From contig OX485803.1 of the NCBI GenBank assembly GCA_950295325.1, positions 58,109,554 to 58,173,553 on the forward strand: a stretch of 64,000 bases of DNA, written 5' to 3'. Made by a program: the position numbers and the translations under genes. Shown here one piece after another: positions 1 through 64,000 of the stretch. The notes under the pieces were generated by a model. That model was not told the origin of the DNA, did no database searches, and worked only from the letters and a program-made list of their open reading frames with translations. Each line of letters opens with the position of its first letter. The stretch's first letter is position 1. Source of the DNA: Polytrichum commune (lineage: Eukaryota > Streptophyta > Polytrichopsida > Polytrichales > Polytrichaceae).

Positions 1-59
1 CATCAGTGGACTCGGCAGCCATTCGAAGGAGGGAGCGGCTCAGAAGAAGCACCGCTCTT

Positions 60-400
60 CTTAGGTTAGGATGATAGTTAGATCAGTTAGGCAAAATAGA
101 GGTAGGAAGATAGGACTTAGGAGTTTTTGAAGATGAGGAATAAAATTCTCCCTCGGGTTTTGTCAGCGGAAAATCTGGATCTTGATCCGGGAGAACGGAT
201 GCAGTTAGGGTTTTCGTAGCGGCGGCCGCCTGGGCCGCCGCCCTCAGTTTAGGGATTTTGGGCCTCTACTTAAGGCTGAATAAGGAGTTGGGTTCCTTCT
301 CCATTGTTCCACTTTGATTGTTCCTACTCTAATAAATTCTTTTTGATCTCTCACTCCTTCATTGTCCTTGCTTGATTTTGCGTATGAATGATTCTGAGAG
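60..400 (+). other. Possible LTR-like fragment
   Basis: This stretch has a GC-rich block (about 218-245), then a TATA-like AT-rich step at about 266-285 and an AATAAA-type signal at about 331-337, followed by a T/C-rich tail. That order resembles the U3-R-U5 arrangement of a plant long terminal repeat. No second LTR, primer-binding site or gag/pol coding was found downstream, so this is a weak call. It could equally be the end of an unrelated transcribed unit. Confidence 0.2.
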
Positions 401-419
401 TGTTAGCGGAGGATGGAGA

Positions 420-1440
420 ACATGAGGGGATAGGAGTTCCGGATAGGGCATGGGAGAAGGGACCCGGATGAGAACTAGTTATTGCCTTGCGGATCCTCTC
501 TGTGTGTAGTGGGAGGAAAACCTCACTATTCCGGATGGTTGAGTAACGTCCAGGTGGGATAGCCGCTGGGAGGATTGGGTGAGATCCGGAAGGGATCCGG
601 ACTTGCGCCATCCGAGCTTCTGAAGAGGTCCCACCACCTTTAGACGGACCAATCCGGGAAGTGTTACGGATCGCCCAGTTAGCTCAGATTGAGTAGAGTC
701 CCAGGAAGTGATAGCCGGATCGATCCGTCAGAAGGAGGAGGGAAGGACCGGAGCAGTTAGGATTCCAGGTTGGAGGCCATCTCCGGAGTGTAGTGGGAGG
801 GGAACCTCACAGTTCCGGATGTCTGGGTAACGTCTAGGTGAGATAGCCGTGGAGAGGACTAGGCAAAGATCCGGAAGGAATCCGGATTTGCGCCAATCTG
901 ATCTTCTGATGAGGTCCCACCGCTTGTGGACGGGGCAATCCGGAAGGTGGTACGGATCACCCACTTATCCCGTCGAGTCAGATCTCCGGGTAGAATCTGG
1001 AATACTCCGGTCGTTGCAGTCCTAAGATATAATCCGGATCTCTCTGTGTGACCTGCCAAGACGGAGTCGGCCAATCCGGATTGGTTGTAAGGGAATATCC
1101 GGATCCCAATCTTATAAGGGACGTCCTCACCGGAAGTAACCACCTATTCTAGAGGGTAGAACGTAGAGGGGTACATCTGAATCAGAGGGGTGAGTAAGTA
1201 TTAGAATTAGGACCCAAAAATACAATCCGGAAAGGCAAACTCCGAAAGAAGAAGAAGAGTGTCCAAAAGACCGAAAGTCTGGAAACCAGGGTTTCCGGAA
1301 ATTCGGCTAAGGAGTAGAAGGTAAGCGGGTACGGAGAGTTCTAAACCTCCTACACTTCACAGAATCCCTGGACGATACTAGGGTCATCCGGACAAAACCG
1401 GATTAGGCACTTAAAAACGCCAATCCGGATATTTTGGTGT
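420..1440. repeat. TCCGGA-dense tract
   Basis: The motif TCCGG or its complement occurs roughly two dozen times in about 1 kb, often as ATCCGGAAGG or AATCCGGAT. Examples lie near 435, 531, 583, 595, 814, 870, 882, 930, 1031, 1072, 1096, 1218, 1294 and 1423. The rest of the window has almost none. The ORFs crossing the tract are low-complexity by-products of the motif and match nothing I recognise. It contains the 284-bp duplication listed separately. Its origin is unknown; it may be a satellite-like or retroelement-internal region. Confidence 0.7.
504..967. repeat. Two diverged tandem copies, period 284 bp
   Basis: Positions 504-687 and 788-967 align along their length. Both begin with GTGTAGTGGGAGG, share GAGGTCCCACC in the middle, and end with TACGGATC followed by CCCA. 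The offset is 284 bp at the start and the copies differ at many sites, so the duplication is old. Confidence 0.8.
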
Positions 1441-1457
1441 TCGCGTGTCCCCACATT

Positions 1458-1922
1458 AAGTGTGTGATTAGCATTCTAATTGTTGTGTTTTTAGCCTAAT
1501 TCTACCATATTTGTGCTAGTTATTGTGTTAGTGGACTAACCCATTGAATAATGCACGCCAAATTCTTAATTGACAACTTAAAATGTTTCATTTTCATCTT
1601 AAGTGTATGATTAGTGTCTTAATTGTTGTATTATTACCCTATTGCTAATATACTTATACTAATTGTTGCCTTATTAGACCAACCCATAGCCTAAGCCATA
1701 CCATGTGCTTGATTAAATACTTCAATGTTTCATTTTTATCTTAAGTGTGTGATTAGCACCCTAATTGTTGTATTACTAGCCTAATGCTATCATATTTTAG
1801 CTAATTGACGCGTTATTAGACTAACCTATAGTCTAAGTCATACTACATGCTTGATTAAATGCTTGAATGTTTCACTTTTATCTTAAGTGTGTGATCAACG
1901 CCCTAATTGTTGCCTTATTAGT
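1458..1922. repeat. 142-bp tandem repeat, about 3.3 copies
   Basis: Units start at 1458, 1601, 1743 and 1885 with AAGTGTGTGAT or a close variant. Each unit continues through a CTAATTGTTG block and ends in a TTTCATTTTTATCTT-like block. The period is 142-143 bp and the fourth unit is cut off. The monomer size is short-satellite-like. No coding potential is seen. Confidence 0.85.
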
Positions 1923-1984
1923 ATAAAGTGGCCCTAAAGCCCCGCCGCAACAAAAAGAAGCGACCCTAGGTGAAAAACTAGTAA

Positions 1985-2040
1985 AACCTTCGCACAAGAA
2001 GTATTCTCCATTCTCCATTCTCCATTCTCCAAGAATGGGA
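1985..2040. repeat. TTCTCCA short tandem repeat
   Basis: A 7-bp motif, TTCTCCA, repeats about four times at 2002-2030, followed directly by a partly complementary AATGGGAAGAA segment that could fold back on it. No gene is visible between 1922 and 2290. Confidence 0.5.
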
Positions 2041-2290
2041 AGAAAGAGGTGTGACAACCCCTAATACTGCATTTTATCGCTCACAACCGAAATTGTGCGT
2101 TGATATTCTTATTTTGTAATTTCTTTGCCAACCCTAGATGGTGGGGTTAAAACCACACTTAAAACATCTTCAATATCCAATACCCATGTGTTTGATTGAA
2201 TATCCACTAATAATATCTAGGTCATTCTAAATGTTTTCCTTTTATTTGTGCCCAATTAAATAACCATGTACAACCAGTTGTGTGCATATC

Positions 2291-3265
2291 TCCTCATTAT
2301 CGTTGAATTTTGCAAGCAATATAGTGGCACCTTATCCCAAATTGGAATAAAATACTCTTAAACATTTCATTCATAAAGAAGATCAAGAGAATCATGACAT
2401 CACCTTGTCCCAATTTGTTAATCACCACCACGGGTAGATCACTCTAAGGCATTTTTGTGCACCACGTGCGGCTGGGGGTTTTTTGTTTTGGGGCTATTTA
2501 CCTTCAAGGGTTGAATTAAAGCCTCCCTATAATTACTTAAATTTCAAAAATGTCCCAATTGTTTGCACCCTTCCATTACTTATATTGTCCAAGTCACTGC
2601 AATTTTTTGTACTCTATATTCCTTTTAAGCCATTTTTGGATAGACGGAAATCCCAATTATCATCCATCCCCGTGAGTCCTAAACCCATTTACATACCATA
2701 CTAAACATACCTTCTAGGATCCTTATCTTCAGCCCCTATATTAATTTTACAAAAAAAATAATGGCCCATGTTTTATGTACATCTAACTTACTTATAATGG
2801 GATTGTCTACATTTAATGGCCCCTTCATTATTTGGAATTCCTTTATAATTTTTATTTCAAATGATTTTAATCCTCTCTATGTTATGCCGCACGTCGTTTT
2901 TAAAATGCACTAAGTGATCTACCCGTGATCACCACCTGGGAACATTGTGACTCATACGTGGGTATGCTCTACAATGCCATTGTTGATACCCAACCATAAA
3001 ACATTTACAATGCAACGAGGATCAAGAAGATTATATCAAGCCCGTGTGACATACGAATAGGAGAGCATTGGTTCTTGTTTTATTATGTTTCAATGTTTTA
3101 TATTTGAAAATATAACGAGTGCTTTGTGTTACACAAATTAACATTGGTGGTGCTTTCAGATTGCACAATTTGTAAAAAAATTGCAACCAAATTTCATCTT
3201 CCCACCACAAGGACTTTGATTATGGCTATGAATGATCTCTTGATTTAATTGACACAAGGTTATAA
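2291..3265. repeat. Dispersed repeat R1, copy 1 (split by element A)
   Basis: Outside element A this segment aligns with 11338-11805. Shared features include AAGATCAAGAGAAT, GATACCCAA and a stretch ending GATGATCTCTTGAT. The two copies are clearly diverged. No coding function is recognised. Its main value is that the second copy lacks element A and so provides an empty target site. Confidence 0.75.
2429..2927. mobile_element. TIR element A (499 bp), 8-bp TSD
   Basis: Both ends carry a perfect 15-bp inverted repeat, CACGGGTAGATCACT, flanked by identical 8-bp direct repeats ATCACCAC (2421-2428 and 2928-2935). Similarity continues inward past the TIR through a CACGTGCGGC-like block. Its right portion is homologous, in reverse orientation, to the left ~230 bp of element B. 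Its left portion is homologous to the right ~200 bp of B. A is therefore an internally deleted, non-coding relative of B. The 8-bp TSD is typical of hAT elements and also compatible with other superfamilies; the TIR does not start with the usual hAT CAGGG. Confidence 0.9.
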
Positions 3266-3399
3266 CAAATATTTAATGAAAGGTAGACTTTTAGATTACA
3301 ATTGGATTAAATTAGAAGTAATTTATTGAAATCTAGGGTCTTAAATAGTAAATATGTATGCTTAAAGCACCCTTATATGTAAATAGTGAAGAGAATAAA

Positions 3400-3700
3400 A
3401 AATAATTATATAATTAAATATGGAGGCAAAGCCCATATAACATGTGGAGATTTCCCAGTGCCTTGTGAATTGGGAGATTTTTCCATGTTTATACAAAATA
3501 TTTTGAACGTACTAAATAATAAAATGGGGAGACCTCCCACTTCACAATTAAAAAGACATTTTCAAGTACACTATAAGCAAATTTCACGACATCATGGAGA
3601 GATCTCCCAATGTGGCTCCTGAGGTCAATATCGGAGACCCCACTAATATCACCTTTGGAGCAACACCGGGAGATCTTCCAATATCATAACCAATGAAAAT
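3400..3700. other. Non-coding stretch with GGGAGRYCTCCC palindromes
   Basis: No convincing gene is seen. The segment contains several near-perfect palindromes of the type GGGAGACCTCCC (3527-3538) and GGAGAGATCTCCC (3596-3608), with looser versions near 3445, 3473 and 3665. The same motif recurs at 5826-5837, about 5903 and 8258-8269. Confidence 0.5.
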
Positions 3701-3819
3701 TCAAATAAATAAAACTACAAGAACATTTACAAGATATTGAATTTATTTCTTTTGATGTGGCCTTTAAGACACAATCTATAATAATCTAGAAAACAATTTT
3801 AGACATATACCAAAGGAGG

Positions 3820-6503
3820 CTAATGTGGAGGTTGTATTGCACTCCTACTTACCATCCCAAGTGCCTTTATAACGTTCAAGTTCTCACATTTTTTTGTTTT
3901 CCATCTCCAATACCAAATTTGAAATTTTCCATACTGAAAATGGTTCCTATCTAGTTGCACAATTGTGAGTGCTTGGCCCATCCCACGGGGAGGTGACTAT
4001 CGGAATTTTAGAGACCACGTGAGATTAAAAAAAAAGGATCAATTTAATTCATTAACGGTAAAAAATATAATTTCGTTAGATCTACCTTAGCATTGAAAAT
4101 ATGTCCCCTACATGATTATATGTAAGATAGGGTGCTGAATAATTCCTCAATTTTAATAATCACTAGAAAAAATAGGGTTATAGATATTGGATCCCCCTAA
4201 AAGTGTGCAGTAGGATCAATAAGATAATTATGGCTTTTATATTTAGCTTTCTTGTATTTGAATGCAAATTTTTTTGGGGAGTAGGTAGATTTGCAAAATT
4301 CTATGTCTTGTCACAATTGATTGTAATTCTTGTTTTGTTCTATCTGTGTTTACAACTTGTCTACGTTAGCTTGTATATTTTATTATCTCCATGTTTATCG
4401 GTAACCCTTTAACTAGTACCCAAATGCTATTGGTTGTGTTTTGAATGCAATTTTGAATGGTTTAGGATTGGTATAACTAATTGAATAACAAGATGGATGG
4501 TATGGAAGGTTTGTTGCTCACATAATCAATTTTGCAATGCTATAGTATTCTATCCACTATTTGGTACTTGTACGATTTATAGAAAAAGTATGATGCCAAA
4601 AATTAACCTCTCTAAATAATTACAAATAAATATAGGGTGCTAAAAAATACTTCAAAGTAGCTTTATATCAAAATAAGCCAGGAAAAAATATTGAGAAGTG
4701 CATAAATATCCCCCCATTAAATACCCCATTATCGCACGTGGTTACAAAACTGTGATCGCCCCGAGGCCCATCCACACATGATAGATATTAGTGCCTGGAG
4801 GATGGACAAGAAAAAAATCACCTAAAGGAACATCTTTGTGAGAGTTGTAGGATTCTCTACATTTGTTAAATGCAATTCCACATAAATGATCTTTGGAATC
4901 ATCCTCTGATGTCGTGTCCTCTTGAACTACTTCGAACATGCTTGCATCGGTCATTATATATGTTGTTGATGGCCAAAAACCAAATTGTAGCTTGCGAGGC
5001 ATCAAGGAAAATGGATAATCTAGTTCCACCGCAACATCTTTCTAGTAGATTACATTATCCTCTATTTTTCACGGTAAGTTTCATTTTCCAAACAATTGTT
5101 CTCCCAAATTTCAATTAACTTCCTTATACCGCAACGAATTCCTTTTCTTTTCTTTTTTGCATCATGAGCATCCTTAATAATCACTTCCTTGTCTCCATAA
5201 CGTCCAACGATAGCATGGCCCAAGGAGGTTTAATTTGCAGAGCGGATAGTTTGCCTATGGGAATGAGTGGGTGGCCACGACCATCATCCTTCCACATGAA
5301 AACCAAATTATTTCATGGCAACCACTATGGATCAAGTGCAAATTTTTGTACTAAAATACAAGCCATCCATCATTCTCCACAAAGAACTTGAAAATATGCA
5401 TTTCCTTCAACCCCACAAGGTCCTCAACATAACCTTTAATGAAATATTTGAAATTAGCAACCTCCTTAATCAAATCTAGAATAAAGGATTTATGATTTCA
5501 TAAAAGTTTTCATGAGGTCAGCAAGAACAAATGTCTTTGTTGTTCTGAGTTGTTTGGATAAATAATTGAGATATTCATCTATGTCTTCATGAGTATGGTC
5601 AATGAGTAGAAATCCAACCTAAATCTCTTAGAATAGCTTTCAAGCCATCAACATGCATAGAAACGTCATTATGTATTGAGTTTTATTGTCCTTAGCCAAT
5701 TGTCCAGTTGTAGATAGGTAGAGGTTTGAAAACATCCGGACCATCAGTTGTTGGTGGAATTGAAGAATGACATCTAGAGGCCAAATAATAAACACATTGA
5801 AAATTAGGATGGTGTAGTTTGCATTGGGAGACCTCCCGATCTATCTACACAATTGTAGCACAACTTACAGTGGCCAGCATCTAGGTCCAATGTGATGCAT
5901 TGGGGAGGTCTCGCGATGTCCAGCTGTGAAAGAAAATGAATCTCAAAAAAACAATTGTTGACTTGGTTTTATACCATATATGTTTTTCAAAATAATCCTT
6001 CAATGGCCTTTCATCAAATAGCTTCTTGGAAGTACACACTAGAGGGTTTTCCAGTCACGAAGGCACCTCGCTAGAGATGACATAATGAAGTTCCAATTTC
6101 TAAGCCACAATCAATTGCATAATAAGTGTATGCGCCATTGCCGTGACCATGAGTGACCATGCTAGTGAGGCTTACATGCAACTAGAATAATCCCGCAGTG
6201 GTTTTTGTTATCACATGGATGAATAAATGTTTTGTTTTTTGGTATATATTCTATCGTAGAAGATTGCCATAACCTCACGCGGGTTGATTTTGGACTCATG
6301 GTGCCATGCATAGTATAGATTATGGCATGAACCATGGTGATTGTTGTGTTTTTCCAACTCCTTAAGATTCTCCCTCTCTTCACTTTCTTTGATGCTCATG
6401 TCAATGAGGTCCTTGTAGTGTTTGCATTCTAAGCACTTTGAAAAATTGAGACCTCCTTTGCGGATGTCCACATTTTGGAGGACATTGTTCTAAAAGCAAC
6501 TGA
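3820..6503 (-). pseudogene. Decayed DUF7869-type gene, interrupted by element C
   Basis: On the minus strand, fragments in shifting frames follow the order I recall for the plant DUF7869 family. A Cys-containing segment KCLECKHYKDLID lies near 6430. It is followed by a His-rich segment (SCHNLYYAWH, near 6320) and an LQLDN-like then KDNK segment (near 5720). Next come HTHEDIDEYLNYLSK (near 5580), LADLMKTFM (near 5510), EMHIFKFF (near 5400), FGFWPST (near 4975) and GTNIYHVWMG (near 4790). Frameshifts and stops lie between them, so it is not functional. Element C (3984-4765) splits the last block. Without C and one TSD copy, the frame continues about 46 more codons to a TAG at 3820-3822. The spaced Asp residues and HTHEDID motif suggest a metal-dependent nuclease or transposase-like fold, which is an inference. 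The assignment rests on recall, not a search. Confidence 0.65.
3984..4765. mobile_element. TIR element C (782 bp), 8-bp TSD
   Basis: The left end CACGGGGAGGTGACT matches the terminal repeat of element B at 14 of 15 positions. The right end is a more diverged inverted version ending CGCCCCGAG, preceded by a block resembling the subterminal CGCACGTGGT of B. Exact 8-bp duplications GCCCATCC flank it (3976-3983 and 4766-4773). No protein is recognised inside; a 69-codon ORF at 4203-4412 is hydrophobic and AT-rich and is probably chance. It lies within the DUF7869-type pseudogene. Confidence 0.8.
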
Positions 6504-6511
6504 CATTCGAT

Positions 6512-8011
6512 CACGGGGAGGTCACTTAGTGCATTTAAAAAACGACGTGCGGCATAATATAGGGAGGATTAAAATCATTTGACATAAAAATTATAAAAGA
6601 ATTCCAAATAATGAAGGGTCCATTAAAAGTACATAAGCCCATTACAAGTAAAATAGATAGGTATAAAATATGGGCCATTCCCTTTTAGTAAAAATAATAT
6701 AGGGGCTGAAAATAAGGATCTTAGGATGTATGTTTAGTAGAATCAATTTTGTACGCATGCCTCATGAGGGATGGATGAAAAATTACTCATCATTCACCCA
6801 AAAATGAATGAAATTGGAAGCCTCAGTACAGGGAACCGGAAAATTTTTGCCAACCATAGAAGTTGATGGGCATTCCATTTACAAGTCAACGTTTGTCTCA
6901 CAACTCAATGGTAATGTTTTTCTATCCAAAGATAGATTAGCAAGAATTATACATAGTATTCATTTCAACAACCATGATAATTGTCTCCAAGCAAGATCTT
7001 CATGTGGATCAAGTTTGTTATCTATAGGATCTGATTGTGGGGTGCATTTTGTCCAACGGAGCACAACAATGCTATTGTCAACTGTAAAATCCGCTGCCAA
7101 ACGAAAAAGGGGGCGTTCAATGACTGATGTTAAAGTTGGAAATGCTACTAACATATTGAACGGAGTAGATTCCAGTTCATGGTGGGTGGGTAGGGTGCAG
7201 GCTATGCGGCGGCGCAATGGGAAACAATTTGGAATACTTAGGCAAGCGGTTGACCTCCTTGCTCGAACGGAGGAATCAGGGAGGAGAAATCCTAATAATC
7301 CCCACATCGAAGTAATGTTGCAATATTATAGAAAATATCCAGGCCATAATAAATTTAAGTATGATCACACGGATAGCAAATGGATTGATGTAGATTGCAT
7401 TATATCTACGGTAACCATAAGCTACAATTCTACAAATGAGGTGTACACTCTTGATAGGAATGATTCAGAGTAACTGTCCAAGTTTGTGACAGAACGAACT
7501 ATATAAGATTCATGACCAAGCTTAAAGTGTTTCACACTATATGGTTTTGGTCTTCACCAGCATGTAAAGTGATTTTGAATAAAGGATTTTTATGGAGCGG
7601 GTGTTGTGTTTGTGAACACACACACAATCTTGTTGTGTTTGTAAACACACACTCAATCATGTTGTGTTCCATCCTAAGTCTTCTTTTTGTATTTTCACTC
7701 TAAGTTTTTGTACTTGGTTTTTGCAATGGTACGTAATTTATATAATTTTTTTGTTGCCATGCTTTTCCCATCACTTTTGCATTGCATACATTCTTAAATT
7801 CAGTTCTTTTAATTAAAAGGAATATAGACTACAAAAAATTTCAATGACATGGGCATTATAAGTAATGGTAGGGTACAAAAAATAGGCCATTTTAGAATAT
7901 TATGTAATTATAGGGAGTTTTTAATTCGTGCCTTGGAGGTAAATAGCCCCTAAACAAATACCCCTCCGCCGCACGTGGTACACAAAAATCCTACTGAGTG
8001 ACCTCCCCGTG
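6512..8011. mobile_element. TIR element B (1500 bp) carrying one ORF, 8-bp TSD
   Basis: The two ends are perfect 15-bp inverted copies of CACGGGGAGGTCACT. They are flanked by CATTCGAT (6504-6511) and CATTCAAT (8012-8019), which match at 7 of 8 positions. Subterminal sequence at both ends, including a GTGCGGC block, is shared with elements A and C. B is the longest of the three and the only one with a substantial ORF (6808-7473). No recognisable transposase motif is seen, so B is either a partner-dependent element with an accessory gene or a carrier of captured coding sequence. Confidence 0.9.
6808..7473 (+). CDS. 221-aa protein inside element B, function unknown
   Basis: This is an intact ORF of 221 codons beginning ATGAAATTGGAAGCC, entirely between the TIRs of element B. 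The N-terminal third contains VQGTGKFLPTIEVDGHSIYK and then SQLNGNVFLSKDRLARI. A basic stretch (AAKRKRGRSM, about residues 94-103) follows. The centre has WWVGRVQAMRRRNGKQFGI, then YRKYPGHNKFKYDHTDSKW and a C-terminal IDVDCIISTVTISYN block. The WWVGRVQ...FGILRQAVDLL part reads like a small beta-rich reader-type fold, which is an impression only. I believe similar proteins occur widely in plant gene sets next to DUF7869-like proteins, but I could not check. Composition is balanced, unlike the surrounding AT-rich noise, and the frame has no stops. It may have been recently coding, or be an accessory gene of the transposon. Confidence 0.55.
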   Translation: MKLEASVQGTGKFLPTIEVDGHSIYKSTFVSQLNGNVFLSKDRLARIIHSIHFNNHDNCLQARSSCGSSLLSIGSDCGVHFVQRSTTMLLSTVKSAAKRKRGRSMTDVKVGNATNILNGVDSSSWWVGRVQAMRRRNGKQFGILRQAVDLLARTEESGRRNPNNPHIEVMLQYYRKYPGHNKFKYDHTDSKWIDVDCIISTVTISYNSTNEVYTLDRNDSE

Positions 8012-8019
8012 CATTCAAT

Positions 8020-9900
8020 TGAGAGACGCTTTGAATTACAATAAATCTTAATTTATCAGTAACTTTAAATAATGGACTCTTGTTTTAGGATTGGGAGGGC
8101 TCTTGATCCTTGAACCAAACCTGATTACTTTGTGCATAACCATATTGTTAATAAGACAGTGTGAACTATTTATGATATACAAATAGATTTGCATTTTCTA
8201 GGAGACCTTGATTTGAGGCCTAGTATTAATAACACGTCCACACACTACGATAGCATTGGGAGGCCTCCCCATGCAAGACATGATTACTCTTGAGGAAGTA
8301 CCATGATAATAAACACACTAGCGGTGTATCAAATTTTCATATAATTAAGGCTACTAATCACATATACAATAAATGTCACACCTACCAAATCTTTTATAAT
8401 AATGACAATGATCTTATGACATGTACTCATGGGAGTTACAAATACTAGGAAATGAGAACAATACACCATAGAGTGCCACTTCTTGGCAAAGAATTTTTTT
8501 TCCCTTTAGCTCCTCGGGGGGGGCAATGTGATAGAAAGTTAAGGATATAGGTGCGAACAACCACTATTTTATAGGGGGGTATTACTTTCAATTCTCTTCT
8601 TTTTTTCACATGCTATCATTATGTAAATTTCTATTTTGGGTTAATAGAAAAATGGCTTGCATTACTTATAATTCCAAATTCCCTATTATTCCATACCCTA
8701 TAGTACTTTAAAGATGTCCAGTGCCATTTTTGATACCCTATATTACTCTTAAGTCCAATTATAAATTTTTGCCCCCATGTTTTTAAAATACCCTATCATT
8801 TGTTCACACGTATATTGCTACTCCAACCAATGACTAACCCCCCCCCCCCCCCGAGTTTAGCTCATTGCAAGGTAGAAATACTTGAAATGGTCGAGAGGAC
8901 ATACTAATTCCACAAAGAGGAACATGAAAATAATCAGAATGGAGGATATTACCAATAGTGACACCGAATATAATAGCCACAACGGTATTGAAATTTAGAG
9001 ACCTCATAATGTTGCCTTGAAAAGAGAAAAGGGTGTGTGATTCATTAGGATGGTGTGATGAAGTTGAAAATAGTATATATAAGGAGCTCTCCCACAACCA
9101 TTTTTATTTTTGCTTCCATGGCGAAGCCTTGTTGCATTGCAGAGCAAACATAAATCCCTCATAGTTTGCAACAAGATTCAGTTTACCATCCTCTCTGCTA
9201 TCCCCATCCATCTTTCATCACATTTTCATCCATTTTTATCCACTTTTATCCTCTTTTTGCCCTTTTCAATCCATACTTATGTAGAGTATTTCATGGTGCG
9301 AATCAACGAGCTACCTAAACAAACTCGAGTTGCACATGCATGAGTTGTTGCGCAGCCAAGTTAATATCTTGCACTATTCATTCTTTTTCTTATCCCTAAA
9401 GAATTGCATCAGGAGCCCTCCTAATGCAAGTGCTTTGTGTTGCTGCATTTTGTTTGAACTTCTTGCATCAACAACACTCCCAATGCAAATTCTTTCAGGG
9501 TTTATGCTTGGGTTTGTTGCAATTGCGTAGAGCAACATGCATGAAGAGATCTCCAATTACTAGACAATCTTGTTAGCCCAAAGAATGTATTGCATTTGTA
9601 AATCATACATTTGGCCGCTCTATTATGTACGCAATTTTGTTTAAGTACATGATATTCTCATATTTGTTTGTCATGTTTATAATTTTGTTCAAGGTAGCAG
9701 GTTCATATGTTGAGTTGTACAGCAAACTCAAAGGTCTCCCAATCTATATGGTTCCAGTGTAGAGTTATCGATGAATTAGATCTTCCATCTCTAAGATTCA
9801 TTCGTCTACTATAGGGAGGTTTCTACAAGCAACGATGGGAACTTAGCGGTTGAAGCATTTGGTGTGTAAAGCGAAAATGTTGGAAGTTTTTCTTTACCAA
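8020..9900. other. No gene recognised
   Basis: AT-rich non-coding DNA. It contains a GGGAGGCCTCCC palindrome at 8258-8269, a 15-base C run at 8838-8852, and several short ORFs between 8834 and 9556 with low-complexity translations and no family resemblance. Confidence 0.5.
8838..8852. repeat. Homopolymer C run (15)
   Basis: Fifteen consecutive C bases, an unstable tract and a likely sequencing trouble spot. Confidence 0.9.
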
Positions 9901-9902
9901 CA

Positions 9903-10316
9903 GTGGCTACATACTTAGTGAAGGATCACGTTGAGAAATCAGGTTCTAAGGTGGTGAATGACACCTCTCAAAACATCATTAACATTAGATTTGTATATGT
10001 GATAAAAGGTAAAACGACCATACCATCTTTCGTAGAGGTGGTTGACATCAAGAAGTCTTCTAATCATTGTGTCATTTTAAATATATGTGAATCCTCCACC
10101 ACCGGTGTTCTCAATTATATGGGGCTAGTGATCCCTACCACAAAATCAGACACAATTAATATTTGTAGGAGATTGACGGAATTTGGTTTCATGTGGTTTG
10201 CTAAGGACCAAAAATTGTCAAACAATATCGCAAAGAGATTTATTTCCATGGTTGTTGATTTGAAAGCCCTCATTCCTGCGCTAACACAAAAGAAGGCAAG
10301 AAGAGGATCCAAGTAG
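9903..10316 (+). CDS. Hypothetical protein or exon, 137 aa
   Basis: An open frame of 137 codons with a plausible protein-like composition. It contains NIRFVYVIKGKTTIPSFVEV and a C-terminal half with ICRRLTEFGFMWFAKDQK, ending in a basic tail (KKARRGSK). I do not recognise the family. The ORF at 10565-10804 begins 250 bp downstream on the same strand and has similar character, so the two could be exons or fragments of one decayed gene. Neither has a clear promoter or splice consensus. It may be a captured or transposon-derived fragment, and chance is not excluded. Confidence 0.3.
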   Translation: MATYLVKDHVEKSGSKVVNDTSQNIINIRFVYVIKGKTTIPSFVEVVDIKKSSNHCVILNICESSTTGVLNYMGLVIPTTKSDTINICRRLTEFGFMWFAKDQKLSNNIAKRFISMVVDLKALIPALTQKKARRGSK

Positions 10317-10564
10317 GGATCATGAGAATTCTTAGTCAAGTAGTTTGGGGGTGTGAAGCTCTTGACAATGTTGAAGTACACAGAGTGAAAGGGCCATGTG
10401 AAAGTCTACAACATGCACCAACTATGTGGATACATAGGCAAGTTATAAAGGTTTATCGTCAACATTTGATGGATGAGGTAATTGCGCTACATGGATCTTG
10501 AGATAGAGTTCCAATCTTTGTGATGCATGTCAAATGGTATAGACAGACCAAGGAATAGAACCCT

Positions 10565-10804
10565 TTGTCTAAAAAACCTCAATCCAAGCAAGCTATGTTG
10601 GAAAGACATTTATGGGTTATTGGATGTGAACACATAGTAGAGGCAATGAGGGCAAAGATTAACAACCAGAATTTTGCTAGCCAAGAAGATATTAAGGTTG
10701 ATTGTAGTTTCCACAAGATTGTGGTTGTGTGGTCAGTGGACAAAGAGAAAGTGATGCACATGTCTAAAGTGTTGAACTCCAAAATCCATGAAACCAAAAA
10801 TTAA
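10565..10804 (+). CDS. Hypothetical protein fragment, 79 aa
   Basis: An open frame that probably extends upstream of its nominal start. The translation includes MLERHLWVIGCEHIVEAMRA and a C-terminal VVWSVDKEKVMHMSKVLNSK. It looks protein-like (mixed helix and strand, few low-complexity runs) but matches nothing I know. See the neighbouring 137-codon ORF at 9903-10316. Confidence 0.25.
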   Translation: MSKKPQSKQAMLERHLWVIGCEHIVEAMRAKINNQNFASQEDIKVDCSFHKIVVVWSVDKEKVMHMSKVLNSKIHETKN

Positions 10805-10890
10805 TTAATTAATTTTTAAATTAAATGAAATTGACTGGTGCAACCCAATTTTTTAGGTTGGCCAGTCAAATGAATTGGATGCATAGTGAG

Positions 10891-11300
10891 GTCAACCTAA
10901 ATTTTCATGTCGACCGATCAAAATGACCAGTCAATTTTTGTTTTTTATAAATGTCGCTCAAGGCCTATCACGTGTGTTGCCTATCTTGTCCCGTCCAATG
11001 GGACAACTTTGCTTTGAATATTGTTTTTAGGAATAGGGAGATTTTAAGGATTGCAATAAATTCTTGTTGGGGGGATAAATAGAAGAAGAAGAAAAAATTA
11101 AAAATATATATTAAAAAAACATGTATACTTAATTAGAGAAAATATTTATAAGAACAAGTTGCTACTAATTACAATCACTTGAATTCAATACATTCTTTTG
11201 AACTAAATTTTTAGATCTCCTTGATTCCAAAAAAAAAATTATAAGTGTAGTCGATCGAACAAAAACCAATCGAATTATAAATTTATATTGTTTATCAAAT
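10891..11300. repeat. Direct repeat R2, copy 1
   Basis: Aligns with 12031-12520. Both begin with a TCAAC(C/T)TAAATTTTCATG block, continue through AAAATGACCAGTCAA, an AAGGATTGCAATA block and a TTTGAACTAAAT block, and end in an AT-rich ATTATAA region. The copies are diverged. Offset is 1140 bp. Confidence 0.7.
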
Positions 11301-11337
11301 TTAAAAAATAACTATTTATTCTACTTTGAATTTTTTT

Positions 11338-11805
11338 CCTCATCGTCGTTTACTTTTGCAAGCAATAAAGCAGCATCCCATTCCAAACTAAAAATAAAAC
11401 ACTCTTAATTTTTTCATTCGTAAAAAAAGATCAAGAGAATGATATCACCTTATCCTAATTTGCCGTTCATCACATGGGAGCATTGTATGTCATGCGTGGG
11501 CATACTTCACAATGGCATTGCCGATACCCAATCATGAAACATTTGCAATGCAAAAATAAGATCAATATAATCATATCAAGCCCATGTGATATACAAATCA
11601 GAGAGTGTTGCTTCTTGTTTCACTATGTCTCAATGTTTTGTATTTTAGGGGATAATTAGTGGTTTATGTTATACAAATTAATATTTTAATGATGTCTCAT
11701 ATTGCACAAATAATAAAATTTTAGAGCCAAGTTTCATCTTCCCAGCACAAAGGACTTTGATCAAGGCTACGGATGATCTCTTGATCTCTTTGACTCAAGG
11801 TTATC
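11338..11805. repeat. Dispersed repeat R1, copy 2 (empty site for element A)
   Basis: Homologous to the flanks of element A (2291-2428 and 2936-3265). At 11461-11487 the sequence reads straight through the insertion point with the same length as the occupied locus minus the element and one TSD copy. Confidence 0.75.
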
Positions 11806-12030
11806 CCTATCCGGCGAAAGGACAAGGACCATGCCATTCGTCTAGACAAAAGTGGATTAAAAAAACCTTATTCCCAAAGGATAAAATGAACCAATCAGAA
11901 CGTTCCATATAAATGAATTGGTCAATGGATGGCCAGCTTTTAAATTTTGAGATCTAAATTTTTTTTTTAAAAAAAAAACATTAAACAAACAAGCAAGCAA
12001 AAATGTTTAAATAATTAAATTAAATTTACC

Positions 12031-12520
12031 AATCAACTTAAATTTTCATGCCGATTGGTCAAAATGACCAGTCAACTAGGCAAGATGACTTAAATTTTCA
12101 AGTCAATTGGTCTAAACAACTAGTCAATAGAAATTATATATTATTATTTTTTATTGTCAATCAAGGATTGTCAAGTGGAATAGCCATCCCAACCCATTCA
12201 ATGGGACTACTTATTTTTATTATTGTTGTTATTAGTGGGAAGTTTATAAGGATTGCAATAGATTCCCACCAAAGGAAAATTTTATTGGAAAACCAAAAGA
12301 AACAAACAAAAAGTAATTTTAAAATAAATGCACTCAACTAGAGAAATTTAAAAAATAGTAGGTGCTACTCATTCCAATCAAATTGAATTCAAATTATTTC
12401 TTTGAACTAAATCATTAGATCTTCTTGACTCATACAAAAATTATAAATATAATTACAATAAACTTCTAATTGCAATAATCGATCAAATATAAATCAACCA
12501 AACAATAAATTTGGATTGTT
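12031..12520. repeat. Direct repeat R2, copy 2
   Basis: Second copy of the 10891-11300 repeat. The two copies bracket about 0.73 kb containing R1 copy 2, so the arrangement is a tandem 1.14-kb duplication or an LTR-like pair. No TG...CA ends or primer-binding site were seen, so the LTR reading is not favoured. Confidence 0.7.
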
Positions 12521-12539
12521 GATAAGCTATAGTCAATGA

Positions 12540-12929
12540 TTACTTTATTTTAATTTTTTTGGTAGTAGACCACATAACATTACTCAACATACAATTCTCA
12601 TTTCGTGGGCCCTTAAAAACATAATAGTGAGATGCTTGAAAAATTGCGTAGAAAGACTCAGATTTAGACTGAACTCCAAGCATCACACTGTTACATTCTA
12701 GATCCCTAACGAAGGAATTGACTTGAGGCTTTCTTCCAAGACCAGGACAATTATCCATGACAACTCGATAAGTAGCTGGCAAGTTTACATGTATCCCTAG
12801 GCGTCGGGTTATCTTCTCTTCCCCGCCACTCTTGTAGCCATCACCCGTGATTCGCAAGGGTCCACGTCGTTGAGTAATGTCATGAAAGTAAAGCACATAT
12901 GACAACAACAATTTTATAAATAAATTCAA
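12540..12929 (-). CDS. Hypothetical ORF, 129 aa
   Basis: A 129-codon open frame on the minus strand that is more GC-rich than its surroundings. The central part includes LPATYRVVMDNCPGLGRKP and LECNSVMLGVQSKSESFYAIF. The ends of the ORF are hydrophobic or lysine-rich and look like AT-rich noise. I do not recognise it. It could be a captured exon or old gene fragment; it could also be chance. Confidence 0.25.
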   Translation of the reverse strand: MNLFIKLLLSYVLYFHDITQRRGPLRITGDGYKSGGEEKITRRLGIHVNLPATYRVVMDNCPGLGRKPQVNSFVRDLECNSVMLGVQSKSESFYAIFQASHYYVFKGPRNENCMLSNVMWSTTKKIKIK

Positions 12930-13559
12930 AATTTGTTGTCAATCATGGTTACTTTGAGAATTTTTTTTCTTCAAATGAAATGTTGGATTTAGCTGACCGT
13001 TGAGAGTAATCCATTAGTGAATACATTAAAACACATCAAGTCAATTATTAAGTATAGTTGAGCGGAGAAAATAAAAAGAATATAAAATATAGATCACTAG
13101 ATTTCGCCAATTGTTAGATCCACACTAGGCTTGTCATTATCATGTTTGTCATGTATGCCACCATCCTGTCCGAGTACTAGACCCAAAAAATCTACATACA
13201 AATCCACTCAGCGAAGTAAAGGCTAAAGGATCATTTTGAAAAAGACATTAGCATGAACTAAAAAGCCATACTTCCTCATATAATACCATGAAACTTTAAG
13301 TGATGCAATGACTAAAGTTTACTACCCATAAACCTAAAAAACTCGGTAGTCATAGTCATGGTCATCATGGTCATGTTGGATGATGGTTGTGTCATGCTTT
13401 ATTTTTTGGAAAGAGCACATAATGAGGGAAGGAAGTCATGTGATCATGGGGAAGAGGGTGGTGGCGATCTGCCAGCAGAGGCCACAATGGGACTAGGTGA
13501 GGTGATGAGACGTAGGGGAAGGGGTCCCATGCCCCACCGAGGTAAATTAAAGCAACCTA

Positions 13560-13760
13560 ACTACTTAGGTGCCTAATTGCCTAGGCTAGTTAACTAGGCT
13601 AGCCTAGGGGCCTTGGTAGGGTGGTTAATGTAGGCTAGGCTATTGGGTAGGGGGTAGGTAGTTGGATAGGTAGATTAATAAGGACCAATAAATAAGCAGG
13701 TCAATAGGTCAAGAAGGCATGTAGGTTGATAGGTAGGTCAATGGGAGGCAAGTTTTGGTT
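13560..13760. repeat. Degenerate TAGG-rich tract
   Basis: An irregular array of TAGG, CTAGG and TAGGTAGG words over about 200 bp. No fixed period. The short ORF just upstream at 13358-13576 is not convincing. Confidence 0.5.
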
Positions 13761-14330
13761 AAAATACTTAGGAGTTTCAGTCGAAATAACATGAGCATGG
13801 GGTGAAATAGAGGTCATTTTCACCAAAAACCACAAAAATGTAGTGTTTAATCTTTTTCTAATATACATCATTCATGATTAATAAATCATATGTATGGTGT
13901 ATACTGTCAAAACAACATGATTGCTAATTCAATTTTCATTTGAAGGTTTTAAAATAGTTGGTTGTCGACAACAACATGTTGAGCATAAATGGATGACTCA
14001 CATAGTTTAATACATGATAAAAAAAATTTAATAAATACCAAAATAAATACCTTCACCTTAGCAGTCCAGTGAATCCAATAATCAACTGGTTAGTCCAAAA
14101 AATTTTGATTTTGTTGGGTTGCCCAACCAAGCAATTGATCAAATCTACAAATCAAATTACTCAACGTTAGCTCAATTGGTCGATCTTTTGGTCCACATTC
14201 ATTTTTTTTAAAATTAAAATTAAAACAAGATAATCAATAATAAAAAATACATTAAAAAATGATTGGTGAGGTTGACGGGTATACTAATCCAACTAACCTG
14301 GATTTTTAGGTTGATCAATTGACTAGCAAG

Positions 14331-16370
14331 CAATGATCGGGGAGAACCGGCGGTTCTTTACAAATGAACTGATTGCTTTGGACAAATAACCAGATATGAA
14401 AGAGTGTAGTCGGATGGGCATCCGATCCACCAAGGGAGGAAACCGGATATTGATGGGTATTCATTTTGAATCCCGGGATAATTCACGGGTTTCACTGTGT
14501 AAATCCCCAGATATTAAGCGTCCGCCTGAGGGTATTGGCAGATACCGGCCGACCACCGGGGACATGTGTTGGATCTCGGCCATGTATGGGGAGGGTCATG
14601 AGGGAGATTATGGTCCCCTCCCCCCGCCATTTCTCCACTCATTTTTCACTCTTGCCCTCCTCCCCTTGACCCTTCTCCTCCCCATCGCCATCGCTCTTGC
14701 CCTCCCCACCGCCCGTGCTGCCATTGCTCCCATCGCTCCCGGCCTCCATCGCCACTCTTTGGATCACTGCTCCAAAGTCGCTCGTCATCTCCGAAGTCGT
14801 TGCCCCTGCTCCGTCTGTAACTAATTTCCGATTCCTCCCAATCATTGGTATGGAGGTGGTGTTAGTATACTGATATTGATGAAGAATATTGATAGAGTGC
14901 ACATGTGAGCAACCTCCGTGTGAGCATATCTACTCAAGTTTTACATTAGGTTGGGCCTCTCAATCACTTTAGATGCCAACTTCTTTGTAAGTTTGTAGAA
15001 GGTTTTTTGGATTTCATGAAGGAGGTTTTCCATAAGTTTCTCTAAAGTGATCGGTAATGGTCCTGAAATCTTGAACTTCAACCCGTTATTTTCCAAAAAA
15101 TTGTTTAAACGGATTTTTTACCGCTCAATTTTTTTTACATCGGGATTTCATCGGGATTTTAATATGATTGAATGCCTTCATTACACTTACAAAATATACA
15201 TCATGAATTAATATGCCTTTATTACATATAAAATCCACTTTTACTTTCCAACAAGAAAGCCATCGAATAGTTTTATTCATAGCATGTAACTCAACTATCG
15301 CATCAAACAAACAAAGACAAGAGCACAAATAACTTAGCCACAATCTAGAGAGAAAAACTCAAGGGAGCCCATGGGCATTCCAAGAGCCTTCAGTTTGTTA
15401 AAACCTAGAAAAAGATGCAAATTCTAAAATCAATGAACATGGTAGCCATTGAGGATTATTGTCATATGACAATAATGTATGAAAACATAAATTGGATGTA
15501 ACCAACACATTCATTGTCAATTTTATCTCTAAACCTTAGGGCCCTTTTAGTAAATCAACCTTTGTTTCAAAATTCTTAATATTTTTTTAAAATGTAAACA
15601 CTAGAGAATAATAATACCTCTTCCTTATGTATAGTGTATATGCTAATCCCTCAAATAATACTCCTTCCTACAATCACGTAAGCTCATATGTGGTATGAAG
15701 AGTCCCCCCCCCCCCCCCATGTGCCTCCATCACATGTGACAACAATCTTGTTAGGTCCTGTCAAATTGGATAGGAGAGTGGATGGCAAAGATTTCAATGG
15801 GAAAACTTGATCTAAACTATTAAAAGACAAAAATGACTTCAAAAATTGGGATTATATTTTAAATGTTGATTCTAATTGACTACTTTTAAAAAATTAACAC
15901 TAGAAATATCACAAACATGTTCCCCACCTACTTGGGCTAAATTTTCTATTCTAAAATAATGGCCACAAACTATCATGTGTATTATGGGAAAGCAACTCTT
16001 CTCAATGTGGGATTGGTTATACATACCAACACAAGAAGGGTCAATTCTTCTTAGCTCCCTTTCAAACTTCCTATGAAACACCATTGGCCGGTTAAAGATG
16101 GTTTGCATTACCACCAACATAGATACAACATGCTTGTATTGTGTAACAAAAAGTAAAAGTACAATGCAATTTATTTCTTGGTTAATTACCAACTGATTGT
16201 TTTTTTTTTAAGTTAGTAGTGTTGAGCCTCTACCAATGGTCCTAATGTAGCATTCAAATCTATCCTATAGTCTAGATTTTGCATTGAGCCACAATTGACC
16301 ACAATCAACCAGGATCAACCACAAAAGAGGTTATCATTTTCAATCTTCCTATTTATAGCTTAAAATGAGA
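14331..16370. other. No gene recognised; scattered repeat fragments
   Basis: The left edge at 14331 carries CAATGATCGGGGAGAACC, resembling the right end of the hAT-like element at 58606-59076, but no matching partner or TSD was found. A C/T-rich stretch at 14610-14800 gives long ORFs of biased composition that I do not accept as genes. A dispersed repeat lies at 15150-15312 and a 15-base C run at 15704-15718. The rest shows nothing. Confidence 0.4.
15150..15312 (-). repeat. Dispersed repeat R3, minus-strand copy
   Basis: Its reverse complement aligns with 24937-25085, sharing TTGATGC, TTGCATGCTATG-like, GGATTTTA and AATAAAGGCATATTAA blocks. The minus-strand ORF here includes HAMNKTIRWLSCWKVKVDF, and the other copy encodes a similar but broken peptide, so the repeat may derive from a coding sequence. 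Family unknown. Confidence 0.6.
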
Positions 16371-16372
16371 TA

Positions 16373-16584
16373 CTCCCTCCATCTTAAAATGATTATCCTA
16401 CCCCCGATAGTTTTATGTCTCAAAAAGATTGTCCAAGATCAAATGTTTATTGATTTTGTTGATGTAGGAATTGTTTGACACACCAAATTATTTGGCAAAA
16501 TATTCAGCAAAATCAATAAACATTTGATCTTTTGGGGAGATAAAACTTTGGGGGGGTAGGACAATCATTTTGGGACGGAGGCAA
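16373..16584. mobile_element. Stowaway-like MITE (212 bp), TA TSD
   Basis: Starts CTCCCTCCATCTTAAAATGA and ends with the inverted GGGACGGAGGCAA, the Tc1/mariner-type Stowaway terminus (CTCCCTCCGTCCCAAAAT family). It is flanked by TA on both sides (16371-16372 and 16585-16586). The inner part is also an inverted repeat (GATCAAATGTTTATTGATTT and its complement), so the whole element can fold into one hairpin. Non-coding. Confidence 0.9.
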
Positions 16585-17577
16585 TATAACATGGATCCAA
16601 AAACTCATAAAGCCAATAGTGAGAATTTTTCAGCAAGTACTCTAGAATCTATTCATTTTTTCCTTAATGAAATGTTGTGTTGTATGTGAGGTCCAAGGCA
16701 TACATGAAAAGACAATTTTTTCCCTAAATGCAAGCAAAGCAAAAGTCCCCGAATCTTCCACCTCACTTATGCTTCTTCAAATGAATCAAAGTTTTCCTTA
16801 TTGGTATAGATCTAACCAATATACAAAAATATTATTAATCATTTTTAGGTGCTTGGATTTCGTCAAAAATAATGCAATTCTCATAATTAAATCAAATTTT
16901 ATTAAAATTATGTGAAAAGGAAAACTTGACATGTAGATCATGTTTAAGAGTACCCAAAAGATCATGGAGTTTGAAAATACCCATAATCGTATTATTTTGT
17001 GGATTTTAGGGTTGTTTAAAAAACATTAGTGACCATATTTAGGTCTCCAAAGCCTTTGGGAGTTAAAGGGCCCTTAGAATGTACACCCATTGTCTATATG
17101 TTAATGCCTAAGCACAAGAGGGGTTTTTTCTAAAAATATAAAATCTAAAAATTGAGGGTAAATTCGTGTAAAGGAGAAAACTTAAATAATATTTAGGAAA
17201 TTTATTTTCTTAAATTGGAAAGTTGTGCGGAAAGATCAAAGGCCCTGAAGTGAGTGACTTAGGTATATTAGAAATCACACAAGAAAAAGGGTAGGGTTGT
17301 TCTTATTCTTTGGAGCTATAAAGTACGATATTCTTAGTTCTAAGATAGCATTGAAGAAATATGAAATGTGTAGGTAGAATTAAGATAGGATGGGTGAAAA
17401 GAGAAAGTAGTAGAGAATTTGGAAACTCTAAGTTAGTGATTGGACATAGCTAGAGCTTTCGTAAAGTTTTGGCTTTTTGCAACTGAACGGGCATTCGTAT
17501 GTGTTGGAGTTGTGATGTAACTACCCACTTTTTTGGTCTGAATTGTGAGGATATGTCAAGGTTTGATCTTATTGGCC

Positions 17578-17797
17578 CTGGACGTTGCCTACTAAGATGT
17601 CCTTAACAAATTCGACTCAATTTGGGAAGTCAAAGGTCTTATTGTGACCCAAAGCAACTTAGTGGTCACGTGGAAGATTAGACCTCATATGGACATTATT
17701 TCTTGATTTCTCCTCATGTCATGCTGATTCTCCCAAGGTGGTTGTGTTTGGTTCCTTTTCTTGCGACTGTATTTTCAATTTGTGCCCAAAAAAAAAT
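17578..17797 (+). repeat. Dispersed repeat R4, plus-strand copy
   Basis: Aligns with the reverse complement of 51373-51594. Shared blocks include GGACGTTGC, TCAAAGGTCTTATTGTGACC, CTTAGTGGTCACGTGGAAG and CCCAAGGTGGTTGT. No ORF is conserved. It could be the end of a larger transposon whose other parts are missing. Confidence 0.7.
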
Positions 17798-18547
17798 AAA
17801 AAATAAATCTTATTGTTTTGTTGGGTTTTTTTCTTGGTTTTTAAAATCACAACGTGGAAAATAAAAATAAACTTTAAATTATACTAACTTATAACAACCC
17901 AATAAAAAGAGAAGGTAGAAGATGGTATAATTTAAGGGTGCTGAAATTGACAAAAACAACTTCATGAAAATAGCATCCCTTTAAATACTCAGTTCTTGCA
18001 TGTGGTTCCTTGCCCTGAATATAAGTGACCCAGATTAAAATTATTTATAAAAAAATTAAAAATTTTGAAAAAAAAAACCACATCCGTAAGGTTGGATTAT
18101 GCATCGGAGGTTACAACCATAAAATTAAAGTACTTAGAAGTATCAAAACGTTGGCTTGAAAATCCATTAAAATAACAAACTACATTAGTTTCACATTATT
18201 TTTTTATGCATGTGCACACCATGATGTGTGTATCATGCCCTATAAAAGTTGCCATGGAAATCTTATAATTTGCTACTTTTCTAAGAGTTTCAAGTCATGT
18301 GTACCACAAATTTATTGATTTTCCAAGAATATCCATTTGTGTCCAGATCTAAGGGCCACTTCACACACGAGCCAAGGGCCACCACCATGGAATGGTGATA
18401 GTCAAATGGTCACATCTTTGACAATGGTGTTCAGCTACCCATTGTGTGTGGGGATAGGTTCTCAAACATAGTGTGAAGTGAAAATGGACCATGTTGAGGG
18501 ACCGTTACTTATTTTATTAGTGGGAAAAGAGGGGCAGCCCTACCTCA

Positions 18548-18874
18548 CTACACTAAATAGGTAGATTAGTGTTGGAAACACTAATAGTCGACGAAAATGC
18601 TAAATGTAAATTGTCTTCATAGTGTTAGAACACTAAATGTCAACTCTAACACTATTTGTACCAAGTAGTAACTTTAAATATTTACATGAGCGCATTTAGT
18701 GTTAGATGATATTTTGTAAATCTTGGAATGAAGAATTGAAGGAAGAAGAACATGAGAACCTCATAAAAGGTATAATTTGTTCAAACCCTATTCAAACACT
18801 AATTGTAATATCAGTTGAAAATTAGTGTTTTAGGTAACTATTGCATCTAACACTAATCTACCTATTTAGTGTAG
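18548..18874. mobile_element. Nested MITE (327 bp) with 26-bp perfect TIRs
   Basis: The ends are perfect 26-bp inverted repeats beginning CTACACTAAATAGGTAGATT. The left end is preceded by CA, giving CACTACACTAAAT, which resembles CACTA-type termini; the right end lacks the matching TG. No clear target duplication was found. It lies between the Harbinger left end and the transposase start, where it interrupts the sequence after AAAAGAGGGGCAGCCCT. Confidence 0.75.
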
Positions 18875-18945
18875 CTACATATCTTCATTCTCTCTTTTTT
18901 AACTTTCTTTTTGAGTTTTACATCCGTGAGGGAAAGAAAAAAAGC

Positions 18946-20258
18946 ATGATGGATCATATTGAGAGAAAAAGGAGGATTCTTATTGCATTGGCTTTATATT
19001 GGTGTTTGCACATGATTGTGCAACATGTGCTTGATATGCAAGCATGGGCACTCAATGGAGAATGGGAAAATGCCCTGATTTTGAGCATTTACTTTGACAG
19101 TATGAAGATGAGCGATTATAGTCTGTGGGCATTTGAGAGAAATGTAGGGTTCACCGATAGGTTATTATTGGGTTCTTTCACGGAAAAAATGTTCAAACAA
19201 AGAACTCGTGTATGTCACAACACATTCAAGTTTCTTTGTGAGATGTTAGGTCCGTATTTACAGAGAAAGAATACACATATGAGAGAGACAATTTCAGTTG
19301 AGAGTAGAATTGCAATGTCATTACAGAGGCTTGGGACTAGAAATACTTTGTATATTGTAGGGGAGGTATATGGGGTGGCTGAAAGTACAATTTTAGAGAT
19401 AATTAGGAATTTTTGTAGATTGGTAAGAATGCATTTGCAAGGGACTTTTATATAATTTTCAAGTCCAACTTGGTTTAGGATTTTAACTCAAGAATTTAAG
19501 GCCCTTCATGGAATACCTCATATTATAAGAGCAATCGATGGATTTTACATTCCATTCCTTGCATCTATACTTAGAGGAGCGAATTATTATTGTAGGAAAT
19601 CATTTCATCCACCTTTATTGCAAGATATAGTAGATACAAAATGTATCTTTTGGGATTATAAATTCGGATGAGCAAGTTGTATGCACGATTAGACATTGTT
19701 TCAATTGATAAAAGTTGGAAGAGATTACATTAAAGGCAAATTCTTATCTTATAAGCTGATTGGAAATTACGCATATTCAATACAACCATACATTTACAGC
19801 CCATTCAAATGGTGTGCAGAAGGTTTACAAGCTTAATAAGAAAATTGGAATTTCATTCAAAATTCTACTTATATGTGTCTAGAACGTGATTTCAAAATAT
19901 TGAAAGGCAAATGATGAATCATTATAAGAAGAATTGATATATCATTACGACATATGGTTGATATAGTTGCTACATGTATTGTACTACACAATATGTGTAT
20001 AATTGGAAATGACAAATTTGATATAGAATGGATAAAAGAATCTAAAAGAGAACTGAATAGACGTATAGATAGTACATTATTCAAAGAAGGACAAGAAATA
20101 AGAGTTGAATTAGCAGCAATAGGTGAGATCAAAAATATCACTATTACATAAAATAATGCAGGAAGAATGGAAGAGGTTGACAAAGGTACTGAAATTTTCT
20201 TGATAAAAGAAAATAAAAAAGATGAAGATTTATTGCTGGAAGCTATAAAATGCATATA
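18946..20258 (+). pseudogene. PIF/Harbinger transposase (DDE_Tnp_4), broken
   Basis: The first part is open from MMDHIERKRR (18946) to a stop at 19455. It includes ALYWCLHM, SDYSLWAFERNVGFTDRLLL, FKFLCEMLGPYL and IVGEVYGVAESTI, the usual N-terminal order in plant Harbinger transposases. Beyond that the family pattern continues in other frames. RAIDGFYIP carries the first catalytic Asp near 19535, and YYCRKSFHPPLLQDIVDTKC follows. WDYKFG, then a stop-broken HD.TLF segment, marks the second Asp, and KVGRDYIKGKFL comes next. LERDFKILKG supplies the Glu near 19890. VDIVATCIVLHNMCIIGND and an acidic tail with ELAAIGE end it. Several stops and at least two frameshifts make it inactive. The intact protein would cut and rejoin DNA at the element TIRs, usually with a Myb-like partner. 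Confidence 0.9.
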
Positions 20259-20259
20259 G

Positions 20260-21230
20260 CAATAGCCAAATCTTTATGGCAAATAAAGCTTCAATAAAAT
20301 TCTAACCTACAATTCCAGGATATAGATACTGATTTTTATATGAATAAATAGCTATAATTTCTATATTAAGGCTCCCATATGAGCATCCATATTTTTCAAT
20401 AAATATATTATTACTTGAAACGAGAAAATCAAACTAAAAAAATTATTAACTATCTATTCTAAAAATCCTTCCATTATGTCTTAATTTTTTTCTTTTTGTC
20501 CTTTATGACGCTTGCACGTGAATTTTATTGTATGGTTTGCATACTGTGATGGTCATCATCCTCTTGAGCACTTGATGACATCTTATTGACTATATTTGCA
20601 CGTTGTTCATTTCACATATCCATCTGCTCATAATACTAACATTCTATTTTATCATGTCCTGGAATTTTATTTGAACGTTTATCGTTTTTGTATTCCATCA
20701 GCAAAATCTTATATTTTTTTCTTACATATCAACCAAGTTTTGCCAAAATTGCGCAAATTGAATACCATACGAGCATACAAACAATGCAATGGGATCAAAT
20801 ATTATATCTTAGAAATTCTATCAATTGGAGAGGAGGGTCCTTGTGGTCTATATGAGCCTCTGAGCTTTTTTATAATGAAGAGGTCTCAGGATCCATTCCC
20901 GACACCGACAAAATGCCTAAATCCTCAATGGGGGGAAAAGGGGGGCAGGGGCCCAGGTCAAGAGGCAAAGGTCAAGGCCTTAAAAAATATCCAATTGGCC
21001 CAATCTGAATTTGAATTTTTGTAATTATTTAAAAAAAATATCAATGTTTTTAATTCATAAATTCATACCTTGTTTTCTACAGATTTTGCAAATTCTTCTT
21101 CCATCTCGCCACGAATGGCTATGAGAATTTCTATCTCATAATCTCGCCATTTAATAGGGATCTCTTCTTCACCTTCCGAATCTCCCAACTCCACTTCATC
21201 TACTTTTTTTTTGTGTTCCTTTTGATTTCA
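20260..21230. other. Harbinger interior, no further gene
   Basis: AT-rich DNA between the transposase pseudogene and the nested block. The 142-codon ORF at 20596-21024 has a biased translation and no recognisable motif. Confidence 0.4.
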
Positions 21231-21233
21231 AAG

Positions 21234-21281
21234 TTGTGATACTTTTGGGCCACCCCCTTCCGAGGGAGCCTAAAAGTATCA
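21234..21281. repeat. Short hairpin
   Basis: GTGATACTTTTGGG is followed 20 bases later by its near-complement CCTAAAAGTATCAC, giving a 13-14 bp stem. It sits at the start of the block that interrupts the Harbinger interior. Function unknown. Confidence 0.6.
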
Positions 21282-21289
21282 CACAAGCC

Positions 21290-23700
21290 CTTCGGTGAGG
21301 GTGGCCTGCACTTGCAGATGCCCATGCCGAACCCGGATGATAGGTGTATAACGTGAGTACTTAGATTTTTAAGGGAAATTAAATATGCGTTATAGTTCCT
21401 CCGGAGGTTGGACCTTCGTTTTTACTATTGTGGCTCTAAATTCCACTAACAAATTTCATATCTAATTCTAACCTTAACCTACAACCTATTCTAAGCGCAG
21501 ACACACCAACCTTGAAACCAAGACAATTCTAACTTGTGAATTAGGATGGTTCTGATACACACCAACCGGGTGTGATTCATACCACCCTAGCTCAATGAAC
21601 GGAATAACGACGATTTGATGGACCATTCACATTTTTTATTTTTTTTACTTAGTTATATTTAATTGTTAAGTGTGTTTACACTGGATAGACCACGAAATGC
21701 AACTTAATGGGACTAGAGTGATGGGCAACATGTAGGTTCAACATGTTGCACAATCTTCATAGATTGGAGCCATTACTCCCAATTCATGGGGCCAACAACA
21801 CAATAGTAGATTCGCGGGTCATTAATTCCACCTTTCCACCAACAACATGCAGAGTGGTCGTGTCGGTGATTAATCCGACTTATCACATACGAAACTTGCT
21901 AATAAATAAAATTATTACCACAAAACATACCAAGGGGCCCGAAAATAATGGAGTTGGGTATTCCTTTGGCGGTCAAGTGGTCAAGCCACTTGACCTTACG
22001 ATATAGGTAAGTGGGTTTAGGGATGCATACCTTGGCTGCGCTCCCTCCAACCCTAAATGGAAGGCTAAGGTTAGTTAGTTTACCTCAATTCTCTTCGGTT
22101 GATTGGGCTCGATATAGGCCGAGCCGCTACCTCCTTCCTTGATCCGTAGCCCGGACGTCGACCTTGCCTCCTTCCTTGTAGCTAGTTTAATTGTAAGGCT
22201 TACATTAGTTAAAAATTAAAATATCAATTATTATTTTTGCACTGTAATTTAGGCCTAAATATAATAAATTTACTTAGTGCACGTAATTACCTTTCCAACA
22301 ATCTAAAAATCACTTTAATCGGGTAAAAAATGCAAAAGTTATGAGGGTTGGAAGTGCGAGGTCGATTCAACCGATCTGTCTAACCCACCTATCCAACTTT
22401 CAACTTTAACAATTCATATTAAATTCATTACTACTTGGATTTAGATTTTCCTTACACCATTGGAAAGCTATTAACAAGATCTAACTAGAAAAAAATATGA
22501 TATTAGCAGGTTTAGCCAATATGAATCTAGCAGGCTCTCTGTAATGCAGTAGTCAACCAAGAAATCTCAAACTACCTATTATGCCTTCAACAATTCATAT
22601 CTAATTCAAATCTTACTCACATAAATAGTTTTGAACAATCTTGGAAAGCTAGATAAAAAATTTATTTGGGAAAAAATACAACTTTTCAAATTAAAAACGT
22701 TTAGTAGGCTAGCAGATCTGATCTAGCAGCTACTACCCAAAGGACCACCCAGTTTTTTTATTCCATTTTTGAAAATTCATAACTAATTGCTACCTTAACC
22801 AAATCACAAATGGGAAACTGCTATTGATAGCTATAGGAAATCTCTCCAAGGGAAAAATGAGAAGTATGTTGTTCTAAGCTTCTGAACTAAGTTTTCAAGG
22901 CATTGACAGCGAGAGGTCTACCATGCCTCCACTCGCAATTCTACAATCCAACCTACCTCTACAAAAGAAAGGAAGAAATTTTTTGGTGTGTTAATAAATA
23001 CACATTCTAACTAGGAGAGAGAGTAGAGGAATTTCTCAAGCATTTCTCTTAGGCCATTGAGAATGCACGCTAAAGGATTTTTCCTAACTACATTGAAGCA
23101 GGGCTTCGTCCAAGTATTAGAGGAAGAGAGAGATCCTACAAGGTGGAAGGAGGGGTTTTAAAACCCTCTAAAAAAAAGGTTGGACCCCTCCGCCACCGGC
23201 TTCATTTTTTGAACCATTTCCCGAAATTTTGGCTCTGGGGTTTTCCCGGTTGAAGTTATCACCCTCTCGCTGAGGTGCTCCGACGGGAAACCTTAGAACA
23301 TTTCTAATTTTTCGCCATCGAGTTGGCAAGGGGGCAAGTGGACAAGTAGCCCTCTTGCTTTTTCTTTTTTTTCTTCAAAAGTCTTCAAGCCGATTTCATC
23401 TTCTTACGCCAAACACCTCCAATAGTCTTGTGTGGCCCCTATTAACTAATAAACTAATATTTTCTTAGCTAGCATCTACTAACATTTTATTAGCTAACAG
23501 TTTTTATTAGCTACCATATTTTTTCTACTTCGTTATTTTCTAGCACTACTTAGTTTTCATTTTAACCATCGTTACCCATGAATTTTGTTACTTCCGGTTG
23601 AAGGCCCAAAATCCTCGGTACTTCACATTCTTTCTTCTAGGCTAACTACTAAGTGAACTAATTTTTCCTAAAAACCCTATCAATTCTAAATATTAATGCT
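21290..23700. other. Unidentified nested block inside the Harbinger element
   Basis: The sequence changes character here. It contains repeated phrases of the type AATTCATATCTAATTC followed by ACCTTAACC or a variant (near 21450, 22410, 22590 and 22775), and AAAGCTA blocks. Such phrases are common in LTRs and leaders of plant gypsy-type retroelements, which is an impression only. No LTR pair, primer-binding site or reverse transcriptase motif was found. Confidence 0.35.
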
Positions 23701-23742
23701 ATCATTCTAACTAAAAGTGATCCCGCGGAATGGTGGACCACT

Positions 23743-24055
23743 CTAAGGGTTCACAAAAACTATTGTCCTACATCTCTTCTTCTTGCCGATATCATCATTT
23801 TTCCTAGTAGTATCTTCTGCATCTCTTTTCATGCTCAAATCTCTATTGCCCTCCACATTTTGTGGCATTTGAGTTCCAATCACTTCTACATCTTCATCAT
23901 TGAACAACTGAAAATAATTGAAATTTCTACTTCCTAATGAAGGTATATACAATCCAAATTGTGATTGACTCCACAACATCCAAGAAGAATTTTGGCTCCA
24001 TTGTTGGGTTTCGGGACCACTCTCATCTTACGAAAATCCTGCCATTGAAGACGAA
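23743..24055 (-). pseudogene. Probable Harbinger ORF1 (Myb-like partner) remnant
   Basis: On the minus strand the open part contains SQSQFGLYIPSLGSRNFNYF, then QLFNDEDVEVIGTQMPQNVE and a basic end KKKRCRTIVFVNP, followed by a stop. The acidic GTQ-type linker followed by a basic tail resembles the N-terminal region of ORF1 proteins paired with this transposase. The Myb/SANT domain itself was not found downstream, where unrelated sequence begins. The position, opposite in strand to the transposase and near the right end, fits known PIF/Harbinger layouts. The identification is moderate at best. Confidence 0.4.
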
Positions 24056-24936
24056 ATATTATCAAAAAATTGTCAAAAAAAATTCAATCAAAAAATTTCT
24101 ATACATATAACAAACTCAAAAAACTTCAACTTCTGGGCATTTGCAAAAAACGGCCATTTGTTTTTTATTCACTAGTCTGCCCTGAAAAAAGTTTTGTTGG
24201 AAGAAAATATTAAAACATTCATGCCAGCGAGTGACAATTGTTTCACTGTCATGGTCTGCCGAAATTTGCGTCAAGCCTACCTCTTGGAAGTGGGCATGAC
24301 GCAAATTCCGGCAAACCATGCACCTTTATCCACAGCTTGCCATGTAGAACTCCATATAGACCTTTCATCCACGAACTTTTCTTTGGACCTTTAGGCCTTC
24401 ACCTCCTAGTGTGAAGTGAACTTGGACGGTCTCCTCCTTTTCGACCAATGAGAGCTCTTACATTGCCATGGTCATGGGCCTTCAGCCTTGTGTGTGAAGT
24501 GGCCCTAATATCATCCTACATATACACCCAGGATGGTGGACTGTTTATACCACGTACGAACTAACGTGAGTATCAAAAGGGTTGTTATTTGAGGAACTAG
24601 CATACTTAGTATACATAAAGGAGAGGTATAAATTTTCTCTAGTGTGGACATTTAAAAATGCTATTAAGAACTTTGACGAAAAGATAGATGTACAAAATGG
24701 GGCCCTAAGGTTTAAAGAATTTTTTGACAATAGATGTGTTGGTTTTATCTAATTCACATAATCATACATGGTTGTCAGATGGTAATAGTCCTCATTGACT
24801 CCCCTTGTCCATTCTTGTTAGGGTTCTTATTTGGGATATAAGACAAGCTAGAGGCTCTTGGTGTGTTCATGGGCTTCCTTAAAATTTGCTTCCCAGATTG
24901 TGACTAAGCTATTGTCCTATCGTCCTGTTTGTTTGA

Positions 24937-25085
24937 TGCAATAATTAAGTTGCATGCTATGGATGAAAAAACATTCAATGACTTTCTCATTAGAAAGTTG
25001 AACATGGATTTTACATATAATAAAGGCATATTAAATTCATGATTAATATTTTTTATATGCAGTGGAGTCATTTATCACATTCAAT
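24937..25085 (+). repeat. Dispersed repeat R3, plus-strand copy
   Basis: Partner of 15150-15312 in inverted orientation; see that entry. The possible coding frame is broken here by a stop after the KGIL block. Confidence 0.6.
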
Positions 25086-28000
25086 TGAAAAACTTAACAT
25101 AAATACATGAGTCCATTTTCTAGCTTGCCGTAGTATGTATACATTTGTTTTTCTCTATAACCTTCTCATATAGAGAAGGTTTAATTTCATAATAACCCCC
25201 ACACGTCATTTAGGTTTCCAATGAAGAGTCCACCCCCCGGGCATATACATCCCTATCTACAACTCTTGTGCAAGATTTTGGCTTAGAATAAACTAATGTG
25301 TCGTAACCTTGATTCGTTTTAAGACTGTGCTTTAAAATTTGAATTATGCATCTCTTGAATGTCAATGATAGCATAATTGAATATATATGTTGTAAGACAT
25401 ATTAGGAACATCTTTGCTTCACTAACTAGGAATATTCTAAGAGTAGAACTCTCTCTAATTTGATCATTAACCCTTAATATGCCTAGGGTTTTATGTATTA
25501 TAAGATCAGTTATGAAGGCAATTTGCAAGCTAGCTTCATGAAATATCCATGAAGCAAAAGTATTTGACACAAAGTTTTCAAGGAGTTTTGGGGATGTGGA
25601 GGGTTCTAGAGATCATGGAGAACATAGATAATGTAGAGAACAAAGGGGACTTGGAGAGTGTAGTATATACTCACCTTTAGACACTCCACTAAGGCACATG
25701 TCAAGCTCAAGGTGATCTCCCATCTTTTCTTAGAGAACAAACATCGTCCTTCAAAAGAAAGTCGACCACAAACATGGACTTTCATGTTTCCTCCTTTGCA
25801 AATCGAGAGAAATTGTCTCAATCGGTCAGTCAATCATAGAGCCCTCCAGTGAAAGGTGGCAGTAGCATTGAAGCAACAATGCTTTTCATTTATGTTTGCT
25901 CCTACATGACATAACATTACTCGGCCATTTGGGTTAGTCCACTTGACCCTGTAGTAAAGTAAATATATTAAGTTATTGTTCATACACACAAGCTAACGCT
26001 TGAAAATTTGGGTGGAGTTATATTCCCAACACTATACGTTATTCATACATGCATCAGATTCTTCCTATTATCTAAGTTTCTTCCCATGGAGGCAGGTTGA
26101 TGGAGGTTCCTATCAGATGCTAAATTTAAAAATTGAACTCAACCTTATAGTTGATTAATGTTATGGAAGTCGGCATTTTCATTATGAATTTTGAATTTTA
26201 GATGCATTAATGTTTGGTCGTTGAAAATTCTTAAGATTTTGATAGCACGTGTTGATTTGCATTTTAAGGTTTCACAAAATCCTCACAAACCAAAGTGCTA
26301 TCAAGCTATGTATGATGCCCCAAAACAACAATTTTTGGGTGTTGAATAGGATAGAACAAAGGAATGATATGTATACACATAAATACATTCCAAAATCCAT
26401 GTATATGAAAAATGTACATTTTGAGCATTAGAGTTGAACTTGCTATTATATTCCAAGTCGGTATGAATTATTTTTTGCATTAGTAAAGTGCTACTACTAT
26501 GCTTCCCTATATGTTTTTTCTTTCAAACATGCCGGTTGCCCTATCCATATCCACAAAACCTCGTTTTCCACCATTTTCGTCTTCCTCAATACAAATGCAG
26601 GTGCATTTGCCCACCAATTGCAGTGACCATATCTGCATTTAAGGGCTTCTTCTTTGGATTTAATGTTACCCAACAAAATGATACGGTAAAAAGCTCCCTC
26701 AGTTCAAGTATTGATCTATTTTAAAGTCAATTTCTATCGAGTAGAAAGCAAAGTTCAGATAAAGTTGATGTCTCTTGTTTTCAAGAGTGCGAGCAACAAA
26801 ACAAGTGCTTTTTGTCCATACTAATACCTAAAGGCCAAGGCAGACGTTCTTGTCCACGCAACCACCACTGCCCGACAATACCAACATACACGTTTACGTG
26901 ATAATCTTCTAAATTTGGGCACATGGACAGCTAAAACATTATGTGATAACCCTAGAAAACTTCGATCCATACAGTCAGATCTACCATAAGAGGTTGTAAG
27001 TTGCGGCGAATTTGCTTTGCAGACACAGATACAGCAGCTGGTTTTAGGCATTCATAAATCAGAAATTCAAGGCCAATATTTGATACTACATGAAGCAAAG
27101 ATATAGCGAATTTGATGTAACTTTGAACAATGGTGCATTGTACAATACACCAGATGAGTGGGAACGCATGTTAATTCATTATTTTGGTCCACTGCCCACT
27201 GGAAACGATCTGAAATCTGTCAATAAGTCTTGAAGCCCATCCTCATCGTTAGAGTATTTTCGGACTGAAATTGTGACGTTCTCTTCAACTACACTGACAC
27301 ACAAGCACCAATCCACATCTACAAAGGCTATTTTTCCTTGTGTTCAAATAGCCTTTGTACAAAATGATGGCAACAAATATTGTTCTTTGAATCCAGCATT
27401 CCCAAGTTCTTAATTCTTACATACAATCCTTGGACACCTTGGAGCATCATAACAATCGGTCATTGTTCATGGCTATGCATCAACAAGTGACATAATTGAA
27501 CAATATCTTGGTGTGAAAGTTTCATGTTACCGTAACCTCCAACACAGGAGATGTGGTCGCATTGTCTCGTGCTCATCTGCATCTGAAAGCATCACTTGGC
27601 CAACTTACAATAAACAGCAGGAACAGACCAACTGCACATCATGACAGCAGAAATAAACAGGCCTTGGGAATGCAGCCTGTTGAGCAACACAGCATGATAG
27701 TTGAACGCTTCTTGTGATTACATGCAAAAGTTACATGCAAAAGTTGCCGATGAGGAGCAAACATGTGCACCTTTGGCCATAGTAACAGAGTTAAGTGTAC
27801 ATGTACAAGTTAATAAACAGGTAGGTCCAAAGGTTCAGGAGTTTGTCTGTCTCCTGGTCAGAGCGGTTAATGCATAGGGATTCCGAACAAGAATTTATCA
27901 TATCATGTTTGTGCATGGGAACTGGTACAGATATCACAAGATCCCTCAGTAATTTACTAGAACATCAACAAGAAGTTCTGAGTCTTCAAATGGACAACTC

Positions 28001-28163
28001 GCAAAGATGCTTGGAGGGGAGGATGGGTATTGTCAATCTCATGATGAGGAGTGACAGGAGGCATCTGTTAATACAGAGAGGCCTCCGTTACCCACCAGTG
28101 AGAATGCAACAAGAATCAACTCCTGCAACCAAGTAGACACTGGCCATAAATTTGACAATACGC
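25086..28163. other. Gene-free 3' flank of the TMEM131-like gene
   Basis: No gene is recognised. The short ORFs have no family resemblance. From about 26800 the base composition becomes more like that of the gene, and part of 27.6-28.16 kb is probably its 3' untranslated region. I found no decisive polyadenylation signal on the minus strand. Confidence 0.4.
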
Positions 28164-31100
28164 CTACATAGGGGAGGGAACCCGAGATGGTGCTCTCTCC
28201 TGCAGGTTGTCACTGCTGTTTGACCAAAATGAGCAGAACATGCCATCACTGTGAGGAGAAAGTGCCTTTGCAGCAGTTGGAGTGTTCGACGGGCTAAAAG
28301 GTGTCGAAGAAACACAGCTCATGGGTGGAGAGTATGGAACTCTGACTCGCGACTTCACATTTGCCGCCGATGTCCCACTGCTGCTGCTGCCTTGGCAGAT
28401 GGTGCCAAAATTGGGAACCACTGCACTTGTTCGATCCGCAAATCCTGGTGGCCCATTTCCAGGGCCAACTGATTCGTTAACAGTTGCTAAGGAGGATGGG
28501 TGGCTCTGCTCTAGTCCCAAAGGTGAGACGTCAGAGAAAAAACCAGAAAATGAGGAGAACAGGGCCTGCGTGGGACTCATGTCACCACCAAGGAGACTCT
28601 CAGAGTGTTCAGGCACTAATTGCCGGTGGAATCCCCTTATAGGATCTCCTTCCTTTTCAAGCCCTGCCAGAAACCCATTCTGCTGCAGGTGAGAACTGCA
28701 GTGACTGAGATCACCAAAGTGGTTGCCCCAAATATCATACATGAGCTCCCCTGAGCTTTGTCCAGACAAAGTGTCTGCTGGATATCCTGTACCAGTGGAG
28801 CCAGTTTCCTTCTCCTTGTCTGTGAAGTTACCCTCAGGTTTGGTTGTGAACCCTAATCGTCCCCAACCATCATTAACAGGAGCAACATTGTTGCTACACT
28901 GCTTTGTGATCTTTGCTCCAGGGGCCCGTAAAGATGGTGCAATTACTGGTGGAGGGACTATAGGACTACCAGTTATGTCCATAGGATTGTTCCGCTCAAC
29001 TCCAGGAATGTTCCACTGTGTACCTTGAGAAGTCCGGCCAGGAAAAGAGGCCGATGGAGTCAAAGCTGGCACATTGCTCCCTGAAGGTTTCCGTGAATTT
29101 CCAGTCTTGTGAGTGCGGTTGCTCCCTCGATAAGAATGACCCCCGTCTTCAATATCATCTCCTTTGGCAAATCCGGAATTTGGCACATTTTTTCGAGCAA
29201 CAGAAACCCATTCGTTGTTGTTGGCCCTCTTTCCTGTTCCTGAATCCATTTTTGGTGAGGCCTGCCAGCTAAGGTCGGCTCCTTTGGCTTGTGCCATCTG
29301 CCGCAATGCATTAGAGGCAACATCAACACTGAGACTTTCAGGCCTCACAAAGGCTGGTGCAGGATTTGAATCCAATGGAGAATAGGCATCTGGATTTCCA
29401 AGAAGGGCAAGAGTTGTATCTCTTTCCTCAGCTCCAGAAACTTTCAATTTCATTGGAGGCGTGGTCAGAGGAATATGACCCAACAAGGCATGACTTGATG
29501 AACTATAGGAAGCATTAGAGGATAGTGGACTAACAGGCTGAGGGGGACTTGCAGGTGTAGCTGGAGAAGCAGGAGATGCTGGCGATATGCCTCCATTGGC
29601 ACCCAAGTTTGTACCAGAGTCCTGCTTTGATGTGCCCTGGCCCCTCTTCTTTTTCCGCTTGGTTTTCTCTCGAGGTGACACTGGCTGTGCCTTTTGAGCC
29701 AAGGAATTCCTGAAAGGGGTCATTCCAGTCTTCCGTGGATCTGCAGCTGGAGAACCAGGAGCAAGACTAAGTTCTGCAACAGGTGCCTTCGATGTATGCT
29801 TCTGGACACAGTCCCTGTCATCAGAGGTAGATGCTTCTATGAGAATGGTAGGGGTTGCAGGATTGACATCTTCCTTGGGGCATTTGGATTTCCTTGGCTG
29901 CTTTCCAGAGGACGTAGCCGGTTCCACCATGCTCACTGGTAGACACTCCTCCACTGCCTCCATCACAGCTTTGCCATTGCGTGGTTGGTCAAGCCTTGAA
30001 ACCGCATTATGTTTCCTATCTGCGCTCCCCTTCCGTCCACCTTGATGTGCAGCCCCAAGCCCAGGTTGTTTTGTACTGGATAACCCCCCTCCGCCACTAG
30101 ATTTTGTTGTTTGTGGTAAACCTACAGAGGGGTCAGAAAGCTTCACTCTTATGTGAGGGAGAGTCAACTGCGAAGATGATTTAATACAATCCTTTCTTCC
30201 AAGAGCAGATAAAATTGATGCTTTCAAGCCTTCTCCAACAGACTCCAAAGCACCAAAACCCCATATCTTACTCCACCTGTCCCGATACCTACTCCCTAGC
30301 AGATGACTCATCCAACTGGAGCTCTTCCGATGAGAACCACTCTTGACTTGCTCCCCAGACAATGTTGGCAGCACTGTGTCATGCACAAACATTCGAAAGA
30401 ACACCAATATCCCTAACAACAGTGCCAAGAGTAGAAATCCAAGAAATAATTTTCCATACTCCGTCAGTAGACCTCCATCTAACATCTGACTTGATAAATC
30501 AGCTACTAGTTGGATCTTCCGGAACCTAGCACTTAAGAACGTACTCTTGTCCATCCCCTGACCTCCTTGAGCACCATCTGTAGATTCGCCAAGAATCAAG
30601 TCCCCAGCTGCTCGGCCAGTACTTTCTGTCACAAAAGCCATAGCCGGAGGAGAAATATGAAAACCCAAACCTTGCAATAATTGAGCCCTATAGGGAACTT
30701 CAATAGGGCGAATGCGTGAGCTGTTAACATGCACCATAATTTTTTGCCCAGCTCCACATGGACTGGAGCCCTTGTATGTAATTTTAGCCACTTCGGTCTC
30801 CACATGTGGAATGAGAATACACCCTTTCGTGTACTCAATCAGAACATTTTGATCTCCACAGCCGTCATATATCTCTTCAATCTGCAACCAAATCACCGAA
30901 TATACGTTATTAACAGTCTGAACAGTAACCTCAGAACCATCACATGCCAAAACAAGGAAATGCTAGCATGTTCCATGAGATAGGGTTGATGTAAAAGAGG
31001 AGCTCTGACCTGTACTGACTGGTCACCAGAGCTGAGGAGGATCAGAGGCTGAGTTCTTGGCTGATCTCCTCCCACCAGCACTCCAAAGTCCATGCAGGTA

Positions 31101-32756
31101 GGAACTGCCTGGACAGGTGAAGCTTGCAGGCTGACTGGGAAAACCAAGGTCTCCATTCCATTCTCAGAAGGGACACCAGAAACTCGAATGCAGAGAGTTC
31201 CTTTGTAGTCCTCATCTGGTGTAAACTGCAACTCTAATATATCTTGGCTTGTCTGAGGTTCTATTTCCCAAGCTCCTATGGCTCGCAGTTTTGTTTCTAG
31301 TCTGTTCCTGCTTTCTTCATTCTTCCCAATATCAGACTTATCTTCAACATTTACTCCACTGCTATTATCAGTGTCACCCTCAACATTGATAATAGTTCCA
31401 CCCAGGAATCCAGTTTTGTCCTCTAACCAGGGGAATATATCATCCACAATAAGGGTGTTGTCATGAGGATTGAATAATGAGAGACGGAGGTTCGTATCAT
31501 CTAAAGTCTGCTTTAATTCCAATTTGTAAGGAGACGCGATGCCTTCACCTTGCATCTGAATTGTTAACCTGCCCTCACTTGTATCCACAGTCAGGATACC
31601 TTCAACAGCTCCAACAGATTGCGGTAGAAAAGCCACATGTAGCCTAAGCTGTCCGCCAGGTGCAACAACATTCTCCTTCGATTGTAAGGCACTAAACTGC
31701 CAATTGTCACTTCTGATGCTATGGACTTCTATTGCAGAGCTATTACAAGTGTTGATGATAGTCAACTGGGCTTGTATGGGTTGAAACAGTCTCTGCTGAC
31801 CCCACTGCAGTTGAGAGGGAACTACAGTTGCACCTGATGGGGTGGAAGATGGGGAGTTCTTCAAAGCCTGAAGTTCCTTGGAAGAATCACTTGAAAGCAG
31901 AAACTCAGAAGTAGCTGCCCTTGCTGCTTGCACAGGGAAAGTAGAACCGCATAATCCTACACCTCCTGCTCTGTCAAACCTTACTGGTATCTGTTCTGGA
32001 TTCTCCATCCCTAATTCTTCAGTTAAGCTACTACTAGCTGTCAGTGTAGTCAATTCCTTAGTTGGCGACCCCAAGCCATGTGAATCGATTCCTACAGAGG
32101 AGACAGACCTTGTTTGATGGCTTTCATGCTCCTCAGACAATTTATTGGTTTTTTTGATTTCAATGTCAAAATCTGGAACAACTCGATCATTTAGTTTCTT
32201 GAGAGCTCCTACGCCACCTAAAATCTCTACTTGAGCAGAGTCTGCACAAATGTAACACACAATTACAACCCTTTCCAGAATTAAGAAGACCAACAAGCCT
32301 TCAGCTACTTGTGTGCTACGTTGTGACTACATTGCAAGAGAAATTTCACAATACTAAATCCTGCGCTTTTGTAATAATAGAAACCTCTAAGGACCTACAA
32401 AACGTACAGAAAATGGTTACAACAGAGAATTCTCTTTCCCCAGTCAAGTTCCAGCTCTACATGTCATTTGGAACAAACTACAGAGAATCCAGGTCCACTG
32501 ATTACCATACACAAATTGCACCATGCCATCACCAGTTCATCAAGATACTGAGCAAGACCATAATCATACCTTCCGGAGTTGCCACAGCAGCGATTTCTTT
32601 GCAAGAAGGGTCATCTTTCGACCCATACGCAAGAGGGTCACAACTACTCGGAAGTCCCAAGCGTTGGTTTAAATCTGATTGCACTCCTTCCGTCCTTGCA
32701 TTTGCCGAGCATGGCATGCACAGGAATAGCAACAAAATCGACAGCGACAAATACAT
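28164..32756 (-). CDS. TMEM131-like single-pass membrane protein, three coding exons
   Basis: Coding exons are 32756-32570, 32241-31010 and 30881-28164, totalling 4137 nt (1378 aa plus TAG). Introns of 328 and 128 bp have GT-AG ends and phases 1 and 0. The start MYLSLSILLLFLCMPCSANA gives a signal peptide at once. Residues about 207-302 form the PapD-like module of TMEM131 (LQWGQQRLF, VAPGGQLRLHVAFLP, GEGIASPYKLE), followed by an FNPHDN motif near 319. A second beta module has CMDFGVLVGG at 445-454. The helix LFLGFLLLALLLGILVFFRM is at about 618-637. The remaining ~740 residues form a Ser/Pro-rich cytosolic tail with basic KRKKKRGQG, an SPASPASPATPAS run and NEWVSVARKN. In animals TMEM131 binds secretory cargo such as collagen through its luminal PapD-like domain and TRAPP through its tail; the plant role is unclear. 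All exons are open and the length suits plant homologues. Confidence 0.92.
30882..31009 (-). other. TMEM131-like gene intron 3 (128 bp)
   Basis: On the minus strand the donor is CAG|GTCAGAGC and the acceptor is TTGCAG|ATTGAAGAG. Phase 0. Reading through it gives in-frame but non-homologous residues. Confidence 0.85.
32242..32569 (-). other. TMEM131-like gene intron 2 (328 bp)
   Basis: On the minus strand the donor is CCGGAAG|GTATGATT and the acceptor is TTGTGCAG|ACTCTGCT. Splitting a GAC codon (phase 1) joins ATPE to DSAQVEI. Confidence 0.85.
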
Positions 32757-32805
32757 CCACACCAGTTCGTACCCATGAGGTGCATGTCTGCAGCACCACC
32801 AGGAC

Positions 32806-34912
32806 CTGCACAATAATTTACAGTAGAACCAAAGCAGTTTAATGATTTTGTCTAGAAAACAAACCCAATAATAATCAAATAATCAGGTCCCCTTTACACT
32901 CTAGCACTGACACATTGAACTTTTAACATCTGTAATTGGATGATACAGTTGTGAACAACCAGATTCGCTTCCCACTACAGGAAATAAGAAGCATATCGAC
33001 CAAGAAGGATGGCATGAAATAAACAGTCCTCAACAGTTATGGGAGTCAAAATGGTTTAAAAACTCATGACCATGGAAAACGTATCCACATTCAACTGTAT
33101 CACTATCACATTCCTGTGTTTCACTTCCACTCTAAAGTGAAGCACAAGGCACTTTGTGACTATCCTGGCTATTTATACACTCGCATTTTATTGGGACAGC
33201 TTTTGTGACAAGTATTCTTTGGGCCAAGTAAGGCTATCTGTAACAGAAATTAATCAGTAGTGACAAAGGACCTCACTTTGACATGTAGAGAGACAGATAT
33301 CCAAGGGAAGTCATTAAACTTGTCCCAGACAGGTGAATAGTATCATACAAGAATCAGATGATAAATATATAATTATTTTTTAGAAGCATGTGAGATTAAA
33401 ATTATAAGAGACTACAGCTCTGACAGGACAAAGCTATAAGTTTTGTCAAAATTTCATTTGACCCAATGTGGACATACTTATCACTGGAGGCGAAGTTACG
33501 CATTTTAGTCATTGTGCTGAAAAACAACTATCAGATACCAAAGCCTTTGATGACACATTGAAGGGTCAATAAAGCAAACATCCAACGTGACCCCTCTCTT
33601 TTAGCAAAATTGGTATGATTTCAACTGACAAAGATCCTGCAGATTACCAAAGCATCAGCTACAAGTTACTTGCTCAGCACCAGTCCTCACTGACAAAAAC
33701 AAAGTAGGTGAAAGCATTACTAATTGACAGAAAAAAGATGGAGATATTCTCCTACCATAATTTTATAAAATTATGATCTATATATATGAAGTATTAACAC
33801 ATGTCGACATATCACTTTAAACATCAGTAGTCTCGGCATTAGAAAGAGGCCAGCAGGAACTCTCCAATGAAGAAGGATGCCATGAACACAAGAGCAGATA
33901 GAATGGGGCTCTAATTTATGCAGTAATATGTCCACAATTTTTTACCAGGAATGCGCTACATTAAAGATTGTAGAAACTATTCCTATCTCAGGATTGTCAT
34001 ACTCATTTAACAGAAGACCAAACAACATTCTCAAGCAAGGCAAATGAGCAAGGCAAATGACTCTCTCTCCCTTGGACATAGATACTGTAGCATTTCTTCC
34101 GTCCAAACACATTCCCTTTCAAGGAATTAACCAGGATGCACCGACGCATCCTTGTTCTTGCTTTTACAAATTTAGGGTTGATAAGTAACTCCAACTCTTC
34201 AAATCATCAGAAGTTTGGTAAACATTAAGATAGTAGGAAGTGACTGGGAAGCATGGGAGTTCCTAAGAACACTAGAAGACCACTGATGACGGTGGCCTCA
34301 CAATTGCAACTGTCCACACGATTCAGAACAAGAACCTTACCAACTAGCTTTCACGCTGCCTCTTGTCAGACACTATCATTTATTTACAATACCCAAACCA
34401 CTCATAAGGCCGTCTTTGCCTATACTGCACCTGTGATGCCAAAAGATGACAATATACCACACCAGCAAATTGCAGCCCAAATTCTGTAGAAGCTGTACAT
34501 GATTTTGCAGAATTTCTAAATTCTCACGGTTTTCAAATTTATGAGTTGAACGACGCACCCAAGCACCTGAATTAAATCACCCATTCCTTACAAAAAGGAA
34601 AGAAAGATAATCTTCAGTAAAAACAATATTCTCAAGGAAATTATTCAGGATCCCACCACGACAAGCGTTTTTGACGTATCTAAGCACTAATGCAAGAATC
34701 TCTCTTCCCGCTTTGCATGCAGCTGCCTGCTTCTTTGAGAACATTCAAGTCCATTCCATTTAATGCACATCAAATTGTAATGAAGAATGTCACCGAAGCT
34801 CTGCATCATCATCTGCCGTGATTGGCACCTGAAATTTCACGAGCTGCAAATCTAGAGATGTATAAATGTATTGTCAGTAATGCAGCAGCAGGGTGGAGGT
34901 AAATAAATGTAC
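32806..34912 (-). other. Probable leader intron 1 (about 2.1 kb)
   Basis: The acceptor TTGTGCAG|GTCCTGG ends at 32806 and a good donor, AAACTCG|GTACATTT, lies at 34913/34912. No other gene is seen in this interval; the short ORFs have no family resemblance. Both junctions are predicted by eye and need transcript support. Confidence 0.5.
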
Positions 34913-35400
34913 CGAGTTTGCACCGCGGAGATCTCAGAGGGGGAGATTTCACGGTGACAGATGCCGAGGCTGGTCTTTTTCTCTTTCTCATCGCGCCGCC
35001 TGGAAGATGAGCCATCAAATGGGGAGGAGCACCAGGATGCAACCGATATGCAAAGGGAGAGAGAAACGAAGAGGGAGGAGAAGGGAAAGGAGGAGACGAG
35101 GAACAGGGGAGAGAAAGAAGCTGTGAACGCAAGGCAGGACAGGAGCGTTGGCACTGCCTGCACTGTCAAGTTCAACAAGGAAACCGACGCTGCCATAGCC
35201 ACCACCAAGTACCCGACTTCGACTCCAAGTACTAAAACTAAAACTACCGTCAACTTCCGAACGCAGTGTAACCATCACCCGAACTGCAACAGCTTGGTCC
35301 TCGTCCTTGTCCTTCTTTCCCCAGATACCTTTATCTTCTTCCCCAGCCTTGACCACATCACTACCATCAGAAAAACCCTACTACACCACAACGCTTTTCC
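34913..35400 (-). other. Probable first exon / 5' leader of the TMEM131-like gene
   Basis: On the minus strand this is a pyrimidine-rich leader (CTCCTCC-type runs at about 35030-35130), a common feature of plant 5' UTRs, ending at the donor at 34913. Upstream ATGs are present. In one frame the sequence is open from 35253 across the predicted junction into the main coding frame. The transcription start is uncertain. Confidence 0.45.
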
Positions 35401-36480
35401 CACTGCGCCAACCAAACCACCACAACTTGTCAGACTACTCCAGTTGAAGAAGAATTCATATGATAAACCACCATTGTGATCATCATATCATCAAGCCCTA
35501 ACCTCCATGCATTAACCACTGTAAAAAACCAGCATCTCTGCGGACAAATTTAGTCCAGGAGACTTCGACTACAAGAGAATGTCCCCTGAGGATGGAGGTT
35601 TGACAGTGAGTAGACGTGAAAGAGAGATCAAGAGGCAGCTCGAAAGGAATAATTTCTCGACCAAAACCTGTTCTCTTAAGACCAGCGGAACGTTGAACTG
35701 CGCCACAGGAGCTTCAAAAACTTCTTAAACTGGCGCAGCGGATGCTTAGAATGCATCCTGTCAAGACTTGAGAATAATAAAAATGACAAATGCACACCTA
35801 CAAAAACTCCACCTACGCCAACCAAAACATTTTATCTCCTTCAAGAAAGATAAACGCCCCGCTACAAAACTAAACTACAAGCAGACGAGAAGCGGAGCTA
35901 CCCCGGAGAGCCAGCCAGCCACTCAAGAACGAGTTCGTTCCCTCACATCATCATCAAAAGCCCGTACTAGGAGCGGGGATGAAACAGATAATGAAACACA
36001 GACTACCGCAGACAGCATCATCGTCAAGTGGCTCCAAATGGCTGCCAAACAGCACAGTACCTAAGCACATAAGGAGGAAGCCAGGAAGCCAGGAAGCCAA
36101 GAAGCCAGGACAAATTTCGGTGGCCTCGAACATCTGCCGAAGTGGCCGCAATTAAGAATTAAAAAAAGAAGACAAAGAAGATGTAGAGGAGGAGGAGCGA
36201 TAGTGGTCCTCCACCAGACAGAAAGCGAAACCAAAGCGGGCTCCGCCAAGGAAAGAGATATTGAACCACATCCGACAACTTACCGAGAAGTTACAACGCA
36301 GTAGTTATCACTAAGCCATTAAACAGCCAAAAGCTTACCGAGAAGGCTCTCCCATGCAACCGAAGAAGCAGCCGCACCTTCACTACTATTTGTTACCTAC
36401 AAACGCAGCACACCTTCTTCTTCTCCTTCTTCTTCTTGACCTTTCTGCGGCTCCTGCAGCCCTCCTTGGCAGTAGTAAGC
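35400..36480. other. Upstream region of the TMEM131-like gene
   Basis: Moderate GC, with no conserved gene seen. The ORFs at 35768-36064 and 35954-36249 are low complexity. It includes a GAAGCCAG short repeat near 36072-36110. Confidence 0.4.
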
Positions 36481-37000
36481 TTAGCTTAGTTTAAGCTTAG
36501 TTCCAAAGCAGCGGACGCCGCGCCGCAGGACGTCGGCCGCAGACAGACAGACTTCAGCAACCTGACGTCGCGACGGCCTTTCTCGTCGTCAAAGCATAAG
36601 TTACAGTAAGTAGCTCGGCCATCTCAAGGGCCCTCCATGGCCCGCAATTGCAAAATTCGGAACCAAAAAAACTTCAACTCCCGTAGAATCAAATTACACC
36701 GGACAAATGGGAAACCAGGGCTTGCCCGGGGGGGAATGTGTAGGACACGAGGTAGGTACCAACACGCCCTCCCATTGGCCGACCGCGCCACCGTGGCAAC
36801 CTGGTAGGTAGGTCGTGCCCTCTGATTGGCCCATACCGTTGTACATACCTCGTACGATTGGGCTTAACCCTGGGCGCAGGGTGCGCGGTAGGAAGTACCC
36901 GGCCCGGCCTGACGGGGCCGGGCCCGGGCCCCAGGCAGGCAGGGCAGCAGGAGGGGGGGGATGACCGTGGTTCGAACTCGAACGTTGGGTGAATTAGCGG
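36480..37000. promoter_or_regulatory. GC-rich island upstream of the TMEM131-like gene
   Basis: The most GC-rich segment in the window outside 0-1 kb. It has CCGCGCC and GGGCCGGGCCCGGGCC runs near 36900-36930 and a G-run ending about 36960. CT/GA-rich microsatellite (TTCTTC) precedes it at 36410-36450. It lies about 1.1-1.6 kb upstream of the proposed leader exon, so it may be a distal promoter or island, or a separate inserted sequence. Low certainty. Confidence 0.35.
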
Positions 37001-37089
37001 GAGGTTCCCTTGGCGTTCCCACTGTCAGAGGACCGTTGGGAGCTTCATAGGGAACGCTTTCAAAGCCTTTGAGCTACAACATACCCCTA

Positions 37090-37450
37090 CACTGTAAGTA
37101 CACTATATAGTGTATTTAGTGTCGCCAATTCTACTTTGTCTTGCTCAATACTAATTGGACACCAAACACTAATTGTAAACCTAACCTTATTTTTCATTCC
37201 TTGTCAAAAACATTTGGGCATTATAGATTAAGAATGTTGCAATCAATGCAACTTACTAAGTCATTTTCCATCCAAATCCCAATCATACATGACAATATCT
37301 CATCACATGAATGTTAAGATGTAGAATATACCGAACTTTGTTTCAATACCTACCATTTGGATGAACCAACAGTAAGTTGGCTTCACAGTATGAGTATAAT
37401 TATTCATAAAAAGTTATCACGAAGACATAAATACAACACTTAATGCAGTG
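37090..37450. repeat. Copy of the CACTAAAT foldback family (one arm)
   Basis: Aligns with 61961-62345, sharing TTTGTCTTGCTCAATACTA near the start, ATACATGACAATAT-like in the middle, and an ATAAATACAACA(C/T)TTAATG end. Only one arm is recognisable here. It begins with the short palindrome ACACTATATAGTGT. Confidence 0.65.
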
Positions 37451-37457
37451 GGGGTGG

Positions 37458-37483
37458 GTGTGTGTGTGTGTGTGTGTGTGTGT
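37458..37483. repeat. TG microsatellite
   Basis: Thirteen TG units without interruption. Confidence 0.95.
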
Positions 37484-38320
37484 TTGATTATTATTTACTA
37501 GGTGTAAATTTGAGCTCATTGCGTCTAGTAATATAATATACATGGCACTTTTGGATTGATATCATTAAGTTGCCATCGTTAATATTGTCATATCTATTGG
37601 TATCCAAAATGAGACTGGTCTAGAATCTCAATGTGGAATTTACTATATATATGAATATCTGTTATTTTGGTCAAGTACCATCCTTTCTTATAATCCTATG
37701 GGTATTGACATTGAGGATGTCATAGTTTTTTGCACCAATAGGGTATGTGTATATGGTAGTTCTTTGCTTTCAGTGCCATTCAAGTTCATATACCATGCAA
37801 GAACCTTCACATCTAGGAAAAATTGCCCTAGTATTGATATGGCTATGAATGGTATTGACCCAAATAATAACCCAGGTATACAAAGATTCTTTCACCTTCA
37901 CATGACCACCCAATATCAATATTTGACTAGTATCAGGATTTTGAAACCCGCTGGTAGGTTTTGAATCAAATATTAGTGTTGATAATTGATACCGTGCAAT
38001 CCTTCCAGTTCGACACTCGGGCCCAATATCAAATAAAAGCACAAATATTACAATTAATATAGTCATTCAGAAAAGTAAGTAAAGTGGATGAAACCACGGA
38101 TTTAGTCCTAACCTTGAGTTTATGGGAATTAACACAAAGTCACCCAAGTTTTATTGATGCTTAAATTACCATACACAAAGAGTGGTGTTGGGCTATTAAA
38201 AACCAACTTTCTAAGTTGTCCTACTAGGATGGGTGGGCCAAACTAGCTTTGCATGGGCCAATTTGGGATTTAAGACAGTGGGTCCCATGTGCATACCTTA
38301 TTTTAAATCCTAAAATACTC

Positions 38321-38677
38321 GCCCTAGGCTAAATCACATTTGTGCTCAGCTGGGCCCCGCCCCTCCCACCCCTCCTTCACTACCCAGTCTTCTTGCCTGC
38401 ACCTGCGTGGGAACCCTTCCCCGTTGGGAACCAATGTGGCAGTTCCCGGTCACTTAAGCCATTAAGCTCCTTTGGCATGTGAAGGAACTCCATCAATTAA
38501 ACTTGGGAATAATGAAAGTGATGTCAACTTGAATATTTGTAATTTCGATTAGGTATTGTCACATTGGTTCCCAACGGGGAAGAGTTCCCACGCAGGTGCG
38601 GGCAAGAAGACCGGGCATGGAAGGAGGCATGTGAGGGGCGGGGCCCAGCCAAACACAGATGTGATTTAGCCCTGGGC
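38321..38677. mobile_element. Foldback hairpin element, about 118-bp arms
   Basis: Arms at 38321-38438 and 38560-38677 are inverted copies. They share CTAAATCACAT, GGGCCCCGCCCCTC-like, GCACCTGCGTGGGAAC and CCGTTGGGAACCAATGTG blocks, with about 120 bp between. The arms are far more GC-rich than the loop and flanks. No clear target duplication and no coding seen. It is a MITE-like or foldback insertion. Confidence 0.75.
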
Positions 38678-38699
38678 AAAACACTCTCGTAGTTTTTGA

Positions 38700-40660
38700 G
38701 ATGGAAAGAGGAGATCCCAAAAATTTTCACCCAACTTTCAAAATAGGCTCCAAATACACAACGAGCTAACGAACTCTTAATAGAAGTTTTCTCAAAGAAG
38801 GATCACACCCATGATCTCGTCTCCCTTTGAGGGACTTTACAAATTACGCTAATATGGAACCATCATCAAATATATTCATTGGTATATTGATGGCGGTGTA
38901 AATGATTGTTTTAAAAAGAATGCATGCCATGTTCCAGTTTGATAGCAAAACAAAGAAAGGAATACTAGAACAACGCTAATAAATACCACTGTGGTACAGC
39001 ACAATAATTTTGACATCGATTTTATGACCCGGAGCAAACTTACTGTGAGATTTTGAATTTCGGAGTGACTTTGGGGACGTTCCCATAGTGTTCCCAGCCT
39101 CGTCATAATGTGGGGCCAATGGGAGCCGTCGAAGGGAACATATGCTTTGAAGGGCATTTGAGCCATCTCTCTATTAGATGTCCATTACATGGAGTGCAAT
39201 GAAATGAAAACGATTCTTAAACCTGAAAAAGCCAAAAGGCTTATGGGACTAAAAGTATATCAAGATGGTGTCAAATATGTTAATTCCTTGGAGTGGTGGA
39301 GTGTGGTAGCCTCTGTGAGATAGAGGCTAATATCGACTTGATGGTCTAATTAAAAGAAAAACTTGAAACTCGTTAATATTACACTCTCAAATAGTCATTG
39401 AAACTTATCTCTAATGAAGTGATATAAGGGACACTTCAACGTAATGTGTGTCTCGTCTTTAAATACATTATGAGAGCAAAAGCAGCACAATGTGTTATTT
39501 CTAGAGAACGGACACCTAGTCAATCACCATCTAGTTTGAATGGCAAGTTTGTGAATGAAGGTGCGGTAAGCAGCATTGGACTTGTGTTATCGTGGTGTCA
39601 TGGTTGCTTCGAGTATGGTTCTCATTCGTATTTGAGAAAATCCTTAAGGTGGATGTCATCTAGTTTCTTACCCATGTGACGATGGAAAGAGTTCCACTCT
39701 TTAACAAGAAAGGCCTCCTTGATAATGAATATTGATGGGTTGTCTCCCATTTCCCAATGAGAAAGACCTCATGATGCCTTCCACGTGGTTGTTAATTTGT
39801 GCCAAGTGTCAAATTCTTGTTCGGCAAAGATCATGAGTTTGGACTTAGACATAATGATATCAAGGCTAGAAGAAGTGCAAAACTCATATAGTTTTCATAA
39901 GTCTTTGTAAGCATGATTCTAATTTGGAGAGCAAAACAATATCATCAACATAAAGAAGCATGATGATCATTGTGCTATATAGTCAACTTAGTAAACAAGT
40001 AATACTAACTACAACTATGAATAATCATGGATGATTATGCTTGTTTTCACAAATTCTAAAATGGCCAAGGATTTGTAAAGGGTGTTAATCCCAACGCCCT
40101 CTTAAAAGCGCATCCTATGCACATCTTCTAATCCCATAACCTGAGCACACTTTACATTGTTTACATGATTCGGCACAAAGCGGGGGATAATTTTGAGAGA
40201 ATGTTAGGTTGGTTTTGGGCAAATGTGGGATTGCATTTGGGCAAGCCTCAAGATGCAGATGGAAGTGGGTTACTCATATGTTTTACCAATATTCAGTGTG
40301 CATGAGTTATAAGAGCTAAATATTGATAATTGGGTGGGAGGGCAATATGGGCAAAAGGCGGGTGTGGTTTGGGGAGTTGTTTGCAGTGGAGAATTTTTGG
40401 GTCTAGGAAAGGATTTAAGTAGCTAGGCGTATGTGACTTAAAATAATTATAACATATCCATACGATGTGCACTACACTTTACTTTGTTTCCACCGTGTCC
40501 AAGCCGATTTGACTATACAATCATACATACCACAAATCCAAATGAAGTATGAAATCCGCCTAAATCAAACAAAAGGGTTAGATAATTCGGCACTTCTATT
40601 GTAGTGCCAAATTCTAAGTTTTCAAAGTTTTTTTTTCCAATACACCTTACCACACTACAC
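38700..40660. other. No gene recognised
   Basis: AT-rich intergenic DNA. The short ORFs have no family resemblance and no repeat was recognised. Confidence 0.4.
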
Positions 40661-40666
40661 TAATCA

Positions 40667-40832
40667 GCCCAATTAATGCATGTTACTATACGGAGTTATG
40701 CAGTGTAATAACGTCTTACTTAGGGTTTCAACACTGAAAAGTTCAATGCTTTGTTTGGACATTTTTTTGGTAAAATGTTAAATTCTCATTAGATATTGCA
40801 TAAATCCGAATGATAATACGCACTAATTGGGA
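40667..40832. mobile_element. Tourist-like MITE (166 bp)
   Basis: The ends GCCCAATTA and inverted CTAATTGGGA match the element at 54283-54483, as does the interior (GGAGTTATGCA, GTTCAATG, TTTGGACAT). The right flank is TAA; the left flank TCA is degenerate. Non-coding. Confidence 0.65.
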
Positions 40833-41261
40833 TAACCAATGCAGTATACAAATGAAACGATACACGCACAATATTAGCCCAAATATTCCAAATTACGTCA
40901 TGGAAATTGTTCACAATGCAACACTACCCACAAACATGTTGCAACTACGTTCAAAAATACCGTAAATAAATTATTAATACTATTATTATGATGATGATGA
41001 TTGTAACAACCATGAGTGCATTGCATGTGAAATTCCTTGTGATGCGAGCATGACTTGAGCGGCACGATTTTGGCCTTTGATGGTAACTTCAACGCGGATC
41101 CGGTGGCCGTTGTAATAGTATAGAATGTAGGAGTAGTAGTAGTAGTAGCTAGTAGGTGGCGCCTAACTTACATATGTTCAATTGGCCAAAAGTGGGGCTC
41201 ACTTCCTTACAAGTTTGGGTGGCGGGGATTGGTGGTTGAAGGAGCACAACATGCGAGCGAG

Positions 41262-41277
41262 CGAGCGAGCTTGAATT
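41262..41277. repeat. GAGC short repeat
   Basis: GCGAGCGAGCGAGCGAGC-type tetranucleotide run, about four units. Confidence 0.8.
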
Positions 41278-41613
41278 GGGCTCAATGTCCGGCTTTGCTC
41301 TTTAATTTCACCCCCAAAAAGTTACAATGGTGCTCGGTGGAAAGTCTTTGGGCAGTCAAAGTTGGGCGAAGCCGACAAATCCAACTGCCCTTTTGGTTGG
41401 GAAGTGGGCCCATGGGATCATGTGAGAAATTTGCTCAAGTTAAAATAATGGTCCTAAGCCCACATGCAATTTCATCGTATATAGAATTATAAGATCCAAA
41501 ATGGTATAATCGACTCTCACTAGATCTTATATTGACAAGGGCTTCCACCACATCAAAGTATATATGCCTTACTTGAATTTCATATGCAAAAGTTATAAGA
41601 GGATGTGACACTA

Positions 41614-41896
41614 CAGTAACCTCCCGCTTAAGTACGCAACTTGAACATGCACAGTTTGTGCGTACTTAGTAGTTTGTGTGTACTTAGCAGAGGAAACATA
41701 TGATGGCCTTAAGAAATCGTTTGAATCATTTCATAGCAAGATCTGAGTGGTTGGCCTCAAAGCCAAACGCAAAAAACTTCAAAACTTACGCCAAATGACG
41801 ATTCACGACATGTTCAACTAAGAAATCTTGAACCCTAATTTTTTTGCCAAAAAATGCGTACTTAACCGGGATGCGTACTTAAGCGGGAGGTTATTG
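41614..41896. mobile_element. pogo/Emigrant-like MITE (283 bp), TA TSD
   Basis: The terminal repeat CAGTAACCTCCCGCTTAAGT and its inverted right copy match at 24 of 25 positions over their full extent. TA flanks both sides (41612-41613 and 41897-41898). The CAGTA-ACCTC start is the signature of pogo-like elements and of Emigrant-type MITEs in plants. Internal GCGTACTTA motifs repeat several times near each end. Confidence 0.85.
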
Positions 41897-41899
41897 TAC

Positions 41900-43570
41900 T
41901 AAGTAACCACTTGATGGTTTTTGTTTGAAGAATGAGAAGGATGCAACTAATTTTTTTTTTAATAGTTTATGATCGTTTGTCGAAAAGTTCACAGTACGCA
42001 GTTTGAGTGCTCCCCGTGCATGGGGAAATCCTGGAATAATAGGATAATTGTGCACGTAGGATACCTAGTCCCGCTGGATGCAACCAAGGAGCCATGTAGT
42101 ATTACGAGTTCGTAGTTTTGTGGATCGGTGACAAGAAACCGACACGAAAACGTGATGTTAAGGTGGTGACATTCTCAAAACCAACATGTGTTCATTTGTG
42201 CAAGATTTTAGGGTGTCCGCTTTGAGTGGGGACGTCGTTTCTAGCACCACATGCTTTAGTGACTTATTGTTTCCACACAAACACCATAGCACACCATACG
42301 TGGTCAAACTCGGTCAAATTCGGACAAACCCTTCAATGGAGAATCTCGGTGGCCACATACTTTCTTTTTGGCTACTTACGTGATTCATTCGGTGGAATTT
42401 TCTTTCTCGTGCCATTCAATAGGGCATTGAAGGCAGTCGCGGCATTGAATAGCATTAGAATCCCATTCATTCAAATCTTTACTCGTTTAAACACAATGTG
42501 TGGACGATGAGGTTTTGAAAGCGTCAAGGACTTGGGGGGGAGTATATTGGGTGAGAAGTAGCGGCCAAAGGAAAGGCCCAAACATTTGTGGGAACAATGG
42601 GGCTCGCAAAATGGGTATGATGTTTCTTGTCCAATCGGCGGTTTTGTGACCCCACCATCAAGGCCTTCAAAGTTGAGATGGTGCTCGACTTCGTCCCCGA
42701 TCTATAACTCCATTTCTCACTCCTCTATTCAATTAACATTGTTCATAACATTATTCAGATGCACGGTTGTGTTCCATTTCATGTATACCATATGGCACGT
42801 GCCTCCACTATCTTACCTTCATGGGAAGAAACTTAAAAAATAAGAAGAAATTGACGCCGCTGCAAATGAGGAATAATGCTCGTATGAATAGTTTTGGTAT
42901 TTTCAGTGACAATGTTGCTACGAATACTATTATGAGTGAATAATACCTAGATGAACATCGATTCATGTGAATAATGCCGGGAGTATAACTCCACCCAAAT
43001 TTCCAAGTGTCAGCGTGAATGCATGAATACTAAATGAATATTCTTACATTGTTCAAGTCCCACACAATATAACTATAATATATAATGAATATAACTACAT
43101 GTTATAGTGTTCTGGAACTGACCCACGTGGCTGAAGAATGTTATATTAAAACCGAGTTTGCTAAACCGTTTATCTAAATTCTAATATCTTTAAGCAAGCT
43201 AGTGTATTTCCATATTAATATGAATCGGATTCAACCTTAACGCTTATGAATTCGGAGCAATGTTCTTGGTGCAATGACTTTTGGTTCCGCGGCATCTAGG
43301 GGTGGTTCCCCATGTAAAGCGTTTAACAATGTCATGGCCTCCTTAGAAACATTTTGGGGTCTCAAAACAACGTCCGGGGTCTTGACTTCAAAAAGGTTGT
43401 GTGTATAAGGAACCAATAGTTGACAATACTCAAGGACGATAGTCTCGGCAGGTTTGACCCGAGAGCACACATGCGGCTCCCATCAACAACAACACACACA
43501 AAATGATGGAGGGAGGGGCCAAAACAAAGAGGCCGCCGCTAAACGGCACATTGGCGCATGGGTTACTAAG
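41900..43570. other. No gene recognised
   Basis: AT-rich intergenic DNA with several overlapping short ORFs of no recognisable family. Confidence 0.4.
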
Positions 43571-43574
43571 TTAA

Positions 43575-44113
43575 GGGCCGGTTTACACCATAGACCATGA
43601 AGTTGGACCATGGAAGATGGTCTTTTTTCATGGTCTGGTTTACTTAAAAAAATCAATCCACATAATCTTTGGGCTCCCTCATTAGGTGTAAACCGAATGT
43701 GGACCAAGAGGAATGACCATGCACCAAAAAGTGAACGTGCTGGTTTTTTTTTAATATATGTCCAAAGAGGGAAGCTTTGAATAAGGATAATAATCAAGTT
43801 TGACCATTCTTTTGTCTTTATCTTCTCTTCCCCACAAAAAAACAAATCATTAAAATATTTTTTTTGCCATGGGCTCCTGCTTTTTTCTACCACAACACGT
43901 CTTTTGCCTCACCCACCACAAAACTTGTTGGATCGTGTTAGTGGATAATGTAGGCCTTTAAACATGTCTTTTGGGGGCCTCGAACTCCATGGTCACTCTA
44001 ACATTGTATCCTTGGTGTAAACCGAAGTGGTCCCGGGACGAGTTCGACAGCCAATCACAGATTTTATAGGGCCTTGGGACGACGACTTCATGGTCCATGG
44101 TGTACACAACCCC
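43575..44113. mobile_element. Harbinger-type MITE (539 bp), TAA TSD
   Basis: The left end GGGCCGGTTTACACCATAGA and the inverted right end (…ACACAACCCC) match over about 30 bp, including ACCATGAAGT. TAA is present at 43572-43574 and 44114-44116. Belongs to the same broad TIR group as the nested element at 44535 (GGGGCGGTTTACA). Confidence 0.8.
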
Positions 44114-44381
44114 TAAATGTCAATTTGATGCCACAATTGAGGTGAATGAAGTAAATTTAGAAACACAAGTTATGTTCAGTGCAAGCGTATTATATCTATT
44201 CTACCTCTTTTCCTCACAAAAACATCTGCTATATAGTTTTGCAATCCAACTTGGGTTTTCTAGTCCCCACTGTTGGTTTGAAAGTATGTTCATTTAAGAC
44301 CCATCTACCTTAGATAGAAAGGGAACATGCAAACAAGCAATTAGTAAGGTGACATGGCACATTGAGCAAAATTGGTGCAAT

Positions 44382-45398
44382 AGCCACTTCACACACGAGT
44401 CGAGAGCCGTGACCATGAAGTTGTGAGAGCCCAAAAGAAAGTGTCCAAAGGCCGGCCCAACATGCCTACAAAATCATGTAGTGTGGTCACAGACCCACAA
44501 GTGTAGTGTGAAGGCATATGTGACTGGGTCCTCAGGGGCGGTTTACAATATGGACCAAGAGCCATGACCAAGAAAATTAAATCATTTTCATGGTCACAGC
44601 TCTTGGCCAAGAGCCGTGACCATGAAAAATCAAAAATGGATTTTTGAGTGGCTCGGTCACTCTTGTAGTGTAAAGTGGATTTGGACCGGGACAACTTTGG
44701 GCTGATTTTTTTAATTTCTATCCCAATGATCTACACTAACGTCAAAAAAATTCGGGAAAAAAAAATATTAAAAAAAAAATCGGCCAATGGCTGATTTTCA
44801 GCCTTACGGCTCCCTTGATTTCCGTTGAGTCGAGCATTTTGCCTCGCCTCAACGGAAAACCCGTTGGACCATGGCACATTATCCAAATGGCATATTTTAG
44901 TAGTTTTTGAGGACCTCAAAGTTAGTGGTCATTCTCCTTTTTTCAAGGTAGTGTAAAGCCAAATGGGACCAAGAGCACTTTACTCTCCAATCACAGATTT
45001 TAGAATTTCATGGTCGTGGCTCTTGGTCCATAGTGTAAACCGCCCCTCAATCAAATGCTATTTCAATGATTCTCTATTCACGTGGATCCTCACACTTGAT
45101 CAAATAGAATAAATCAACGGTTGTGAGCGTTTGTAGTGCCATGGTCTGCCGGTTTTGTGTTAGCCCTACTTCCAAGAGGTGGTTTTTGTAAATAATCCAA
45201 GCGACCATGAAACATGATCCATTTGATGCCATGTAGGAATCCATGTAGACTTTACATCCATCTTGCATTCACTTATATACTCCGCCGGTCCCTCAAGTGT
45301 AGTGTGAAGTGAACTTGGACCAGCTCCGCCTTTTCCACCAATGAGAGTGCTTGATGTGTAACGGTCACGGGCTCTCAGTCTCGTGTTTGAAGTGGCCC
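44382..45398. mobile_element. Harbinger-type MITE with a nested insertion
   Basis: The left end TAGCCACTTCACACACGAGT is a degenerate form of GGGCCACTTCACACAC, and the right end AGTGGCCC is followed by TAA. It is closely related to the copy at 60287-60779 along its length apart from a 512-bp nested element. Confidence 0.8.
44535..45046. mobile_element. Nested Harbinger-type MITE (512 bp), TCA TSD
   Basis: The ends GGGGCGGTTTACAATATGGA and inverted GTAAACCGCCCC match over about 30 bp, continuing through ACCAAGAGCC. TCA flanks both sides (44532-44534 and 45047-45049). The homologous copy at 60.4 kb lacks it. Confidence 0.85.
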
Positions 45399-45876
45399 TA
45401 AGTCATGTTGGGAGGTTCAAGCAGGAGCATAAAGCCTCGGTGGGAAACGCTAATAGGGTTGTTATTATAGGTACATCATTTTAGGAAGCAAGATGTTGAT
45501 TGATTCCCCATGTAAGATATACCTATCATATACGTAACAAATGGCATTTGGAGCCATAGGAAGCATAAGTGGAGATAAGGATTAGATGGATGGAGGATGA
45601 GTTAAGCCGCCTCCATGGGGTCCACGCCTTTATTATACAACTTCCCGAGCGGGTATGGGCCCCACATGTTTGGCTCATGTCACTCACGTTGCTTCACGAG
45701 CTATTCGAGGACGTATCACACCCTTCCAAACAAACAACCCCCCAAAAAATAAACTAAACTAAAAAAACTGCCGTCCGTCTCAAGAATCGGATGCCTCTCT
45801 ACACTATTTAGATGTCTAGATGCACTATGAGCTGGGGCCCATCCATTTTCCCCAAGTGAAGGGGTGTAGATTCTAA

Positions 45877-46252
45877 GGGCCGGTTTAGACTACAGTGAAG
45901 AAGTGCACAAGTCAAGGATTTTAGGGGAATGGAGCATAATGGGTTCTCCACTCTCTGGGTTTATATTGCAGCTCATACTTCTCCGACGAAGAATTTCAAA
46001 CATGGATGAAAACAATGACGTGCTTGCCAATATGTCAATACTTTTTGCTAGGGGAGTTCTCCGGAGGTCAAGTTTCTTGGGCAGCCTCAAACCCTCGGAC
46101 AAGAAACTTGGCCTTCAAGGAACTCCAACTTAAGTTTAACTTAATTTTTTCCCGTCTTGTCCGTCATACAAATTGTTGCCTCAAATGACCTTGTCTTGGG
46201 TTGAAATTCATGACCAACCGGTGCACTTCTTCACCGTAGTCTAAACTAGCCC
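45877..46252. mobile_element. Harbinger-type MITE (376 bp)
   Basis: The left GGGCCGGTTTAGACTACAGT and the inverted right end match at about 29 of 32 positions. Flanks are TAA (45874-45876) and CAA (46253-46255). The interior includes GTGAAGAAGTGCAC at both ends. Confidence 0.75.
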
Positions 46253-46504
46253 CAAGGGCCACTTGCATAGAGGGAATTATCGTTTACAAGAGCACCTCTC
46301 ATTCATCCAACAGAAAAAGCCATGAAATAGGATGCAACCCATAGGTCATTGTTTCCTAGTAGATTTGACATTAGAATTGGTTTTAAAGACCCTAAATTAG
46401 TCTTCTGGAGGTCATTTGAGATGAATTGGCAACAAATTTATAGGGGTCCAAGTTTTTTATGTTGGATGGATGATTGGTTCACTCATATAGTACAATGATT
46501 CCTT

Positions 46505-46980
46505 CTCTCTAGGCTGCTTTACACACAACCCAAGAGTCGTGCCCATAAAATTCTAAAGGCCCTTGAACATCAAATAGAGGCCGTATCGTGGAAATAGTAA
46601 TCCAATTTGTAACCGATGGGCCTTCAAGCTTAGTGTAAAAGTGAGCGTGAACCATGTTGAGGGACCGTAATGTATGTTCGGGTTTGGATCCGGATCCTTG
46701 TCATGGTAATATATTTGATTTGCCACGCCCCCTAGTTTTGCATTCGGCCCACCTCATTTTGATTGGACTAATGTAATATATGTTAAATCATCAAACATTA
46801 TTCATGTTTTGGCCATGTAAAACACCATGTAGATTTTTCATCCATTTGCAATTTTTTGGCCCTTCATGCCATGCCATCAAGGTCTAGTGTAAAGTGAACT
46901 TGGATTGTCTTTGACTTCTCCACCAATCACATAATGTGTATACAAAGGTCCAGGGCTCTCAAGCTCTAGTGTAAAGTGGC
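46505..46980. mobile_element. Diverged Harbinger-type MITE
   Basis: The ends GGCTGCTTTACACACAAC and inverted GTGTAAAGTGGCTC resemble the GGGCCACTT family, with shared subterminal blocks (TAGTGTAAAGTGAAC, GAGGGACCGT). The target duplication is unclear. Confidence 0.6.
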
Positions 46981-46999
46981 TCTAGGTGGACCTTAAACG

Positions 47000-49427
47000 G
47001 GCACTTTTTGCTCTGCACCCACTTTCTCATAGGCTACAAGACAGACAATTAGTGTGAGACGATTAGCAAATCCATACTTTGCCCATAGTCAATATCCTCG
47101 TAAATTTCTCAACTTGTATGAATAGGTATCTTATTTATTATCAATCTGGATATTCTCTTTCTCTTTGACTGATCATTAAGGTCCCCCCTAATTATGTTCA
47201 TTACCAATCGAACCTACAACGGCTAACAAATTTTGAGCACATATAGGTTCAATCTCTTTTGAACACATGTCATTTCGGTGTCCGTTCTTAGACCCGAGGA
47301 TAAGAGCACACCACTCAAATGTAGGTGCCCATTCAAGGCGCATTCAAGGCAATAAATTAGATCTACTTACATTAGTAGAAACTTGTCTTCCAATGGGTAC
47401 CATGTTGTGTGCTTATAATATGCCCTCACCCTTTAAAACTCACCTTTAGGTAAATTGGACAATTTCTCAAAATATGAACTTTGGGTTCTAATGAGAAGTT
47501 TTGTTAATACACTATCCATATATTCAAGTTCATGGGAGATACATGAAATGAACATTTGAATGTTATGGTGTTCATGGGACATGCGTGGGACTTCATTGGG
47601 ATTTTTTTTGCAATACACACAGAATTGTTATGTTTAAATTACATAAATTCATTAAGGAACAATGAAATTTTAATCCAAGCATTTTTGTTTTGAAAGTATT
47701 ATAACCAAAATTCTCATAGTTTGTTGTAGAATCCTACCTTAAAACTCATCATATTATTATTATATACTATATTTGGTATAGTTTTACTTGAAATAATGTC
47801 TTGATGGCATAAATTTAAGGGCAAAATATGTTCTAAATTGCGCAACAAAGTAGCGTTTTGTGAAGGTTATCTTTTTGATTGTCACAAAAGAGAAGTTGTG
47901 AGGCATCATCAAAGACTTACATCCATATGCTTAAGAAATCCAAAACTAAACTTTTGGTCTTCCTATAGTGAATGCATAAATAGGAACCGCTAAATGTACT
48001 TACAAGGAGAGCCAAAGAACAGAGAGAAACTAGAGTCGGAGAAACTAAAAACTTAAAAAAACTTCTCCTCTTTCTTCATAGCAAATATCGTTTAGGGTTA
48101 CATGTTCTACCAAAAAATGTGATTGTTTTGATCCAACCTTTAATTAAGATTGCCCTAAATTGTGGTCACGCAATTTTTGATGATACCAATCGGCCCAAGC
48201 CTTCTTCCTCAAAATGTTTTTCATGAGACAATACTCGTTGTTTCTCGTGTAGAAGTTTGTATGATAAAGGTCTTGTTATATATCTTCTAGAGTCTTTCCT
48301 CAAATAATTTGATGTGCAATGCGCAAGTCTCGATAACCCAAAAAACATACTCTCAAATGCATCGTTTTTATCATGATTCTCAAATCCTCACATAACTATA
48401 CTTGATTCATAAACATGGTTCTCAAAAGAATTGAAATCCATTCAAATAACCTTCTTGAAAATTGACAGTTCTTTGTCGGTTCTTTCATGAGAACTGCTAG
48501 ATCTTTGAATTTTTGAATAATAAGAACCAAAGATATTGTTCTTGTAAAAACCCTCAAAACTTTGGGATTGAAGGTTCCTTGCTCCTAATTTGTCTTCAAA
48601 AACCATAACTGGTGGTTAGTAACAAAATAAACACCCGCCCAACATTGGTTTGGACGGTCATGTTGCCATAAATTAAAAAAATTATTCTATTATGAACATT
48701 AGTTTTAATTGTGTAGGTTATTTTCTATCATTTTATGTGCACCCTAGCAACATTGTTCAGGATTACTATTGTGGGCATACTTGTAGTATGACTTACCCTT
48801 CCATGCACTATAGTGTGGCCCACAATTTACACCGACACACATTAAAACAACGAGGAACCTTTTACTAGAGGGAGTTATTTTTGGATCAATCTCTCCTCTT
48901 GCTCTAACTAAGTATCCTCATGGAAACCATATACATAATTTATGTAAAACACCAGAACTTACATATGTATATTTGTAGACAAAATAAATATAACAACAAA
49001 ATCTTTTGAGGACATTAGATTTTGCAAATGTTTGTTAAAGTTTGATTTGGAAACAAGTGAAATATTCAAATCACGTATGCAAAATTGCCCAACAAGACAA
49101 GTATGAATTGGATCTCACTTTGTTAAAAGTCTCTCAAAATGCATACTACTTTCCATCTAGTTTGGAAATACTATAACCTCCAACATGGGGCCCCTGGTGT
49201 TTATTTGATGTGGGTGTACATATAGAATATTACACATAACATTTTTAGTGTTTCTTTCCTCATCTACAATGTGGCCCACAACAATTTACCATAAATAGTG
49301 TAGGTATGTCATGAGGATGGAAATTGTATTATTGGCAAAAGAGTATATCAACGTGTAACTCCGAATTCTAACCCGCATTAACATGACAAATGGTTGTGAC
49401 ATGCAAGGCAAAATCCACAATGGGTAC

Positions 49428-49461
<34 letters not shown>

Positions 49462-49780
49462 CACATTCAAGCATACCACTCATTCATCCATCGTAAAAAC
49501 CATGAAACAAAATGCATCCAGTGGTTACTTAATCTAGGTGACTTGACACTAGAATTAGCTCTTAAGGACTCCAAATTAGTCCAGACCGAGTCATGTTACC
49601 CACAAGCTTGTAACGATTCAAAATTTTATGTTGGATGGATGATAAGTATGCTCATATGCAATAGTTCTCTCCCTCTTTCTCTCTCTTCATGGCCCTACAT
49701 ATATATTTTACTGCCCAACCCAAAAAATTCTAACATGGCCCGAAGCCCACTTTCACTTTCAGGTGCCTGTGTCCCCTTTG
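47000..49780. other. No gene recognised; AG microsatellite
   Basis: AT-rich intergenic DNA. Contains the AG tract at 49433-49460 and no recognisable coding region. Confidence 0.4.
49433..49460. repeat. AG microsatellite
   Basis: Fourteen uninterrupted AG units. Confidence 0.95.
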
Positions 49781-49784
49781 CTAA

Positions 49785-50374
49785 GGGCCACTTCACACAT
49801 GAGCCAAGAGCCGTGACCTTGTCATGGTGAGGACCCTTGACTCTCATCCAAAGGCCGTACCATGGGTGTTGGGAAAGCCATTTTATGTAGTCTTTGGCCC
49901 TCAAGCATAGTGTGAAGTGAGAATGAACCATGTTGCGGGACCATTGCATATTTTGTTGGCGGAAAAAGAGGGGAGGATTTGGTTTAATATAATATGTCTC
50001 CAAGCTTATTAATTTAAGATAACTACTCGGTGGTGTTTGTCTGTCCTGGAATCTGTCTTGGAAACTGCCATGCAGTCTGTCCTGCAATCTGTCATGCTGG
50101 AAAATATATTAAAAAAGTCATGGTCTCCCATAATTTGCGTCAAGCCCACCTCTTGGAGGTGGGTCTGACGCAAATTCCGGTAGACCATGCACCCTTATCC
50201 ACAACTAGCCATGTAGGACTCCATGTAGACTTTTCATCCACGAACTTTTCTTTGGGCCTTTAGGCCTTCACCTCCTAGTGTGAAGTGAACTTGGACGGTC
50301 TCCGCCTTTTCGACCAATGAGAGCTCTTACATTGCCATGGTCAAGGGCCTTCAGCCTTGTGTGTGAAGTGGCCC
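49785..50374. mobile_element. Harbinger-type MITE (590 bp), TAA TSD, related to the 18-kb element
   Basis: TIR GGGCCACTTCACACATGAGC with its inverted partner at the right, and TAA on both sides (49782-49784 and 50375-50377). Both ends and subterminal blocks closely match the 18353-24505 element, including TAGTGTGAAGTGA, ACCATGTTG, GCGGGACC and TTTCTTTGG-CCTTTAGG. It appears to be an internal deletion derivative. Confidence 0.9.
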
Positions 50375-50615
50375 TAAGAACGCGTCAAAAATAAGCGGAT
50401 AAGTTTCCCTTTTGTTGTTATTTCCATTCCGGGTACGCTTGAAATGGAATCGGACTAAACAAATTCAAAGGCTGAGATTGAAAGCGGGAGCTCCAAACAA
50501 AATTTTGCCTTATCCACTGATGGTTGCTCGCAAGCCTAAATTAGGCCCAGGCTGTTGGAGCTTGAAATGAGCCTTTTCGGGATTTTGGCCTTCCCTATTC
50601 TTTAACCCTCACTAA

Positions 50616-50941
50616 GGGCCACTTCACACATGAGCCAAGAGCCGTGACCATGTAATTACCAGGGTCTATGACTCTCACTCACATGCCGTATCAGTTGTTT
50701 GAATGGCATGGTCTGCTGGAATTTGCATCATGCTTAATTCGTGGAGGTGGGTTTGATGCAAATCCCAACACACCATGAAATATTATTTTGTCATGTAAGA
50801 ATCCATGTAGACTTTTCTTTGGGTCCTTAGACCTTTGCCTTCTAGAGTGAAGTAAACTTGCATGGTCTTGGCCTTTTCGACCAATGAGAGATCTTAGAAT
50901 GCAATGGTCATGGGCCTTCAGTCTCATGTGTGAAGTGGCCC
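50616..50941. mobile_element. Harbinger-type MITE (326 bp), TAA TSD
   Basis: TIRs as in the 49785 copy, with TAA at 50613-50615 and 50942-50944. Shares the right-hand CGACCAATGAGAG and CTTTGGGTCCTTAG blocks. The 191-codon ORF that overlaps it on the minus strand is not convincing. Confidence 0.9.
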
Positions 50942-51372
50942 TAAGAGCCCAAAAACTTTGGTTGCATTTACTCCTCGGCTTCAAGGTGTTGTCACAGTGA
51001 TGATAAGAGATTGGATTGCATGCTTCAAACACGATGACCATTCTAGGCACAATAGTCAACGTAATCGAGGACCATTTAAGAAGCATGAGAATATTCACTT
51101 TGACAACGAATAAGATGTTCATACCAGCTCCAAAAATTACAAGGAAAGTGGCTATGGCCTCGATTTGGATTCTAACCATCTCACATTCATTACGTGTTTC
51201 ATGACCTAATATAAGTTGGCTAGCATGAAAAAAGGTAACCGTTATAGACCCACCTACCTTGTACAAACATAATATATCTTAAGCATTTGAATTTGATTGT
51301 AAATTAAGGCAGTCCAAGGAAAATTGGCGGTGAGGTATGCCTGATAGTAATATATACATATTTATAATCTTA

Positions 51373-51594
51373 CCTTTTTTTGACACAAATTGAAGAAAAC
51401 AAAATCAGTTGCAAGAAAGGACCCAAATACAACCACCTTGGGGAGACCAACGCAAATTGAGAGGAAATCAATAAATAATGCCCATCTGGGGCCTGACCTT
51501 CCACGTGACCACTAAGTTGTTACAGGTCACAATAAGACCTTTGACCCCCACATCAAATCAAATTCGTTAGGAACATCTTAGTAAGCAACGTCCA
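51373..51594 (-). repeat. Dispersed repeat R4, minus-strand copy
   Basis: Partner of 17578-17797 in inverted orientation; see that entry. Confidence 0.7.
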
Positions 51595-51599
51595 AGACT

Positions 51600-52980
51600 T
51601 TTTCCAAACATATTTATAAGCTTATGTGCAACTCGTGCATCAAAGAATGCCGTGTGATTTACAAACACTCTTGGCGCATAGACTATTGTCCCTTTTTCGG
51701 GGACGGACTTTATGGAAGACCCCAAAAACTTGTTCATATAATGTAATGTGATTTATGTACACTAGCTACATTGTCAAGGAGAGAAAACTTTAAGGGTCAA
51801 TGTGGGCGTAAGGTTGCATATCTTTCTCCCTTGTTGATTTTGAAGTTGTCATATGAGGTCCATCCATGTTCATCATCTAGGCACACTTTTTGTTGAGCCC
51901 CAATCCTTGGACCATCCCTAACTAACTTATTGTTTTAGTCATGTATCAATCCACTATTGTACTTACGTGTCCTTGCCACTATATTATATATCTCATTTAA
52001 TTTTTGCTACACTATTCATCATCGACCCATAAGCGTGCAATACACCAATTGTCATGGGCCAAATTACCTTTTTAAGTGATAATTCAATGTTGACCTCTCA
52101 CCCCTAGAGGCTAAAGCAAAATTGTCCCAAAATCACCTAAAAATAGTTCGATCCTATTCAAAAGCTCGCTAAAGCAAATCGACGTCTCTTATGATTGATT
52201 TGATCGTACAAAGGGAATATTTTTAGGGTTAGGATGTTTTCACACAAATTACGACTCTCCAAGTGTCCAATATTATAATATTACATCGTAAACATGTAAT
52301 TTGGTATTGTCAGGCAACAATGACTACTTGAACAAAAAATCCACCTCAACCTTTAGGGGTCGAGAAACCAAGGTGTGTTTCGAAATACACGATGACTTTA
52401 GATGGAGGCCCAACAATCTAATAAAAATATTTAGTCGAAAAATGAAAATTGTTGGAAGTGACCAAAAGATAATATCTACACAGTTGGAGGTGGTTGCATG
52501 TATGTTTATGTTTCATGGAATTATATATGCACTTATTAAATTGTATGATTATTCTTTGAAGATGAGTAGCACCCTACATCCCAAGAAACAAGTTAAACAT
52601 GACCAATTATATGTGGCAACAATGACCAAATATGCTACCTATAGTAAGAAATCTAATACTACGTATCTAGTGTTTTTTTATATTGGTTCTCAATCAAAAT
52701 ACATGTTATTACTTCAATCGGAAAAGGAGGTATAATGACTCGTTTGAGATAAATAAAGCCATTTTGGGCTCCTTTGAGGGTCAATGTTTATAGTCGTTGG
52801 CCACATGATCTACTATGAACATAAATATTATGTGGGTCAATATTATTATGCAATATAACAATAGCTATAGTTATGACAATCATGTCAATAATTAGGACAA
52901 GTGACATAGACAATATGGCATGTGGCACTACGAGAATTTGTAATTAGACAAAACATCAATTTAAGAAGTATGAAGATGAA
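51600..52980. other. No gene recognised
   Basis: AT-rich. A 144-codon ORF at 52301-52735 is open but matches no family I know and has an AT-rich bias typical of the surroundings. Confidence 0.4.
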
Positions 52981-52982
52981 TG

Positions 52983-53537
52983 CAGGAATGCTATCTTGTG
53001 AGCGGTGAGCAGTGAGCAGTGAGCCGTGAGCAGAAAATTTGAATTTTTATTCTTCAAAATTTTCAATGAAATGTATGATATAGACCCTATGACCGTGGAG
53101 AATTTATGGTTTCATTCTATAAAATCTGCATATTATTTAACAAAAATTAATCAAGGTCCTATTTCCTTTTTTTGAGTTTTTGTGGATAAATACTTAAAAT
53201 TTTAATTTACATTCTTATCCCTTATTTTATGTTCCCTATTATTTTGGAAGTTTTTTTTCTAAATTTTTTTTTCGTTTTCTTCCGTTTCTTTTTATGGTTG
53301 GTTTTTTCAAAAGTTTATAATTTCTTCCACTCCACGGTTATAGGCACCATCCACTGTTAAACGTACCATCTACTTTTAGTCATATTTGTAAAGAAACTAT
53401 ACGAAGAGTCCTACTCGGTGTAAGAATTAAGTCAAATATTCTGATTTTTTTTTTAAATCAATTTTTTTTCAAAAAATTCAAATTTTCTGCTCACCGCTCG
53501 CCGCTCACTGCTCACCGCTCACAAGATAGCATCGCTG
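52983..53537. mobile_element. GTGAGC-arm MITE (555 bp), hAT-like
   Basis: The left arm starts CAGGAATGCTATCTTGTGAG and the inverted right arm (CAGCGATGCTATC…) matches over about 60 bp. Arms include several GTGAGC(A/G) repeats and an AAAATTTGAATTTTT block. GATGAATG precedes the element (52975-52982) and recurs two bases after it (53540-53547), an 8-bp duplication with a 2-base insertion. CAG start and 8-bp target suggest hAT. Non-coding. Confidence 0.75.
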
Positions 53538-53549
53538 ATGATGAATGTG

Positions 53550-54270
53550 GTCCATAATAAACATGTGGTACATTGATTCTAATGCCACACTAAGTGCAGT
53601 TCCCTCCCGTTAAATGATTATATTGTAGATTTACAAATGTAAATTCACAATTGACCATTTTCATATATCATGAGATTTTTTAGTAGGGGAGGATTAGGCT
53701 TCAAAATGGCTTATTGTGGAACAATTATTATCGACCCACGTGGAGGATCTTCCATTCATTGGGTGGCAACCAAAGAAGGACAAATTATGAAAGCCGATCT
53801 AGTTGACATGGGACATCAATCTTAACATGGATGAAGATATGAATAGTGTTCTCATTAGCTTGGAGTGATGGTATTTACGTTGGCATGGCACGTAGGAGTC
53901 ACATTATGAAATTTGTAAAATCGAAAAGCTTAGAAAATTAATCAAGCAACTCTTGAGGTCGACTTTGTTCAAATGTATCGCCCCGGTGAGGTGTTTTGTA
54001 AAAGGTGACTTTTGCCACCTCCACGAAAGCTCCTTGTGAGGGAACCGGACTAGCGGGTGCCCGTGCCCCCTTTTAATTCTACAAATTAACTTTGATTCTT
54101 GCAAAACTTAAGAGAAATAAGAAAGGTAAAATATTGAATAATAAGTGGCACGTGAAACCCATGGAGATTGGTGGGTGTCGTACAATCCAACATTTGAAGA
54201 TGGTATTAGCCACAAAGTTGTAGAGACTCTCAATCCCAAATTAGTTGTAGAGACATTAGCCTTCATGTAA
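53550..54270. other. No gene recognised
   Basis: AT-rich intergenic DNA with no recognisable ORF or repeat. Confidence 0.35.
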
Positions 54271-54282
54271 TTACACAAATAA

Positions 54283-54483
54283 TCCCAATTAGTGTGTGCG
54301 TTACTATTCGGAGTTGCACAATGCAATAATGTCTTACTCGGGAGTTTAAATTTTACCAATGAAAGTTCAATAGGGTGTTTGGACATTATAGAATATATGT
54401 GACTTTGCTTGGTAAAATATTACATCATGACTAAATAGTTATAGAACTACGTAACTCCAAATAATAACACACACTAATTGGGA
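54283..54483. mobile_element. Tourist-like MITE (201 bp), TAA TSD
   Basis: Ends TCCCAATTAGTGTGTGCGTT and inverted ACACACTAATTGGGA, with TAA at 54280-54282 and 54484-54486. Subterminal GGAGTTGC and GTAACTCC extend the inverted repeat. Related copy at 40667-40832. Confidence 0.85.
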
Positions 54484-54489
54484 TAATCA

Positions 54490-57470
54490 ATATAGCTTCA
54501 ACAACGTGGAGTGAGATGAGGATCAATGCACAAGAAAAGAAAAGCAACATAAACATCGGTATTTTCACCAATGTGAATCCGTTGCACAAGAATATGCATT
54601 TGCCACACGTGTCTTCACCTCTCGTTGAGCATGCTTTTACCATGGTGGGTGTAGAGCCACCTCACATAACTCACGTGGTTGCACCTAGAAGTCTACCTCT
54701 CATTTATCCGAACCCAAAACTTGTTTTATGTAGGTTTGTTGTTAACGCCTAAGGTCCAAGAGGCCCTATAAGGGTCTCAACATGCACATGACTTACATGC
54801 ATTCGAGTTACGTGCTTCATTTATAAACAATTTGCTTTATTAGTGGCTATATAGAAAATTAAGTGATATGTCAAAGTGCACTTCATGGTTTGGTCAAATT
54901 CGTTCTTGAACCCAAAGATTGGGGCTCCAATACTTGACTTGAGTGCTTTTGAATGCATTATCCATGATAAGTATAGCCATGATTTTGACGTGATTTAAGA
55001 CTTGGTGAGGCTAGATGTAAACAATGTATATAGGTCGTTCATTGAGCCCCTTCTAGACCTTCGAGGTTAATCCATGCCAAGTGAGTCCCACTAGACGAAC
55101 TTAGGAATTTTGAAATAACATGCAAATTTTTAGAGTGTTGGGGTTAGATCCGTTCTTGGGAATACATAATGTATCAAATAGGAACAAAGGTGCAACAATG
55201 ATGAAGTTTCATCAAATTATAATATTGAATGGGCATGTAAAATGTATAATAAGTAAATTTGATCAAAAGTCCATTTCATTATTAGAAAATGCTCATTTCA
55301 AATTATAAGGTTCCCCAATGTAATTATATGGTAGGACCCTCTAATAGAATATGAAAAGTTGGTCATGATAACATTATACACACACACACATATCATCAAT
55401 TGATCATATGGTTGACATTTAAAAAATTATCGTAGTGTACACTTACTACTGTTGAGTTACAATTCGATTTTCTTTGGTTTTGTTGATAATTGAAAGAGAG
55501 ATTCAACATATTAAATTTAGCATGTGTTTTTTGCACGTAGTACAAGTAAACAATGAATTTCAAAGCGATGATTGTAGATGTCTCCAAAAAACCAAGTATA
55601 GGCTCTCATTTTTCAAACCATGTTCAATGTAGGAAATAAGTCATAGGGATCACTATTGGGGTACGTGTCACGATTACTCGTGGTTACCAAAAGTGACGGA
55701 CCATAAAATATTCCCACAATTTTCACATCATACCTAGAATGAAAAGCCCTACAAACTCTAATCCTCAATATTACCATGGGATCTTTTATCCCCAAGCCAT
55801 CCCAAACAATCCCAACACACCTACTTATTTCCATATTTTACGGGTGTCTCAACTTATGGCAATTCAAATGAGCCTCGATAATTGGTCCTTCAATGATACA
55901 TCCACCCCACAAGGCCATGCATGCATCACTGATTATGTCACAAATGCCTTTTTTAGAAGGGTTTTTGGGAAAGTGCATGTATGACAAAGTTGATTAGCCA
56001 AAAAGTTGGGATATAAATGGATTTTTGAGGTAAGGCTTAGCACTTTAACAAGAGACATGTCCTTTAGAAACCTAAATAGATCTTGGTAGAGGTTCTCCCA
56101 TCAAAGATTTTCTTGAGTATTGAAAACATGTTTGATGGAGGGGTGGAAGATTCGATTTAAAAGGTGGAAAGTAGCCTAGCATCACATACATAGCTTTAAA
56201 AGTCATAAATAAAACCTAGCACTGCCATAATTCACAAGCTATGTTGTTTGATTTAGTGTGACATTAAACATTGATGTGTCGTGCTAATAAACAGAGTGGG
56301 TACATGTCATTTAGCAACAAGTACCCCATGCTAAGCACAGTGACCTTTCATGACTTGTCATTTAACAACAAGTGTCCCATGATGCCTTCTAGGGTTGCCA
56401 CCCAATGAATATAAGATTAACTACATGGGGTCTCCTTATAATTTGGGTCCTTCAAGGGGCACACCCCTCCCCCCCTCCCTAAAATATTTAAAAAATCCCT
56501 AAAACTTTGTGGAGGAGAGTCAATGTAATGAATGACTTAAAGATAAAGTTTCCTCGTATAGAAACACCACACTTGCCCAACTTGCCGTAATACCTATCAT
56601 TCGGGAGCCATCAAGTTTTAGATAAATGTGATAACACCCACCTTGTGTGCAATTAGGTTACCCCACGCTAAATCATCGACATTCCACACTATTTTGCACC
56701 ACAATACCACAATACTACCATGATACCACGATACCAAAATATAGAGTTTATGTTTTCATTGTGGCTGCTATATGCACTACAGATAATTGGGAAGAAGTTG
56801 TAAGTTTTTGTGATTTGATTTTCACCCGAGGTGATTTATATGGATAAAGAGGCAACCTATTCGTGAAGGCAACCTGATTGGACATAATAGTGTAGCATGG
56901 GGAGGTGAAAACACATGGATTCCTTAAGCCTGTAAAGGCTAATGTAGAGTTTTATGACGCAAAACTATCACCTTTGGTTTCAAAGGGTGGGTTTAATCTT
57001 TGATTTTATTTATTTACTTTTTGGGTTTTGATGGTTGTTCACTAGAAATTAACACAACTAAAGCAACAAGGCTTATGCAATCACTCAAGGTGACGCTCAA
57101 GTTGCAGCTCTCGTAACTTCTGCCACTCAGAAACTTAAAATGACACTGAAACTTAAAATGACAATTTCCGTGAATCGTCACAATTGCTATTCCAATTTGA
57201 TCCAATGGCTAAAACTGTTGGTGGATTAGGGAGTGCACACAATAGGGCCACTAAATGAAGAAATGGTTCATGTTATTGTATAATTGTAGTCGAGGCTCTT
57301 TTGGGAATCAAGTTATTGATTCACCAACCAAACATCACCACAATGAAATTATATGATAAAATTCACATGAACAAAAACAACGTGGGAGCTTGGGGTTATG
57401 GTGTTAATGTAACCTAATTCAACATGAACGGAAGGGTTAAAATGAAAACGGACCCTCTATAAGCTCGAAG
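54490..57470. other. No gene recognised
   Basis: AT-rich intergenic DNA with a short CA tract near 55378-55390. No recognisable gene or element. Confidence 0.35.
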
Positions 57471-57476
57471 GCTGAT

Positions 57477-57818
57477 TCATTGCACATAGCAATTATTTGG
57501 AGTCTTTGATGCTAAATTCAGAGTCGAATAATCTGTAAATAACCATGTACAAATTGTGGACTGGTTCATCGTGTTTTCATTTTCCGTATGGATGAGTTTA
57601 CGTAGACACCACAAATCCTTGGCCCAAGTTGGGGGCTTGTGGTGTCCATATTCATTGACATATTGGATGAGTTTATGTAGACACAACAAATCCGTAGCCC
57701 AACCTGGGGGCTTGAGGTTCGTGGCATCCATGTAACTCATCCATCGTGGATAAAGGGATTCTAGTAAAACCAAGCCCCCCACTAGGTTGAGGGCCCATTC
57801 ATTCCAATTAGAGCCCAC
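57477..57818 (-). CDS. Hypothetical ORF with an in-phase 25-residue duplication
   Basis: 113 codons, minus strand. It contains two diverged 25-residue units, LKPPGWATDLLCLHKLIQYV and HKPPTWAKDLWCLRKLIH, produced by a 75-bp tandem duplication (57589-57663 and 57664-57738). The phase is preserved, and substitutions keep the pattern PP.WA.DL.CL.KLI, which hints that it was once coding. I do not recognise a family, and the ORF lacks a supporting context. Chance remains possible. Confidence 0.35.
   Translation of the reverse strand: MGSNWNEWALNLVGGLVLLESLYPRWMSYMDATNLKPPGWATDLLCLHKLIQYVNEYGHHKPPTWAKDLWCLRKLIHTENENTMNQSTICTWLFTDYSTLNLASKTPNNCYVQ
57589..57738. repeat. 75-bp tandem duplication
   Basis: Two units, both beginning near GGATGAGTTTA(C/T)GTAGAC and ending in a GGGGGCTTG block. 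See the ORF entry at 57477-57818. Confidence 0.8.
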
Positions 57819-58605
57819 TAAACCAAGTTGGGATCTCTGATGCCATTTTTGAAGTCAAGTACTCTAAAAGCACGCCGTTTATATTATTCAGTGTCATATG
57901 CGTAACAATGTTACTAACCCTATTTCAAGGGGTGTCCTCGATTACAGAGACGATGAACAACATCACCATAAGCGTCACGTGATGACACTTGGCGCTTACT
58001 AATATATATTTTGACACGAGTAGATTCAACAGTGGTACGAGGCACATACCTATGTTACACAATGGCCTACAAGTTGACTAAAATATACACAAATAACACT
58101 TGCCATGAGTACGCTCAAAAGATCTTCCCCTTGCAGACCAAAGTATCCCAACGTGCGACACTAAATCTCTCATAATGTAGATATTTTTTTCACTGAAAGA
58201 AGTTACTTATGTTGACGAACAAAATCATATCGATAGTTAGCAAGTGTGACAACGTTGCAACCTCTAGCATCTAGTGTAGGCCCTTGGCAAATAGTGTACG
58301 TGACACTAAATACCCTAAATGGTGCAGTTCTTGTCAGTCTTTGGAACAATTTATTGCAGTTTGTAGACCATGAAGGCTCCCTAGCCCTACCTGGGGCAGC
58401 AGCACGTACTCATAAATGTTGTTGGTAAATATGGCATAGGTCAATATGGCACATACTCATTTCCCCACTTACGACATATATATATGGACCAAAGTAAGTT
58501 ATTCACTCTCTCCATCATCTTAAAATACCACCAAAGTTTTACTACTGCCCGTGTACGCTGCCCTTTTGCCCCCTCACAAGCCATAACTTTCACACTAATG
58601 TTAAG

Positions 58606-59076
58606 CAGTGCCCGGGAAGGAAGTTTTTGAGCATAGTCGGTCAAGATGCCAGTGATTCTAAATCCAGCCGGTTACATGTTGACATCTTCTCACTATATTC
58701 GTTAATTGGAGACTTTGGAAAGTCTCAAAATAAACTTTACTCATAGTTTAGGATGCAATATTGTGAGCGTAGGGAACATTGGTAATCAACTTTCTACATA
58801 TTCATGCATGAGGAATATATACATTTTAAATATAGTAAGTATCTATATCATAATCAACACATGCACTAAACACAATATCGGACTTGAAGTCCTTGATTAG
58901 TCTCCAAATCTTGAAAAAGTCTCCAATCAACGAATATAGTGATATTCATTTGAAGTATGTTCCATAGATTCCTCTAAAACAACCGGTAATTCTCCTACAG
59001 TCTTGAACTTCAACCGGTAATTTCTCAAACTCAACCGGTTCATCTGTAACTAACCGCCGGTTCTTCCCGAGCAGTG
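58606..59076. mobile_element. hAT-like MITE (471 bp), exact 8-bp TSD
   Basis: The left CAGTGCCCGGGAAGGA and inverted right CACTGCTCGGGAAGAA match at 13 of 16 positions. Identical ATGTTAAG flanks lie at 58598-58605 and 59077-59084. Subterminal AACCGG motifs occur several times. CAGTG start plus 8-bp target fits hAT. Non-coding. Confidence 0.85.
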
Positions 59077-59089
59077 ATGTTAAGTGTTG

Positions 59090-59091
<2 letters not shown>

Positions 59092-59122
<31 letters not shown>
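59092..59122. repeat. TC microsatellite
   Basis: About fifteen CT units, directly right of the hAT-like MITE. Confidence 0.95.
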
Positions 59123-59125
<3 letters not shown>

Positions 59126-59553
59126 GCGGTATTAATAAGTTTAAGTTAGTTGAGATCGGGCAGCCATGCATCTGCCCGCCACCTCTGTCGCCATGCAATA
59201 CCGAGGATAGATTTGGCCGTACAAAAAAATGCCCTGAAATTCTAGTGGTAAAGCCTCCAATCACTACACCGGTCGGGGTTTGGGTAGTATATATATAGTT
59301 ATATGTATATTATGATGATGTCCTCAATTTGTCCTGTGGCTTATATATGGTCACCTCTGATTCCTTCACTTTGGACATAGCTGCTGGCTTTTGCCTTGAG
59401 CATGATAAGTGGTTTACCTTTTACGATTGGGATTTTACTGGCCACCACGACAAAAGTGCACTTACAAAATCTCTCGTGTCTACAAGCCACTAATATCATG
59501 CACACACTAGGACCAACGACCCATCTACACCAGTGGGAGGGTTTCCGTTTTGA

Positions 59554-59917
59554 CAGGAGTTTCTTGTCTTATGTGTGTGCTGGTGAAGCTCTGGTTTGTT
59601 GTTTCATTTGGTGAGTAGGATGGGAAATCTTTGTGAGTAGTAGTAGATTTCGGAAAGAGGTGCACTTTCCCTCTCAAAGGGGGACTCAACCTGTTGCATG
59701 CGACCAACGACTGGCTCCGAGTGTGGGCATGATATAAGAGCAAGAGTTTTTATCATGTGTGTATTGGTGAAACCGCAATCCGTTTCATTTGGTGAGTAGG
59801 ACGGAAACTCCTTAGTAAATTTCGGAAAGAGATGCACTTTCCCTTTCGAAGGGGGACTCCTCATGCTATCCATGACCAACAGTTGACCCTAGTGTGGGCA
59901 TGGTATAAGAACCAGCT
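59554..59917. repeat. About 180-bp tandem duplication
   Basis: Units start with CAGGAGTTT at 59554 and CAAGAGTTT at 59741. Both carry TTTCATTTGGTGAGTAGG and a GGGGGACTC block and end near GTGTGGGCAT. The period varies between 181 and 187 bp through small indels. Confidence 0.8.
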
Positions 59918-60036
59918 CACCCCTGACCTCAAACCGACCCTACTATCTCAATATTGGATGACACATATATAGCTTGAGGTCGGAGTTGTTCCCACCCTAA
60001 CCTTAATCTTGACCTCAAGCCCCTCTTTCTGGAACT

Positions 60037-60235
60037 TAGTGTCTAGGGAGATTTTCGGGCATAATTGGTTAAAATCTTAGTGTTTCCAAGTCCAACTGGT
60101 TACGTGGTGTGATCTTTCAATTTTTTCTTTATTAAGTTGAGGTACATTTCATAGATCCCTTTAAAACAAACGGTAATGCTTATGAAGCCTCAAATTTTAA
60201 CTGGTTAACCAGCAGTCAATTCTCCCCGTTCATTG
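60037..60235. repeat. Degenerate copy related to the 58.6-kb hAT-like MITE
   Basis: The left end TAGTGTCTAGGGAGATTTTC and a TTCCAAGTCC block align with the 58606 element. The right end reads TCTCCCCGTTCATTG. No target duplication is visible, so boundaries are approximate. Confidence 0.45.
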
Positions 60236-60286
60236 TTTCAAATGGTAATCCAATTCCACAATTACAAGAACAATCAGTGTGAATGA

Positions 60287-60779
60287 GGGCCATTTCACAC
60301 ACGAGCCAAGAGCCATGACCATGAAATTGTGAGAGCCCAAAAGAAAGTGTCCAAAGGCTGTCCCAACACACCTCCAAAATCATGTAGTGTGGTCACAAAC
60401 CCTCAAAAGTGTAGTGTGAAATCATATGTGACCGGGCCCTCACCCAAATGCTATTTCAATGACTTTCTATTCACGCGGGTCCTCACGCATGATAAAATAG
60501 AATAAACCATCGGTTGCAAGCGTTCGGAGTGCCATGGTCTCCCAGTGGGTTTGCGCTGGGCCTACCTCCAAGAGATGGTTTTTGAAAATAGTCCAAGTGA
60601 CCATGAAACATGATCCATTTGATGCCATGTAGGAATCCACACACACCTTGCATTCACATACCCCGTTGGTCCCTCAAGCCTCGTGCGAAGCGAACTTGGA
60701 CCGGCTCCACCTCTTCCACCAATGAGAGTGCTTGAAGTGTACTGGTCACGGGCTCCCAGTCTCGCGTGTGAAGTGGCCT
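60287..60779. mobile_element. Harbinger-type MITE (493 bp), empty-site reference
   Basis: The left GGGCCATTTCACACACGAGC and inverted right GTGTGAAGTGGCCT match the 44382 element throughout. Flanks are TGA and TTA. It lacks the 512-bp nested element of the 44-kb copy. Confidence 0.8.
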
Positions 60780-61142
60780 TTAGTGTGCTCTTTTCCCGGT
60801 TCTATTTTGGAGGGATATTTTTATAAAAGGGGCTGTTGCAAGTTTGAAGAGAATGTGGAAGCGCTTGCATTGAGCTGCCATTTTCTTCAACTACATTCAT
60901 TCATTCATTCATTCACGCAATAAAAACACAAAAGTACAAAAGTAGTGGTACTCCATCCCTTGAAAAATGGGGGCAGGCCTCCCTTTTCCTTTCTTTTGGG
61001 TGGAGAGAGATACATGTTCAGATTCAGATTCCCTTCAGGGTCCAGTAAGGTAACTCTCCTATATAAATTAAAGGCCACATTCCTTGACCCACAAGGTTCG
61101 GTAAATATTTTGACTCCAAGGAGTCAAATGTTGGGTTGTGAG

Positions 61143-61805
61143 CAGAGTTCGGGAAGTTTTTGAAGCCTTAGTGGCTAATTGCCGGTTAGTTGCTACAAAG
61201 GGTCGTATTTTTTCCAATTTACATCGGCAACAGCCGGTCTTTTGTAAAATCAATCGGCCAATTGCCTATATTTTCATATTTTCATTGGCCAATATCCGAT
61301 TAAATGGAATTCATATCGGCACTAATTGTTTAAACAAATGTATGAAAAGTTTTTAGAAATCATTTCTTAGTACAAAATCTTGAATAAGTGAAAAGAAAAG
61401 GCATGTTCTAAACTTTAAATTTGAAGAGTTAATATCCTTGGCAGGAATTGAACCTAGCAATGCCTTCACCGCTTGAAGGCCAAGGGTCCCCCAATTCTTC
61501 ATAGAAGCAATTGGATTTGGTCATGGAAAGGTTGCATAATTCAAAAAGTTTAAGGTTTAGGGTACTTCCTCAAGTGCATCATCAGATGCCCCAGACAAAT
61601 AGCGCTCTGGATGCTTCCGGCTGAAATCCAGTAACTCACAAGAAGAATCGGCTACATTTCCGGGACATTTTTTGGTCCATCGGCTAATTGCCGGAGGATT
61701 GAAATTACAGTCGGATTGCCATCCGATGTTTGGAAATTTGGACCGGCCATGAGGGGAAATCCATCGGCTGATAATGAACTAGCCGTCGGTTTTCCCCGAA
61801 TATAG
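61143..61805. mobile_element. Possible hAT-like element (663 bp)
   Basis: The left CAGAGTTCGGGAAGTTTTT resembles the 58606 element. The right end TTCCCCGAATATAG is a weak inverted partner with GGTTTTCCCCGA. Flanks GTTGTGAG and TTTGTGAG agree at 7 of 8 positions. Subterminal ATCGGC and GCCGGT motifs repeat. Boundary confidence is moderate. Confidence 0.5.
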
Positions 61806-61960
61806 TTTGTGAGTGCCGTGTTCCTAAGATTTCACTACACGAATCATGATTCTTCATCACCGGTTCTCTTCCACCTGATGGTTTTATGATCTACTACTAG
61901 AGTAGATTTCGTGTCCACATTCATAGATTTCAACCCCTTTCGGTAGAGGAGAACCAAACT

Positions 61961-63043
61961 ATATGTTGTATTTAGGGTCACCAATTCTATTTGTCTTGCT
62001 CAATACTACTCGTAAGCCGGCATGTGTAGTATCACCAACACTAGACATAAATCTAACATCATTTGCCATTCCTTGTGAAATGATTCAAATGTTGTAGATT
62101 TATGATGTTACTTATTGAGTGGGTTCTCATCCAAATTTCAATCGTCCATGACAATATTTTCATCACACAATTGTCGGATGCAGAATATACCAAACTTTTG
62201 TTTCAATAATTGTCATGGGTTTCATCCAAAAGTTTAGTCATCCATGACAACACTTGTGAACTAAATTCATGAGAGGTGTCATTAGATTGTTACCGTAGCA
62301 CTATAAAAACCCATATGACACTAAATACAACATTTAATGAAGTAATTGGGAACCGCCATTCCCGTAGTCATTGTTTTGTCAATGAAAATCAACCAATCAC
62401 TTCTCAAAAGCATACACACATAATGGTTGAGAATAAGTCTCCCAATTAGACATGACGATAGTAAACCAACCACATTATCGTAACAAGGTGACACAATGGT
62501 TTAGGGTTTACATACCCTTGTGTTAAAACCCTTCCAATCCCTCACTACTATACATGCCTAATAAGTTTACCATTCAGTAATTGAATTTCGTTCCTTTTGC
62601 ATGATGCTAGGGTTTGGCTTTGCTTACCCTCTAATCTAGTGAGGACACTAAATAGTGTGTTTAGTGTCACATGGCCTTTTATGTCATTGTGGTAACTTTT
62701 TCACCAATGACACTTCATGTGAATGAGTCTACAAGCATTCCGTCTTATTTTTATTTCATCTAGATGCCAATTATTGAAACAAAGTTTGGTATCTTTTGCA
62801 TCCCAACAAATGTGCAATAAAATATGGGCACGGATGTTTAAAGTTTGGATGAAAAAACAACAACTTTGTGAGCAACAATAATGGCACCGTTGTAGATCTA
62901 TAAGACCCCCAAAAAGTTACAAGGGAAAGACAAATAATGTTAGGTTTACATTTAGTGTTGGTGACACTACACGGGCGGTTCATAATTAGTATTGAGCAAG
63001 ACAAATAGATTTGGTAACACTAAATACCATATTTAGTGTAGTG
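61961..63043. mobile_element. CACTAAAT foldback element, about 1.1 kb
   Basis: The left arm (about 61961-62070) and inverted right arm (about 62925-63043) share TATTTGTCTTGCTCAATACT, then GTGTAGT(A/G)TCACCAACACTA and a AACAT-ATTTG block. Its outer end reads ATTTAGTGTAGTG on the right. A short palindrome GACACTAAA…TTTAGTGTC lies at 62644-62668. No coding seen. The 37-kb copy holds only the left half. Confidence 0.7.
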
Positions 63044-63049
63044 ATGTTC

Positions 63050-63360
63050 TACATCGCTTTGAATGACATTATCCACTTACAATCTTTTTGGGGTGGATGT
63101 TGAAGCAATGCTTGAAACCCTTACTTTTTCCTTGGTCATGGAATGTATCATTTACTACTATATAAAACACTTGTTTTAGGATGAACCATTATAAAGTCAA
63201 ATGGAACACTTCAGTTGATAATGGCTGGCTTGATTGGCAAAAGAACCAAAAGGAAATATGTCAAGGCCCCACGGGTTGCTCACTAACATAGCATCCTAGC
63301 CGGGAGAAATTCCATTTAGTGTGTATAACCCTTGTTCAATTCTATTTTCTTATCATGACA
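63050..63360. other. No gene recognised
   Basis: AT-rich intergenic DNA. Confidence 0.3.

Positions 63361-63362
<2 letters not shown>

Positions 63363-63421
<59 letters not shown>
63363..63421. repeat. AT microsatellite
   Basis: About 29 uninterrupted TA units. ORFs through it are artefacts. Confidence 0.95.
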
Positions 63422-63422
<1 letters not shown>

Positions 63423-63514
63423 TGGTATGTGATTTGGTGTGGCTCCAAAAACATATACCTATCAAAAGGATACGTGTATGAAAGAGACCATACCATGCTC
63501 AATAGTCTATGATT

Positions 63515-63871
63515 GGGGGGGGGGAGACCTATATGACCATTTGATGAGGACAAGAGTTTTACTTTGATACTGAATAAGATATTCATCTAAGCTTTAAAAA
63601 TTATGATGGAAGTTGCTTGATTAGAATTTGCTAACCATCTTGTACTAATTGTATGTTTCATATCCTATTAGAAGTGAGCCAGTTGTGTTGCCGGCGCAAG
63701 GGGTGGGGGGGGGGGGGGAGCATTTCATAACATTCTTGAGCAAGAATGTCCATTTTCTAACCCAAACCCATAGGGTCCCAGGGTAGTGTTGGCCCAACCA
63801 ATATTCTCCTATCTATCGTAGTGTAAGAGGCAAGTTTATGGTAATGTGATGGGTGTCATTGGGGGGGGGGG
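63515..63871. repeat. Cluster of G homopolymers
   Basis: G runs of 10 (63515-63524), 14 (63705-63718) and 11 (63861-63871) within 360 bp of otherwise AT-rich sequence. Confidence 0.9.
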
Positions 63872-64000
63872 TTACAAACACACAACGAGTGCATAACATT
63901 GTGCAGATCCATAACAATGTTCCATGGGACCAACAATATTCCACGTAATATTCTAGAATATTCCCCACATTCATACTGTGAGGGAGCACACACTCATATT

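Follow-up and report, generated by a model that had tools for sequence, protein, structure and literature searches.

The window analysed here is the 64,000-nt stretch of Polytrichum commune DNA at positions 58,109,554-58,173,553 of the forward strand of contig OX485803.1 (GCA_950295325.1); positions below, like those of an earlier, sequence-only reading, are window positions. It holds four short elements bounded by terminal inverted repeats (TIRs), designated A, C, B and D (Table 1), and these four family members lie within about 6.4 kb (2429-8855). The sequence-only reading had placed A, C and B, with their TIRs and 8-bp flanks (exact for A and C, seven of eight bases for B), just where we find them, but it counted three members in the region and overlooked D. 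Scanning the window for C[ACT]CGGG end pairs with 8-bp flanks matching at seven or more of eight bases returned four TIR pairs, namely A, C, B and the pair at 8513-8855, and the same scan of 20 mononucleotide-shuffled windows returned none.

Table 1. Features of the four elements (window positions) and four full-length copies. The strand of A is given relative to the sense of the transposase gene, its left end matching the 3' end of L031.
Feature	Position	Strand	Description
A target duplication, left	2421..2428	.	ATCACCAC
Element A	2429..2927	-	499 bp, non-autonomous; 15-bp TIR CACGGGTAGATCACT at both ends
A target duplication, right	2928..2935	.	ATCACCAC, exact
C target duplication, left	3976..3983	.	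GCCCATCC
Element C	3984..4765	.	782 bp; diverged TIRs CACGGGGAGGTGACT / CTCGGGGCGATCACA
C target duplication, right	4766..4773	.	GCCCATCC, exact
B target duplication, left	6504..6511	.	CATTCGAT
Element B	6512..8011	+	1,500 bp; exact TIR CACGGGGAGGTCACT at both ends
B open frame	6808..7473	+	221 aa; C-terminal transposase remnant
B deletion junction	6821..6823	.	element positions 310-312, CCT common to both sides; ~7.0 kb lost
Hairpin-like motif	7605..7620	+	TGTGTTTGTGAACACA, downstream of remnant frame in B
Hairpin-like motif, second copy	7634-7649		TGTGTTTGTAAACACA, downstream of remnant frame in B
B target duplication, right	8012..8019	.	CATTCAAT, 7/8 against left
D target duplication, left	8505..8512	.	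TTTAGCTC
Element D	8513..8855	-	343 bp; TIRs CTCGGGGGGGGCAAT / CTCGGGGGGGGGGGG, 11/15 agreement
D target duplication, right	8856..8863	.	TTTAGCTC, exact
L031			9,703 bp; uninterrupted frame, both ends, exact duplication
L033			5,802 bp; uninterrupted frame, both ends, exact duplication
L034			6,351 bp; uninterrupted frame, both ends, exact duplication
L036			8,426 bp; uninterrupted frame, both ends, exact duplication

Terminal repeats and target duplications across the genome

By pattern count, the exact 15-bp TIR CACGGGKAGRTCACT occurs 2,389 times in forward and 2,381 times in reverse orientation in the 408-Mb host genome; the reversed-pattern control gave 0 + 0 in the same count. Target duplications were assessed in 47 copies with both ends intact, comprising A, C, B and those loci in which the 15-bp repeat is exact at each end; one locus (L001) was left out as the same copy as B, and 14 loci (L023-L026, L028-L030 and L032-L038) gave no pair, one end lying outside the piece or being diverged. 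The 8-bp duplications are exact in 38 of these copies, match at seven of eight bases in eight and at six of eight in one, and no copy has an exact duplication of any other length from 4 to 12 bp. The proposal of a single TIR group with 8-bp duplications is thereby borne out, 46 of 47 copies agreeing at seven or more bases.

The 10-bp outer flanks differ among all 47 copies on both sides, the most alike pair sharing eight of ten bases, which shows that no larger duplicated segment stands behind the shared ends. An empty site was also found: of 1,653 candidate places, 40 were scored, and at every one the joined flanks of the full-length element L039 run on across the junction with no insertion, at 95-99% identity. 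A, C and B are confirmed as real TIR insertions with 8-bp target duplications. The crowding of four members at one place could suggest that the shared ends are not those of transposons but reflect the copying of a larger segment or repeats that arose by chance; with outer flanks that match over 8 bp only, empty pattern controls and the empty site, segmental duplication was rejected and the chance of either explanation is practically nil. Both outcomes that the sequence-only reading had named as fatal to it, inconsistent duplications and a larger segmental duplication, are thus contradicted by the sample. When examined as non-autonomous TIR elements, A, B, C and D all have TIRs and a target duplication, are multicopy and lack a complete transposase.

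Short elements and their full-length relatives

Element B consists of the left 312 bp (98.1% identical) and the right 1,191 bp (96.9%) of L039 with a 3-bp overlap, and is shown to be a single-step internal deletion of an L039-type element of 8,496 bp. A falls into two parts, which match the respective ends of L031 at 92% and 95% identity, and the ends of A and B are 82-87% alike; the halves of D match the ends of L036 at 87% and 91%. Judged by these identities, A and D are derivatives of two full-length lineages other than that of B. The earlier description, in which A was related to B by inversion and internal deletion, needs amending: A is no deleted copy of B itself, and the two are deletion derivatives of separate, sister full-length lineages. 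Element C belongs to a multicopy family (40 scored of 902 candidates, the other 39 being 85-90% identical); its two TIRs agree at 10 of 15 bases, it shares nothing but its ends with the other two elements, blastn matching it to neither A nor B, and no full-length parent of C was found.

Among A, C and B, only B had been credited with an open frame. B is indeed the longer, frame-bearing element, but the frame is a remnant: its sequence is of the type found at the C-terminus of the transposase P0001, and what B retains is the conserved C-terminal region of that protein. In seven other copies the B-type frame is 205-258 aa long, and pooled pN/pS over the eight copies is 1.12; the frame is an unconstrained remnant, with no signal of selection among these copies. 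The alternative that it represents a captured host gene, or a gene under selection, was rejected, given its identity as the C-terminal end of the transposase and its lack of constraint.

The autonomous copy and transposase that the sequence-only reading had suggested seeking do exist in the genome. Full-length copies are 5.8-9.7 kb long, each with a single open frame of about 1,500 codons; at four of the nine long loci (L032, L035, L037 and L038) there was no convincing end pair within the 10 kb read. Seven uninterrupted transposase proteins were obtained, six of them 47-53% identical to the first, and in 20 of the 21 protein pairs synonymous change has reached saturation, while dN is 0.19-0.57, indicating long-term constraint on the transposase. 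An ORF downstream of the transposase in the L031 lineage (THLLDVALDVFGNW...) was considered as a universal second exon, which was not supported: its match in L032 is weak (30%, E 1.8e-5), that in L034 is at chance level, and L039 has none.

Comparison of the transposase with known superfamilies

The protein alignment displays two N-terminal zinc-finger patterns of the form C-x2-C...H...H. A Pfam scan of the seven proteins gave no credible match (three unrelated families, in one member each, best E 0.038); PHROG gave no match, or weak matches in single members that we take as chance (best E 0.0044); an NCBIfam search with the first protein gave no credible match, and a PDB profile search with the transposase gave none. 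Our search of viral contigs, phages and prokaryote genomes confirmed no relatives beyond the host genome.

A very diverged hAT transposase with BED-like zinc fingers would account for the N-terminal patterns and for the 8-bp duplications, which the available text of PMC12730594 gives as usual for hAT; hAT elements also have short TIRs and many non-autonomous copies, and the host genome is hAT-rich, with at least 150 matches to the hAT dimerisation model (150 scored of 1,060 candidates). However, that model, the C-terminal domain PF05699, for which those matches elsewhere in the genome serve as a positive control, matches none of the seven proteins, which agrees with the earlier impression that no hAT transposase is obvious and that the superfamily should be left open. 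Furthermore, a D(2)H motif lies between the second and third acids, as in P, whereas hAT transposases have C(2)H at the corresponding place, and we regard hAT membership as quite improbable. Mutator-like elements (MULEs) typically make 9-bp duplications (8-11); here the duplications are 8 bp and none is 9, and the seven proteins contain no MULE domain. Membership of the KDZ (Kyakuja-Dileera-Zisupton) group would fit the 8-bp duplications, which occur in Zisupton and a Dileera family (PMC12730594, in its available text), and a green lineage, since KDZ elements are reported from green algae, Zisupton and Kyakuja coming from Chlamydomonas and its relatives in what is available of PMC8226300. It is nevertheless very improbable, considering that the KDZ model PF18758 matches none of the seven proteins (and nothing genome-wide, where control genomes were also silent) and that two Kyakuja families are described with 7-bp duplications and no TIRs in the available part of PMC12730594. 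In the Pfam scan, hAT, KDZ and MULE were all rejected for want of any such domain in the seven proteins.

The family might also be catalogued already, either as a Repbase family or within a superfamily that has a name but is poorly covered by models (Novosib, for instance); no paper could be identified as describing it, although Repbase and most subscription papers lay outside the search and a description may be in print. Novosib has 8-bp duplications and occurs in green algae, and to our knowledge it has no Pfam model. It is listed as a Repbase superfamily in the accessible text of PMC4455052. The P-like residue layout does not require Novosib, and we hold a prior catalogue entry of this kind to be unlikely, though worth keeping in view.

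The layout that points to P is built on five residues shown to matter in the P transposase, D230, D303, D339, D444 and E531 (PMC8230255 and PMC7776569, as far as their available text goes). Invariant counterparts occur in the same order at D707, D826, D873, D975 and E1068 (P0001 numbering), spaced 119/47/102/93 in all seven proteins, as compared with 73/36/105/87 in P and 70/40/105/94 in human THAP9; the D(2)H aspartate lies 195 residues from the glutamate here, 192 in P and 199 in THAP9, and about 46 extra residues separate the first two acids. D707, D826, D873-x-x-H876 and E1068 are invariant in 7/7, and thus DDE and D(2)H occur in P order as assigned by eye. When the contexts of the P residues were ranked against all 17-mers of each protein, that of D707 came first in 7/7, that of D975 first in five and second in two, and that of E1068 second to sixth, while the D303 and D339 contexts ranked only 8-19 and 23-124. 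In a window-free scan of 552 P 17-mers against a profile, the D230/D707 register was the best and the D444/D975 register the sixth. Shuffled contexts, scored against the same six-row profile (L037 was left out as nearly the same as L036), did as well in 1,335/3,000 cases for D303, 2,728/3,000 for D339 and 1,581/3,000 for E531, which is chance level, and in 196/3,000 for D230 and 241/3,000 for D444, which is suggestive only. The four-motif order recurred in 1 of 200,000 core shuffles, a post hoc count. D975, in YIDIF, aligns with P D444, in FDIF, and is a candidate insertion-domain residue; a rival register at residue 1006 outscores it in 6/7 proteins in one window and has a small lead over it in the scan of all P 17-mers.

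Proof of P membership by profile failed, no significant sequence-profile match to P transposases being obtained. Aligned to the P chain 6p5a with hhalign, the whole protein gave E 0.21, within the range of eight shuffles, and shuffles of the core scored as high in 16/200 local, 28/200 loose-gap and 85/200 global alignments. The Pfam P-element core PF21787 has no match genome-wide, control genomes being equally silent, and no THAP domain was matched in the seven proteins (Pfam scan, E up to 10, subject to HMMER filters); according to the available text of a review (PMC7776569), plants lack such domains. Given a non-significant profile comparison and no sign of a THAP domain, we call the transposase P-like by its residue layout and not a demonstrated member of P.

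Proposed transposition and its implications

It is proposed, and we think it probable, that A, B, C and D, themselves non-autonomous, belong to a family of cut-and-paste DNA transposons whose full-length members encode a transposase, about 1,500 residues long, with a catalytic core laid out as in Drosophila P. The TIRs, the 8-bp duplications, one empty site and the full-length elements with uninterrupted frames are shown directly. The N-terminal zinc fingers would bind the element ends, perhaps at an ACGTGCG-like block 27-45 bp in, and a DDE RNase-H core (D707, D826 and E1068 of P0001) would cut and rejoin with an 8-bp stagger; a putative insertion domain carrying D975 may bind GTP, as P does through D444. 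Full-length copies would act in trans on the short ones, which may have arisen by aborted gap repair at short homologies.

With the P superfamily (Drosophila P, zebrafish Pdre2, human THAP9) the family shares 8-bp target duplications, TIRs with subterminal motifs, many internally deleted copies, and the order and approximate spacing of the five residues. It differs in its land plant host, in its two N-terminal zinc-finger patterns without any THAP match, in its conserved C-terminal region, in giving no significant profile match to P, and in a transposase about twice as long, taking the familiar length of P transposase as the basis. More tentatively, and at somewhat less than an even chance, the family may constitute a separate plant superfamily sister to P, with a zinc-finger transposase of about 1,500 residues, a P-type DDE core and a putative GTP-binding insertion domain, and with thousands of ends carrying an ACGTG core motif seeded across a land plant genome.

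Should the P-like core prove real, plants have a branch of P-type transposition, GTP requirement included, that uses another kind of DNA-binding end; this would help in placing the root of the P lineage and provide a model for the annotation of plant genomes. If the sister superfamily is real, GTP-dependent transposition is not confined to P elements. Since the transposase matches none of the domain models used, model-based annotation would probably leave the thousands of ends in this genome unnamed or, going by the 8-bp duplications, guess hAT. Like plant MITEs, A, C and D are short multicopy elements with TIRs at their ends and no long frame; they differ in that no usual superfamily model matches the transposase from which they derive, and in that A and D, like B, can be traced to full-length lineages. 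Scored copies of the B and D families are 96-98% identical, and with such young copies, and with frames that run uninterrupted for about 1,500 codons, activity can be put to a direct test.

Insertions, target duplications and copy number

The sequence-only reading had placed three TIR elements, A, C and B, near the start of the window, and their coordinates, ends and flanks were all confirmed; the total is four, however, since a scan for C[ACT]CGGG end pairs with an 8-bp flanking duplication matching at 7 or more of 8 positions returned A, C, B and an additional element, D, bordered by an exact TTTAGCTC duplication, and returned none in 20 shuffled windows. Four related insertions thus lie between 2429 and 8855.

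In a sample of 47 both-ended copies (A, C, B and 44 exact-end pairs from fetched loci) the 8-bp duplication is exact in 38, matches at 7/8 in eight and at 6/8 in one; the other lengths from 4 to 12 gave an exact match in none of the 47, and identity of the bases immediately flanking the 8 bp is no more than background. The 10-bp outer flanks differ among all 47 copies on each side (closest pair 8/10). Beyond this sample, the duplication is exact for D, for one of two long copies read as joined pieces (GTCACAAT; the other 7/8) and for the full-length elements L033, L034 and L036, whose ends deviate from the 15-bp pattern. Joined flanks of 12 copies, with one duplication removed, were used to look for empty sites; the result covers the full-length element L039 alone, because its host repeat took all 40 scored places (from 1,653 candidates), leaving the other 11 absent. 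The L039 junction was matched without insertion at 40 of 40 places (95-99% identity); these represent an empty site and show that the 8,496-bp element inserted into another repeat. A-D are transposons whose insertion makes an 8-bp duplication; the TIRs, the duplication size and a DDE-like residue layout suggest a cut-and-paste mode.

The host genome comprises 407.8 Mb in 64 contigs, with the window on contig C1. Genome-wide counts for the two strands are 2,389 and 2,381 for the 15-bp end CACGGGKAGRTCACT (reversed-pattern control, 0 and 0) and 85 and 98 for the related end CTCGGGGSGRTCACW (control, 0 and 1). The scored matches, which are lower bounds, number at least 40 each for B (main matches at 96-100% identity; 40 of 1,671 first-look candidates scored), C (85-90% besides itself; 40 of 902) and D (96-98% besides itself; 40 of 1,590); 36 of the 40 scored for B, counting the window's own copy, span the whole element. 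A further short subfamily (341-421 bp; L013, L014, L015 and L018), with ends like CACGGGGAGGTCACTCCATTGTCAAGTTGAA, has the 15-bp TIR in common with the family and an interior unlike that of A or B; a full-length parent of this subfamily was not found.

Coordinates of the elements and other features
Feature	Location	Size	Description
A	window 2429-2927		TIR element
C	window 3984-4765		TIR element
B	window 6512-8011		TIR element
D	window 8513-8855		TIR element
L031	C3:23844933-23854635	9,703 bp	1,502-residue stop-to-stop frame
L033		5,802 bp	both ends, exact duplication, uninterrupted frame
L034		6,351 bp	both ends, exact duplication, uninterrupted frame
L036		8,426 bp	both ends, exact duplication, uninterrupted frame
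Second frame of L031	L031 8906-9271		open frame downstream of transposase
TGTGTTTGTRAACACA	window 7605-7620, 7634-7649		also downstream of frame in L031, L033, L034, L036, L037, L039
TTGGGAGACCTCCC near-palindrome	window 3467-3486, 3522-3541, 3592-3611, 3663-3682, 5821-5840, 8088-8107, 8253-8272		seven dispersed copies
TMEM131-like gene	window 30893-32326, 28164-30962		minus strand
Frame	window 18838-19455	205 aa	plus strand

Full-length elements and the origin of A, B, C and D

Longer copies were reached from an internal segment of L009, a 2.1-kb copy, and L031, like L033, L034 and L036, combines both ends and an exact duplication with a single uninterrupted long frame. Searched against the genome, the first protein gave at least 33 matches of 40-100% identity (31 of 1,985 candidates scored), with uninterrupted frames of 1,493 to 1,549 residues at no fewer than nine loci; a tenth such row belongs to a locus with a stop in its main match and was not counted. 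Ends were sought in nine long loci: convincing pairs are present in five (L031, L033, L034, L036 and L039), and none was found within the 10 kb read for L032, L035, L037 and L038; one end of L037 matches D. The second frame of L031 has a weak match in L032 (ORF-sense 9702-9890), was not found in L039, and could be either the final exon or an addition specific to the L031 lineage.

B consists of the left 312 bp (98.1%) and right 1,191 bp (96.9%) of L039, so the frame in B is the transposase C-terminus; L039 itself has lost the single intact frame. CCT is present on both sides of the junction, a 3-bp overlap that would fit aborted gap repair, a process known for P elements and Ds. The B frame has 205-258 codons in seven other copies; its pooled pN/pS of 1.12 over eight copies does not indicate constraint, and the ratio is 0.72 for L039 against B copies. 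A resembles the two ends of L031 (92% and 95%) and D those of an L036-type element (87% and 91%); a full-length parent of C was not found.

An ACGTGCG- or AGGTGMG-like block, a candidate zinc-finger binding site, lies 27-45 bp inside 17 of the 18 ends of nine elements, the exception being the right end of L039, and the same pattern occurs in 4.4% of random window 70-mers. TGTGTTTGTRAACACA, a potential hairpin (6-bp stem, 4-base loop), is found 84-606 bases past the transposase stop in six of the nine long elements, in sense orientation only and at no other site in those loci; one guess is that it may serve as an RNA 3'-end signal.

The transposase core beside that of the P element

An alignment of the seven uninterrupted proteins, L031-L037, puts identity to the first at 47-53% for the other six; L037 departs from L036 almost only in its N-terminus, so the set represents six distinct lineages. 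In 20 of the 21 pairwise comparisons synonymous change has reached saturation (dN 0.19-0.57); the exception is L036 with L037 (ratio 0.83). No credible match to the seven was found in Pfam, PHROGs or PDB, nor to the first protein in NCBIfam. Two N-terminal zinc-finger patterns are invariant in the alignment (C204, C207, H234, H240; C318, C328, H341, H347); a THAP domain was not found.

For P, a paper on human THAP9 (PMC8230255) names D230, D303 and E531 (catalysis), D339 (D(2)H) and D444 (GTP) as the residues that matter, and a P-element review (PMC7776569) has the same triad and 8-bp duplications. The seven proteins share invariant D707, D826, D873, D975 and E1068 (first-protein numbering), spaced 119/47/102/93 in every one, compared with 73/36/105/87 in P and 70/40/105/94 in THAP9. 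The contexts of D707 (ILAEDETKV; VLAFDEMKV in P), D975 (YIDIF; FDIF) and E1068 (DxCExFF; DIVEHFF) are also alike. Four residues were picked first, by eye, and D975 was sought later, where the P and THAP9 spacings would put it. When every 17-mer of a protein was ranked against the P contexts, that of D707 came top for P D230 in all seven; the D975 context was first in five proteins and second in two, while E1068 lay at ranks 2-6, D826 at 8-19 and D873 only at 23-124. When all 552 P 17-mers were compared with a six-row profile, with no choice of window, the D230/D707 register came out best and D444/D975 sixth.

Other results count against membership of P. The profile comparison with the P chain (6p5a) was not significant (E 0.21), 16, 28 and 85 of 200 shuffles matched the P chain as well as the core did under three settings, and shuffled-context counts of 196, 1,335, 2,728, 241 and 1,581 of 3,000 (P order) leave only the first and fourth contexts (D230 and D444) suggestive. 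The four-motif order arose in 1 of 200,000 shuffles, a post hoc figure to be weighed with these non-significant profile and context tests. A competing register for D444, at residue 1006, outscores D975 in six of seven proteins in one window and also scores slightly higher in the scan of all P 17-mers. The residue layout supports a putative P-type core, which neither profile nor structure supports; given the non-significant profile comparison, the shuffled-context counts, the rival register and a THAP domain not having been found, we describe the transposase as P-like in layout without counting it among the P elements. One residue and its spacing hint at possible GTP dependence.

We consider it probable that A-D are non-autonomous members of a cut-and-paste family with a transposase of about 1,500 residues and a core laid out like that of P. 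The competing D444 register lowers our confidence in this explanation and raises that in an alternative we still regard as unlikely, namely that the family is already catalogued under another name, such as Novosib or a Repbase family.

Several other features were observed. The TTGGGAGACCTCCC near-palindromes lie between and around the elements. The 205-aa frame, which we take to resemble a PIF/Harbinger-type nuclease, had no match in a Pfam search with E up to 0.01. The LEAFY DNA-binding domain has six matches in the host genome, and one exon of that genome is presumably of land plant type. The TMEM131-like host gene carries a PF12371 match (E 5.6e-18) in the frame at the first of its two tabulated intervals.
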